Source: an uncultured bacterium (GTDB lineage Bacteria; Calescibacteriota; Calescibacteriia; Calescibacteriales; Calescibacteriaceae). From it: a DNA stretch of 47,373 nt. The notes beneath the pieces are model-generated. The model was given only the letters and a program-made list of their open reading frames with translations. It was not told where the DNA came from and searched no databases. Below are positions 1-47,373 of the stretch, piece after piece. The translations under genes were made by a program, and so were the position numbers. The stretch covers positions 1 to 47,373 of the forward strand of contig CALHPK010000019.1 of assembly GCA_938036315.1 (NCBI GenBank), in the 5' to 3' direction. How positions within the stretch are numbered: position 1 is the stretch's first letter; the number at the start of each line of letters is the position of its first letter.

Positions 1-311
1 CTTTTCTATTGCATCTCTTTTGAAATTCAAAATGCGATAGATTCCGAAATCTAAATCTGATGCATCAAATTGGAAAAGTTTTTTGAGCAAGTCTTGAAAT
101 TTTTGGAGGCTTTCCATAAGTGCTTTATGCTTTTTAATTAATTTATTATTTTTTAATAATAATACTAAATCCTTGAGTGTTTTATGCTTTTTAATTAAAA
201 TCTTTTTGTTTTTAATTCAAACCTTTTGGAATTCAAAATGCAACAGCTCCCAAGGTCTGAATCTGATTGTAAAAGTTTTTTGATAAAAGTTTTTTGATTA
301 ATTCCTGTTAC
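1..311. repeat. AT-rich non-coding edge with decayed duplication
   Basis: No gene is visible in these 311 bases. A 43-nt stretch at 18-60 recurs at 224-266 with about 34 of 43 positions identical, and a 21-nt stretch at 121-141 recurs at 178-198 with one mismatch. A short run reading aaaagttttttga follows each 43-nt copy. The two blocks appear to be remnants of an older duplication beyond the 3' end of pyrK. I see no terminal inverted repeats or transposase fragment. Confidence 0.6.
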
Positions 312-1088
312 TTACAGTATAAGTTCTGAGTGAAGGAAGACGGGGCCATATTTACAGCACAATTTGTAATTGTCGGAAGTTTTGACAACACAGGAAAAGC
401 AGATTCCAATTCCACAAGCCATTCTCTCTTCCATAGAACAAAGCAGAGGAACTTTTACAGCTTGTCTATCCCAGAACTCTTTTAGCGCTTTTATCATGGG
501 AACTGGTCCACAGCACAATGCAATGTCAAAATCGTCAAAAGGTATATTATAAAGCACATCTGTAACAACTCCTTTTGTTCCAAGTGAGCCGTCTTGAGTG
601 GTAATATGAACATCAAGATTCGGGACACTTTCTATTCTGTCCCGAATTATTATATCCTGTTGTGTCCTTCCGCCAAAAATTAGAACCTTCTGTTCTTTTG
701 AAAAATGGATCATAGATGAAAAAAGGGAAGCTATGCCGAGTCCACCTGCAATAAACAAAATTTTCGATGGAGAATGTGTAATCTTGTATCTTTTCATTGC
801 GGAAATAAAACCGGTTCCGCATGGTCCAACAACTCTTACTTTTGTGTTTTTGGGGGATTCTGCTAACTTTTTGGTCCAGCCCCCGAAGACTTTAAACAGT
901 ATCGAGAAGTTTCCGTTCTCAGCGTAGAAGATAGAAAAAGGTCTTGGCAGTATAGAAAACTGCTCCAGAAGACTTACCATTACAAATTGTCCCGGCTCAT
1001 AACTTATACTTCCGTTAATTTTTACGATGTATGTAGAGGGAGAGAGTTCTGATGATTCGATGATTTCTGTTTCAAAGACCTTAAGCAT
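312..1088 (-). CDS. pyrK: PyrK-type dihydroorotate dehydrogenase electron-transfer subunit
   Basis: Predicted iron-sulfur flavoprotein of the ferredoxin-reductase fold (258 aa), which in class 1B dihydroorotate dehydrogenase passes electrons from PyrD to NAD+ in pyrimidine synthesis. The FAD-binding beta-barrel carries RPFSI at residues 49-53. The NAD-binding half has the glycine-rich AGGLGIASLF. The C-terminal 2Fe-2S region reads EERMACGIGICFSC, followed by CCKYGPVF, matching the PyrK signature with cysteines near 225, 230, 233 and 244/245. Its start overlaps the dapA stop by 8 nt, so the two are probably translationally coupled. No pyrD lies beside it in this window, so a related NAD(P)H:ferredoxin-type subunit is an alternative, but the cysteine pattern favours PyrK. 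Confidence 0.8.
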   Translation of the reverse strand: MLKVFETEIIESSELSPSTYIVKINGSISYEPGQFVMVSLLEQFSILPRPFSIFYAENGNFSILFKVFGGWTKKLAESPKNTKVRVVGPCGTGFISAMKRYKITHSPSKILFIAGGLGIASLFSSMIHFSKEQKVLIFGGRTQQDIIIRDRIESVPNLDVHITTQDGSLGTKGVVTDVLYNIPFDDFDIALCCGPVPMIKALKEFWDRQAVKVPLLCSMEERMACGIGICFSCVVKTSDNYKLCCKYGPVFLHSELIL

Positions 1089-1989
1089 CCAGTAGCTTAT
1101 ACTTTTTTAATGTATTTTTAAGGATCTCAAGATTTTTTTGACTTATAGGGCAAAGGGGCAGGCGTACTTCAGGGGAATCGATTATTCCCATAAGGTAAAG
1201 AGCGGTTTTTACAGGCACTGGATTTGTCTCTATGAACGCCACCTGGAAGAACTCAAGAAGGTAAAGATGGATATCTCTTGCCTTGTCGAACTCACCTTTG
1301 AGTGATCTATTCACAAGCTCTGTCATCTGTGATGGAAAGACATTGGCAACAGCTGAAATAACACCTTTGCCACCTATAGCCATAATTGGGAGAGTAAGGG
1401 CATCCTCTCCGGATATAAGGGAAAAGTGAGGAGGAGCTGACTTTACTATCTCGGACATCTGCTTGAAGTCTCCGGATGCTTCCTTGACTCCGACTATATT
1501 TTTGCACTCGGAAGCCAAAGACAGAATAACTTCCGCAGAGACGTTAACAGCAGTTCTACCAGGTATATTATAGATTAACTGCTTCACAGAGCATTCCTCA
1601 GCTATTTTCTTGTAATGTTCGTACAACCCCTTCTGAGTTGGTTTATTATAGTAAGGAGCAATTATGAGAGCATAATCAACTCCTATTTTCTCGGCTGCCT
1701 TTGTTAGCTGTAGTGCTTCTTTGGTTGAGTTCGATCCTGTTCCAGCCATAACTTTGACTCTTCCAGAGGCATATTCCATAGCAAGTTCAATAACTTCTAT
1801 ATGCTCATCATAATCCAAAGTTGCAGCCTCGCCTGTAGTTCCAGCAGGTACTATACCATCGACCCCCTTACTAATTACAAAATCAATGAGCCTTTTGAAA
1901 GATTTTCTGTCAATTTTGTCATCTTTAAATGGAGTTACCAGAGCTACATAATTACCTATTGGATTATTATCTGTTGTTTCCGCTTTCAT
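1081..1989 (-). CDS. dapA: 4-hydroxy-tetrahydrodipicolinate synthase
   Basis: Class I aldolase-type TIM barrel (302 aa, normal for the family). It condenses pyruvate with aspartate semialdehyde at the entry to lysine and meso-diaminopimelate synthesis. Visible active-site elements are AGTTGE at 49-54, the catalytic tyrosine in LIYNIPGRT at about 140, the carboxylate-binding arginine at about 145, and the Schiff-base lysine in VGVKEASGDF at about 169. It lies in a minus-strand run with pyrK downstream (8-nt overlap) and the AGPS-like gene upstream (73-nt gap). The ATG has no obvious Shine-Dalgarno. Related N-acetylneuraminate lyases share the fold, but the motif set and length fit DapA. Confidence 0.95.
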   Translation of the reverse strand: MKAETTDNNPIGNYVALVTPFKDDKIDRKSFKRLIDFVISKGVDGIVPAGTTGEAATLDYDEHIEVIELAMEYASGRVKVMAGTGSNSTKEALQLTKAAEKIGVDYALIIAPYYNKPTQKGLYEHYKKIAEECSVKQLIYNIPGRTAVNVSAEVILSLASECKNIVGVKEASGDFKQMSEIVKSAPPHFSLISGEDALTLPIMAIGGKGVISAVANVFPSQMTELVNRSLKGEFDKARDIHLYLLEFFQVAFIETNPVPVKTALYLMGIIDSPEVRLPLCPISQKNLEILKNTLKKYKLLDA

Positions 1990-2062
1990 TGCTAAGAAGA
2001 AGAATAAACTATATTTAGAACTTTTACTTATTTCCCTGAAAAATGATAAAACTGGGCCGGGT

Positions 2063-3652
2063 CTAAGCTGGGTCGAATATTACGCCGGGATTCATAATGT
2101 TTTTTGGGTCGAGGGACATCTTTACCTTATAAAGCAGTGGTATTACATCTTTCAGTTCACTTTTTGCCCACTTTTTGTGGTCCCTTCCGACCCCGTGGTG
2201 ATGAGATATTGTTCCCCCGTGAGATACTATAGCATCTGATGCTGAGGATTTTATGCTCCACCAAAAATCTTCTTCTTCGCCTTTTTTTGATTTTGCAAAG
2301 TATGTGAAATACAAAGAAGCTCCTGATTCGTATATATGAGTTATCCTGCAACCTACACCACCGACACTTTTGGAGAAAATAGCATTCTCCATTGCGCTTT
2401 TAACATTGGAATATAAATTCATAAGATTAGACCAGCTTGTTGCTGTCTCCAAGGTATCAACAACAATAGAGTAATCCATAAGTACATCTCTCAAGTATGG
2501 CTGAGCAAAGTACTCTTTTTTCCAATCTTCGAAAGTTCGCTTTTCTTCCTCTACTCCTCCGCACTTTACACAAATTTTTTTTACAAATTCAAACTCCGAC
2601 CTTATAATCTGTTCATTTTCGTCTTCCGCCTCAAATCCAATAAGGAAAAGGGCTCCGGGCTTTAGTGGTGAAGATGATAGAACTGCAGAAACCATCTGCT
2701 CACGCTCGTCTAATATTCTCATAAGTGGAGGATTTATCCCAAGCTGAATAATACGTCTTGCAGTTTCAGAAGCGGACTCAAAATCAGGGAAAACAAAAGC
2801 AGAAGAGAATTTTTTTGACGGAATGGGATGCAGTTTTATCTCAGCGGTTGTTATAACTCCAAATATCCCCTCAGAACCTGCAAAAAGCTGTGGAATGTTC
2901 GGTCCACATGCAGTTGAAGGGAAAGCAAGATTTTTCACAACTCCGGCAGGAGTTACCACCTCCAAGGCTAATATCATATCTTCAATCTTACCATAGCGTG
3001 AAGAAAAGTGTCCGGCGGATCTTGATGCTATCCATCCTCCGAGTGTAGAAAAATAATATGATTGCGGATAATGTCTCACGGAGACACCATATGTCCGAAG
3101 TTGATCTTCAAGATCTGGACCGCGTATTCCAGCTTGCACCTTGGCAATTCTTGATTTTACGTCAACATCTAAGACAGAGTTAAATCTTGTCATATCAAGA
3201 ACTATTTTTGGCTTGCTAATATCATATGTATCTACACCGCCGACAACGCTTGTACCTCCGCCCCGTGGCACACACACAATGTCATTTTTCTGACAGAACT
3301 CAAATACTCTTTTGATATCGTCCACAGATGATATGAAAACCACGGCATCCGGGGGATTTTCTATTTTACCATATCTTGCCCTCAGAAGATTTTTATAGCT
3401 TTTGCCTCCAGCTGAAACAACCCGGTCATACTTTGCAATCGAGACCTCTGAATCCTTCAGTTCTTGTCTCAATCTATCTACATCAATTTGAGGATGACTT
3501 ATTTTAACATCATCCAAGGATACAGCCGGAGAGTAGTCCTTATCTTCAGATATACCCAGAATTCCAGAAAGAATTTCCACTATCTTTTTTTTCCTATCTG
3601 GTGGGAATTCTTCGCCTTCATATCCCCATCCCTGCCATTTTATTCTTTTCAT
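2063..3652 (-). CDS. FAD-binding oxidase, alkylglycerone-phosphate synthase-like
   Basis: Flavoenzyme of the VAO/PCMH family (529 aa). The N-terminus KRIKWQGWGYEGEEF resembles the start of alkyldihydroxyacetone-phosphate synthases. The FAD domain has PRGGGTSVVGG at 129-139, then a strongly AGPS-like stretch at 196-225 containing FSTLGGWIASRSAGH and YGKIED. The C-terminal domain ends with the ISHHHGVGRDHKKW motif from 482, carrying the histidine cluster needed for catalysis in AGPS. In that family the enzyme exchanges the acyl chain of acyl-DHAP for a fatty alcohol, giving the first ether lipid bond. Identity is inferred from motifs. A 2-hydroxyacid or lactate-type FAD oxidase of the same superfamily remains possible, and no acyl-DHAP partner gene is adjacent. 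A purine-rich AGAGGAAG lies upstream of the ATG. Confidence 0.75.
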   Translation of the reverse strand: MKRIKWQGWGYEGEEFPPDRKKKIVEILSGILGISEDKDYSPAVSLDDVKISHPQIDVDRLRQELKDSEVSIAKYDRVVSAGGKSYKNLLRARYGKIENPPDAVVFISSVDDIKRVFEFCQKNDIVCVPRGGGTSVVGGVDTYDISKPKIVLDMTRFNSVLDVDVKSRIAKVQAGIRGPDLEDQLRTYGVSVRHYPQSYYFSTLGGWIASRSAGHFSSRYGKIEDMILALEVVTPAGVVKNLAFPSTACGPNIPQLFAGSEGIFGVITTAEIKLHPIPSKKFSSAFVFPDFESASETARRIIQLGINPPLMRILDEREQMVSAVLSSSPLKPGALFLIGFEAEDENEQIIRSEFEFVKKICVKCGGVEEEKRTFEDWKKEYFAQPYLRDVLMDYSIVVDTLETATSWSNLMNLYSNVKSAMENAIFSKSVGGVGCRITHIYESGASLYFTYFAKSKKGEEEDFWWSIKSSASDAIVSHGGTISHHHGVGRDHKKWAKSELKDVIPLLYKVKMSLDPKNIMNPGVIFDPA

Positions 3653-3686
3653 CGCTTATTTCTTCCTCTTAAGTTTTTTACTTTTA

Positions 3687-3722
3687 CATTTGTTGTTATT
3701 TTGTCATTTGTTATTATTTTGT
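3687..3722. repeat. 18-bp tandem duplication at pntAA stop
   Basis: Two copies of an 18-bp unit (3687-3704 and 3705-3722) differ at one base. The second copy reaches the last base of the pntAA stop codon, so the duplication begins immediately after that gene's coding end. Confidence 0.85.
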
Positions 3723-4885
3723 TATTTAGTGCCGTTGAGCGTTTTTTTTACAATTGGGCTTACAATTTGTCCATTATATGTAACAGTGGAATCTCTTATT
3801 ATCTCATCTTCAAAGTTTATGATAAGGTTACCGTCTTTTGAGATGAGTAATGAGAGGAAATTCATCACATTTCTTGAGTAAAGATAAGATGAATGGGCTG
3901 GGTACACACTTGCTGGGTTAACAAGTCCCAGGATTTTCACTCCGTTGTAGTCTATTAATTTTCCGGGTTGTGTGAGTTCGCAGTTTCCTCCTTTTTCTGC
4001 GGCGATATCCACGATTACACTGCCGGGATTCATTTCTTTGACCATATCTTCTGTTATGAGTATGGGGGCTTTTTTTCCAAGAACCATAGCTGTTGTTATG
4101 ACCACGTCAGCGGATTTGACGTGTTTTTTGAGGAGTTCTCTTTGTTTTTTGTAAAATTCTTCTCCCATAGCTTTTGCATATCCTCCTTCTGCTCTTGCTT
4201 CTTGTGTTTCAAGACCGAGTTCTACGAATTTAGCTCCGACGCTCTGGACTTCTTCTTTGGTTTCGGGTCTTATATCATAGCCTTCCACTATTGCGCCGAG
4301 CTTTTTAGAGAACGCCATAGCCTGGAGTCCAGCAACACCAGCTCCTATTACAAAAACCTTAGCTGGTCTTATGGTGCCCGCAGCAGTCATAAGCATAGGG
4401 AAAATCTTACTGCAAAGCTTTGCAGCTTCTATAACTGCTCTGTATCCGGCTATTGACGCCATAGATGAGAGGGCATCAACATTCTGCGCACGTGTTATAC
4501 GAGGCACAAGCTCAAATGACAAAGCAGTGATCTTTTTCTCTGCCAACTTCTTCATAGTATCGATATTACCTAAAGGATCAAGAAGTCCAAGGATTATCTT
4601 CCCCTCTGTCAGAATAGGGAGATCGGATTCTTCCACTTCCTTTGAAGAGCCCGGACCTCTGACATAGACCACTATATCTGACTTTTCGAAAACTTCTTTC
4701 CTTGAGTTCACTATCTCAACCCCCTCTTCCGCATACTGCCGATCTTCTATATAGGACCTTTCACCATATCCCTTTTCAATAACTATGTTGAAGCCCTTTT
4801 TCTTCAGGTACCTTGCTGTTTCAGGAATTATCGCAACCCTAACTTCTTCTGGAAAAAGCTCCTTTACTGCTCCTACGGTTACCAT
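3722..4885 (-). CDS. pntAA: NAD(P) transhydrogenase subunit alpha, soluble part
   Basis: Domain I (NAD(H)-binding) of the proton-translocating transhydrogenase, which exchanges hydride between NADH and NADP+ (387 aa). The N-terminus GAVKELFPEEVRVAIIPE is typical of the AlaDH/PntA family. The family signature RAQNVDALSSMASIAGY is at 132-148, and the NAD Rossmann loop GAGVAGLQAM at 181-190 is followed by the EGYDIRP switch. The protein ends after the soluble domain without membrane helices, so this is the split PntAA form, which needs PntAB and PntB. Neither is in this window. It is divergent from the sulfite/nitrite reductase gene. Alanine dehydrogenase is less likely given the RAQ signature. 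Confidence 0.9.
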   Translation of the reverse strand: MVTVGAVKELFPEEVRVAIIPETARYLKKKGFNIVIEKGYGERSYIEDRQYAEEGVEIVNSRKEVFEKSDIVVYVRGPGSSKEVEESDLPILTEGKIILGLLDPLGNIDTMKKLAEKKITALSFELVPRITRAQNVDALSSMASIAGYRAVIEAAKLCSKIFPMLMTAAGTIRPAKVFVIGAGVAGLQAMAFSKKLGAIVEGYDIRPETKEEVQSVGAKFVELGLETQEARAEGGYAKAMGEEFYKKQRELLKKHVKSADVVITTAMVLGKKAPILITEDMVKEMNPGSVIVDIAAEKGGNCELTQPGKLIDYNGVKILGLVNPASVYPAHSSYLYSRNVMNFLSLLISKDGNLIINFEDEIIRDSTVTYNGQIVSPIVKKTLNGTK

Positions 4886-5045
4886 TGCTCATACACATTA
4901 TACCTTCTGATGTTGTTTTAGTTTTAATCAATTTTTTTCTCAATCACATAAGGTTTCAGCAAGTTTCAAAAAATTTCAGAAGAAAGGAAAATCAATCATA
5001 CTCTACCCTACTGCTATATGATGGTACAGAATTTGCTCAAAGTAC

Positions 5046-5054
5046 AAAGGAGGT
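5046..5054 (+). promoter_or_regulatory. Shine-Dalgarno deciding the reductase start
   Basis: AAAGGAGGT is a near-perfect ribosome-binding sequence 16 nt before the ATG at 5071. The frame stays open back to 4885, but the extra 62 residues have no family similarity. This site therefore argues for initiation at 5071. The spacing is longer than usual. Confidence 0.7.
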
Positions 5055-5070
5055 AGAAAAAAAGAAAGAA

Positions 5071-7278
5071 ATGAAAATATGGGAGATCTTAGACATAAAT
5101 AGAGAGAAGGAAGGGGTTGATGTCCAAAAAGAGATAGACGAATACGAAGAGGTGATAAAAAAGCTGTTCCGCGAGGAGATTCATCCCGAAAGATTTAGAG
5201 GCTACAGACTTCTTTTTGGAACTTACGGTGTAAGAAAACACGGAGAAGGAATTCATATGCAGAGGATAAAAATTCCATCAGGATTTATACTTGCTGAGCA
5301 AATGAGAGTTATTGCAGATCTTACAGAAAAATATGTCGGCTCTGGACATGCTCACCTTACAACACGTCAAGACATCCAGCTACACTATGTAAAACTTGAA
5401 AACATCCCCACAATCTTGAGGGAACTTGCAAAAGTCGGTATAACAACTCGTGAAGCCTGCGGAAATTCAGTAAGAAACATAACTTCTTCATATCTGTCGG
5501 GAATCTGCCCTAAAGAGGAGTTTGATACACTCCCGTACGCTATCTTCTGCACAAGGTATTTTCTCAGATTTTTCCCCCTATCCTCTACACTACCGAGAAA
5601 ATTCAAAATAGCTTTTTCAGAATGTGAAGATGATCACGCTATGGTCAGGATGCATGATATAGGAGCTGTGGCAACCGTAAATGGGAGCAAAACGCGCGGG
5701 TTTAAAGTCTATGTCGGCGGTGGCTTGGGACCTGTCCCAATGTACGCAGAACTTCTCACAGAATTTATCCCAGTCGACGAATTTTATATCCTTTCTGAAG
5801 CCATCTTAAAAGTATTCCACAAATACGGAACCGAAGAAAGAAAATTCAGAAACAAAGCAAGAATGAAATTCCTGATAGCAAGAATTGGATTTGAAAAATT
5901 CAAAGAACTTGTAATGAGCGAGTTTGAATTCATCAAGAAAGTTAAGATAGATGAGGTAAGACAAAAACTCCATGAATATGTGAATAATTTCCCAAAACCG
6001 GCACCAACAAGAAATGGCAGAGAAGATGGTCAAGAAAACGAAAAAAGATTGAAGCACCCCATCGCAAAACCAGATTACACTGACCCACTCTTCAAAATCT
6101 TTCTGGAAAAATACACATTCAGACAAAAACAAAGTGAATATTTTGGAGTCTTTGTTAAACCACCGCTTGGGAACTTGAAACCCGATGAACTAAGGTTTAT
6201 TGCCTCGGTGTGCGAAAACTATGGCGCCGGCTACGCAAGAATAACCCCTTCCCAGAAAATTCTGATCCCCTGGGTTAAAGAAGAGTTCCTCTACGATGTA
6301 TACACAGCATTAAAATCAAAGGGTTTCGTAGGGGGAATTAATGAGTCATTAAGAGAAATCGTATCTTGTCCAGGTGCTTTTTCCTGCAAACTTGCTGTCA
6401 CACATCCTTATAACCTTGCAGAATACATAGGTAAAGAAGTCGAAGATCTAGCCGGCTTGAGAATTCATATTTCCGGATGTCCTAACTCCTGTGGACAGCA
6501 CCACATCGGAGATATAGGCTTTTACGGTGGTTCAGCAAAAGTTGGGAACAAACTTTCACCACACTATATAGTTCTTATTGGCGGGAACATATTCAAGCAA
6601 AGAGCAAGGTATGGCGAGGTTTTGGGTAAAATCCCAGCAAAGAATGCCCCGGCTTTTGTAAAAGAAGTCGCAGATCTATGGAAGAGAGAGAAAAAAGATA
6701 AAGAGGAATTTTTCGAGCTTGTAGATAGACTCGGCATAGAGAAGTTTAAAGAAATTCTCGCAAAACATTCAAAGGCAGACCCTTATGATCCGGAAATATA
6801 CTTTGAACCGGGTATTGGTGAGGAGTTCAAGATGGAAGCAGAAGCTCGGGGTGAGTGTGCCGGAAGCCTCATAGACCTTATGGCAGTAAACCTCTTCGAT
6901 GCATACAGAAATATATACGAGATAGAATACCTAAAACAACACAGAAAATTCTCAGAAATAAAGGCAAACCTACTTGATTCAATAATAAAATGCGCTAAAA
7001 CCTATGTATATCTTGAAGGAGAAGAACCCCAGACAGAAGAGGATATCCTCAGACAATTTGAAAGTAAAATACTTCCGAAAGGATGGTTCTGCTCAGATTG
7101 GTCAGAACTCATTTCAACATATCATAAAATAAAAGAAACCGCAGATTCCGAAAGCATTCTCAACTTCATCAACTATGTGAAAGAATTCGTAAAAGATTCT
7201 GAAAAGGCTTTCATCAGACTAAAACCAAATCTCAAAATTCAGGAATGCAGAAGAGCAACCGGCGGAGACGAAGATTAA
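5071..7278 (+). CDS. Siroheme nitrite/sulfite reductase with C-terminal extension
   Basis: Predicted ferredoxin- or donor-dependent six-electron reductase of sulfite or nitrite (735 aa from the ATG at 5071). It has two ferredoxin-like half domains. The first carries HGEGIHMQRIKIPSG and HLTTRQDIQLHY with CGNSVRN. The second carries the 4Fe-4S/siroheme motif C-x5-C (C433, C439) and C-x3-C (C470, C474) in ISGCPNSCGQHH. The core ends near residue 590. About 140 further residues are helical and charged, resembling the HEPN-like tails described on some long bacterial members. Nitrite and sulfite cannot be separated from the motifs. No cysH, cysD/N, siroheme or nitrogen genes are adjacent. It is monocistronic and convergent with the next gene. 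Confidence 0.85.
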   Translation: MKIWEILDINREKEGVDVQKEIDEYEEVIKKLFREEIHPERFRGYRLLFGTYGVRKHGEGIHMQRIKIPSGFILAEQMRVIADLTEKYVGSGHAHLTTRQDIQLHYVKLENIPTILRELAKVGITTREACGNSVRNITSSYLSGICPKEEFDTLPYAIFCTRYFLRFFPLSSTLPRKFKIAFSECEDDHAMVRMHDIGAVATVNGSKTRGFKVYVGGGLGPVPMYAELLTEFIPVDEFYILSEAILKVFHKYGTEERKFRNKARMKFLIARIGFEKFKELVMSEFEFIKKVKIDEVRQKLHEYVNNFPKPAPTRNGREDGQENEKRLKHPIAKPDYTDPLFKIFLEKYTFRQKQSEYFGVFVKPPLGNLKPDELRFIASVCENYGAGYARITPSQKILIPWVKEEFLYDVYTALKSKGFVGGINESLREIVSCPGAFSCKLAVTHPYNLAEYIGKEVEDLAGLRIHISGCPNSCGQHHIGDIGFYGGSAKVGNKLSPHYIVLIGGNIFKQRARYGEVLGKIPAKNAPAFVKEVADLWKREKKDKEEFFELVDRLGIEKFKEILAKHSKADPYDPEIYFEPGIGEEFKMEAEARGECAGSLIDLMAVNLFDAYRNIYEIEYLKQHRKFSEIKANLLDSIIKCAKTYVYLEGEEPQTEEDILRQFESKILPKGWFCSDWSELISTYHKIKETADSESILNFINYVKEFVKDSEKAFIRLKPNLKIQECRRATGGDED

Positions 7279-7310
7279 CTAACAACATTACTCTTAAAAG
7301 TTAAGTTAAG

Positions 7311-7352
7311 TTAAATTAAAACTTCGCCACAGTCAAATTAAATTAAAACTTC
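7311..7352. repeat. 15-bp direct repeat between convergent genes
   Basis: TTAAATTAAAACTTC occurs at 7311-7325 and again at 7338-7352, a 27-bp period, in the short spacer between two convergent genes. A pentamer run of GTTAA-type units precedes it. No clear terminator hairpin is visible. Confidence 0.7.
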
Positions 7353-7364
7353 ACCCCTCAAAAG

Positions 7365-9656
7365 CTACCATATTATTGAACCAGATGAATCTGTTTGATC
7401 AGCCCACTCAACTACATTGTTCTCACTTGTGTCTCTCACACCCTCAGCCTTAAAAACTATGTCAGGTCTCAAAGAACGAAAAGCACAGGTAAGATTTGAA
7501 TTATTACACTTCAAACTAGGTACATCCTCCTTAACTCTTACTATTATAGCTATATTTATAATATCAAACATCACCTCTTCAATTGTCAGAACTAAACTCC
7601 CTCCGCCGACATTAGCAACCTCAATTCTGTCTCCAACCGCTAAACCTGAAACAAGAGTAGTTAATCTTAATTCCCTTTTAGCTACATCACTTACATAAAG
7701 TCCACCCTGCGGAGATTGTAGGTCATTATTAATAGCATCAGGTTTTATCCATCCATTTTGGAAGTTGTGAGTGCCGAGGTTATTCCAAAACCAGACTTTC
7801 CAATTGTTTCCTTCTTTCACTACAGCGGTCACAACATTAGGAGTAGGATTCCCATTTGCATCATATACATCTACTACTTCTCCAACCCACAGGATAGACG
7901 GAGCAGATGCAAAAGTTAGAGTATTGTCATCAGCAGAGGTATTATCGTTATCGGCTATGCCAGCTGGTATCTTCAGTGTGATAGGCTCAGCAAAAAATTC
8001 AACCCAAATTTGGTTTCGGTTAGCTCCCACTATCTGCTGTGAAATAGGCGTTATATTGAAGGTACGAGAGGATAAAGTTATCTGACCCGAAGTTATCTCC
8101 TCTGAGAATGAAATAATGAAAGTTCTAGTAGAACTAGAGTAATCCATTGGTGGGAAACCAAACACCCACTCTATTAGTGGTCCCAGGTTATCAATAAAGT
8201 TTAGGTAGGGGGCATTTTCAAGCGAGCATACCTCTTCTCCGTTTATATTTACCGGCACAACCGCTATTGATGCTCCCTTACCCCAAGAAATGTCAACCCA
8301 AGGAGGAACAAGTATAGAAACTGTCCACTTTTTATCAGCTGGGCGGAATTGAGGAATTGCTCCTACATTTACCCACACAACTCTTCCAAGCTCTGCTTGA
8401 GCTATATCAAGGGCATATACTTTGTAACCTACTATCCCAGCAAGAACAAGAGGTGACCAGATAAGTTCAAGTAAATTAGACGAATTAATATTTGGTGTAG
8501 AGAAGTTCCCCGGTTCAAGATAAAAGATACGATCAAAAATAAATGTATGTTGAGAGAATACCACAGCGGTTGCTTTATCTGAGTATGCTTTGAGATTTAT
8601 TTCAGGTTTTGGGCAGGCAAGCCCACGCGGAGCGGATGGATCAAATGCAACAAAATCATAGCTGACCGGTGATAGTAACATCTCCCCATACTTTCCGTAA
8701 GCTCCATATATTTCAAGAATACATTGCCCGAGTAATGCTCCCGCAGGCTTTATCTCTGCAATAGCTCCTTCTATCTTAACATAGGTCTGGTAAAGGAAAG
8801 GGGATCCACTACAAAAAACCTGAGCATTAACCCCTGTAATTTCCCTTGAGAATATAATCTTTATATCAGAGTTAGGGGAAATGTACTGTCCAGAATCTAC
8901 AGATGTGTAAAGAATTTTAAATCTCTCAACGCCCAGAACTATAGTAACTTCATCCATTTCTTCTCCAAGATCCACAGAAACTACAGCATTGATAGAAAAC
9001 TCTGATTCTTTCCCTGCAGGCGGGAATGCTACAAGTATTACAGCCTCCCCTAAAAGTGCTGGAATACCTTGAGTTATTGCGACAGGAGAAGTAGCACTTG
9101 TGACAGAGGTTATAGGTTCTCCTTGTGGTATCCCGAGATAGAAAGCTATTCCGGGCGATGGTAAAACCCTAACTACAGAACCCGGGACGGGATTCCCTTC
9201 TTTATCTATAACCTGCACCTTTATTTTTGCAGGGTTTGCCAGGATAAAATCTTCCTCCCTCAGCCTTTGAATTACAGCCGTGATGCCTGTGGCATGCTCT
9301 TTGTATTCTGCAAGGGGGACATTTCGCGCAGATGTAACATATCCCTCCTTTTCGACCTGTATCCTTGCATTCGCAACTAAAATGGCATCTCTTGGCAGGC
9401 TCTCTATCTTAATGCTTAATCTGTAGAGTCCATTTTTATCTGTCTTAACTTCAGCATCAAAAGGATAAATACTTACCTTAGCCCCTTCTATAGGATTACC
9501 GTTAACATCCTTTACATACCCATGCACTGTAACGGTTTGTTCGCTTACCTCAAAGTAGACTTTACTTTCTTTACTTTCTTTCGTACAGCGGACAACAATA
9601 AAGCTGAACAGAAATCCTATACCTATTAACTTTCCCACTAATTTTACTCTATCCAT
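7365..9656 (-). CDS. Secreted multidomain protein, probable lipoprotein
   Basis: Unknown function (763 aa). A signal peptide is visible: KLIGIGFLFSFIVVRC followed by a Lys/Glu/Ser-rich linker. The lipobox is imperfect because arginine precedes Cys24. Residues about 40-115 read like a carboxypeptidase-regulatory-like beta-sandwich (VHGYVKDVNGNPIEGAKVSI and GLYRLSI). A second similar segment follows (IKVQVIDKEGNPVPGSVVRV). Two Ig-like segments of the SbsA/Big_5 style come later (ISPNSDIKIIFSREITG, then SSTRTFIISFSEEITSG). No catalytic motif is seen. A strong AAGGAGGTGA lies just upstream of the ATG, so the start is secure. Probably a surface or periplasmic structural protein. It stands alone as a transcription unit. 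Confidence 0.6.
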   Translation of the reverse strand: MDRVKLVGKLIGIGFLFSFIVVRCTKESKESKVYFEVSEQTVTVHGYVKDVNGNPIEGAKVSIYPFDAEVKTDKNGLYRLSIKIESLPRDAILVANARIQVEKEGYVTSARNVPLAEYKEHATGITAVIQRLREEDFILANPAKIKVQVIDKEGNPVPGSVVRVLPSPGIAFYLGIPQGEPITSVTSATSPVAITQGIPALLGEAVILVAFPPAGKESEFSINAVVSVDLGEEMDEVTIVLGVERFKILYTSVDSGQYISPNSDIKIIFSREITGVNAQVFCSGSPFLYQTYVKIEGAIAEIKPAGALLGQCILEIYGAYGKYGEMLLSPVSYDFVAFDPSAPRGLACPKPEINLKAYSDKATAVVFSQHTFIFDRIFYLEPGNFSTPNINSSNLLELIWSPLVLAGIVGYKVYALDIAQAELGRVVWVNVGAIPQFRPADKKWTVSILVPPWVDISWGKGASIAVVPVNINGEEVCSLENAPYLNFIDNLGPLIEWVFGFPPMDYSSSTRTFIISFSEEITSGQITLSSRTFNITPISQQIVGANRNQIWVEFFAEPITLKIPAGIADNDNTSADDNTLTFASAPSILWVGEVVDVYDANGNPTPNVVTAVVKEGNNWKVWFWNNLGTHNFQNGWIKPDAINNDLQSPQGGLYVSDVAKRELRLTTLVSGLAVGDRIEVANVGGGSLVLTIEEVMFDIINIAIIVRVKEDVPSLKCNNSNLTCAFRSLRPDIVFKAEGVRDTSENNVVEWADQTDSSGSIIW

Positions 9657-9972
9657 CTTCCTTCACCTCCTTATACTTTTCATTTTACAAAAACTTTTCA
9701 CATTTTTCATTTTACAAAAACTTTTCACATTTAGCAATTTCCAAAATAGTTTGGCTATTGCCATCAAAATTATCAAACATTAGAATTTTTTCTATTTCTA
9801 TCTTCTATTTTTTTTATTTATTTAAAAGTACTTTTCAATTGAGGAAAGTTTTCTGCCAAGAGCAATATCAAGATAAAAATCTGCAAATTAGGAAATCGCT
9901 AAAATAATTATCATATTGGTTTCTTATTCAAACAAGCAGAGGATGGATTGATTAAAGTAGGAGGATTCTCAG
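9657..9972. other. Divergent intergenic region
   Basis: This 316-bp AT-rich spacer separates two divergent genes and must hold promoters for both directions. I see the 27-bp tandem duplication on its left side and a Shine-Dalgarno (TAGGAGGA) at its right edge before the ATG at 9973. No ORF, RNA gene or strong hairpin is visible. Confidence 0.6.
9677..9732. repeat. 27-bp tandem duplication
   Basis: Two copies with a 27-bp period, the second starting at 9708, each containing CATTTTACAAAAACTTTTC. They sit 20-75 bp upstream of the 763-residue secreted protein gene, where its promoter should be. A duplicated promoter element is possible but not shown. Confidence 0.85.
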
Positions 9973-11202
9973 ATGTCTAAAATGGGGAGCAAAACTGAAG
10001 ATGCGGGTGGACAGAAAAGGAAGAGGAAGAAAAAGGAGATAGTAAAGGAAAAGGAAGAGGGGGAGAAGGAAGAAGGGGAAATATTGGAAGAAGCGGAGAA
10101 AATAGAGCAAAAAATTGAAAGAGAGAAAGGGATCCTGGAGCCGGAGGAGGAGAAATCTCCTTTAGTTGTTATAACTGGGGCATGCGGATTCATAGGCTCG
10201 TGGGCTGTTGAGATAACAAAACAAAGTGGCTGGCGTGTCAGAGCTTGTGATCTCCCATCAGCGTTCAAAGGGAAAGATGAATTTGGCAAACAGAGATATC
10301 CAGAACTTGTACGCAAACTTGCCGACGAAACAGTAGAATGCGACATAACTAAACCCGAAACTCTAAAAGGAATATTCGACGACGCAGACTTTGTATTCCA
10401 CATAGCAGCAATACTAAAATATGATGTCCCCTGGGAAACACTCTACAAAGTCAATGTAGAAGGAACTAAAAATGTATTTGAGGAGATACTAAAAAGTCAG
10501 AATTCCAACCTCAAAAGAATAGTTGTATGGAGCACAAACGGAATATTCGGCATACCTGAAAAAGATGAAGTCCCCATAAAGGAAGATAACCCGGCAAGAC
10601 CGGTAACAAGATATGCACTGTCGAAATTCATAGAAGAAAAAATAGCATGGATATATCATAGGAAATATGGTTTGCCGGTAACGGTAATAAGACCAACAGC
10701 GGTTTATGGTCCCCGGGAGTCTTATCTTTTTTTTGAAAATCTGAAAAGTATAAAAAGATCGAAGTTTATATTTATTCCTGCGAATTTCAAGTTCACTTTT
10801 CCATCTGTTCATGCAGTTGATATCTGCAGAGCGGCGATGCACCTTGCGCAGTACCCCGGTGCGGTCGGAGAGGATTACATTATCAACGATGACAGCAATC
10901 TGACCGCGGTTGAGGTTATAAAATTTAGCGCGGAGACACTCGGGAAACCATTTTATCTTCTGCCTCCAGTTCCCATCGAACTTGCAAGAGCAGGAATTGT
11001 AGGAATATCTTTACTCTCCCAGTATCTATCAAAACTTGGAATAAAACTCCCCATTGAGCCTGAGCTATCGTTTATGTTCGGATACGATATGGCTTGCTCA
11101 AACGAAAAACTAAAATCAACAGGATTCAAGTTCAAATATCCCGATTTTCGTGAAGGTATGAGAGAAGCAATAAGATGGTATGAAGAGGAGGGATTACTAT
11201 GA
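9973..11202 (+). CDS. Extended SDR, NAD-dependent epimerase/dehydratase-like, charged N-terminus
   Basis: NAD(P)-dependent extended short-chain dehydrogenase (409 aa). The Rossmann motif GACGFIG is at 69-75, and the catalytic tyrosine and lysine are in YALSK at 214-218. A serine lies in VVWSTNGIFG. RPTAVYGPRE corresponds to the NAD-epimerase RPxxxYGP element. Overall it resembles 3-beta-hydroxysteroid dehydrogenase/sterol or UDP-sugar epimerase members, but the substrate cannot be told. The unusual part is the first 62 residues, almost entirely Lys, Arg and Glu and probably a charged coiled helix, absent from typical members. The TAGGAGGA ribosome site supports the start at 9973. The stop overlaps the next start as ATGA, indicating coupling to the 188-residue protein. 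Confidence 0.8.
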   Translation: MSKMGSKTEDAGGQKRKRKKKEIVKEKEEGEKEEGEILEEAEKIEQKIEREKGILEPEEEKSPLVVITGACGFIGSWAVEITKQSGWRVRACDLPSAFKGKDEFGKQRYPELVRKLADETVECDITKPETLKGIFDDADFVFHIAAILKYDVPWETLYKVNVEGTKNVFEEILKSQNSNLKRIVVWSTNGIFGIPEKDEVPIKEDNPARPVTRYALSKFIEEKIAWIYHRKYGLPVTVIRPTAVYGPRESYLFFENLKSIKRSKFIFIPANFKFTFPSVHAVDICRAAMHLAQYPGAVGEDYIINDDSNLTAVEVIKFSAETLGKPFYLLPPVPIELARAGIVGISLLSQYLSKLGIKLPIEPELSFMFGYDMACSNEKLKSTGFKFKYPDFREGMREAIRWYEEEGLL

Positions 11203-11765
11203 CCAGAAGCACAGGTAGAAAGCCGGATATGGATTTTACAAGTTTTCTGAAAGTTCCTCAGCCTGTTTTAGAGGCACTGATGCTATCGGGTGAGAAACCA
11301 GATCCTGAAAAGTTAGTGGGATGGGAATTCAGAGGGCACAACATAGGTATTATACCAAAAATCGGCAGAATCCTGAAATTCAAAAAGGGCTTTCTAAAAT
11401 TCGGTGACGAGATAATCGGATACAATGTCCTTGTGGAGCAGAATTCTCCAGACGAACCTTGGATAGCATTACCTTCAGAAGCAAAGCCCAAAAGACACGG
11501 GTTTTTCAAAGTATATCCTGCCGAATTCTCACCAAAATACAGACACTACCCGCAAGCACTCCTACTTGACTACAGCAAAGGAGGGAATCCATTCTACGAC
11601 CCCTCACAAGTTCTCAGAGACTACCTTGTAAAACCATTGCCAGATAACGATGACCTTTATCTTGGCAAAGCGTACGCGGAAATAGCTGGAAAGATGATAT
11701 TTGTTGGATATTTCGTGATCGAAAGGTACAACAAGGCTATAGTTGATTCTCTCAAGCTGAGTTAA
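11199..11765 (+). CDS. Conserved-looking protein of unknown function
   Basis: I do not recognise this 188-residue protein. It has no signal peptide or membrane segment. Notable stretches are VGWEFRGHNIG, GRILKFKKGFLKFG and FVGYFVIERYN, giving an alternating beta pattern, with many aromatic and basic residues. The ATG overlaps the preceding SDR stop by 4 nt (ATGA), so the two are translationally coupled and probably act on related substrates. An SDR partnered with a small beta-rich protein suggests lipid or isoprenoid handling, but this is inference only. The gene is followed after 5 nt by yidD. Confidence 0.65.
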   Translation: MTRSTGRKPDMDFTSFLKVPQPVLEALMLSGEKPDPEKLVGWEFRGHNIGIIPKIGRILKFKKGFLKFGDEIIGYNVLVEQNSPDEPWIALPSEAKPKRHGFFKVYPAEFSPKYRHYPQALLLDYSKGGNPFYDPSQVLRDYLVKPLPDNDDLYLGKAYAEIAGKMIFVGYFVIERYNKAIVDSLKLS

Positions 11766-11770
11766 AGAAT

Positions 11771-11998
11771 ATGCAAACAGCTGCGACCAGATTAGTCTCC
11801 GCTATGATAAAATTTGCAAAAATACTGTGGAGAGCTATACCAATCTCGTACGAGAGGTCCTGCAGATTCTATCCTTCTTGTGCTGATTATGCATCTATGT
11901 GTGTTCAGAGGTATCGCTTTCCTAAGAGTCTGCTGAAAATACTCTGGAGGATTCTCAGATGCAATCCGTTTTCACAAGGAGGAGTGGATTTCCCTTAA
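11771..11998 (+). CDS. yidD: Membrane protein insertion efficiency factor YidD
   Basis: Small YidD-family protein (75 aa), a peripheral inner-membrane helper for YidC-mediated insertion. The signatures are clear: an N-terminal amphipathic helix ([14 protein letters not shown]), [11 protein letters not shown] in the middle, and [15 protein letters not shown] at the end. An internal ATG at 11804 is possible, but the upstream residues fit the usual helix. In many bacteria yidD sits between rnpA and yidC. Here it is embedded between an unknown gene (5-nt gap) and trpB2 (4-nt gap), so that arrangement is not conserved. Confidence 0.88.
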
Positions 11999-12002
11999 GG
12001 CT

Positions 12003-13370
12003 ATGAATAACAACAACAATAGAATATATTTACCCAGGAGTGAGATTCCCAAAAAGTGGTATAACATCTTGGCAGATCTGCCGGAACCTGTTGATCCTCC
12101 CTTGAACCCAGAGACAAAGAAACCGGTGTCGCCGTCTGATCTTGAAGCTATATTTCCTCCCCCCCTGATAGAGCAGGAAGTATCGAACCAGCGGTGGATA
12201 GATATTCCTGAAGAAGTTTTGGAAAAGTACACGATATGGAGACCAACACCTTTGCATAGGGCTTACAATCTTGAAAGATATCTTGATACTCCTGCTATTA
12301 TCCTTTATAAGAATGAATCTGTTTCTCCACCTGGGTCACATAAGCCCAACACTGCGGTTCCGCAGGTTTACTATAACAAAATATCTGGGATAAAAAGATT
12401 GACAACTGAAACAGGAGCTGGTCAATGGGGGAGTTCTCTTTGCTTTGCAGGAAACCTGTTTGGGATAGAAATAATAGTTTATATGGTCAGGGTAAGCTAT
12501 GAGAGCAAGCCTTACAGAAAAACAATGATGGAAATCTGGGGTGGGAAAGTCTTCCCGAGTCCATCAAGAAGAACTAACTTTGGGAAGAAAGTACTGGAGG
12601 AGGACCCGAATAACCCTGGAAGTCTTGGCATAGCAATAAGTGAGGCAATTGAAGAAGCTTTGGGAGATAAACATACAAACTATTCACTAGGGAGTGTGTT
12701 AAATCATGTTCTGTTACATCAAACAATCATAGGGCTTGAATCAAAAAAGCAATTGGAAAATGAAGGGATTTATCCTGATGTTATAATTGGGTGTATAGGG
12801 GGTGGTTCTAACTTTGCTGGGATTTCCTTTCCATTCATATATGACAAGATAAACGGCAAAAAGAGAGATTTGAGGGTTATTGCGGTTGAGCCGGTGTCGT
12901 GCCCGTCTGTAACTCGTGGGAGGTACACCTACGATTTTGGAGATACAGCAGGTATGACTCCTTTGATTAAAATGTATACACTTGGTCACAAATTTGTTCC
13001 ACCGCCAATCCATGCAGGGGGATTGCGCTACCACGGAATGGCTCCGATAGTAAGTAAACTTCATCAGCTTGGACTGATAGAGGCCAGGGCGTATTCACAA
13101 AACCAAGTTTTTGAAGCCGGGGTAATATTTGCAAGGACCGAGGGTATAATTCCCGCTCCAGAGACAAATCACGCCATAAAAGCAGTAATCGATGAGGCCA
13201 TAGAAGCTAAAAAGGATGGAAAAAGAAAAATCATATTGTTCAACTTTTCCGGACATGGCTACTTAGACCTTAAAGCTTATGAAGATTTCTTAGCTGGAAA
13301 ACTTCCTGATCACACACCAACTGATGAGGAAATACAGAAGTCAATAGTAGGTATTCCCAAAGTGGAGTGA
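12003..13370 (+). CDS. Tryptophan synthase beta chain, TrpB2 type
   Basis: PLP-dependent fold-type II enzyme (455 aa) that joins indole and serine to make tryptophan. The PLP lysine is K114 in GSHKPNT, and the phosphate-binding loop is IGGGSNFAG at about 264. The length, the N-terminal block with WYNILADLP, and [10 protein letters not shown] match the TrpB2 clade, common in archaea and thermophilic bacteria and usually unlinked to trpA. No trpA or other trp gene is here. TrpB2 proteins may work with a free indole source or as serine deaminases. The ATG follows AAGG closely and the upstream yidD stop by 4 nt, so this is the last gene of the four-gene unit. Confidence 0.9.
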
Positions 13371-13460
13371 GAATTGTACTTTATGTCACCTGACCTAAAG
13401 AATTAAAAAATATATCCGATAATAGTAGTTTAGCTAATTGGCAATTGGTAACCACCTATC

Positions 13461-13488
13461 AGGGGGTCCCAGATTTTTCTGGCCCCCT
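13461..13488 (+). terminator. GC-rich hairpin after trpB2
   Basis: AGGGGG and CCCCCT pair around an inner CCAGA/TCTGG stem with a four-T loop and a two-base bulge, 90 nt past the trpB2 stop. It is by far the most GC-rich element in the spacer. There is no T run behind it, so it could be a factor-dependent terminator or an RNA-stabilising 3' end rather than a textbook intrinsic terminator. Confidence 0.45.
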
Positions 13489-13528
13489 CTCTGCTGTATA
13501 GAAAGTTTTAGCGATTTCAGATAGAAGA

Positions 13529-13573
13529 GAGAATCAGGAACAAACAATTAGCGAGAATCAGGAACAAACAATT
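13529..13573. repeat. 24-bp-period tandem duplication
   Basis: A 21-bp identical sequence beginning GAGAATCAGGAACAAACAA lies at 13529-13549 and 13553-13573. It is upstream of the classical SDR gene, in its presumed promoter region. Confidence 0.9.
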
Positions 13574-13619
13574 TTGCTTTCCCACTTTTTAGGATGTTCA
13601 GGAGAAAATTATAGGTAGT

Positions 13620-14432
13620 ATGGAGGATAGTAAGTTGTGCACTTATGAATTCAGAGATAAGGTGATAATGATAACCGCGGCGTCCAGAGGGATAGGACTT
13701 GCCACTGCCAAAAGGTTCTGCAAGGGGGGCGGAAAAGTCTTTTTAACATCTCGCAAAGAAGATAATCTTAAATCCGCCGTGGAATATCTGAAGGCAGAAC
13801 TTGAGAAAGAACATCTGGCACTTGGGAAAGATTACGATGTACATTACGATGTGAGCCACTCTGGTATACCAGCTGACGTAAAAAAATCAGTAGAAAAATG
13901 CTGGGAGATCTATGGAAAAATAGACATTCTTGTTAACAACGCTGCTACAAATCCTGCAATGACTCCACTACATCAGACATCAGATGAACTGTGGGAGAAA
14001 GTGCTAAGCGTCGGACTTACCGGCAATTTCATAGCTAGCAGAGAGGTTTCAAATCTTATGATAAAACACAATATAAAAGGATGTATAATAAATGTTGCCT
14101 CCACTGCTGGTTTACGGGCATCCCCTATGCTCGGAGCTTATGCAGCAGTAAAAGCTGCGCTTATTTCCATCACAAAGACTATGGCAGTTGAACTAGCCGG
14201 ATTCGGAATAAGAGTAAATGCAGTAGCACCAGGTCTGATAAGGACTAAATTCTCAAAAGTTCTTGTTGATATGTTTGAAGATAAAACAGGAGAAAACCCC
14301 CTGCTTAACATACCTATTGGTAGAGTCGGGGAACCCGAAGAAGTCGCTGAAGTAATAGCATTTTTATCTTCAGAAAAAGCTTCATACATAACAGGTTCTG
14401 TAATAGTAATAGATGGAGGATCAACAGCATAA
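13620..14432 (+). CDS. Classical SDR oxidoreductase, DHRS4-like
   Basis: NAD(P)(H)-dependent short-chain dehydrogenase (270 aa). The cofactor motif reads TAASRGIG at 19-26, with Ala replacing the usual first Gly. The structural motif reads NNAATNP instead of NNAG. The catalytic serine is in INVAST, and the YAAVK pair is Y174/K178. APGLIRTKFSK and SSEKASYITG follow. Together these variants match the DHRS4/carbonyl-reductase branch better than FabG. It probably reduces a keto group or oxidises a secondary alcohol. AGGAG at 13600-13604 is a distant ribosome site. The gap to korA is 213 nt, so co-transcription with korAB is uncertain. Confidence 0.85.
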   Translation: MEDSKLCTYEFRDKVIMITAASRGIGLATAKRFCKGGGKVFLTSRKEDNLKSAVEYLKAELEKEHLALGKDYDVHYDVSHSGIPADVKKSVEKCWEIYGKIDILVNNAATNPAMTPLHQTSDELWEKVLSVGLTGNFIASREVSNLMIKHNIKGCIINVASTAGLRASPMLGAYAAVKAALISITKTMAVELAGFGIRVNAVAPGLIRTKFSKVLVDMFEDKTGENPLLNIPIGRVGEPEEVAEVIAFLSSEKASYITGSVIVIDGGSTA

Positions 14433-14440
14433 TTATCAGA

Positions 14441-14573
14441 CAGCATAAACAATCACAACAGCACAAACAATCATAAATTTCACAACCACAATATTTTTAC
14501 CACACATGCCAAACTACCACACATACCAAACTGTACCATAACTATATAAAAACTGTACCCATAACTATATAAA
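14441..14573. repeat. Three successive tandem duplications
   Basis: One spacer carries three independent tandem doublets. An 18-bp unit is at 14441-14458 and 14459-14476 (two mismatches). A 17-bp unit is at 14498-14514 and 14515-14531 (one mismatch). A 22/23-bp unit is at 14529-14550 and 14551-14573 (one inserted base). The spacer, 14433-14645, holds nothing else that I recognise. Confidence 0.9.
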
Positions 14574-14645
14574 CTTGCAATCAACACATCGCACAAGATT
14601 GTCTGGCTTTTTCCAAAATTTTAATTTTGCACCTAAATTGTTTTT

Positions 14646-16460
14646 ATGAAGTTTACATTTGTTATCGGTGGACCGCAAGGAATGGGAGTTGATACATCTG
14701 CACATTCTTTTGCCAGAGCCTGCGCATATGCCGGCTACTGGGTCTTCGGAAAAAGAGAATATCATTCAAACATAACCGGAGAACACTCTTACTTCACTAT
14801 TACGGTTTCTGACAAGCAGGTGCACACATTTCAAAACAACATTGATATTCTTGCCACATTTGATGAAAGAACATTACGATTTCACATAGCAGATGTAAAA
14901 CCACATGGAGCTGTTATATACGACGAAGAAATTGACATTACAAAATACAAAACGGAAAAAGATAACATCCTTTTTGTCCCAATTCCGTACAACAAAATCA
15001 TAAAAGAAACGTCTGAAAAGTTCGGACTGGGTGATATAAAGAAAATTCAAGTTATGAGAAACTCAATATGTATTTTTGCTACCGCATCACTTATAGAGCT
15101 TGATTCGGGTTTTGTTGAAAAGACCATGGAGTATATCTTCTCTGGGAAGAGAAAAAAGGTGTTAGAACCTAACAGATACGCAGGTCTTGTAGCTTATGAA
15201 GAGGTAAAGAAATACAGAAATAAATTCCACATCAAGATGCCAAAAATAGATCTTGGCAGGGAGAGACTCCTTATCTCGGGCACTCAGGCTACCGCCCTAG
15301 GAAAAATCGCAGCAGGATGCAGATTTCAAACATACTATCCAATCACTCCGGCAACCGAGGAAAGCGAGTTTTTAGAATCAGTAGCTGATCAGTACGATTT
15401 TGTAGTTATTCAGGGTGAGGACGAAATAGCATGCATAGCTTTGAGCATAGGAGCAGCTCTTACCGGAGCGAGAGCATCAACTTCAACATCGGGACCGGGT
15501 TTTTCACTGATGATGGAAGCTATAGGATGGGCAGGCATGAATGAAGTTCCTGTTGTTGTCGTTAACCACCAACGCGGGGGACCTTCTACAGGACTTCCAA
15601 CCCGACATGAACAAGGAGATTTGAAATTTGCCATATACGGAGGTCACGGCGAATTCCCACGCATTGTTCTGGCTCCCGGTGACATAGAAGAAGCTTTTTA
15701 CATCACAGCATCCGCCTTCAACCTCGCAGAAAAATATCAGTGCCCAGTCATTATCCTCGAAGATAAATTCATATCAAATAGCGTAAAAACTGTTGATATG
15801 TTTGACCTATCAAAAATCAAAATTGATAGAGGAAAAACTCTGCAACCTGATAATAAAAGCAACTTCACAGACACTACCCTGAAAAAATTCAAAAGATTTG
15901 AGCTGGTAGATGATAACATCTCCCCACGAATATTCTTAGGACATCCCGGCTTGATATTCTGGAATACCGGAGATGAACACGATGAATTTGGACACATCTC
16001 AGAGGACCCTTATAACAGGCTCAGAATGCATCAGAAGAGGATGAGAAAACTCGAAAAAATAATCGAGGAAGTGAGCGTAGAAGAAAAAATATCTATCTTC
16101 GGAGATAAAGACAGTGATGTCGTGATTGTGAGCTGGGGCTCTACAAAGGGCGGAATCCTCACAGCATATGAGAACCTAAAGGACATGGGATATAAATTCC
16201 TCTTTATCCAGGTAAAGATGATTCATCCACTTGACGCAGATCTCATATCAGAATATCTTAATGGAAGATTAAAAATAGCCATCGAACAGAATTATTCTGC
16301 ACAACTTGCCGGATACATCACAGAAAAAACCGGTATAAAGTTCGACAAATTTATTCTAAAGTGGACCGGCAGACCCATTGCCGAAGAGGAGCTTACCAAC
16401 GCTATCAAAAATGCAATAACAGGTAACCAAAAATCAATAATTTTATCAGCAGGTCTGTAG
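14646..16460 (+). CDS. korA: 2-oxoacid:ferredoxin oxidoreductase, fused gamma-alpha subunit
   Basis: Subunit of the thiamine-diphosphate, iron-sulfur enzyme that interconverts 2-oxoacids and acyl-CoA using ferredoxin (604 aa). Residues 1-180 are the gamma domain (FVIGGPQGMGVDT at the start). Residues about 205-600 are the alpha domain, with YYPITPATEESEF, STSTSGPGFSLMMEAIGWAG, and GPSTGLPTRHEQGDL. This gamma-alpha fusion plus a separate beta subunit is the layout seen in archaeal-type and some bacterial 2-oxoglutarate or broad-specificity enzymes. Substrate choice cannot be read reliably; 2-oxoglutarate is likeliest. korB follows directly. No ribosome site is evident before the ATG. Confidence 0.9.
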   Translation: MKFTFVIGGPQGMGVDTSAHSFARACAYAGYWVFGKREYHSNITGEHSYFTITVSDKQVHTFQNNIDILATFDERTLRFHIADVKPHGAVIYDEEIDITKYKTEKDNILFVPIPYNKIIKETSEKFGLGDIKKIQVMRNSICIFATASLIELDSGFVEKTMEYIFSGKRKKVLEPNRYAGLVAYEEVKKYRNKFHIKMPKIDLGRERLLISGTQATALGKIAAGCRFQTYYPITPATEESEFLESVADQYDFVVIQGEDEIACIALSIGAALTGARASTSTSGPGFSLMMEAIGWAGMNEVPVVVVNHQRGGPSTGLPTRHEQGDLKFAIYGGHGEFPRIVLAPGDIEEAFYITASAFNLAEKYQCPVIILEDKFISNSVKTVDMFDLSKIKIDRGKTLQPDNKSNFTDTTLKKFKRFELVDDNISPRIFLGHPGLIFWNTGDEHDEFGHISEDPYNRLRMHQKRMRKLEKIIEEVSVEEKISIFGDKDSDVVIVSWGSTKGGILTAYENLKDMGYKFLFIQVKMIHPLDADLISEYLNGRLKIAIEQNYSAQLAGYITEKTGIKFDKFILKWTGRPIAEEELTNAIKNAITGNQKSIILSAGL

Positions 16461-16468
16461 GAGGTGAT
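16459..16468 (+). promoter_or_regulatory. Ribosome-binding site of korB
   Basis: AGGAGGTGAT is a full-length Shine-Dalgarno overlapping the korA stop and lying 4 nt before the ATG at 16473. An in-frame GTG at 16464 lies inside the site itself and so is not the start. Confidence 0.85.
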
Positions 16469-16472
16469 ACAT

Positions 16473-17372
16473 ATGGATACAAAAGAGGATACAAAGGAGA
16501 AAAAAGATACAAAAAAGGATATGTACAGATCTGATGTAGAAATCGATTGGTGTCCCGGCTGCGGAGACTTCGGGATACTGCAATCTATAACCCAGGCACT
16601 TGCAGAACTTGAAATACCACCGTATAAAACAGCTCTATTCTCTGGCATTGGTTGCTCAGGAAAAACCCCTCATTTTATAAACACCTATGGGATTCACACA
16701 CTACACGGTAGGCCATTACCATTCGCCATAGGCGCAAAGATGGCAAACCCAGAACTTGTGGTGATAGCTATAAGTGGAGATGGTGATGCCTACGGCATAG
16801 GAGTAGGACATCTTGTAAACGCCGGAAGAAGAAATGTAAACCTTACTTACATAGTTTATAACAACGGTGTCTATGGACTGACAAAAGGACAAGCTTCTCC
16901 AACTCTGAGAAGAAGAGCTCAGCCAAAATCTCTAAAATATCCCAACATAAATGATAACATAAACCCAATAAGCATAGCAATTTCCGCAGGATACACATTC
17001 GTAGCAAGATCATTTGCATACAATGTGAAACACCTTAAAGAAATCATAAAGCAAAGCATAATACATCGTGGATTGGGACTCATAGACGTACTGCAGCCGT
17101 GTCCTGTATTCAATACAGTTGATACAAGGGAAAAATACCTTGAAAAAATAAAAATTTTACCACCTGATTTCCCAACAGATTCACCGCTAAAAGCTATTGA
17201 AAAAGCCCTCGACACCGAACACCTATGGATAGGAGTATTCTTCAAAATAGAAAAAGATACTTATGAAGAAAGATATTCAGAAATCCTCAAAAATTATCCA
17301 AGACTCTCACCATCTAAAGTTCAAGATTCCACTTCAGATATCTCTTTTGCCGTAAAAAATTTCGTTATCTAA
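16473..17372 (+). CDS. korB: 2-oxoacid:ferredoxin oxidoreductase, beta subunit
   Basis: Thiamine-diphosphate-binding beta subunit (299 aa) pairing with the gamma-alpha protein just upstream. Cysteines for the 4Fe-4S cluster are seen in WCPGCGDFGI, in SGIGCSGK and in LQPCPVFNT. The TPP motif is GDGDAYGIGVGH, followed by the NN of YNNGVYGLTKGQASPT. The first ten or so residues are a lysine/aspartate-rich run (DTKEDTKEKKDTKKD) encoded by a triplicated 12-bp unit, and are not part of the family core. A perfect ribosome site fixes the ATG at 16473. No separate delta ferredoxin subunit is present, as expected for two-subunit enzymes. Confidence 0.92.
   Translation: MDTKEDTKEKKDTKKDMYRSDVEIDWCPGCGDFGILQSITQALAELEIPPYKTALFSGIGCSGKTPHFINTYGIHTLHGRPLPFAIGAKMANPELVVIAISGDGDAYGIGVGHLVNAGRRNVNLTYIVYNNGVYGLTKGQASPTLRRRAQPKSLKYPNINDNINPISIAISAGYTFVARSFAYNVKHLKEIIKQSIIHRGLGLIDVLQPCPVFNTVDTREKYLEKIKILPPDFPTDSPLKAIEKALDTEHLWIGVFFKIEKDTYEERYSEILKNYPRLSPSKVQDSTSDISFAVKNFVI
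16476..16517 (+). repeat. In-frame 12-bp repeats at korB 5' end
   Basis: Units GATACAAAAGAG, GATACAAAGGAG and GATACAAAAAAG begin at 16476, 16488 and 16506. They encode the repeated DTKE/DTKK residues before the conserved KorB fold, showing that the small duplications also occur inside genes. Confidence 0.8.
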
Positions 17373-17420
17373 GCGTTGTCTAAACCTGAAACCAGAGCTT
17401 GAATTTCTAAAATTAATCTT

Positions 17421-17717
17421 ATGAGAAGAACGAAAAAAAAGATTCTCAGGATTCCCACATTCTTTACTATCCTACCAGCACTCGCATGCTTACTTTCAAC
17501 ATACCTTCTCCTATCTGACGGAGGAATCTTCACCCTGGTAGCCCAAAAAAGGGAAATAGAAAACCTTAAAAAAAAGATAGAAAAGATAGATGTAGAAAGC
17601 AAAGAAATCGAATACAGAATAGAACTTATCAAAAAACAAGATGAGAAATATCTTGATTACATATTCAGAAAATTTGGATGGGTCAAAAAAGATGAGAAAG
17701 TACTGAAGCTTGAATAA
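17421..17717 (+). CDS. FtsB/DivIC-like septum formation initiator
   Basis: Small bitopic membrane protein (98 aa). A basic N-terminus (RRTKKK) is followed by one transmembrane helix at about 14-31 and a coiled coil (EIENLKKKIEKIDVESKEIE). The end (YLDYIFRKFGWVKKDEKV) matches the FtsB/DivIC pattern, in which residues such as a-R-xx-G-w/y follow the coil. These proteins form the FtsQ-FtsB-FtsL division complex. It sits 48 nt after korB on the same strand. Its 3' end overlaps the convergent ATPase gene by 35 nt. Confidence 0.78.
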   Translation: MRRTKKKILRIPTFFTILPALACLLSTYLLLSDGGIFTLVAQKREIENLKKKIEKIDVESKEIEYRIELIKKQDEKYLDYIFRKFGWVKKDEKVLKLE

Positions 17718-18540
17718 TATTCATCTGTTTACCAATAAAGTCCGCATCTATTCCTTCGATAGAAAAAGGTATTTTTATTACACCTGGGAAGATAGATTTG
17801 TAAAGTTTCAAAAATTTTGAAGAGTTCAGGGAGAAAAAAGTATCAAAGTTGTAAAGATTTATGAGTTCTTCCTTTTCTTTTGCAGATAGCTTTCCCTCCG
17901 TAAGGATTCTATCAATCCACAATTCATCCTCGCGACTGAGATTTTTTTCATAGAATTTATTGAGAACAAGGGCGGAAATTTCCAAACCTTCCTGTTTCAT
18001 TTTCTGGATGGCTTCTGCTGTCTCCTCATATGATAAATACTCTGGTATACAGACAAGGATAATTTTGAGTTTTTTCACAAACTCGGCCATCTTCTCAAGG
18101 TCGGATTTAGCAAATCCCCCAACTCCGGAATCGAGCGCTGAAAATGGTATTTTCAAAAGAGGGATTATCTGTCCAACTGGTGGGGCATCGAAAACATAAA
18201 ATTGGTATCTTCCCAAATAGTGATCGTACCACATCCTACCGAGAAAAATAAGCTCCCTGAAACCTGGGATGACCCTTGAGAAGACTCTGAAAACATCGGA
18301 TCTTGTTAATGCCCAGGAAAGGATGAAAAATCTGAGCTTAAGTTTTACATACTCTTTAGCTTCTTTTTCATAATCTAACGGATACAGGATAACATTCTTT
18401 GAGACGAATTTGTATATAGGGGATGGATTTTTTGAATCGTAATACAGTATGGTTGTGCCTTTTTGTGATAGGGTATTGGCAAGCAGACAGCTTAGTAGGC
18501 TTTTACCAACTCCCCCCTTTCCTGTGGCCACGAAGAACAA
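17683..18540 (-). CDS. P-loop ATPase of the MinD/ParA/ArsA class
   Basis: Soluble ATPase (285 aa) with the deviant Walker A motif GKGGVGKS at residues 7-14. The switch region YVFDAPPVGQ contains the Walker-B-like aspartate. ALVLNKFY supplies the N-K base-recognition signature. Between them is an ArsA-like insertion rich in aromatics. It could be an ArsA/Get3-type targeting ATPase or a cell-positioning ATPase; I cannot decide. The start is constrained because GKGGVGKS must lie near the N-terminus. The ATG lies 7 nt after the CCA end of the tRNA-Arg gene, so no room exists for a ribosome site outside the tRNA. Confidence 0.8.
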   Translation of the reverse strand: MFFVATGKGGVGKSLLSCLLANTLSQKGTTILYYDSKNPSPIYKFVSKNVILYPLDYEKEAKEYVKLKLRFFILSWALTRSDVFRVFSRVIPGFRELIFLGRMWYDHYLGRYQFYVFDAPPVGQIIPLLKIPFSALDSGVGGFAKSDLEKMAEFVKKLKIILVCIPEYLSYEETAEAIQKMKQEGLEISALVLNKFYEKNLSREDELWIDRILTEGKLSAKEKEELINLYNFDTFFSLNSSKFLKLYKSIFPGVIKIPFSIEGIDADFIGKQMNIIQASVLSHLF

Positions 18541-18547
18541 GATTTTG

Positions 18548-18622
18548 TGGAGCGCCTGGCGGGATTCGAACCCGCGACCTCTGGGTCCGCAACCCAGCGT
18601 TCTTCCTCTGAACTACAGGCGC
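18548..18622 (-). tRNA. tRNA-Arg (anticodon GCG)
   Basis: Complete cloverleaf on the minus strand, 75 nt including an encoded CCA. The acceptor stem GCGCCTG/CAGGCGC is fully paired, followed by TA at positions 8-9. The D-stem is GTTC/GAAC. The anticodon stem CTGGG/CCCAG encloses loop TTGCGGA, with the anticodon at 18588-18590. The variable loop is AGGTC, and the T-arm is GCGGG-TTCGAAT-CCCGC. GCG reads CGC and CGU arginine codons. The discriminator base is U73, unusual for Arg. It starts 1 nt after the stop of the DUF35 gene and ends 7 nt before the ATPase ATG. Confidence 0.95.
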
Positions 18623-18623
18623 C

Positions 18624-19037
18624 CTATTTCCTCTTCACAAACTTGTGAAGAATTATCCCCCCATCCACCTCCACAAAATCAAGCTCCACCTTATCTCCTA
18701 TCTTCAAATCCTCCCCTTCGATCTTGGTCAGAATTCTACCAACACCCTCGATCTCCACAAAACCTATCACATCTGGGTAAGTAAACCTCAATGCCCTCTT
18801 CTGATTAGTGAAAGAGTAAATCCTCCCACTTTTCGGAACATCAACCCATACTAAATTTTCAGAGTAACAGAGTGGGCAAAATCTCCGCGGGGGAAACTGA
18901 ATCACTCCGCAACTTTGACACTTGGGAATTTTAAATTCTCTGTTCTGCAGGAATGAATAAAACTTTTCAGCGGCAGAATCTCCGTAATGCTTTATCCCTT
19001 CTTTAGTGGCTCTGCCTATAACTTGGCGGATATCCAT
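18624..19037 (-). CDS. DUF35 zinc-ribbon/OB-fold protein
   Basis: Small two-domain protein (137 aa). An N-terminal helix is followed by a rubredoxin-like zinc ribbon with CQSC and CPLC pairs (KIPKCQSCGVIQFPPRRFCP). A C-terminal OB-fold begins near SGRIYSFTNQK. This is the DUF35 family, which often forms complexes with thiolases or HMG-CoA synthase-like enzymes and channels acyl-CoA. No thiolase gene is adjacent here. The gene lies in the minus-strand run permease, DUF35, tRNA-Arg, ATPase, with only 1 nt to the tRNA. Confidence 0.85.
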   Translation of the reverse strand: MDIRQVIGRATKEGIKHYGDSAAEKFYSFLQNREFKIPKCQSCGVIQFPPRRFCPLCYSENLVWVDVPKSGRIYSFTNQKRALRFTYPDVIGFVEIEGVGRILTKIEGEDLKIGDKVELDFVEVDGGIILHKFVKRK

Positions 19038-19071
19038 AGTTCAATTATAAAAAGGAAAAACAGAACTTTTC

Positions 19072-20496
19072 TTATTTCCAAACTTCTCTTGACTTACGGT
19101 AACCATAAAGAATATATATAGAAAAACCTACTGCATGCCATACAATGAACCTAATCCAAGTAAGTGGAGGAAGCCCATATAGTACAAAAATTATAAGTGC
19201 AATATTCAGCGGTATCAAAATCCAGACCAGCGGGACCTTGTATGTTCCTCCGGATTCCCCCTTGGCTCGTAGGTACAGGACAGAAATGCCTACAATAAGG
19301 TATGCCATCAAAGTTCCCACATTTACAAGTTCGGCAAGTTCTATAAGCGGTACAAATCCAGCTAAAACACTGAGCAATATAGCGCCTACTATTGTAGAAA
19401 CATACGGAGTTTTAAATTTTGGATGTATTTTACTGAATGCACTGAATAAAAGGCCGTCTCTTGCTAATGCATACGTGACCCGAGTGAATCCAAGTCCCAT
19501 AGTAATCATAACGCTTGTAATTGTAACGATCGCACCGATGGCTATGATGTTTCCGACCAAAACCTGACCATTCATATACATAGCTTTTGCCAGAGGATCG
19601 GTAACATTCAATTCTTTATAAGGGGCAATAGCGGTCAGCACGAAGCTAACACTAAGATATAAAAATGTACTGATCAGCAGAGCTAGAAGGACTCCAAGTG
19701 GTACCGTTTTTGTTGGATTTTTAGCCTCTTCTGCGACCGTTGATACCGCATCAAATCCCAGATATGCAAACACAATAATACTGGCAGCTCGCAGTATCCC
19801 ATACCATCCGTATGCATCCTCACCCTTAAAATTTTTACCAGCCTCAGGAATAAACGGCGTAATATTATCTAAATTGATCCCAACAACAAAAAGTCCAACA
19901 GCTAAGAATAAACCAAGAGTGAATAACTTAACCAATACAATAAATAGATTGACATTAGAACTTTCTTTAATTCCTATAAAAAGAAGAATGAATACTGCTA
20001 TAACGACCAAAAAAGCAATAAGATCAAAATGCAGATTCAAGAATATTGGAGCTTTACCGCTTATAATATCGGGAAAATGTATTCCGAAATTATTCTCAAG
20101 CAATGATCTGAGGTATCCAGACCATCCCTTTGCCACTGCTGCGGTTGAGACTCCATACTCCAGTACCAAATCCCAACCTACGATCCACGCAAGGAGCTCT
20201 CCAAGTGAAGCATAAGCGTAGCTGTAGGCACTACCGGCCACCGGGAAGCGAGAACTCAATTCTGCATATACCAGTGCACTTATTGAAACAGTCAGACCAG
20301 CTAAAACAAATGATAGCACAATAGCCGGCCCCGCATAATTTGCAGCTACCTGCCCAGTTATAACAAATATCCCAGCACCTATAATAGCACCTATACCTAT
20401 ACCTACAAGATCTAAAACCCCAAGCTTCCTCACAAAATGAGAAGCCTCCAAATCATATCTCCTTCTTCTGAAAAAATCCTTCAAAAAACCCCCCAT
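19072..20496 (-). CDS. APC-family amino acid permease
   Basis: Integral membrane transporter (474 aa) with about 12-14 hydrophobic helices. The first helix has the substrate-binding glycine motif GIGIGAIIGAGIFVITG, and the family's AELSSRFPVAGSAYSYAY loop follows. It resembles the YhdG/cationic amino-acid transporter branch, so it probably imports a basic or small neutral amino acid by proton symport or exchange. A GTG at 20505 is in frame, but it falls within the ribosome-binding sequence GGGGGTGA, so the ATG at 20496 is preferred. No solute-binding or ATPase partner is needed for this family. Confidence 0.88.
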   Translation of the reverse strand: MGGFLKDFFRRRRYDLEASHFVRKLGVLDLVGIGIGAIIGAGIFVITGQVAANYAGPAIVLSFVLAGLTVSISALVYAELSSRFPVAGSAYSYAYASLGELLAWIVGWDLVLEYGVSTAAVAKGWSGYLRSLLENNFGIHFPDIISGKAPIFLNLHFDLIAFLVVIAVFILLFIGIKESSNVNLFIVLVKLFTLGLFLAVGLFVVGINLDNITPFIPEAGKNFKGEDAYGWYGILRAASIIVFAYLGFDAVSTVAEEAKNPTKTVPLGVLLALLISTFLYLSVSFVLTAIAPYKELNVTDPLAKAMYMNGQVLVGNIIAIGAIVTITSVMITMGLGFTRVTYALARDGLLFSAFSKIHPKFKTPYVSTIVGAILLSVLAGFVPLIELAELVNVGTLMAYLIVGISVLYLRAKGESGGTYKVPLVWILIPLNIALIIFVLYGLPPLTWIRFIVWHAVGFSIYILYGYRKSREVWK

Positions 20497-20733
20497 CGCT
20501 ATCACCCCCTTCCAGAAAATCCCAAAAACACTACCTCAAAACCATAACTTTAGAATAGAAATTTCATACCTGACACACCAGTATAATTATTTACAATAAT
20601 TTTCTACCTTACAATAACTTTCTACCTTCCACCCTCTCCCTGCTGAAATTACAAAACTCCCCTGATAAAGTTCAAATCTTTAAAATCAAGTGTAGGTCAG
20701 AGATAATAGCATCTAAGGAGAGGGAAAAACAAA
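20497..20733. other. Divergent intergenic region before cobU
   Basis: This AT-rich spacer lies between the minus-strand permease and the plus-strand cobU group. It contains an 18-bp tandem doublet at 20591-20626, and AAGGAGAGG at 20715-20723 ahead of a short ORF. I looked for the conserved pieces of a cobalamin riboswitch and did not see them. Confidence 0.55.
20591..20626. repeat. 18-bp tandem duplication
   Basis: TTACAATAATTTTCTACC at 20591-20608 is followed by the same unit with one changed base at 20609-20626. Confidence 0.88.
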
Positions 20734-20826
20734 GTGATTGAATTCGGTGAAAAAAGATTATCCGATTCAAAATTATGTCTATCTTCATCATTGCAAAGAA
20801 TAGATAGGCAGGAAATCAAACCATGA
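20734..20826 (+). CDS. Possible 30-codon leader ORF upstream of cobU
   Basis: A GTG-started frame of 30 codons (beginning MIEFGEKRLSDSK) is preceded by AAGGAGAGG at 10-nt spacing, better than the site in front of cobU. Its stop TGA overlaps the cobU ATG in the ATGA arrangement, so translation of this frame could drive cobU initiation. The peptide resembles nothing I know. It may be a chance frame; only the ribosome site and the exact overlap support it. Confidence 0.35.
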   Translation: MIEFGEKRLSDSKLCLSSSLQRIDRQEIKP

Positions 20827-21347
20827 TAATTTTTGTGACAGGAGGGATGGGAAGTGGAAAAAGCTCCTTTGCTCTAAAATTTGCAGAGGATATATCAAGA
20901 AGGAAAAACATAAGCAAAAAGATCTTCTTAGCTACAGCTCAACCTATAGACGAAGAAATGAAACAAAAGATAAAAAAGCACAAAGATGAAAGGAAAAATC
21001 TAAATTGGGAAACAGTGGAAGAGTACGAAAATATACATAAATACATAAAAGGCAAAGACAAAATAATACTTATTGATTCTCTGACAACTTGGCTGGGTAA
21101 CCTCTTCCACTACTATGGTAACTCACAAGCAAAAATCAAAAAAAAAGTAAAAGAACTGATTTCTGCGCTCAAAAGATTCAAGGGGGTAATATTAATAGTA
21201 TCTGATCAGGTGAACTGGGGAGTAATTCCTTTTGAGAAAAGCACAAGAATGTGGCTCAGAACACTGAGTTCTGTAAATGAGGAAATAGCAAAAACTTCAT
21301 CTGAAGTATATCTTTTAGTATCTGGAATCCCAGTTAGAATAAAATGA
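20823..21347 (+). CDS. cobU: Adenosylcobinamide kinase/guanylyltransferase
   Basis: Bifunctional nucleotide-loop enzyme of cobamide assembly (174 aa): it phosphorylates adenosylcobinamide and then transfers GMP. The P-loop is GGMGSGKS at 7-14. Typical CobU blocks follow: FLATAQPIDEEM, HKDERKNLNWETVEEYE, ILIDSLTTWLGNL, and VSDQVNWGVIPFEKSTR. The family's usual EVG before the GIVP-like motif is QVN here, and the guanylylated histidine probably lies in the HKDER block. No other cobalamin gene is nearby, so it may serve corrinoid salvage. AGGA lies 9 nt before the ATG. Confidence 0.88.
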   Translation: MIIFVTGGMGSGKSSFALKFAEDISRRKNISKKIFLATAQPIDEEMKQKIKKHKDERKNLNWETVEEYENIHKYIKGKDKIILIDSLTTWLGNLFHYYGNSQAKIKKKVKELISALKRFKGVILIVSDQVNWGVIPFEKSTRMWLRTLSSVNEEIAKTSSEVYLLVSGIPVRIK

Positions 21348-21430
21348 AAGATGAGAAAATCCTAAAAATATAGAGAATAAATCAGTTAACAAAATTTGCA
21401 AACAAATGCCGAGGAAACTAAAATCTTACT

Positions 21431-22276
21431 ATGTTAGAGAAGATAAACATCGGAGAATTCTCACTGGCGACAAAAATTGATGGACAACCTAAAAAAGGGC
21501 ACATCTTACTTATTCATTGCCTTGGACTCAGTCATAAAGTTTTCGAAGATCAGATAAATTTTCTCTCGGAGCAGGGATTTGAAGTCATAGCTCCCGATAT
21601 GAGAAGCCATGGAGATTCAGACAAAGTAGACAGAGAATGCACACTCGATGATATAACAGAGGACGTAGAAAAACTTATCAAAAAATTGGGAATCAGAAAA
21701 TTTTTCGCGCTTGGGGGAATCTCTATGGGTGGGATGATCTCAATGAGACTGGTTCTTAAGAATCCAGAGTTGACAGATAATCTGATCCTTATGGGTACAT
21801 CTGCAGATGAAGATCCATATAAAGATAGATACAAAATTATGATCGAAGATCTACTCAATTCTATAAAAGCAGAGAAAAATCATGAAAAACTTCATAATCT
21901 GTATAGGAACTCGGCAGAGCTTTTAGTTAGACTGTGTTTCTCGCAACAGTACCTTGAGAAGAATAATAATTTTGAAAGATGGGTTCTGGAGGCGATGAAG
22001 TCACAAGGGGTCGGCGGAATCCACGTGGCAATAGCAGTAATAAATAGAAAAAGCATAATAAATAAGATCCACAAAATAAAGTGTAGAACTTTAATTATGG
22101 CTGGAGAACTTGATATGGCAGTTCCTCCCAATGAATCAAAAAAAATCGCCGAAAGAATAGAAAATAGCAAACTTATCTTACTAGATGGAGCTCCCCATAT
22201 CTTCACCCCAGAAATTCCAGTCAAAGTAAATCAGCATCTAAAAGAATTTTTACTCAGTAGTAATAATTTCATCTAA
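21431..22276 (+). CDS. Alpha/beta hydrolase
   Basis: Single-domain serine hydrolase (281 aa) of the 3-oxoadipate-lactonase/BioH-like group. The oxyanion region is HCLGLSH at about 29-35. The nucleophile elbow is GGISMGG, with Ser98. The acid is probably Asp in AGELDMAVPP, and the histidine lies in DGAPHIFTPE. The substrate is unknown. It sits between cobU (83-nt gap) and ribD (adjacent), which suggests co-transcription with ribD rather than a shared pathway. Confidence 0.85.
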   Translation: MLEKINIGEFSLATKIDGQPKKGHILLIHCLGLSHKVFEDQINFLSEQGFEVIAPDMRSHGDSDKVDRECTLDDITEDVEKLIKKLGIRKFFALGGISMGGMISMRLVLKNPELTDNLILMGTSADEDPYKDRYKIMIEDLLNSIKAEKNHEKLHNLYRNSAELLVRLCFSQQYLEKNNNFERWVLEAMKSQGVGGIHVAIAVINRKSIINKIHKIKCRTLIMAGELDMAVPPNESKKIAERIENSKLILLDGAPHIFTPEIPVKVNQHLKEFLLSSNNFI

Positions 22277-23434
22277 GTGGAAATGAATATCTCAAAGTTT
22301 GTAAAATCTGCAATTGAATTAGCAAAGATTAACTCTGGAAAAACTTCTCCTAACCCCTGGGTTGGATGCATTGTCGCGCAAGATGGAAAAATTGTAGGTA
22401 AAGGATTCCACAAAGGAGCTGGATTTCCCCATGCGGAAATTGAAGCCATTGAAGAAGCCAGAAAGAGAGGAGCAAATCTGAAAGAGTGTGAACTCTTTGT
22501 CTCTCTCCAACCGTGCAACACATACGGAAGAACTCCCCCCTGCACAGACTACATCAGAAAAGTCGGGATAAAAAAAACATATTTTTCTGTGTTTGACCCG
22601 GCTATTGACCAAAAAAACTATAGCTTGCCCAACAGCCAAGGCGGAATCCTCAAATCATACGGCAAAAAAGTTCTTCTACCATATCTCATCTTCAAAACAG
22701 AAAAGAGACCATATGTAATTGTAAAGCTAGCTCAAACCATAGATGGGAAAATCGCTGACATAGATGGAAATTCAAAATATATAAGCTCTCAAAAATCTAT
22801 AGAGTATGTGCACAGACTCAGATCAAGAGTAAATTTCATACTCGTGGGCGAAAAAACACTAATTAAAGATAACCCTCACCTTAACGTCAGAAATCTTCCC
22901 GCTTCAGAAATGAAAAAGATAGAGGAATTAAAAAGAGAATTCGGAAATAGTGAGTTCCCAAATCCAGTAAAAATAATTGTTGACTCAGATCTATCTTGTA
23001 TTGAAAAAATTGAAAACCTCAACATAATGTATGGGAACAATACAATTGTCATAACAAAAGCAAGACTTAAAGACAAAAGCAGCTTAAAACCTAAAAATCT
23101 TTCAGTCATAACGTATCCCAAATCCAAATCCAAATCAGAATACATCCCACCAGAATTTATCTTAGACACTGTATACAATCTCGGAGGTATGATACTTCTG
23201 ATCGAGGGCGGAGGGGAAACAGCCTGGCAATTCATAAAAAATGAGCTTTTCGATGAAATATGGATATTCATAAGTCCCAGAATATTTGGTGGCGGGAAAA
23301 GCATAGGAGAATCACATAACAACACAGCTAAAAAGTTAGGTAAAGAAATAAAAGTAAACCTAATAAGCATTCAAAAAATTGACCAGGATATTCTCCTTAA
23401 GTATTCTAAAAGAAATAGAATTTGGGAGTTTTAG
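22277..23434 (+). CDS. ribD: Riboflavin biosynthesis deaminase/reductase RibD
   Basis: Bifunctional enzyme (385 aa) for the second and third steps of riboflavin synthesis. The N-terminal deaminase has the zinc ligands in PHAEIEAIEEA (His52, Glu54) and PCNTYGRTPPCTD (Cys80, Cys89). The C-terminal reductase starts near RPYVIVKLAQTIDGKIAD and includes LLIEGGGETAWQF. The GTG at 22277 directly abuts the hydrolase stop; an ATG at 22283 is an equally plausible start. No other rib gene and no FMN riboswitch are visible nearby. The end lies 12 nt from the convergent TolC-like gene. Confidence 0.93.
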   Translation: MEMNISKFVKSAIELAKINSGKTSPNPWVGCIVAQDGKIVGKGFHKGAGFPHAEIEAIEEARKRGANLKECELFVSLQPCNTYGRTPPCTDYIRKVGIKKTYFSVFDPAIDQKNYSLPNSQGGILKSYGKKVLLPYLIFKTEKRPYVIVKLAQTIDGKIADIDGNSKYISSQKSIEYVHRLRSRVNFILVGEKTLIKDNPHLNVRNLPASEMKKIEELKREFGNSEFPNPVKIIVDSDLSCIEKIENLNIMYGNNTIVITKARLKDKSSLKPKNLSVITYPKSKSKSEYIPPEFILDTVYNLGGMILLIEGGGETAWQFIKNELFDEIWIFISPRIFGGGKSIGESHNNTAKKLGKEIKVNLISIQKIDQDILLKYSKRNRIWEF

Positions 23435-23446
23435 TAGTAATATTGT

Positions 23447-24628
23447 TTACTTTGAGTTTCTGGACACTGAACCCAAATCAACACCAACCACCTCCTCGAG
23501 CACAGCAGAATATATCCCAACATTAGCCCTTTCACGTAGGTACTCTACTTCATAAAGTAAAAATAAGAGAGTATTTTCCAGAACCGCTGAAAAACTTACT
23601 TTACCAACAGTATAGGCAGATCTAGCTGCCTCGAGAGAATTTCTCACCTGCGGAATGAGGAAATTTTCATAGATATTGATCAGATTTTCAGATGCGCGTA
23701 CTAATTCGTAGAGAGTTTTTATTCTCGCAGAAACATTATTACGCACATCTGAGTAGGTCAAATAAGAGCTCAAGTATAATTTCTGAGCTTCTCTTATCTT
23801 CTCTTTTTCTTTCCAGAAGAAGTAAAGGGGTATCTCAATACTGATTCCGAAAGCTGGCATAGTTTTTTGCTGGTATACCATAATTCCGGCACCCACACCG
23901 AAGTTAGGGAGAGGTTCGACTTTAGCAAACTCAAGCTTATGCAGAGCTACCTTTTCCGAAACCCGAGCCAAGTTAATCAAAGGAGAATTTCCCTCAGCGA
24001 TCTCCTCGAGCTCCTTAATTCCAACTTCAATCTTGGGGTATGGCGAGTATTCTATTTTATCGAATTTTACCTCTTTCCCTACAATAGCTGTTAGCTTGGC
24101 TTTTTGCTCTTCAATCTGGGCAGAGATCTCAATCATTTTCTGCTCAGCGCGTAATCTCTCAATCTGGATGCGCAGAACATTTTGCAGAATCTCACCGCCA
24201 ACCTCATATTTAACCCTTGCTAAATCTTCTAAATCTTCAAGAATTTTTTTGACTCTATCCCGAAGAAGTTCATAATGAGAATTGAGGAACCAAAGAGTAT
24301 AATAACTTTCCTTCAACTCCTTCAATACCCGTAGACGTACACTTTGAAGGTGCCAATATTTCTGTTCAGATAATCCTTCTGTAATCTCTCTCCTTTTTTT
24401 TAGTTTTGATGGAAATGGGATAGATTGTTTGAGCATAAAGCTAAAGCCTAAATTTTGCCCAAATTCAATTTCGGGGTTTTCTGGAAATGGAGAATATCTA
24501 ATCTCATGCTGAGAAGCTTCCCACTCTGCCCTTGCTGAAGCGATCTGTGGATTATTCCTTAGTGTTTCCTCCACAAGCTCAGTAAGGGTCACCCCAAAGC
24601 AAGCAAGAAGTAATATCTTATCAATCAT
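23447..24628 (-). CDS. TolC-family outer-membrane channel protein
   Basis: Outer-membrane efflux protein (393 aa), shorter than E. coli TolC. A signal peptide (ILLLACFGVTLTEL) is followed by LVEETLRNNPQIASARAEWE, the standard TolC/OEP start. Two long coiled-coil hairpins (for example ILRIQIERLRAEQK and LRERANVGIYSAVLEE) give the internal repeat of the family. Proline-rich IPFPSKLKKR and PLYFFWKEKEK mark the repeated beta segments. TolC proteins normally work with a membrane-fusion protein and an inner-membrane pump, but neither is in this window. The gene supports a diderm envelope. Confidence 0.85.
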   Translation of the reverse strand: MIDKILLLACFGVTLTELVEETLRNNPQIASARAEWEASQHEIRYSPFPENPEIEFGQNLGFSFMLKQSIPFPSKLKKRREITEGLSEQKYWHLQSVRLRVLKELKESYYTLWFLNSHYELLRDRVKKILEDLEDLARVKYEVGGEILQNVLRIQIERLRAEQKMIEISAQIEEQKAKLTAIVGKEVKFDKIEYSPYPKIEVGIKELEEIAEGNSPLINLARVSEKVALHKLEFAKVEPLPNFGVGAGIMVYQQKTMPAFGISIEIPLYFFWKEKEKIREAQKLYLSSYLTYSDVRNNVSARIKTLYELVRASENLINIYENFLIPQVRNSLEAARSAYTVGKVSFSAVLENTLLFLLYEVEYLRERANVGIYSAVLEEVVGVDLGSVSRNSK

Positions 24629-24745
24629 TATACATTATTATTATACATCATAATAACAAATAAACTCTAATTTCATCTATTATAAACTAGATCTTTTTCA
24701 ATTTCAATAATTCCGTTTACATAAGTATAAAAACACATGCAAATT

Positions 24746-25192
24746 TTAATCATCTGTTATAATTTTCAGAGAAGTTTCTGGGAGATTCCGCGGTCTAACG
24801 TAGATTCCAGAGGCCGAAGCGAGAACTTCACCACCGCTTGTCTTTATAGCTCCATATGTCACTATCTTTCTTCCAATAATTTCGACTACCCTACCTTCGA
24901 CCATCAGTTTTTCCTTCAAGGGAACGGATCTTTTATATTTTACTTGAATTTCGCTAAGGAGGGCTGGGAAGTATTTCTTTGTAGAGAAACTCATCACCTC
25001 ATCTAAAATTAGAGCTATTGCCCCGCCGTGAGCATACCCGGGTGGTCCCTGCATATCCTCTGGAAAAGAGAACTCAAAAAATGCTCTCTCCTCCTCCTCA
25101 ACGTAGTATCCCCAAAAACCACGAGCACAAAAGAAGCAACCAGAATCAGGATGGCATACCTTTATTATCTTTTTCGTATCCATGTTAGACAT
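24746..25192 (-). CDS. PaaI-type hotdog thioesterase
   Basis: Hotdog-fold acyl-CoA thioesterase candidate (148 aa). The central helix motif is AHGGAIALILDEVM, in which HGG and the downstream Asp/Glu form the active site of the PaaI/THEM4 group. The N-terminal CHPDSGCFFC resembles the cysteine-containing lead-in of YiiD/THEM4-like members. Its start is 4 nt from the metallophosphoesterase stop, so both are in one transcript, upstream of which no other lipid gene is found. The acyl substrate is unknown. An ATG three codons downstream is an alternative start. Confidence 0.82.
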   Translation of the reverse strand: MSNMDTKKIIKVCHPDSGCFFCARGFWGYYVEEEERAFFEFSFPEDMQGPPGYAHGGAIALILDEVMSFSTKKYFPALLSEIQVKYKRSVPLKEKLMVEGRVVEIIGRKIVTYGAIKTSGGEVLASASGIYVRPRNLPETSLKIITDD

Positions 25193-25195
25193 TCA

Positions 25196-26269
25196 TTATT
25201 TGAATTCCACCGAAAAATCATCTATAACTCCTCTGGTTGGAGAAACCGCCCTACAACTCAGATTTCTGTTTAATTCACATAAAACTGTATTGAAATCCTC
25301 AACACACTTAACAATTTTAATTTTTACCTCACCTAGTCCGTCATATTCTCTAGTAAATTCTCCTTCTCTGCGAGCACAACCGTACAATGTCGCCCCTCCT
25401 CCTCCAGATGTTATCTGAGATAGCTCATTTATCTGAACCCTACCATATATATGATTGTGGCCAGCAAATACAACTTTTGCGTAAGGATATATCGCCCTGA
25501 ATAAATCCTGACGTAACTCAAGCGCGGACCACTTCGAAAGAGAAAAAACAGGTCTATGGACAAACAAAATAACTGGAAAATTCTTCTGCTTTGCCAACCC
25601 TATATACTCCTTGAGTTTGGTTTCCCACCTATCGCGTTCAACTTCAAGGTTTATCCCAACAAAAGCAACTTCCCCCCACTCAAATCTGAAAAAGCCTTCA
25701 TAGGGAAAATATTTATTCAGCTTAACTATATCTTCGTAACTTTCATATTCATGATTCCCTGGTGAAATAAAGAAAAACGAATCTGAGAATAAAGGTTGGA
25801 AAATTTTCAAAAGCCTTGACCATCTATCTTTGCGTGTCTCATATTGAAAATCACCGACATGGAAAACCATATCTGGAGAAAAATTTAGAATTTTGTCTAC
25901 AAGTTTCTTTAAAAATCCTGTCTTATAAGATGTGTCTCCTATTACAGCAAAGCGTAAGCTACCGGATGGAATCGACAAATTTCCCTCACAAATCTTTGTT
26001 TTATTTACTCGCTGAACCTCATAGTGCAATTTACCAGAACCAACAACATCAAGGTCTATCTCTAAAATACCCGCCCCACATCTTTTTATCCCCCTTTCAT
26101 CTCGATTTAACAGAACGCAGACTTCATCAGGAAAAGAGATGTAGAACACAATCTTGTCCCCCATAATTGATACAGAACATATTTCAATTTCTTCATCTGA
26201 ACAAAAAAGCAACGGTGCAGAGAGAATCAAAAAAATAATTGGAATCCTAAGCCAGGACAAAGCAAACAT
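25196..26269 (-). CDS. Secreted metallophosphoesterase, purple-acid-phosphatase-like
   Basis: Calcineurin-like phosphoesterase (357 aa from the chosen ATG). All five metal-binding blocks are present: GDTSY, GDFQYE, GNHEYE, FVHRP and GHNHIYGR. The tyrosine after GDxx and the final Y of GHNHIY are typical of purple acid phosphatases. An N-terminal hydrophobic segment (RIPIIFLILSAPLLFC) looks like a signal peptide with a weak lipobox. The frame stays open to a TTG at 26314, but that TTG is part of a TTGACA hexamer resembling a promoter -35 box, so the ATG at 26269 is preferred. The substrate is unknown. Confidence 0.8.
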   Translation of the reverse strand: MFALSWLRIPIIFLILSAPLLFCSDEEIEICSVSIMGDKIVFYISFPDEVCVLLNRDERGIKRCGAGILEIDLDVVGSGKLHYEVQRVNKTKICEGNLSIPSGSLRFAVIGDTSYKTGFLKKLVDKILNFSPDMVFHVGDFQYETRKDRWSRLLKIFQPLFSDSFFFISPGNHEYESYEDIVKLNKYFPYEGFFRFEWGEVAFVGINLEVERDRWETKLKEYIGLAKQKNFPVILFVHRPVFSLSKWSALELRQDLFRAIYPYAKVVFAGHNHIYGRVQINELSQITSGGGGATLYGCARREGEFTREYDGLGEVKIKIVKCVEDFNTVLCELNRNLSCRAVSPTRGVIDDFSVEFK

Positions 26270-26410
26270 ATAATCAAAAATATGAATCAACACCACTGTA
26301 AAAACAAATGTCAAAAACCTTATAGAATTTCTTACTTTTTCCGTTCCCTGCTTAATATCAATTAAAAAATTTATATCGCCTTAATCTAACAAAAATCAGG
26401 TTGAATTTTT

Positions 26411-26452
26411 GGCTTTCGGCTTTCGGATTTCAGTTTTCAGCTTTCGGCTATT
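26411..26452. repeat. Six-copy heptanucleotide array
   Basis: Six consecutive 7-bp units: GGCTTTC, GGCTTTC, GGATTTC, AGTTTTC, AGCTTTC, GGCTATT. The unit does not resemble the larger doublets elsewhere in the window. Degenerate heptamer arrays of this type are known from other bacterial genomes, notably cyanobacteria. Confidence 0.85.
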
Positions 26453-26581
26453 ACCCACTGAATCACAAGGAAAAATCTCATCACTGGGAGATTACTAACG
26501 AATGATTTCTATCAAGGTAAAATTATGACACTTAAAGCTTCTGCGATAGAGGCTCACGCACTAAAACTTACAGAGCTATTT

Positions 26582-26607
26582 TTTATCATCCGCCTTTATC
26601 ATCCGCT
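26582..26607. repeat. 13-bp tandem duplication
   Basis: TTTATCATCCGCC at 26582-26594 is followed by TTTATCATCCGCT at 26595-26607, with one mismatch. Confidence 0.85.
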
Positions 26608-26646
26608 GACTTGAAATATAAAAATAAAACTACGATTCTTTATATA

Positions 26647-26664
26647 TTAGGCGGTACCACCTAA
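26647..26664 (+). promoter_or_regulatory. 18-bp near-palindrome at the translation start
   Basis: TTAGGCGGTACCACCTAA is self-complementary except for one base pair and is centred on GGTACC. It lies 10 nt before the ATG at 26675, exactly where a ribosome site is expected. It could be an operator for a dimeric regulator, or an RNA hairpin masking the weak TAGGCGG ribosome site. Confidence 0.5.
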
Positions 26665-26674
26665 TGATTATAAT

Positions 26675-28465
26675 ATGAGTGCAAAAACAAAGTTCAGTCC
26701 ATCAGATCTACTTGTGATATTTCTTTGCACTCTATCTCTGATTCAAACTACAGCTGATGTATCAATATGCGAAGTCCCAATAAGTTCGCCACCACGCATA
26801 GTATTTATTCCAAAAGAAACAGCAAGAAATAAGATAAAACTCAAAGGAGAAACATGCGCAAGATGCGACGTAATAGCAGAAGTTGGGGGGCAGAAATTTA
26901 CATCAAAAGCAAACGAAAGAGGCTTTTTTGAACTTGAGGTTCCTCTCATCAGGAACCAAGAAAACGTAATCAGAATAATGGGAGCTTCAGGCAGGAGACT
27001 ATCTCCACCTGCAGAGTACAGAGTCGTCCAGAAAGAACTAAAGGCTATTACCAATTTTCAGTCCGCGCCAGAGATAGATTATGGGAGCATCCCGAAATTC
27101 ACAAATGACCCGGGAGTTTCAATATTCGGCAGAACTATTCCAAAAACTAAAGTTGTCGCCACGGGTGGTTCTGCAGTAGCACAAGCGTTTTCAGATCCTG
27201 ATGGTTTTTTCGAAATTCTTGTGTTCCTAAAGTTTGATACGCTAAACCAAATCGAGATATATGCAGAGGACCCCCAAGGTTTCACATCGGAAAAAAGCCT
27301 GGTAAAGATCTATCAAATAACAAAAGCCCCACCAGCTCCAAATACAGAGCCACTACCTAAAATGACAAACAAAGAAGTCATAAAAATAAAGGGAGAGACT
27401 GTCCCTGAACTCACCGTAAAGTTAGTTTACCCAACAGGCGCGGAAGCAGAAAGTAAAGCAGATGACAAAGGAAAGTTCACCATAGACGTAAGCCTGATCC
27501 CTAATTCTGAAAACAAATTCAGGCTGTATACTGTAGACCCAGCTGGTAATTTATCTGCTCCATATGATATCTCCATAATACAAGATAACATCCCACCATC
27601 TCCACTTGAAGTTAAGTTTTATCCATCTAAGGCGTACCAGGATAAAATAACACTAATAGGGAAAGGTGAACCTGATACTGTAGCTATAGCTCAAGTTGGA
27701 GAGAAAGAATTTGAGATAGGCATCATTGACAAAGCCGGTGAGCTCGTAGCAGAAGTACCAATATTAAAATACAAAAGACAAACAAGAAGGAACATTATAA
27801 ACATATTCATTGAAGACGAGGCTGGAAACAGATCTTCTCCATCTATCATAGTTGTTGATGCTATCCCCCAGATAAGAAGAATTAACATCGACTTTGGTCT
27901 CGGTTTGCACACATTTACAGAACTTTTTACTGCCGATTTCTTCAGGGCTATCAGAAAAAGATCTTACGATTTCTGGGGACTTGCAACAGAAATTGATATA
28001 TCCTATTTGCTACAGCGCGGTAGCGGACTTGTAATAGGAGGAATTTCAGGACTTTCCATCTCACAAGCTCAACAAATTGATTTCCCTATCACACCAGGAA
28101 CTAGTGTAGTGGGAGATATTAAGGAAGTGAGCAAACTTTCATTCACGACAATATATCTTGTAGGATTTGGAGGTTTCTGCTTAATATTTGAGAACATCGA
28201 TCTGAAATTCGGCATGGGGGTAGGTCCTCTTTTCATCACCAAAACCGGACCGGCAAACATAGAGGGTCAAATAAGGAGAGTAAGTAGCATATACTCTGGA
28301 ACGGTAGTAAAACTCAGCTTCAAATTCAGATATTTCATTTCGGAGGGGGTAGATATTCACAGTGGACTGGCACTGGGGTACTCTCCTGTGAAGGGATTCC
28401 CCGAGATAAGCATCTTTGATGCTGGAGGGCTAACTCTGAAGCTCGGAATTGGCTTTTCTCTTTAA
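26675..28465 (+). CDS. Secreted protein with four Ig-like domains and a C-terminal barrel
   Basis: Unknown function (596 aa). A signal peptide spans about residues 10-28 (LLVIFLCTLSLIQTTA). Four similar beta-sandwich units follow, roughly at 38-120, 135-222, 228-312 and 312-402. Each has a KIKLKGE-like strand (IKLKGETC, VSIFGRTIP, IKIKGETVP, ITLIGKGEP), an ExxV core and an AxGNxSxP-like end. Residues 405-596 alternate hydrophobic and polar residues with many glycines (GLGLHTFTEL, FGMGVGPLF, LGIGFSL), suggesting a small outer-membrane barrel. The likely picture is a barrel anchor presenting Ig domains in the periplasm or outside. The last 36 nt overlap the convergent rplP. Confidence 0.65.
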   Translation: MSAKTKFSPSDLLVIFLCTLSLIQTTADVSICEVPISSPPRIVFIPKETARNKIKLKGETCARCDVIAEVGGQKFTSKANERGFFELEVPLIRNQENVIRIMGASGRRLSPPAEYRVVQKELKAITNFQSAPEIDYGSIPKFTNDPGVSIFGRTIPKTKVVATGGSAVAQAFSDPDGFFEILVFLKFDTLNQIEIYAEDPQGFTSEKSLVKIYQITKAPPAPNTEPLPKMTNKEVIKIKGETVPELTVKLVYPTGAEAESKADDKGKFTIDVSLIPNSENKFRLYTVDPAGNLSAPYDISIIQDNIPPSPLEVKFYPSKAYQDKITLIGKGEPDTVAIAQVGEKEFEIGIIDKAGELVAEVPILKYKRQTRRNIINIFIEDEAGNRSSPSIIVVDAIPQIRRINIDFGLGLHTFTELFTADFFRAIRKRSYDFWGLATEIDISYLLQRGSGLVIGGISGLSISQAQQIDFPITPGTSVVGDIKEVSKLSFTTIYLVGFGGFCLIFENIDLKFGMGVGPLFITKTGPANIEGQIRRVSSIYSGTVVKLSFKFRYFISEGVDIHSGLALGYSPVKGFPEISIFDAGGLTLKLGIGFSL

Positions 28466-28888
28466 TTCTATCCATAGATTTCTTTGCACGATTGTAGTTT
28501 TATATTGAAGCTTATCTGATGCGAGCTTTAGAGCATGCAAAGCATCTGACTCTGATACACCGTCGACTTCGAATAAAACTGCACCTGCTTTAACTCTTGC
28601 CTCATACCCCACAACGTCGCCCTTACCTCCCCCCATACGTGTCTCCGCTGGCTTTTTTGTCACAGGCTTCCAGGGGAATATTCTTATCCATAGCTTGGCT
28701 GACGATGGTAAGTTCCTTACTATAGTAAGCCTACAGGCTTCTATCTGCCTTGCAGAAATCCTCGCAGGTTCTAAAATTTTTAACCCCCATCTTCCAAAAA
28801 CAACAGTATTCCCTCTTAAGGCAACCCCTCTCAATCTACCCTTACGCCACTTTCTGTATTTGAGCTTTTTTGGTTGTAGCAAAGACAT
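28430..28888 (-). CDS. rplP: 50S ribosomal protein L16, isolated gene
   Basis: Large-subunit protein L16 (152 aa from the ATG at 28888), placed near the A site and peptidyl-transferase centre. Recognisable blocks are LQPKKLKYRKWRKGRLRG at the start, ARISARQIEACRLTI, LWIRIFPWKPVTKKPAE and RMGGGKGDVVGYEARV, then ALKLASDKLQYKTTIV. An upstream frame adds nine residues but has no family match. The C-terminus is extended by about 15 residues. No rpsC, rpmC or other ribosomal gene is near. It follows two lipoprotein genes and overlaps the convergent Ig/barrel gene by 36 nt. Some blocks deviate from consensus (GDVVGYEARV for the usual EYWVAV region). Confidence 0.9.
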   Translation of the reverse strand: MSLLQPKKLKYRKWRKGRLRGVALRGNTVVFGRWGLKILEPARISARQIEACRLTIVRNLPSSAKLWIRIFPWKPVTKKPAETRMGGGKGDVVGYEARVKAGAVLFEVDGVSESDALHALKLASDKLQYKTTIVQRNLWIELKRKANSELQS

Positions 28889-28913
28889 AGTCAAAAAATA
28901 AAAATATAGACAC

Positions 28914-28930
28914 AAAAATTAGAGATTTTC
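28914..28930 (-). promoter_or_regulatory. 17-bp sequence shared with the phoH upstream region
   Basis: On the minus strand GAAAATCTCTAATTTTT lies 25 nt before the rplP ATG. The identical 17 bases occur at 33752-33768 before phoH. It may be a shared promoter or regulator site. Confidence 0.4.
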
Positions 28931-28960
28931 AATAAAAGTAACACCGATCAGATATAGGTC

Positions 28961-29032
28961 AGATTTAGATAACCTTTACAGATTAGATTTAGATAACCTT
29001 TATAGGTTAGATTTAGATAACCTTTACACACC
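28961..29032. repeat. Three 24-bp tandem repeats crossing a stop codon
   Basis: Units start at 28961, 28985 and 29009. Each begins AGATTTAGATAACCTTTA and the ends vary. The third unit contains the stop codon (29013-29015) and last codons of the 361-residue lipoprotein gene, so its 3' end has been copied twice into the spacer before rplP. Confidence 0.92.
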
Positions 29033-30098
29033 ACGAAAAAAAGTCGTTAATCAAATTGCCAGAAGAATCAGAAAGGCGAGGGAGCACATATATCTTTATA
29101 ATTGCATCTGAAGAAATACCATCTCCAAAATCCACAAAAATCTTATTTCTATAAATGTATAGCTTTATGGGATCAGATATACTATTTCTCTTTATAAGTT
29201 CCACCGTGTCAAAAACTTTGTAAACCTCTGAAAAGACTACTCTCCTACCATTCTTTTCTAAAATAAAATTATCCAAGACTGACAACTCGTCAAGTTCCTC
29301 ATCTTCTCTGAAGCGTATCTCAAGGCCACGTAGAAAATCAACCTCAGCACACTGCCTGACACAAAAATCAGGAGAACATCCCACTATATAAGGTGGACTA
29401 AAATCAAAAGACCTGAATCTTGCTTTGTACGACAAAGTCCCAGGATTATTTTGATATGGCAATGAAACAACATTTGTGACCTCAATCCTGTAATTAGTGG
29501 ACAAAGATATGGCTCCCGCAGAAACTACAACAGAATTGCTATACAATGACATCCTCACAGGAACAATTTCCTCTTCTAGCGAAGGCTTTATCATAATAAG
29601 CCTGACAGTTTCTTCGTCTATAACATCAGGATTCACAGCATATGCAAAGGATACATACATTGTATTTTCAAGCGGAAAATTTTTCTCTCCATCAGTTGGC
29701 ATAGAATCTGGCCGGAAAATTAAGGGGCTAAATTCTCCCTCGGCGAAGAATGCCCAAAAAGTCACTTCACTCCCGTAACCGAAGTAAACCATATATGTCC
29801 CTTCAGCTCTTTCTATGGGGGTAAAGTATACTCTGAATTTCTTGTCAATCTCTTCAATACTAATTGTACCTGGTACATCGCCCCCATCTCTCCAGACTGA
29901 AAAAACAATTTTTCCGACTTCAGGCTTTACTGCTAAGTCAACATATATAGTTAGATCAGATGGGAAGACCGAGGATTTATTTTGTGGGTAGAACGATAAA
30001 ATAATTTGATCTACAACATTGGCAGAGGTTTGGTTTTCGCTTTTACAGCTACAGAATAGTAAGATAAAAAATAGAAACAAGGGGCATTTTCTTATCAT
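29013..30098 (-). CDS. Lipoprotein with Ig-like segments
   Basis: Unknown function (361 aa). The N-terminus IRKCPLFLFFILLFCSC is a lipoprotein signal peptide, with Cys18 as probable lipidation site, followed by a short polar linker. Segments such as YPQNKSSVFPSDLTIYVDL and FPLENTMYVSFAYAVNP resemble SbsA-type Ig domains that begin with P-x-N/D-G and a strand. Two cysteines in CSPDFCVRQC may form disulfides. A strong GGAGGTGA precedes the ATG, and the gap to the preceding kelch lipoprotein is 1 nt, so the two are co-expressed and may interact. Confidence 0.65.
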   Translation of the reverse strand: MIRKCPLFLFFILLFCSCKSENQTSANVVDQIILSFYPQNKSSVFPSDLTIYVDLAVKPEVGKIVFSVWRDGGDVPGTISIEEIDKKFRVYFTPIERAEGTYMVYFGYGSEVTFWAFFAEGEFSPLIFRPDSMPTDGEKNFPLENTMYVSFAYAVNPDVIDEETVRLIMIKPSLEEEIVPVRMSLYSNSVVVSAGAISLSTNYRIEVTNVVSLPYQNNPGTLSYKARFRSFDFSPPYIVGCSPDFCVRQCAEVDFLRGLEIRFREDEELDELSVLDNFILEKNGRRVVFSEVYKVFDTVELIKRNSISDPIKLYIYRNKIFVDFGDGISSDAIIKIYVLPRLSDSSGNLINDFFSWCVKVI

Positions 30099-30099
30099 A

Positions 30100-31794
30100 T
30101 TATTTCACCTCCTCTCCGATATCTATTCCTACTGTTGTTATCCCTTCTGGGAATTCGACACTTCCAATAAATGAAACCTGAGCTTTTCCCTCTTTATTGC
30201 CACCCACCATTATGAGATATTCATCTGCAAACAAAAATGCCCATCCACCTTCTGAAGTGTAAACCGCCCTTTTGATTTGCTTTATTCCATCTTGCGAAAG
30301 TATAAGTATCTCTGAAGATGGAACAACAGCGGATGTCTGCCCTTCCTGAAATGTGATATAATCAAATCCACCAAACATAACAGCTTTTCCTTCCGATAGC
30401 TTAATAAAAGAAAATCCTTTCTTGCTTTTTTTCAACTGCCCTACCTCCTTGGGCAGATCTTCTTTACTAACACTGACACTCTCTTTATCCCAGGTTATAA
30501 AATATATTTGCCCATAACTTCCGGCAACCAGAAGTTTTGCTCCAAGCTTTAGAGCCTTACAATTGCCAAAACTTTGAATTCCTTCAATTTTCACTGTCTC
30601 AGCAGACACAATTCCGGCATCTAATCCCTTTTTATAGATTCTGGTAATCTGCGGAGCAGAACCTATTCCCCCGATAATGTAAGCCCGCAAGTCGTCTTCA
30701 GCAAAGCATGCTCCAAAATCCCCAGGGTTCTCAACGGTATATAAGAACCTTTTGATTTCTGCTGGCTTACTCTGTGTAATAGCGTGAGGAAATATCTCAA
30801 CCCTCCGATCCCATACACCACCCTCTCCTACTCCCCCCACAACTACCACATTCTGATCAGTAGAGAACATATAATTTTTAAAGCGGGGAAGTACCTTAGT
30901 TATTCTAAGGAAAATATCAAAATATGGATCGTATACTTCAAGAAATGGGACAGGTTTCATAAGCGAATCAAGTCCCCCAGATATAGCAACTCTACCGTCA
31001 GAGATCAAAGAGATAGCTCCAAATATCCTTGGGAAATTCATAACCGGACCGGTCACGATGCTTAGGTTCTCCTCATCTACGATATCGCATGTTCGCAGAA
31101 CCCTATGAGTCAGAATATCCATTCCGCCACAAAGTAGAAATTTTCTGAAACCAGTTTTTATGTTTTGATCAAGCTGAACAGCCATCGGATATGCTCTTGT
31201 ACTGGAAAGGACACCTGGAAAAATATCTGATTCAGCGACTGGGGAGAGAATTCCTATAGTTTGGTTCATCTGCTCAGGATCAAAAATAGGAGTTCTTCCT
31301 ATAGCTACGAGTCCTTTGTATTCTCTTTTAATCAGAAGATCTTCAAATCGTTCTTTACACAGCTCATCTGCTTGCGGAGTTAAGACCTTTATTTCAAGAT
31401 AGGTTTTCCTCAAATAAGGTAGGTATGGTAAAATAACCGAAACAGAGAGTTTTTCGGGTAATATTTTTATCTCAACATCTCCTTTACTTTCCCATATGCC
31501 ATTACTTTTATTAAAAACTTTCACGTCTTTAGCTTTGGTGTCTGAAGTTTCGCCAATCTTAGCTGTAAAGTATCCGGCCAGAATCGGTTGAACCTCATTA
31601 CTTGGCAGTATCTCTATAAATTCAATTATGAAGCAAGAAAAATTTGTAATCTTCTGTGTATAGTAGAAATCAGCATTAAAGTGTTTTCCTGTTTCTACTG
31701 ATTTACCTCCCTTTGGGCAACCTATTGGAATTGCTAAAATAAAAGATAATGCCAATATTTTCAGGATCTCCTTTGTTTTTTCATTTTCAATCAT
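30100..31794 (-). CDS. Kelch-like beta-propeller lipoprotein
   Basis: Secreted protein (564 aa) with a signal peptide ending in LAIPIGC (Cys26). After an N-terminal beta domain to about residue 160, kelch-style repeats follow. Each has a double-glycine strand end: LLCGGMDILTH, RVAISGGLDSL, VVVVGGVGEGG, AYIIGGIGSA, LLVAGSYG, AVMFGGFDY, LIMVGGNKEG. About six to seven blades are likely. Kelch propellers are usually binding scaffolds. The partner here may be the lipoprotein encoded 1 nt downstream. The ATG overlaps the tyrA stop by 8 nt, so a housekeeping gene and a surface gene share one transcript. Confidence 0.75.
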   Translation of the reverse strand: MIENEKTKEILKILALSFILAIPIGCPKGGKSVETGKHFNADFYYTQKITNFSCFIIEFIEILPSNEVQPILAGYFTAKIGETSDTKAKDVKVFNKSNGIWESKGDVEIKILPEKLSVSVILPYLPYLRKTYLEIKVLTPQADELCKERFEDLLIKREYKGLVAIGRTPIFDPEQMNQTIGILSPVAESDIFPGVLSSTRAYPMAVQLDQNIKTGFRKFLLCGGMDILTHRVLRTCDIVDEENLSIVTGPVMNFPRIFGAISLISDGRVAISGGLDSLMKPVPFLEVYDPYFDIFLRITKVLPRFKNYMFSTDQNVVVVGGVGEGGVWDRRVEIFPHAITQSKPAEIKRFLYTVENPGDFGACFAEDDLRAYIIGGIGSAPQITRIYKKGLDAGIVSAETVKIEGIQSFGNCKALKLGAKLLVAGSYGQIYFITWDKESVSVSKEDLPKEVGQLKKSKKGFSFIKLSEGKAVMFGGFDYITFQEGQTSAVVPSSEILILSQDGIKQIKRAVYTSEGGWAFLFADEYLIMVGGNKEGKAQVSFIGSVEFPEGITTVGIDIGEEVK

Positions 31795-32611
31795 CCTTTA
31801 TTACTTTTTTGGCTCTTTCTATATATTTTAATAGTTTATTTCGATCTTTTGCTTTTATGAGTCTTAGTATTTTTTTTATCTCGGCTAAAAATTCTGATGC
31901 AGATTTATATGAGAAATCGCCGTTATCAATGAGGATATCGGCCCACATTTGTGCGGGGCTTTTAGCCACCCGAGTTATATCTTGGAAACTTCCTCCAAAA
32001 AACTTTTGAACCTTTCCTGCATTATTATTCACACACCTTAATGTAGCAAAGGCTATAATATGTGGAAGATGAGATACATACGCCAGAATTTTATCATGCT
32101 CTTTTGGGTGAACCTTAACAATTTTTGCTCCAACCAGTTCCCACACATACGAAACAGTATTTTTCGATACCTGATCTGACCAACCTGAGATTACACACAC
32201 TTTGTCCTTAAACAGAGAAGGTGAGGCATGCTCTACTCCGCTTTTTTCTGTACCTGCTATAGGATGAGAGCCACAGAATCTGAATCTATGCTTTCTGCAA
32301 AGCCTCTCGAAGGTCCTCTTTGTACTCCCGACATCCGAGAGTATTCCGTCAAAACCTTTTATTTTTTTCATCACGTCTTCATATAGCCCCAGGTGTACAC
32401 AGATAAATGATATATCTGCCTGATGTGCAAGGCGAAGATCTGTTCCGCCGTCATCTATTATACCATTCTCAACAGCGTATTTTATTGTATCTTCCCGCCG
32501 AGAGATTCCTATGACCTTTAATTTATGTTTTTGATTCAGCTTTAATCCCCAAGCCAGCGATCCACCTATTTGCCCAAGCCCAATAACACAAACAACCCTG
32601 ATATCATCCAT
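31787..32611 (-). CDS. tyrA: Prephenate dehydrogenase
   Basis: NAD(P)-dependent oxidative decarboxylation of prephenate (or arogenate) for tyrosine (274 aa). The Rossmann loop is CVIGLGQIGGSLAWG at 8-22. Downstream motifs are ILSDVGSTKR, CGSHPIAGTEKSGV with the catalytic histidine, and AYVSHLPHIIAF with the second histidine. The length fits a stand-alone enzyme without chorismate mutase or ACT domains. No other aromatic pathway gene is beside it except trpB2 about 19 kb away. Its stop overlaps the kelch lipoprotein start. Confidence 0.9.
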   Translation of the reverse strand: MDDIRVVCVIGLGQIGGSLAWGLKLNQKHKLKVIGISRREDTIKYAVENGIIDDGGTDLRLAHQADISFICVHLGLYEDVMKKIKGFDGILSDVGSTKRTFERLCRKHRFRFCGSHPIAGTEKSGVEHASPSLFKDKVCVISGWSDQVSKNTVSYVWELVGAKIVKVHPKEHDKILAYVSHLPHIIAFATLRCVNNNAGKVQKFFGGSFQDITRVAKSPAQMWADILIDNGDFSYKSASEFLAEIKKILRLIKAKDRNKLLKYIERAKKVIKDD

Positions 32612-32614
32612 ATA

Positions 32615-32695
32615 ATTAGATTATATCTTTATTAGATTATATATTTTTTTATACCTGCTCTCATCCGGAAAATTTTTGTGAACCAATGAACCAAT
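32615..32695. repeat. Two small tandem duplications before tyrA
   Basis: ATTAGATTATAT occurs at 32615-32626 and 32631-32642 (16-bp period). GAACCAAT occurs at 32680-32687 and 32688-32695 directly in tandem. Both lie in the 122-bp gap between phoH and tyrA. Confidence 0.75.
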
Positions 32696-32733
32696 ATTGA
32701 GAAATACAAAAGACACTCTTTTACTCAACCGCA

Positions 32734-33711
32734 TTACTTTCTCTTTTTCTCAAAGATTTCAAGAGCATTGATTATTCTCGATACAACCGGGTGCCTCACT
32801 ATATCTTCCTTTGTAAGGTGGACGAAATCAACGCCTTCTACCCCTTTGAGGATCTGGTCAAGTTCTGCAAGTCCTGACTTTAGGATATCGATTTGGGTTA
32901 TATCTGCTGTGAGAACCATTTTTGAGCCTATTCCGATTCTGGTCAAAACCATCTTTACCTGTTCATATGTGAGATTTTGAGCTTCATCAACTATTATGAA
33001 AGAATCATTGAGGGTTCTTCCACGCATAAAGGCAATAGGAATTATCTCTATAGTTCCCTTTTCCATAAGTTTGACCATCTCGCGGTAATCTAAGATATCG
33101 TAAAGGCAATCGTATATCGGGCGCATAAAAGGATCCACTTTCTCTAAAATTCCACCTGGAAGATATCCGATTTTCTCTCCCGCCTCAATGGCGGGTCTTG
33201 TAAGAACAACCTTTGTAACTCGCCCAGATTTCAGATACTTTATCGCCATGGAAACTGCAAGATATGTCTTACCGCTTCCAGCCGGACCTATCACAAAAAC
33301 AACATCATTGTTCTCAATTGATCTTACATAATCTAATTGGTTCTGAGTTTTGGGACAAATCTTCTTGCCCCGGTAAGTTGTCAGTATAACTCCAAGGTTT
33401 TTGTCCTCAACTGTCCCATTCCCAGATTCTGCTTTTTTTATTTCAGAAATTCTCTTTATCTCAGAAATTCTCTCCTCCACATCGGATCTAGATAAAGCCA
33501 ATCCTTCCCTTATTTCTCTGTAAAGATCCTTTACAGTTCTTTCAGCTATTGAAACAGCTTGAGCATCTCCCTTTATGAAAATTTTCGTTCCTCTGGAAGA
33601 GATAGAAACTCCGAGCATCCTCGAGATGCTCTTGAGATTTTCCCCTAATTCTCCCGTTAAAATTTTGCAGGAATTTATATCTTCAAAATCAAGCTCAACA
33701 AACTTTTCCAT
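32734..33711 (-). CDS. PhoH-family ATPase
   Basis: Cytoplasmic P-loop NTPase (325 aa) of the PhoH/PhoL type, linked to RNA metabolism and ribosome maturation in other bacteria. An N-terminal KH-like segment (residues 1-70, ISRMLGVSISSRGTKIFIKG) is followed by Walker A GPAGSGKT at 142-149 and Walker B SFIIVDEAQNLT. The second conserved block is MVLTADITQIDI. A doubled RISEIK peptide at about 81-92 comes from an 18-bp in-frame duplication. In many genomes phoH adjoins ybeY; that neighbour is missing here. Confidence 0.92.
   Translation of the reverse strand: MEKFVELDFEDINSCKILTGELGENLKSISRMLGVSISSRGTKIFIKGDAQAVSIAERTVKDLYREIREGLALSRSDVEERISEIKRISEIKKAESGNGTVEDKNLGVILTTYRGKKICPKTQNQLDYVRSIENNDVVFVIGPAGSGKTYLAVSMAIKYLKSGRVTKVVLTRPAIEAGEKIGYLPGGILEKVDPFMRPIYDCLYDILDYREMVKLMEKGTIEIIPIAFMRGRTLNDSFIIVDEAQNLTYEQVKMVLTRIGIGSKMVLTADITQIDILKSGLAELDQILKGVEGVDFVHLTKEDIVRHPVVSRIINALEIFEKKRK
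33437..33472 (-). repeat. In-frame 18-bp duplication within phoH
   Basis: Two 18-bp copies (33437-33454 and 33455-33472, one mismatch) encode RISEIK twice between the KH-like and ATPase domains. The length is a multiple of three, so the frame is kept. Confidence 0.9.
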
Positions 33712-33751
33712 TCCAACCTAATCCAAAATTAACAAATCAATCAACCAAAAT

Positions 33752-33768
33752 AAAAATTAGAGATTTTC
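33752..33768 (-). promoter_or_regulatory. 17-bp sequence shared with the rplP upstream region
   Basis: Exact second copy of the minus-strand 17-mer found before rplP, here 40 nt upstream of the phoH ATG. Both genes serve the ribosome, which makes joint control conceivable. Confidence 0.4.
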
Positions 33769-33824
33769 CTTTATAATCCAACTTTATAACTTTGAAAATT
33801 GTAAATCGTAAATTGCAGAATTTA

Positions 33825-33898
33825 TTCTGAAAAACTCAAATACACTTTCTATAAAAAACTCAAATAGCAAAGCCCTATTTTCTGAAAAAACTTAAATA
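33825..33898. repeat. Three degenerate repeats in a divergent spacer
   Basis: TTCTGAAAAACTCAAATA at 33825-33842, a related 20-mer at 33847-33866 and a 19-mer at 33880-33898 share the core AAAAACTCAAATA. They sit just before the plus-strand membrane-protein gene. The whole spacer (33712-33925) is otherwise featureless and AT-rich. Confidence 0.75.
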
Positions 33899-33925
33899 AT
33901 AAAACTCCAAAGCTAATTCTAATCG

Positions 33926-34402
33926 ATGTATAGGCTGTACCTTATATCAGTTTTCTTACATGTCTTATCAATAATGCTATGGTTCGGGGGACTTGTCTTT
34001 ATCTCAGTTATTCTGAGACCAACCATTATACGATATCAGAACTACGTCCAAATTATTTCAGATGTCGGCAGAAAGTTCAGTAGACTATCATGGGTAGTTT
34101 TGTTCCCACTTATTCTATCAACCGGACTTTTCAACTCATACATTAGGACAGGAGAGATTAACCCTGTATTATGGATAGGGAAAGGCAGAACTGAACACTT
34201 GGTACTTGTCAAGCTTATCATATTTTTAATGGTATTGGTCATAAGTGCCCTTCATGATTTTGTGTTTGGTCCCCGAGCCTCAGAAGAGGCAAAAAGAGGC
34301 ATCTCAAAATCAAGAAAAATTGCGGGTATACTCGGGAGGATAAACTTTATACTCGGAATCCTGTTGATCTCCACTGGAATAAGTATAGTAAGGGGATGCT
34401 AA
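33926..34402 (+). CDS. Small integral membrane protein, CopD-like
   Basis: Four predicted transmembrane helices in 158 residues: about 5-28 (ISVFLHVLSIMLWFGGLVFI), 52-70, 87-108 and 134-155. The first helix has a histidine before MLWFGG, and a second His/Asp pair occurs in SALHDFVFGP. This is the arrangement of the CopD/DUF4149-like membrane family, some members of which bind heme or copper. Function is not established. The last codons form part of a hairpin. The gap to the phosphohexomutase start is 165 nt. Confidence 0.65.
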   Translation: MYRLYLISVFLHVLSIMLWFGGLVFISVILRPTIIRYQNYVQIISDVGRKFSRLSWVVLFPLILSTGLFNSYIRTGEINPVLWIGKGRTEHLVLVKLIIFLMVLVISALHDFVFGPRASEEAKRGISKSRKIAGILGRINFILGILLISTGISIVRGC

Positions 34403-34415
34403 CTTTGAGCATCCC
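34393..34415 (+). terminator. Hairpin overlapping the stop codon
   Basis: GGGATGCT and AGCATCCC form a perfect 8-bp stem around a 7-nt loop (AACTTTG). The left arm includes the final codons of the membrane-protein gene. No T run follows, so intrinsic termination is doubtful; protection of the 3' end is another option. Confidence 0.4.
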
Positions 34416-34567
34416 TATCAAGGGGGATCAATACAATCTAAAGCGCCACAATTTAGTAAGATACTATGGATATCACTCAGTCAGATCATAAATCTGATCT
34501 ACAACAGCGGAAGAAAAAATACTGGATAAATACCGAAATTTATTCACCTACAATTAGGATTAAAGTT

Positions 34568-35974
34568 ATGGAAGGACAGATAAGATTTGGTACAGATGGC
34601 TGGCGTGCGAGGATAGGAGATGAGTACACATTCGAAAATGTGATAAAGGTTTCATTGGCTACAGCAAAATACATAAAGCAAAATTTTAAAAACTGCGAGA
34701 TTGTTATAGGATATGATACGCGTTTCCTTTCAGATGAATTCGCAAAAATTTCAGCAAAGGTTTTTGCACATGAGGGAGTAAAAGTTTATCTGTCAGATAA
34801 GCCCTGTCCTACCCCAGCGGTGTCTTTTTTCATAAATGCTGAAAAACTTGCAGGTGGCGTAGCAATCACAGCTTCACACAATCCATATCAGTTCAATGGG
34901 TTCAAGTTCCGAGAGTGGTTCGGTGGACCTGCCTCACCAGAAACAACATCTCAGATAGAAAAGATAGTCGATCAAATAGCTCAGGTAACTGAGCTGAGAA
35001 AGATCCTGGATACAGAGGAATTCCCCAATAAAATAAAACTCGAAGATATAGTATCTACTTATCTTGATTCAGTTATTGCTGATTCGGATATATCTAAGGT
35101 TATGAAAAAAGTAGAAAGGATTGCTTTTGATGTTATGAATGGGGCTTGTGCTGGACTACCATCAAAAATCTTCGGCAAAAAAGCAATAGAGATAAGAGCA
35201 GAAAGGAATCCTCTGTTCCCACCTTACGGCAAACCAGAGCCTACCCCATACACCCTAACCCCCTTACAACAGATCTGCAAAAAGGAAAGAATAGATGGAT
35301 TCGCATTCGACGGTGATGGCGATAGAATATTCGCTTGCACAAAAAATGGTGAAATCATAGACGCCCATAGAATATTCGCAATCCTGATAGAATACATTAC
35401 AAAACACAAAAAATACAAAGGTAAAATATACAAAACAGTAACAGCGTCAGACCTTATAGATAAAATCGGAAATTACTATGGACTTGAGGTCGTTACAACC
35501 CCAGTCGGATTCAAATACCTTATAAAAGGTATGATGTATGATAACGCAATCATAGCAGGGGAAGAATCCGGAGGGATAGGAATAAGCTACCACCTCAAAG
35601 AAAGAGATAGCCTATTTTGCTCATGCTTAGTTATCTACCACTCCATCACTGAAAAAAAGGACCTCAGAACTTTAGTAAAAGATCTCGAAAAAAGGTTCGG
35701 AAAACACGTATACATAAGGCGAGATTTTCATCTCAAAGATGAACAAAAGCAAAGGGTAATGGAAATCACCGGAAAAATAGAAAAAATAGACGGATCTGTA
35801 GTTGAAACAATAGAAAAAATAGACGGACTCAAGCTCAGATTCAGAGGGGGTGGATTCTTACTTGTAAGACCCTCAGGTACAGAACCCGTACTGCGCGTCT
35901 ATGCCGAAACCGAATCAAACGAAAAATCTGAAAAAGTCATAAAAGCTTACTGCAAAATCACAGGAATAGGATAA
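34568..35974 (+). CDS. Phosphoglucomutase/phosphomannomutase family
   Basis: Alpha-D-phosphohexomutase (468 aa) interconverting hexose 1- and 6-phosphates for glycan precursor supply. The four signature loops are present: TASHNP with the phosphoserine at about 103, the metal-binding DGDGDR, sugar-binding GEESGG, and phosphate-binding RPSGTEP. Family proteins begin at RFGTDGWR, so the ATG at 34568, with AGGA 9 nt upstream, is preferred. The frame extends to an ATG at 34466, but those 34 residues are unconserved. It might feed GDP-mannose for the fucose synthase encoded 11 kb downstream. The stop lies 3 nt from the convergent gene. Confidence 0.9.
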   Translation: MEGQIRFGTDGWRARIGDEYTFENVIKVSLATAKYIKQNFKNCEIVIGYDTRFLSDEFAKISAKVFAHEGVKVYLSDKPCPTPAVSFFINAEKLAGGVAITASHNPYQFNGFKFREWFGGPASPETTSQIEKIVDQIAQVTELRKILDTEEFPNKIKLEDIVSTYLDSVIADSDISKVMKKVERIAFDVMNGACAGLPSKIFGKKAIEIRAERNPLFPPYGKPEPTPYTLTPLQQICKKERIDGFAFDGDGDRIFACTKNGEIIDAHRIFAILIEYITKHKKYKGKIYKTVTASDLIDKIGNYYGLEVVTTPVGFKYLIKGMMYDNAIIAGEESGGIGISYHLKERDSLFCSCLVIYHSITEKKDLRTLVKDLEKRFGKHVYIRRDFHLKDEQKQRVMEITGKIEKIDGSVVETIEKIDGLKLRFRGGGFLLVRPSGTEPVLRVYAETESNEKSEKVIKAYCKITGIG

Positions 35975-35977
35975 ACA

Positions 35978-37990
35978 CTATTTTCTTATAAATACCCTTA
36001 TTTTGTTCCTATCTCTGATAAGAACTAAAGGATCTCCTTTGTGAAAAATTATCCTCCTGAGTGATTGCAAGGTTGGCGACTGATGAGAGAAAAATCTCTC
36101 AGTAGATTGTAACTTTCCAGCTTTAATATACAAAAACTCATCTCCTCTGCACAGATTCTGAGTCCAACAACCTCCCGAGTCAGTGAAAAAAGTAAATAGA
36201 AGATCTGGAGAAACAAGGAAGATCTCATACCTTTCAACAATAGCTGGGATATATTTGAAATCAGCCGAAACCGACTCACCTTTTCTCTCAAGTGTTAAGA
36301 ATCCCAACCTATTCGATGAAAGCTTAATCACAATAACTGTTTTTCTGTCATCAGAAACAAAATCTATCGGTACACCATAAAAATCTAAATTATAATCCAG
36401 TATCAGCTTTTCATTGTTAAAAATCAGAATATGCATATGAAAGTAGTTATACAATATAAAAGCGGTGAAGTTAGCTTTTCTTGCAAAAAACTGAAATGGG
36501 TAGAACTTAGTAGGTAAAGTCTTTTCAGTTTCAACCCCAGCAGGGCTAACAACATATATAGTCGCTGGAGATGGACTGTGTTCAAACCTTGGAACAAGTA
36601 ACACCCTATCTTTGTACAATGGCAAAAATGAATAATATTCTATAGACTTGTGCGGTGATATTGCATCCATAGAAATCCTATTTAAATAGGTTATAGGAGA
36701 TCCAATATTAGTTTCCGTTAAATTATCTGCTTCCATCTTATATATATCTATTATCTTCACTTCAGTTACACCACCTTTATAATACGTATATTCATCGTAA
36801 AAATAGAACCCGTCCTCCTGCTCACTGAATGTATCATAACCTACTGTAAGTATACCATAGTTTAGACCAGATGTCCCAGATAAAGGGAAGACCTTAATAT
36901 GCCATCCCCCAGAATATCTATAAAACATGAAAAATTTATTTTTCTTTGTAGAAATGAACTCACAATTCCCAAAATTAAGATTCTTTATACCTTCGTCTAT
37001 TTCCCAAACAGTCCCACAACCAGAATACGTAAGGTAATATCTATTACCGTCATCAAGAATTATAAAAGGACGACCAAATCCCAAAGTCACACCTACAGGA
37101 TATAAATTTTTATCCTTATACCTGAAAACTTCGGAAACCCCTCCTTCCGCCCTGACAGATATAAAAGATATCTTATCGCCCCTGATAGAATCTAAAGATA
37201 TAGGATTAGAAACCGAAATCTGCATTACCCTACTACTTCCAAATGATAAAATGTCAGGGAAAAAATCTAAAATCTCAATCCCTGTAGAAGTTAAAGCAAA
37301 AATCTTTACAGCGTCACCATCTTCAATAGCATCAAGATCTATCAATCCAGTAACCTCAATAGGGAATACTTCCAACCAAGTTTTGTAAATATATGATTCG
37401 ACTTCTTGCTTCTGTGCAAGATAAACCGGAGTTATTACAAACTCTGTTGCGGGGTACGAAAATTTTGCGTCTGATAAAGAAAATAGATAAGTAATAAGGA
37501 AATATTTTCCCGGATGAGGCGCATCTACAACCGTAGTAGCAGATACTGTATAGTCCTTCTGACATACAAACCTTTGAGGAAAAATCTCCAAAGTTATAAC
37601 TCCACCTTCAGATCTTTGCTCGATATTCTCAGAGGAATTCTCAGCAAACCCCACCATAGCTTCCAGCTTTGAAAAATCAATAGAATCTATCTTACTATCC
37701 ACTAAAAAAAGGGAAACTCCTAGTTCCTGAGGTAGATTCGGACATGATAACTTTATCTCAATTTTAACAATATCTTTGAGGAATAGAAAATCGACCCCTG
37801 CTGGATACTTTATATCCATAGAAAGAACTTTGAACCTTTTATCTACAATAGCATCATCTAAAATAGGTTTCTTTTCATTTGTGGTAACCTTAGTTCTTCC
37901 ACAGAAGATAAAAAGCAGAATAAAGCTCAAAGAAAATCTCAAAAAGGCAGAACAAAATTTAGTTTCAGGATATATCCCTTTGCCGGACAT
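35978..37990 (-). CDS. Large lipoprotein of unknown function
   Basis: I do not recognise this 670-residue protein. A signal peptide (FLRFSLSFILLFIFC) ends at a probable lipidation cysteine near 30, followed by a polar Thr/Asn/Lys linker. The rest is beta-rich and aromatic, with recurring strand pairs such as PFIILDDGNRYYLTYSG and DRVLLVPRFEHSP, which would suit a beta-propeller. Two cysteine pairs (SGCGTVWE with GNCEF, and GGCWTQNLCRG) may be disulfides. A TTG at 38005 is in frame, but the ATG at 37990 gives a normal signal peptide. It resembles the kelch lipoprotein in style, not in clear motifs. Confidence 0.6.
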   Translation of the reverse strand: MSGKGIYPETKFCSAFLRFSLSFILLFIFCGRTKVTTNEKKPILDDAIVDKRFKVLSMDIKYPAGVDFLFLKDIVKIEIKLSCPNLPQELGVSLFLVDSKIDSIDFSKLEAMVGFAENSSENIEQRSEGGVITLEIFPQRFVCQKDYTVSATTVVDAPHPGKYFLITYLFSLSDAKFSYPATEFVITPVYLAQKQEVESYIYKTWLEVFPIEVTGLIDLDAIEDGDAVKIFALTSTGIEILDFFPDILSFGSSRVMQISVSNPISLDSIRGDKISFISVRAEGGVSEVFRYKDKNLYPVGVTLGFGRPFIILDDGNRYYLTYSGCGTVWEIDEGIKNLNFGNCEFISTKKNKFFMFYRYSGGWHIKVFPLSGTSGLNYGILTVGYDTFSEQEDGFYFYDEYTYYKGGVTEVKIIDIYKMEADNLTETNIGSPITYLNRISMDAISPHKSIEYYSFLPLYKDRVLLVPRFEHSPSPATIYVVSPAGVETEKTLPTKFYPFQFFARKANFTAFILYNYFHMHILIFNNEKLILDYNLDFYGVPIDFVSDDRKTVIVIKLSSNRLGFLTLERKGESVSADFKYIPAIVERYEIFLVSPDLLFTFFTDSGGCWTQNLCRGDEFLYIKAGKLQSTERFFSHQSPTLQSLRRIIFHKGDPLVLIRDRNKIRVFIRK

Positions 37991-38086
37991 AGTACCACAA
38001 ATCAACTAAGCATAATATAATTTAGCAAAATTGCAAGCAAAATGCTATCGCGATACATATTGTTAGCTAATGACAAAGCTAGCACC

Positions 38087-38120
38087 CCAAATTTAGTGAG
38101 CAGCCAAATTTAGTGAGCAA
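38087..38120. repeat. 17-bp tandem duplication crossing a stop codon
   Basis: CCAAATTTAGTGAGCAG at 38087-38103 is followed by the same unit with a changed last base at 38104-38120. The second copy holds the stop codon and final codons of the DUF2231-like gene. Confidence 0.92.
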
Positions 38121-38619
38121 GAATTCCCCCGAGGTATCCAACAAAAGCAATCAGAAAAACCGAAACAATGACTATAAAAGAAGATACTCTCTCCATAGTC
38201 TTTATAAACTTCAGAATAAAGGCAGATGAAATCGCAACAGTATACACTATTCCTAAAACTCCGTGGAGATTCAGTATAGGTTCAAAAGCTGGAGATATGG
38301 AGTCTATAACGTCCTTCTCAGCTGAAAAACCGCTAATAACAGACAGCACTGAAGAGATCGACGTGATCCCGGTAAGGATTAAAATCGTTCTCTTAAATTT
38401 TTTAGTAAAGATATCTGCAACTTCAAATATAGCAGTCACTACCCCACAGGCAATCGGAAAATGCACAATCTTGTTATGCACATTCTCAACAATATGAGAT
38501 AAATCAAAGATTATGTCAAAAGTTTCAGACGAGGAAAAAAACAATATAGCAGATTCTAAAAATTGAGATATCGAAAGATCCACATACACAGATAAGATAT
38601 CATACACCATAGAATTCAT
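38110..38619 (-). CDS. DUF2231-like membrane protein
   Basis: Integral membrane protein (169 aa) with about four helices. NKIVHFPIACGVVTAIFEVAD matches the family's IHP-x-LVHFPIAL opening. ISGFSAEKDV corresponds to the TGxxA block, and the final VGYLGGILAH to the GGxLVy-h ending. Function is unknown. Conserved histidines in this family suggest heme or metal binding, but that is inference. A clear GGGAGGAAT site precedes the ATG at 38619. It may be co-transcribed with the large lipoprotein gene downstream (119-nt gap). Confidence 0.7.
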   Translation of the reverse strand: MNSMVYDILSVYVDLSISQFLESAILFFSSSETFDIIFDLSHIVENVHNKIVHFPIACGVVTAIFEVADIFTKKFKRTILILTGITSISSVLSVISGFSAEKDVIDSISPAFEPILNLHGVLGIVYTVAISSAFILKFIKTMERVSSFIVIVSVFLIAFVGYLGGILAH

Positions 38620-38718
38620 AAATTCCTCCCAAAGTTAATTATTAGCCATCGAAAAATCAATTACAAAATTTTTGAAAATACCTTAAATTTAAAAATTCAA
38701 ATAAAATGCTTACAAGGT

Positions 38719-39855
38719 ATGATACGTAAACTGAGGAAAGAATTATTAAGGAAATGCCTTGGAGTAGGTTTGTTCTGCGTTGGTGTTGTAGGAGTCACTA
38801 CTATTTTCACATGTGCAAAGCAAAGTGGACAGGATTCTACTCAGGCTGGAGATACTATCCAGATCACTCAATTAAAATCAGCAGATCAAGCTTCTCAAAA
38901 CTTCTCAGGAGCCCTCAATTCAATAATAACAACCAGAATAATAACCACCAGACCTTCAGCAGCCCCAGTTTATTTACTACCTGATGAATATTTAGCCCCT
39001 GAACTAGCTCCATACATAAGACCTGCTCTACTGAATGTAGAGAAATTGCTAAGACTAAGACCTAATCAAGAACAAGGGAATTTTGAACTCCCAAAATGTG
39101 AAGATATGAAACCAGAATGCCCAGACGGTGGCAAAATAAATAAATTTAACTGCTCATCAGGACAGAGCGGACAAAAAAGCTGGATAGAAGGAGAAGCGGA
39201 GGTGTCACAATGCAAAGATAAGAATATTGTATCAAGTGGTAGAGCTAAATTCAGAATTGAAGCTGAGTCCGGAGGAATCCTCTCACACCTGATGGTATAC
39301 TTTGAAAATTTCTCCATAGAAATATATGATGACAAAGGTAGCAAAAAGTTTACCCTTGAGTTTAAACCTAGCTTTCAAGAAGATATGATATTCAAAGTTG
39401 AAGCCAGCGGAACTGACTTAGAAGCCAAATTCAGCTCTGAGATAATTTTAAAAGGGAATTCATCAACTTTTTCTGTTGATGCTAATATAAAACAAAATAC
39501 AATATTTGGAGACTTAAAGCTCTCCTTATCATACACCTTGGGTGCTACAGATGTTATTTCGGAACTGACAATGGAAGTTTCTGGGAAATACTCTGTTGCA
39601 ACATCTCCGTACTGGTGTGGAGATGGGGGATTTGAGATAACCACTGTAAAACCGCTAAAAGTTAAGATTAAAGATGAGACTGTAGATCCCTGTCCTAATT
39701 CTGGAGAAATAAAGCTGAACAACTCTGCTGGTATAAAATTTGAAGGAGAAAACATCACTATTGATGTCTCTGGTCAGAGCAAGAAGTACAAATGCGAGGA
39801 ATTTCTGAAAATATGCCCATATCCTCTACCATCAATTTATGAGTTCCTTCCTTAA
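38719..39855 (+). CDS. Secreted cysteine-containing lipoprotein
   Basis: Unknown function (378 aa). A basic N-region (IRKLRKELLRK) and hydrophobic core (GVGLFCVGVVGVTTIFTC) form a lipoprotein signal with Cys32 as the likely anchor. A Ser/Thr/Gln-rich linker of about 60 residues follows. The globular region starts near 120 and contains cysteine pairs (LPKCEDMKPECPDGG, FNCSS, YWCGDGG, VDPCPNSG, YKCEEFLKICPYP), so disulfide bonds are likely. Middle strands (MVYFENFSIEIYDDKG, FTLEFKPSFQEDM) suggest a beta-clam or LolA-like lipid-binding sheet, but this is weak. The gene stands alone. Confidence 0.6.
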   Translation: MIRKLRKELLRKCLGVGLFCVGVVGVTTIFTCAKQSGQDSTQAGDTIQITQLKSADQASQNFSGALNSIITTRIITTRPSAAPVYLLPDEYLAPELAPYIRPALLNVEKLLRLRPNQEQGNFELPKCEDMKPECPDGGKINKFNCSSGQSGQKSWIEGEAEVSQCKDKNIVSSGRAKFRIEAESGGILSHLMVYFENFSIEIYDDKGSKKFTLEFKPSFQEDMIFKVEASGTDLEAKFSSEIILKGNSSTFSVDANIKQNTIFGDLKLSLSYTLGATDVISELTMEVSGKYSVATSPYWCGDGGFEITTVKPLKVKIKDETVDPCPNSGEIKLNNSAGIKFEGENITIDVSGQSKKYKCEEFLKICPYPLPSIYEFLP

Positions 39856-39882
39856 ATGTAATAATAGATAAGATATAAATAT

Positions 39883-39920
39883 AGGTATTAAAAGAAACCT
39901 GAGGTACTAAAAGAAATTTC
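39883..39920. repeat. 19-bp tandem duplication between convergent genes
   Basis: AGGTATTAAAAGAAACCTG at 39883-39901 and AGGTACTAAAAGAAATTTC at 39902-39920 share 15 of 19 bases. No hairpin terminator is seen in this convergent spacer. Confidence 0.75.
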
Positions 39921-39932
39921 CTTCTTCGCTCA

Positions 39933-41768
39933 TCACATATTATACATTGAATTGATAATACTTTCGTACTTTTGCATAATTTGTCTTCTTCTGACTTTGA
40001 GAGTTGGAGTTAGCAAGCCATCTTCAATTGAAAAATCATCTGGAACGATTCTGAATTTTTTTACTGTTTCGAATGGGGCTAAGGTTGCATTAACTTCATC
40101 TATAGCTTTTTGAATTTCTGCTTTTAGCTCATCGCTCTCGATTATCTTGCTATAATCTGATGGAAGGTGGCGAGTCTCTGCCCATTTCAGAACTTCGTCT
40201 TTGTTTAAGGTAATCAGTGCAACGCAGTATGGTTTCATATCTCCAATAACAACAACCTGACTTATCAGAGGTGATTTAGTCTTTATACTATTTTCTATTG
40301 GCTGTGGGGCGACATATTTACCGCCAGCAGTTTTTATCAGATCTTTTTTCCTGTCTGTTATTCTCAGAAAGCCATCTTCGTCGAATTCACCTATATCTCC
40401 GGTGTGGAACCACCCATCTGGTTTGAAGACCTCTTCTGTTTCCTTGGGTTTCTTCCAGTATCCTTTAGCTATGTTGGGTCCCCTTGCAAGGATCTCACCA
40501 TCCTGAGCAATTTTTACTTCCACCCACTTTAAAGGCTTACCAACTGTCCCGAATTTAAAGTCATCTAAAGCATTTATGGAGATTGCAGGTGTTGTTTCTG
40601 TAAGTCCGTATCCTTCAAGGATAAGTAATCCTGCTGACCAGAAGAATTCTGCTATATCCTTTGGAAGAGGTGCTCCCCCCGACACAAAATATCTAATTCT
40701 GCCTCCGAGTCTTTTGTGAAGCTTTGAGAAAACAAGTTTGTGTGCCAAAGCATACTGTACAGAAAGAGACCAGGGGATCTTTTCTTTTCTGATCTTTAGC
40801 TTACCGACTTCACTTCCAACCCGCAACGCCCAGTCAAATATCTTTTTCTTCACCGGACTTACCTCCACATCGCTTTTCACTTTGGCGTAAACCTTCTCAA
40901 AAACCCGTGGGACTGATGGAAAAATCGTCGGCCTCACCTCTGATAAATTATCAACTACCTTTTCTATGCTTTCTGCTATGGCTATTTTTACACCAGCTCT
41001 AGGATGAAGGTATTCTATGGCTCTTGCAAAAGAGTGAGCAAGTGGCAGGAATAGAAGAACTACATCATCTTCAAATACAAAATCACGAAAACTGTAGAGC
41101 ATCTCAACTGTTGATAGATGATTAAGGTGCGTCTGCATAACTCCCTTCGGTACTCCAGTTGTTCCAGATGTGTAAACAAAAGTAGCCAGATCATCTAACT
41201 TTGTTGCCTCTATGTTTTCGGCAATTTTTGACTCATTTTTGCTAAGATTTTCCTTCCCTATTTTCTCAAGCGTGGAAAATTTTATAACAAAATCATCCTC
41301 TTTTACTTCATCACTTAGAGAGATGACTTTTGCAAGAAGTGGAACCTGGTTCCTACTTTTTTTTATCTCTTCAATAATTACTGGATTTTCAACAAATGCT
41401 ACAACTGTATCGGAATCATTAACTATATATGATCCTTGATTCCACGGCAATGAATGATATATCGGTACGGAGATTCCACCAGCAAGCATTGCTCCCACAT
41501 CAGCAAGGATCCACTCTAACCTGTTGTATGAATATATGACTACCCTATCTTGCCTTTTGACTCCGAGCTCAACAAGAGCACTTGCTACACACTTGGCTTT
41601 AACAAAGAACTCGCTCCAAGTCACATCAATCCACGTATTATTTGATTTATATGAGTAAGCCGGCTTGGATGGGGTCTCTTCCGCCCTCCACCTGAACAAC
41701 TCAGGAATATTTCTGAACGGTATCTTTACCTCTTTTTCCTTCGCTGGCATATACATAACTTTAGCCAT
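39933..41768 (-). CDS. Long-chain acyl-CoA synthetase
   Basis: AMP-forming ligase (611 aa) that activates fatty acids to acyl-CoA through an acyl-adenylate. The P-loop-like motif is FVYTSGTTGVPKG. The core motif is EGYGLTETTPAIS, and the hinge region is WFHTGDIGEFDEDGFLRITDRKK. The final catalytic lysine is in the PTLKVRR stretch near the end. The arrangement matches the FadD15/eukaryotic-like long-chain branch. AAGGAGGAT precedes the ATG. Together with the thioesterase and the AGPS-like protein it hints at active lipid remodelling, although these genes are scattered. Confidence 0.92.
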   Translation of the reverse strand: MAKVMYMPAKEKEVKIPFRNIPELFRWRAEETPSKPAYSYKSNNTWIDVTWSEFFVKAKCVASALVELGVKRQDRVVIYSYNRLEWILADVGAMLAGGISVPIYHSLPWNQGSYIVNDSDTVVAFVENPVIIEEIKKSRNQVPLLAKVISLSDEVKEDDFVIKFSTLEKIGKENLSKNESKIAENIEATKLDDLATFVYTSGTTGVPKGVMQTHLNHLSTVEMLYSFRDFVFEDDVVLLFLPLAHSFARAIEYLHPRAGVKIAIAESIEKVVDNLSEVRPTIFPSVPRVFEKVYAKVKSDVEVSPVKKKIFDWALRVGSEVGKLKIRKEKIPWSLSVQYALAHKLVFSKLHKRLGGRIRYFVSGGAPLPKDIAEFFWSAGLLILEGYGLTETTPAISINALDDFKFGTVGKPLKWVEVKIAQDGEILARGPNIAKGYWKKPKETEEVFKPDGWFHTGDIGEFDEDGFLRITDRKKDLIKTAGGKYVAPQPIENSIKTKSPLISQVVVIGDMKPYCVALITLNKDEVLKWAETRHLPSDYSKIIESDELKAEIQKAIDEVNATLAPFETVKKFRIVPDDFSIEDGLLTPTLKVRRRQIMQKYESIINSMYNM

Positions 41769-41808
41769 ATTTTTATCCTCCTTGTATTAATGATTTTAAT
41801 GATATATT

Positions 41809-41834
41809 AAGATTTTTAGCAAAGATTTTTAGCA
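41809..41834. repeat. 13-bp perfect tandem duplication
   Basis: AAGATTTTTAGCA at 41809-41821 is repeated exactly at 41822-41834, about 40 bp upstream of the acyl-CoA synthetase start, in its promoter zone. Confidence 0.9.
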
Positions 41835-41934
41835 AATCTGTAACACTTCAACTCAAACAAAAAGGATACCTTGAATAAAATAACAGGATCTATCAAAATA
41901 AAAGACTTAATAAATTAATAATAACAAAGCATTT

Positions 41935-41962
41935 AATACTTATCTATAAATACTTATCTATA
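41935..41962. repeat. 14-bp perfect tandem duplication at a stop codon
   Basis: AATACTTATCTATA at 41935-41948 is repeated exactly at 41949-41962. The aminotransferase stop (41944-41946) lies in the first copy and its final codons in the second, so the repeat straddles the gene end. Confidence 0.92.
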
Positions 41963-43395
41963 AATTCGCACACTTTACCAGCAACATATCTTATTTTTAT
42001 ATCTGGATAGACTGGCTCTATTGGTAGGCTGAGTATTTCTCGAATTATTTCTTCTGTGTATAATTTTTCATATATTTTCCCACGCGAGAGGGCAGGAACT
42101 TTATGCATAGGATAGGGATAGTAAACTCTGGTTTCGATTTTGTTTCTATTTAAAAAATCTCTGAGTTCTTCCGCCTTTTTACATCTTATAGTGTACTGAT
42201 GATAAACATGGAATCTTTCTGGGGAATCATATGGTTTTTGGATTGTATCAGGTAGAGTTTCGTTGTATATTTTTGCTATTTCTCTTCGCCTGTTGGTGAG
42301 AAAATCAATTTTTTTTAGTTTAGCGCGCAGAACTGCAGCTTGGATTGTATCAAGCCTGGAATTTCCTCCTATGTGTTCTGAATAATCTCTCTGTCGCCAG
42401 CCGTATTTTCTGAGCATATCGGCAAACTCATAAATTCTTTCATCATTAGTTGTTATCAAACCCCCATCACCTATTCCCCCCAGATTCTTTGAAGGGAAAA
42501 AACTGAAGCATCCCACATCCCCAATAGTTCCTACCACCTTACCTTTGTACCTTGCAAAAAAACTCTGAGCACAATCCTCAACCACAAACAAATTATGCTC
42601 ATCCGCCACATTTCTCACCTCATCCATATCAGCTGGCATACCATACAAATGAACAACAATCATACCCTTTGTTTTTCTATTTATCAATCTCCTGATAGAT
42701 TCAGGAGAAATGGTGTACGTTTTTTCATCTACATTTGCAAACACCGGAGTAGCCCCCGCAAAAAGTACCGCCTGAACTGTGGCAAGGAAAGTAAGATCTG
42801 GAACTATTATTTCGTCATCTGGCGAAAAAAATTCCTTCCCATATCTTGAAAGCGATATAGATCTGAGAGCTATGATCAGGGCATCTGTACCGGAATTCAC
42901 TCCGACAGCAAATCTCACACCAAAAGCCTTACATACTTCTTTTTCAAACTCCACCACCTCCTTTCCTAAAATCCAGTCCCCAGAGTAGAAAGCTCTCAGT
43001 AGGTACGGCAGTATATCATCTGAAAAGAACTTGGCTTCACTTCTGAGCGACAGCATACCAATCCATCCAAAATCAATTGTTTTTATCTTTTCGTCATCCA
43101 GACTCTCATACTCAGACAAAAGCGAAAGAAGCTCTTCAGGGGTTATGTGGATTTTAGATCTTTTCTCTCGCGCCAGAATCAAGGGATTTTCCTCCATATC
43201 TTCTATGCTTAAAAAATGTGGGAGGTAATTAACATAATCTTTTTTGTATCCTCTTTTTGTGTGCCACAGAGTTATAAACAATTTCTTACACAACTCCCAT
43301 ATGTGTACTAAGGTGGGATTCGAATCAAATTCATCCAAAAGTTCATTTTCAATTAAAATTCCAGTTGGGAACTTTGATAACTCAAATCCGGCCAT
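41944..43395 (-). CDS. DegT/DnrJ-family sugar aminotransferase with N-terminal extension
   Basis: PLP-dependent transaminase acting on nucleotide keto-sugars (483 aa). The family core begins near residue 108. It contains SGDWILGKEVVEFEKE and VGVNSGTDALIIAL, and the PLP lysine is in CFSFFPSKNLGGIGDGG. The aspartate pair sits in VVEDCAQS. About 105 N-terminal residues (with HIWELCKKLFITLWHTKRG) have no counterpart in typical members and look like a helical, partly aromatic domain. Possible products are 4-amino- or 3-amino-6-deoxysugars for O-antigen. It neighbours fucose synthase 2.7 kb away on the other strand. No good ribosome site precedes the ATG. Confidence 0.85.
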   Translation of the reverse strand: MAGFELSKFPTGILIENELLDEFDSNPTLVHIWELCKKLFITLWHTKRGYKKDYVNYLPHFLSIEDMEENPLILAREKRSKIHITPEELLSLLSEYESLDDEKIKTIDFGWIGMLSLRSEAKFFSDDILPYLLRAFYSGDWILGKEVVEFEKEVCKAFGVRFAVGVNSGTDALIIALRSISLSRYGKEFFSPDDEIIVPDLTFLATVQAVLFAGATPVFANVDEKTYTISPESIRRLINRKTKGMIVVHLYGMPADMDEVRNVADEHNLFVVEDCAQSFFARYKGKVVGTIGDVGCFSFFPSKNLGGIGDGGLITTNDERIYEFADMLRKYGWRQRDYSEHIGGNSRLDTIQAAVLRAKLKKIDFLTNRRREIAKIYNETLPDTIQKPYDSPERFHVYHQYTIRCKKAEELRDFLNRNKIETRVYYPYPMHKVPALSRGKIYEKLYTEEIIREILSLPIEPVYPDIKIRYVAGKVCEFIDKYL

Positions 43396-43462
43396 TCTAA
43401 AAATCTTGCTTTATTAGAAATAAATATTAAAAAATAAAAAAATTAGAAGTTGCCGGCTGATT

Positions 43463-44404
43463 ATGTATACACAAATGGATTCCAAAAGCTCAAACCAAGC
43501 AAATTCAGAAGAATTATGGGGGATAATAGTTGTTGACAAAGAAGAAGGTAAGACTTCCACTTGGGTGGACAATATTATACGCAGAAAGTTAGGAACAAAA
43601 GTAGGACATATTGGGACAATAGATCCGTTTGCCTCAGGGGTTCTACCTGTTGCGGTTGGAAGAGCTACAAAACTTATTCCTTATCTGATAGACGAAGATA
43701 GAGAATATATAGCAGAGATACTTTTAGGTCAAAAAACAGACACCGATGATATTACCGGAAAGGTAATCTACAAGGTCGATGAAGAACTGATCGGTAAAAT
43801 AAAGATAGAGCAAATCTATGAAACTTTAAAGAAATTCGAAGGTATAATTGAGCAAGTTCCACCCTACTTTTCTGCAAGAAAATATATGGGCAAGCGCCTT
43901 TACGAATGGTCAAGACAGGGAGAATACATAACACTTCCTCCAAAGAAAGTCACAGTATACAGTATAGAGGTAATATCTATTAGCATACCTGTGATAAAGT
44001 TAAAAATAACTTCCTCATCTGGCTTTTACGTCAGGGCAATGGCTCGGGATTTTGGCGAAATTCTTCAGGTCGATGGAATTAAAATCTCCGCAACATTAAA
44101 ATCCCTCAGAAGAACAAGATGTAGCGTATTTACCGAAAAAGATGTCATACCATCCGAGACCTTAAAGAAACTCACCCCTGAGCAACTCAAAAAGTTTGTC
44201 AGGAAAATAGACCCAGAAATTCTGGATATGGCAAAAATCATTGTCAGAGATCAAGAACTAGAAAAGGTAAAAAAGGGAATGCCGATCAAATTAAAATCAT
44301 CAGGAACAGACGGAGAATACGTTGCCATATGTGATGAGAATAGCACAATAGTGGCAATCGGGAAAATAAGTAAAAATCTCGTTCTCATAAAAAGAGTTAT
44401 CTAA
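43463..44404 (+). CDS. truB: tRNA pseudouridine-55 synthase
   Basis: TruB (313 aa) converts U55 in the T-loop of tRNAs to pseudouridine. The catalytic aspartate is D54 in VGHIGTIDPFASGVLPV. Family blocks GIIVVDKEEGKTS, YIAEILLGQKTDTDDITG and SGFYVRAMARDFGE are present, and a PUA-like tail follows (GEYVAICDENSTIVAIG). The first ~16 residues are unconserved, and MDSK at codon 5 is another possible start. In many genomes truB follows rbfA/infB; here it is with a solute-binding protein 3 nt downstream. Confidence 0.94.
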   Translation: MYTQMDSKSSNQANSEELWGIIVVDKEEGKTSTWVDNIIRRKLGTKVGHIGTIDPFASGVLPVAVGRATKLIPYLIDEDREYIAEILLGQKTDTDDITGKVIYKVDEELIGKIKIEQIYETLKKFEGIIEQVPPYFSARKYMGKRLYEWSRQGEYITLPPKKVTVYSIEVISISIPVIKLKITSSSGFYVRAMARDFGEILQVDGIKISATLKSLRRTRCSVFTEKDVIPSETLKKLTPEQLKKFVRKIDPEILDMAKIIVRDQELEKVKKGMPIKLKSSGTDGEYVAICDENSTIVAIGKISKNLVLIKRVI

Positions 44405-44407
44405 TTT

Positions 44408-45913
44408 TTGAATTGGATTTGCCCGGTTGTGCAGAAATTCTGGGAAGTGCTTATAAAAGGAATTTTCAGATATTTTCCAGTTGCTCTGATCATTTTCATC
44501 ATACACACCCACTGTAACACCCACAGCAGTGCAGAGAAAAAAATCGTCATAGCTATGGAAGAGGGTCCGTCAACCTTGTTCCCACCCCTTGCAAACTCAG
44601 CTTATTCGTTCAGAGTCGTCGAGATAATCCATAGAGGGATATTAAGAATAAACAAAGAGTTCAACTTAGTTTTAGATTTAGCTGAAAAATTTAACTTTAC
44701 GGTAGATCAAAACTCTATTGTGATTGATGTAGATTTGAGAAAAAATGAGACTACCTGCTCCGGTCGGCTGATCGACTCAGAGATGGTAAAACAGAGTCTG
44801 GAAAAATATAAGGAGTACGGAAGACTAAAATCAGTAAGGAATATTAACATTCTGAGTAATTCCAGGCTCGAAATAGTATCAGATGTAAACTCAGAGATTT
44901 TTTACGATCTAACACTTCCTATATTCCCCAAGGAGTATACAGATTGCACCGGATACTTTAGAGTACTTGAGTTTATCCCAAAACTAAGAACAGTCCTGCA
45001 GTCACGCAATGGAGATTTCACTATTGTTGTACGCGGTATCCCTGATGATATAACCAGAGTTCTGGAGCTAGAAAAAGGTGCTATTGACATAGTGATCAAT
45101 GCTATACCCCCAAATCTTATAGAATATGTCAGGGGATTAAGAGGAATCAAAATAATCGAGTCCCCAGGAATAAATATAACATACATAGGTTTTAATCTTG
45201 CGAACAGATATCTGAGCAACAGGAACGTAAGAAAAGCAATAGCACACGCCATAGATAGGGAAAAGATAGTGAGAGAAATCCTTAAAGATCAGGCTGTGGT
45301 TATTAATTCTTTACTACCACGTAATCTTGATTTTTACACTGAATCATTTGATTACGAGTATTCACCTGAAAAAGCTCGCACAATTCTTGATATGGAGGGA
45401 TTACATCCGAAAAATGGAGGGATTAGATTTGAGCTTGTGTGGAAAACTTCGACAATAAAATCTTCGCTAAGAGTTATAAAAGCTATAGCACAATATCTTG
45501 AAAATATCGGGATAAGGGTAAAAATTGAGTCACGAGAGTTTTTAACTTTTCTTTATGATATAAATCAAGGAAATTTCGATATGTACTCAATTAACATTGT
45601 AGGAGTTAAAACTCCGGATGTCCTGAGGATCTTAGCGCACTCAAAACTTAATCCTCCCTACGGACTCAACAGGACTTTCTTTGAAAATCCTCAGTTTGAT
45701 ATGCTAATTGAAGATGCCATAAAAACATTTGATCTGAAAGAGAAGAAAAATCTTTACGCCAAAGCCCAGAAAATACTAGCTGAACAGATCCCTTACCTGC
45801 CACTTTGGCAGATCAAAGACGTTATAGCGTTCCGAGAAGATAAAATCAAAATAAAGGAGATTTCCGCAGGAGGAAGCTTAACCTTCCTTACCGAAACACT
45901 CGATATCAAGTAG
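44408..45913 (+). CDS. Family 5 extracellular solute-binding protein
   Basis: DppA/OppA-like solute-binding protein (501 aa if it begins at the TTG at 44408). A hydrophobic segment GIFRYFPVALIIFII serves as signal. The cysteine in HTHCNTHS has a poor lipobox. The mature part has EEGPSTLFPPLANSAYS, the SBP_bac_5 signature VRKAIAHAIDREKIV near ANRYLSNR, and the C-terminal PYLPLWQIKDVIAFR. Such proteins bind peptides, nickel or glycans for an ABC importer. No permease or ATPase is present nearby. No ATG precedes the signal; GTG codons at about residues 8 and 14 are alternatives. Confidence 0.8.
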   Translation: MNWICPVVQKFWEVLIKGIFRYFPVALIIFIIHTHCNTHSSAEKKIVIAMEEGPSTLFPPLANSAYSFRVVEIIHRGILRINKEFNLVLDLAEKFNFTVDQNSIVIDVDLRKNETTCSGRLIDSEMVKQSLEKYKEYGRLKSVRNINILSNSRLEIVSDVNSEIFYDLTLPIFPKEYTDCTGYFRVLEFIPKLRTVLQSRNGDFTIVVRGIPDDITRVLELEKGAIDIVINAIPPNLIEYVRGLRGIKIIESPGINITYIGFNLANRYLSNRNVRKAIAHAIDREKIVREILKDQAVVINSLLPRNLDFYTESFDYEYSPEKARTILDMEGLHPKNGGIRFELVWKTSTIKSSLRVIKAIAQYLENIGIRVKIESREFLTFLYDINQGNFDMYSINIVGVKTPDVLRILAHSKLNPPYGLNRTFFENPQFDMLIEDAIKTFDLKEKKNLYAKAQKILAEQIPYLPLWQIKDVIAFREDKIKIKEISAGGSLTFLTETLDIK

Positions 45914-46083
45914 TGCACAGAGAACTTTTATTTAACCCTACAGAGTAATTTCATTTAACCTTTTTTTAATCTACCTTTATCTTAACCTACTTTTTACTTG
46001 TTTTTATTTTTATTTTTTATTATTATACTTTTGTACTTTTTGTCTTTTTTGATGCTTGATTTTTTAGAGCTTGAGAAAATCAG

Positions 46084-47241
46084 ATGATGAAAGATTCAAA
46101 GATCTTTGTGGCTGGTGGGACTGGTATGGTGGGGAGCGCTATAATAAGGAAACTTATAGAGGGGGGATACTCAAATATTGTGTCTAATTTCCACAATAGG
46201 GTACCGAGAATCAATAATTCTGTAGCTGAGCGATTCTACAGAGTAGATCTTACTAACCAGCAAGAAACCGAAATGTTTTTCGAAAGAGAAAGGCCAGAGT
46301 ATGTATTCCTTGCAGCAGCAAAGGTAGGGGGAATTCTTGCAAATAATACCTATAAAGCAGATTTTATATACCAGAATCTGGCAATAGCAGTAAACGTAAT
46401 TCATGCCGCTTACAAATACAAAGTAAAAAAGCTTTTAAATCTGGGATCTTCATGCATATACCCAAAATTAGCTCCCCAGCCTATGAAAGAAGAATTCCTT
46501 CTAACAGGTTCACTTGAACCCACCAACGAACCATACGCCATAGCAAAAATAGCAGCTCTCAAATTATGTAGATACTTCAATGAACAGTATGGAACAAATT
46601 TTATATCGGTGATGCCAACAAACCTTTATGGTCCAGGAGATAATTTTGACCTTCTCAGTTCCCACGTGTTACCAGCGTTGATAAGGAAATTTCACTTTGC
46701 AAAGTGCCTCGAAAACGATGATTGGGAGGCAATAAGATTAGATCTAAATTTTAATCCATTAGACAAAATCGACGGAACAGCAAGTGAAGATGTAATCCTA
46801 AAATCCCTGGAAAAACACGGTATCAAAAAAGGAACTGTCACTATCTGGGGAAGTGGGGAGGTATACAGAGAATTTTTATATGTAGACGACCTTGCAGAAG
46901 CTTGCAAATTTCTGATGGAAAACGTGGAAGCTGAAAATATGAGGGAAATCTCTCCTGACTACTTCGTAAACGTGGGAACAGGAGAAGATTTAAAAATAAA
47001 AGATCTGGCATTACTGGTAAAGAATATAGTAGGATTCAAAGGCGAGATTGCCTATGACACATCAAAGCCAGATGGGACTCCAAGAAAACTCCTGGACGTA
47101 AATAAAATAAACAGACTCGGATGGAAACATAAAACTAAACTTGAAGATGGGATCAAAAAAACTTACGAGTGGTACTTGAATGCCCAGAAGAGGAATGATA
47201 ACAATATTTATGCTCCAGCGTGTATGTCCACAGCCGAATAA
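46084..47241 (+). CDS. fcl: GDP-L-fucose synthase
   Basis: Extended SDR (385 aa) that epimerises and reduces GDP-4-keto-6-deoxymannose to GDP-fucose. The Rossmann loop is FVAGGTGMVGSAI at 8-20. Other signatures are AAAKVGGILANNT, GSSCIYPKLAPQPM, PYAIAKIAALK with the catalytic Tyr/Lys, and NLYGPGDNFD. WGSGEVYREFLYVDDLA follows. It has the insertion seen in longer members (about 205-255), making it longer than the E. coli enzyme. Two ATGs occur in tandem. The 3' end overlaps the next gene by 47 nt. It would supply fucose for surface glycans; the GDP-mannose dehydratase is not in the window. Confidence 0.93.
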   Translation: MMKDSKIFVAGGTGMVGSAIIRKLIEGGYSNIVSNFHNRVPRINNSVAERFYRVDLTNQQETEMFFERERPEYVFLAAAKVGGILANNTYKADFIYQNLAIAVNVIHAAYKYKVKKLLNLGSSCIYPKLAPQPMKEEFLLTGSLEPTNEPYAIAKIAALKLCRYFNEQYGTNFISVMPTNLYGPGDNFDLLSSHVLPALIRKFHFAKCLENDDWEAIRLDLNFNPLDKIDGTASEDVILKSLEKHGIKKGTVTIWGSGEVYREFLYVDDLAEACKFLMENVEAENMREISPDYFVNVGTGEDLKIKDLALLVKNIVGFKGEIAYDTSKPDGTPRKLLDVNKINRLGWKHKTKLEDGIKKTYEWYLNAQKRNDNNIYAPACMSTAE

Positions 47242-47373
47242 ACTCTTCCCAGACAAATACCTAAAGATCTCGCCAGAATTCTTAGATAGATTTATTACAG
47301 ATCTGAAATCAAAGAGGTATGAATTCATATCTCTTGATGAAGTATACAAAATTCTAAAAAGTGGCAAAAGAGT
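47195..47373 (+). CDS. Polysaccharide-deacetylase-like protein (start only)
   Basis: An open frame runs off the right edge, 59 complete codons from the ATG at 47195. The visible residues (MITIFMLQRVCPQP, then YLKISPEFLDRFITDLK and RYEFISLDEVYKILKSG) follow the opening of carbohydrate esterase 4/polysaccharide deacetylases. That family usually reads LMYHRV, then SPExF, then GYxFISLxELxxxL. The His of the YHRV motif is Gln here. The catalytic Asp/His motifs lie beyond the window. The start overlaps fcl by 47 nt in another frame; an ATG at 47210 is an alternative. Confidence 0.6.
   Translation, partial: MITIFMLQRVCPQPNKLFPDKYLKISPEFLDRFITDLKSKRYEFISLDEVYKILKSGKR

What the first reader, a model, noticed from the sequence alone, without database searches (positions are those of the whole stretch)
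18536..18626. tRNA wedged between two protein genes; ATPase nearly leaderless after processing
The tRNA begins 1 nt after the DUF35 stop and its CCA ends 7 nt before the ATPase ATG. If the tRNA is excised from the shared transcript, the ATPase message would have a 7-nt leader without a ribosome site. Thus tRNA processing could switch the ATPase between two modes of translation, or separate DUF35 and ATPase expression.
Basis: partly seen in the sequence, partly recalled or inferred. Interest (0 to 1): 0.6.

Follow-up and report, generated by a model that had tools for sequence, protein, structure and literature searches.

The report
tRNA genes lead protein genes genome-wide
In this uncultured hot-spring bacterium and its relatives, about half of all tRNA genes sit a nearly fixed 7-13 bases in front of a protein gene that has no ribosome-binding site, so messages for essential proteins probably begin where a tRNA is cut off, an arrangement known from mitochondria but that I did not find described for bacteria.

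Summary
The junction is real, with one correction. tRNA-Arg(GCG) starts 1 nt after the DUF35 stop, and its CCA ends 7 nt before the ATPase start, which is TTG, not ATG. DUF35 is incidental: its orthologs lie elsewhere in all four relatives. The tRNA-ATPase pair is kept in all five genomes of the family (Calescibacterium relatives).

The site is one case of a genome-wide pattern. In this genome 23 of 44 tRNAs have the start codon of a long ORF 7-13 nt after the discriminator base. Two relatives give 24/46 and 15/45. Random expectation is about 2, and three unrelated small genomes give 1/54. The same tRNA-gene pairs recur (26-28 of 39-42 anticodons) while upstream neighbours do not (5-7). Spacing is the same with or without encoded CCA, and the gap holds no Shine-Dalgarno or promoter. 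Partners include MreB, a release factor, DnaX, PRPP synthetase, SecE and HslV; HslV's mature N-terminus fixes its TTG start. An unrelated bacterial family shows the same layout with other partners (DnaA, TopA).

Best explanation: tRNA promoters drive tRNA-mRNA transcripts, and 3' cleavage of the tRNA releases nearly leaderless mRNAs. Layout shown; cleavage and translation mode inferred. The proposed regulatory switch is untested.

The parts
18624..19037 (-). DUF35 / ChsH2-like OB-fold protein (137 aa); upstream neighbour only in this genome
   Evidence: Pfam zf-ChsH2 and OB_ChsH2_C; orthologs at other places in G001-G004
19044..19049 (-). TATAAT 6 nt before the DUF35 ATG: -10 box placed as for a leaderless mRNA
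   Evidence: read from sequence; not in the consensus scan, which needs a -35 match; inferred
18548..18622 (-). tRNA-Arg(GCG) with encoded CCA
   Evidence: ARAGORN, Rfam tRNA model 73.1 bits; same tRNA before the same gene in four relatives
18541..18547 (-). 7-nt gap CAAAATC between CCA and start codon (10 nt from discriminator to start); no Shine-Dalgarno
   Evidence: sequence; orthologous gaps 14, 15, 15 and 32 nt from the discriminator
17683..18540 (-). ArsA/MinD-like P-loop ATPase (285 aa), TTG start, motif GKGGVGKS
   Evidence: Pfam ArsA_ATPase 1.4e-16, CbiA 2.5e-10; orthologs 51-53% identical in all four relatives

Best explanation
The junction is one unit of a genome-wide architecture that can be called tRNA-led genes. 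A tRNA, usually with its own promoter, is transcribed together with a protein gene that starts about 9-10 nt after the discriminator base. The tRNA is cut out of the joint transcript (RNase P at its 5' end, a 3' endonuclease at its 3' end). This leaves an mRNA with a leader of about 0-10 nt and no Shine-Dalgarno, which is translated by leaderless or short-leader initiation; some first genes of transcripts in this organism also appear to be leaderless. Shown here: the architecture, its fixed spacing, its conservation, the lack of a Shine-Dalgarno or promoter in the gap, and that the partners include essential-type genes. Inferred: co-transcription, cleavage at the tRNA 3' end, and leaderless-type initiation.
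For: Spacing: 23/44 (G000), 24/46 (G002) and 15/45 (G004) tRNAs have a start codon of a >=90-aa ORF at 7-13 nt, against a random mean of 1.5-2.0 with maximum 7 in 500 draws and 1/54 in three unrelated small genomes run through the same pipeline. Pairing: same-anticodon tRNAs keep the same downstream gene in 28/42, 26/39 and 28/41 cases between genomes, the same upstream neighbour in only 6, 5 and 7. Start codons are real: HslV begins TTG-ACA-ACA, giving Met then the mature catalytic Thr1 that starts PDB 1m4y; N-termini agree between genomes. No promoter in the tRNA: 1 of 68. -10-like hexamers gather 10-14 nt before tRNA 5' ends, most clearly in G000 and G004. Leaderless precedent: -10-like hexamers 4-9 nt before the start in 9 of 78 G000 genes not led by a tRNA, e.g. 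TATAAT-6-ATG before DUF35. Essential-type partners: MreB, release factor, DnaX, PRPP synthetase, SecE, thioredoxin. RNase P RNA is present in all five genomes.
Against: No RNA data. No canonical RNase Z passes its cut-off in any of the five genomes (the best hit is a PDEase_II/Lactamase_B_2 protein), so the 3' nuclease is unknown, although the assemblies are only 82-86% complete. Spacing is the same whether or not CCA is encoded (median 10 and 10, p = 0.73), which a nuclease cutting after the discriminator in one class and after CCA in the other would not give if leader length were the constraint. Starts at 0-6 nt are nearly absent, though a truly leaderless system could use them. The ATPase itself is not the tightest case (32 nt in G002).
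Confidence: 0.6

Rival explanations
1. The tRNA is not cut off before translation. The folded tRNA at the 5' side acts as part of the ribosome-binding element: its acceptor helix ends where a Shine-Dalgarno helix would end, and the ribosome initiates on the uncut tRNA-mRNA. Cleavage would then end translation, so tRNA supply and protein synthesis would compete.
For: Discriminator-to-start distance peaks at 8-10 nt, the same place as Shine-Dalgarno 5-mers of other genes in this genome (7-11 nt). Spacing ignores encoded CCA, so it is measured from the tRNA body. Starts at 0-6 nt are nearly absent. Gaps hold only 6% G, so little chance of pairing to rRNA or to the tRNA.
Against: No bacterial precedent known to me. 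tRNA processing is normally fast (general knowledge). Near-leaderless mRNA explains the upper limit equally well.
Confidence: 0.17
2. Plain operon compaction: tRNAs happen to lie in tight gene clusters, and the short gaps carry no special function.
For: Compact genomes often have short gaps; tRNA-Trp-secE order is well known in bacteria (general knowledge; seen here).
Against: Tightness is one-sided: same-strand ORF stops lie within 15 nt of only 3 of 44 tRNA 5' ends in G000, against 23 of 44 starts just after the 3' end. Spacing peaks at 8-10 nt rather than decaying from 0. Three other small genomes do not show it. Pairs are kept while upstream neighbours change.
Confidence: 0.08
3. The true starts lie further inside the ORFs, each with its own ribosome site, and the near starts are chance openings of the reading frame.
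For: Reading frames often run open through GC-rich tRNA sequence; the ATPase frame is open 24 codons upstream of the TTG.
Against: HslV start is fixed by its mature Thr1. N-termini of thioredoxin, PRPP synthetase, DnaX, ferritin and the ATPase align between genomes from the near start. Random positions give about 2 such starts.
Confidence: 0.03
4. An internal promoter in each tRNA gives a separate leaderless mRNA for the protein gene.
For: Leaderless-type promoters appear to be used by some genes here.
Against: Only 1 of 68 tRNA-led genes has a -10-like hexamer at the needed place, which falls in the GC-rich acceptor strand.
Confidence: 0.04
5. One reading: tRNA processing is a regulated switch between Shine-Dalgarno-free and another mode of translation, separating DUF35 from ATPase expression.
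For: The DUF35 stop ends 1 nt before the tRNA, so 5' processing would trim the DUF35 message right at its stop.
Against: DUF35 is not upstream of the tRNA in any relative; no alternative ribosome site exists for a second mode; no evidence of regulation.
Confidence: 0.05

Closest known systems
tRNA punctuation of mitochondrial transcripts (Ojala, Montoya, Attardi 1981; cited in PMC10941002)
   Same: tRNAs lie between protein genes with almost no spacer; their excision would set the ends of mRNAs; the mRNAs would have few or no 5' untranslated bases
   Different: Free-living bacterium; most tRNAs seem to have their own promoter; mostly only the gene 3' of the tRNA is tight, not the one 5'; the start sits at a fixed 8-12 nt rather than at the very cut; most genes in the genome are not tRNA-led
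Bacterial leaderless mRNAs, e.g. Deinococcus-Thermus with the -10 box next to the ORF (PMC12340547) and mycobacteria (PMC4633059)
   Same: No Shine-Dalgarno, start codon at or near the mRNA 5' end; the same -10 placement is seen before some genes here, such as DUF35
   Different: For tRNA-led genes the short leader would come from tRNA processing, not from the transcription start
Ordinary bacterial tRNA-mRNA operons (tRNA-Trp-secE-nusG, tRNA-Thr-tufB; general knowledge)
   Same: A tRNA is co-transcribed with a downstream protein gene
   Different: Those are isolated cases and, as far as I know, the downstream gene has room for its own ribosome site; here about half of all tRNAs are involved, with a fixed gap too short for one
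Dicistronic tRNA-mRNA transcripts in plants (PMC8166872)
   Same: A tRNA and an mRNA on one transcript
   Different: Nuclear plant transcripts linked to RNA mobility; no fixed short gap in a bacterial genome

Membership tests
Mitochondrial-type tRNA punctuation | tRNA genes directly adjoin protein genes throughout the genome | tested here: met
   23/44, 24/46 and 15/45 tRNAs have a start 7-13 nt after the discriminator, against 1/54 in control genomes
Mitochondrial-type tRNA punctuation | tRNAs adjoin the mRNAs on both sides | tested here: not met
   same-strand ORF stops within 15 nt of the tRNA 5' end for only 3 of 44 in G000
Mitochondrial-type tRNA punctuation | mRNA ends are made by RNase P and RNase Z cleavage | not testable with these tools
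   needs RNA ends; RNase P RNA present, canonical RNase Z not found above cut-off
Bacterial leaderless mRNA | no Shine-Dalgarno before the start codon | tested here: met
   one Shine-Dalgarno-like hit among all gaps, in an 18-nt gap
Bacterial leaderless mRNA | 5' end of the mRNA within about 5 nt of the start codon | not testable with these tools
   no RNA data; a cut after the discriminator would leave about 9-10 nt, after CCA about 6-7 nt
Bacterial leaderless mRNA | -10 box about 6-7 nt before the start codon | tested here: not met
   1 of 68 tRNA-led genes
Ordinary tRNA-mRNA operon | downstream gene has its own Shine-Dalgarno | tested here: not met
   gaps of 7-13 nt without one
ArsA/MinD-type P-loop ATPase (the local gene) | deviant Walker A motif GKGGxGK[ST] and ArsA/CbiA fold | tested here: met
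   GKGGVGKS; Pfam ArsA_ATPase 61 bits, CbiA 40.8 bits, both above cut-off

The most novel reading that the evidence does not exclude
In these bacteria the tRNA body itself acts as a ribosome-landing structure. Its acceptor stem takes the place of the Shine-Dalgarno helix at 8-10 nt from the start codon, so each tRNA precursor is also a translation leader, and tRNA maturation competes with synthesis of the linked protein (DnaX, MreB, release factor and others). This would tie essential protein output to the maturation of each tRNA.
Probability: 0.15. Interest if true: 0.95.

Novelty: new variant of a known kind. Interest (0 to 1): 0.8.

Why it matters
If RNA mapping confirms it, a bacterial family makes messages for essential proteins by cutting tRNAs off their 5' ends, a layout otherwise known from mitochondria. 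A second unrelated bacterial family with different partner genes suggests it arose more than once or is being reshuffled. It would make testable how ribosomes start on messages with about 6-10 unpaired bases and no ribosome site, which nuclease frees tRNA 3' ends where canonical RNase Z was not found, and whether tRNA maturation limits expression of the linked genes. It also has a practical side: gene finders that require a ribosome site could misplace these starts.

Tried and rejected
DUF35 as part of the unit: rejected, its orthologs are elsewhere in all four relatives. Promoter inside the tRNA: rejected. Misplaced starts: rejected by HslV Thr1 and conserved N-termini. Chance or compaction: rejected by random draws, one-sidedness and control genomes. 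Loss of RNA-based RNase P as in Aquifex: rejected, RNase P RNA is present in all five genomes. The metallo-beta-lactamase hit as RNase Z: below cut-off, and Pfam places it equally with class II phosphodiesterases and Lactamase_B_2, so left open. Genes close behind RNase P RNA as another processed RNA: one start at 60 nt in five genomes, nothing comparable. Unpaired probability around the starts (mean 0.55) had no control and is not used. Naming the second lineage (G093/G361, family f90) was not possible. Literature searches for tRNA-led or punctuated bacterial genes gave no match; the library lacks most subscription papers.

Full report
What was checked. The window holds one tRNA, tRNA-Arg(GCG) on the minus strand at 18622-18548 with an encoded CCA. 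Reading the minus strand, the DUF35 stop TAG (18626-18624) is followed by one base and then the tRNA; the CCA is followed by CAAAATC and then TTG at 18540. The gene encodes an ArsA/MinD-like P-loop ATPase, and the upstream gene is a ChsH2-type (DUF35) protein.

Where it comes from. The ATPase has relatives at 51-53% identity in four genomes of the same family. The window is therefore from a relative of Calescibacterium (once called Calescamantes). It is a metagenome-type assembly, 1.87 Mb in 32 contigs, about 85% complete.

The pair is conserved, the upstream gene is not. In all four relatives the same tRNA-Arg(GCG) lies directly before the ATPase. From discriminator base to start codon the gaps are 10 (window), 15, 15, 14 and 32 nt (read), with no Shine-Dalgarno. 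In G001 and G003 a TATAAT-like box lies shortly before the tRNA. DUF35 has clear orthologs in all four relatives but at other places. So the unit is tRNA plus ATPase; DUF35 before it is a local accident.

The pattern is genome-wide. I took the DNA around all 44 tRNA genes of this genome and asked what follows each one. Start codons of long ORFs pile up 8-12 nt after the discriminator base. By a fixed rule (start of an ORF of at least 90 aa at 7-13 nt), 23 of 44 tRNAs qualify here, 24 of 46 in G002 and 15 of 45 in G004. Random positions on the same strand give 1.5-2.0 on average and never more than 7 in 500 draws, and neighbouring 7-nt bins hold 0-5. Three unrelated small bacterial genomes run through the same pipeline give 1 of 54. 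A pattern survey of 386 genomes gives ATG at 7-12 nt versus a far control of 15/5, 11/3, 20/6, 11/3 and 8/6 in the family; by eye most other genomes show about equal counts.

The pairs are old and specific. Between genomes, tRNAs with the same anticodon keep the same downstream gene in 28 of 42, 26 of 39 and 28 of 41 cases, but share an upstream neighbour in only 6, 5 and 7 (an earlier version, agrees). Examples are Val-TAC with a PfkB kinase, Asp with HslV, Thr-GGT with MreB, Cys with a peptide release factor, Gln-TTG with PRPP synthetase, Ser-CGA with DnaX, Pro-GGG with thioredoxin, Trp with SecE and Glu-CTC with a ferritin-like protein. Several of these are usually essential in bacteria, so translation from this position must work well.

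The starts are right. HslV begins TTG ACA ACA (or synonymous codons) in all three genomes, which gives Met followed by the catalytic Thr that is residue 1 of mature HslV in PDB 1m4y. N-termini of several other partners agree between genomes although start codons vary among ATG, GTG and TTG.

What fixes the distance. Gaps differ in sequence and hold only 6% G. Encoded CCA is gained and lost between orthologs, yet the distance from the discriminator stays the same (median 10 with CCA, n = 38; median 10 without, n = 40; p = 0.73). So the distance is counted from the tRNA body. Shine-Dalgarno motifs of other genes here end at a similar distance (peak 8-10 nt) from their starts. The organism seems to use both Shine-Dalgarno sites and leaderless-type starts with a -10 box 4-9 nt before the start codon, such as TATAAT-6-ATG before DUF35, although most genes in that crude count fit neither class.

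How it most likely works. No promoter fits in the gap or in the 3' part of the tRNA (1 of 68), and -10-like boxes gather 10-14 nt before tRNA 5' ends, most clearly in G000 and G004. The genes must therefore be read through the tRNA. RNase P RNA is present. The simplest course is that the tRNA is cut out and leaves an mRNA with about 6-10 leader bases, translated like a leaderless message. The 3' nuclease is unknown: a curated RNase Z model finds only weak metallo-beta-lactamase hits in all five incomplete genomes (and for the best one). A different bacterium reported to lack an obvious RNase Z, Propionibacterium acnes, has unusual tRNA 3' processing (PMC3848588). Not excluded is that the uncut tRNA helps place the ribosome; the fixed distance, equal to the Shine-Dalgarno distance, and the lack of starts at 0-6 nt are reasons to test this.

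A second lineage. Family f90 (G093, G361; not named by the tools) stood out in the survey with 21/5 and 16/3. Of 29 G093 tRNAs examined, 13 have a start at 7-13 nt. Its partners include DnaA, TopA, transketolase, uracil phosphoribosyltransferase, signal peptidase II and uroporphyrinogen decarboxylase, and none is shared with the Calescibacterium relatives for the same anticodon.

Prior knowledge. Mitochondrial tRNA punctuation is the nearest known system (cited in PMC10941002); leaderless genes with an adjacent -10 box are described for Deinococcus-Thermus (PMC12340547). No paper found describes systematic tRNA-led genes in bacteria, and the text of a Calescamantes genome paper mentions tRNA only through tRNA synthetases. 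The library is open-access only, so absence is weak evidence.

Limits. No RNA data; assemblies 82-86% complete; ORFs were called by simple rules; the pattern survey uses ATG only. The architecture is firmly supported; the mechanism is inference.

Noticed in passing
L028 (G000 C2:9493-11269) and L183 (G004 C2): tRNA-Met, a 246-aa gene, tRNA-Val(GAC) and an ABC transporter gene alternate; the 246-aa gene ends with the TAG formed by bases 8-10 of tRNA-Val, so cutting out the tRNA would remove its stop codon. The overlap is kept in both genera.
   Followed up: partly
G002 C49:99915-100506 (L169, L095): RNase P RNA lies about 60 nt before tRNA-Asp, which leads hslV; in G000 RNase P RNA is elsewhere.
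   Followed up: no
window 17683-17717: The ATPase gene and a DivIC/FtsB-like gene (17421-17717, plus strand) overlap tail to tail by 35 bases.
   Followed up: no
window 18633-18650: Perfect inverted repeat CTTCACAAGTTTGTGAAG in the last codons of DUF35, just before the tRNA; no T run, so not a typical terminator; could be chance.
   Followed up: no
G000:C2:31936-32331 and orthologs L162-L166: No protein passes the RNase Z cut-off in five genomes; a conserved 256-275-aa metallo-beta-lactamase protein of PDEase_II/Lactamase_B_2 type is the best hit.
   Followed up: partly
survey genomes G010, G033, G173: Also show more ATG at 7-12 nt after tRNA T-arms than in the far control (18/7, 18/7, 12/2); not examined.
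   Followed up: no
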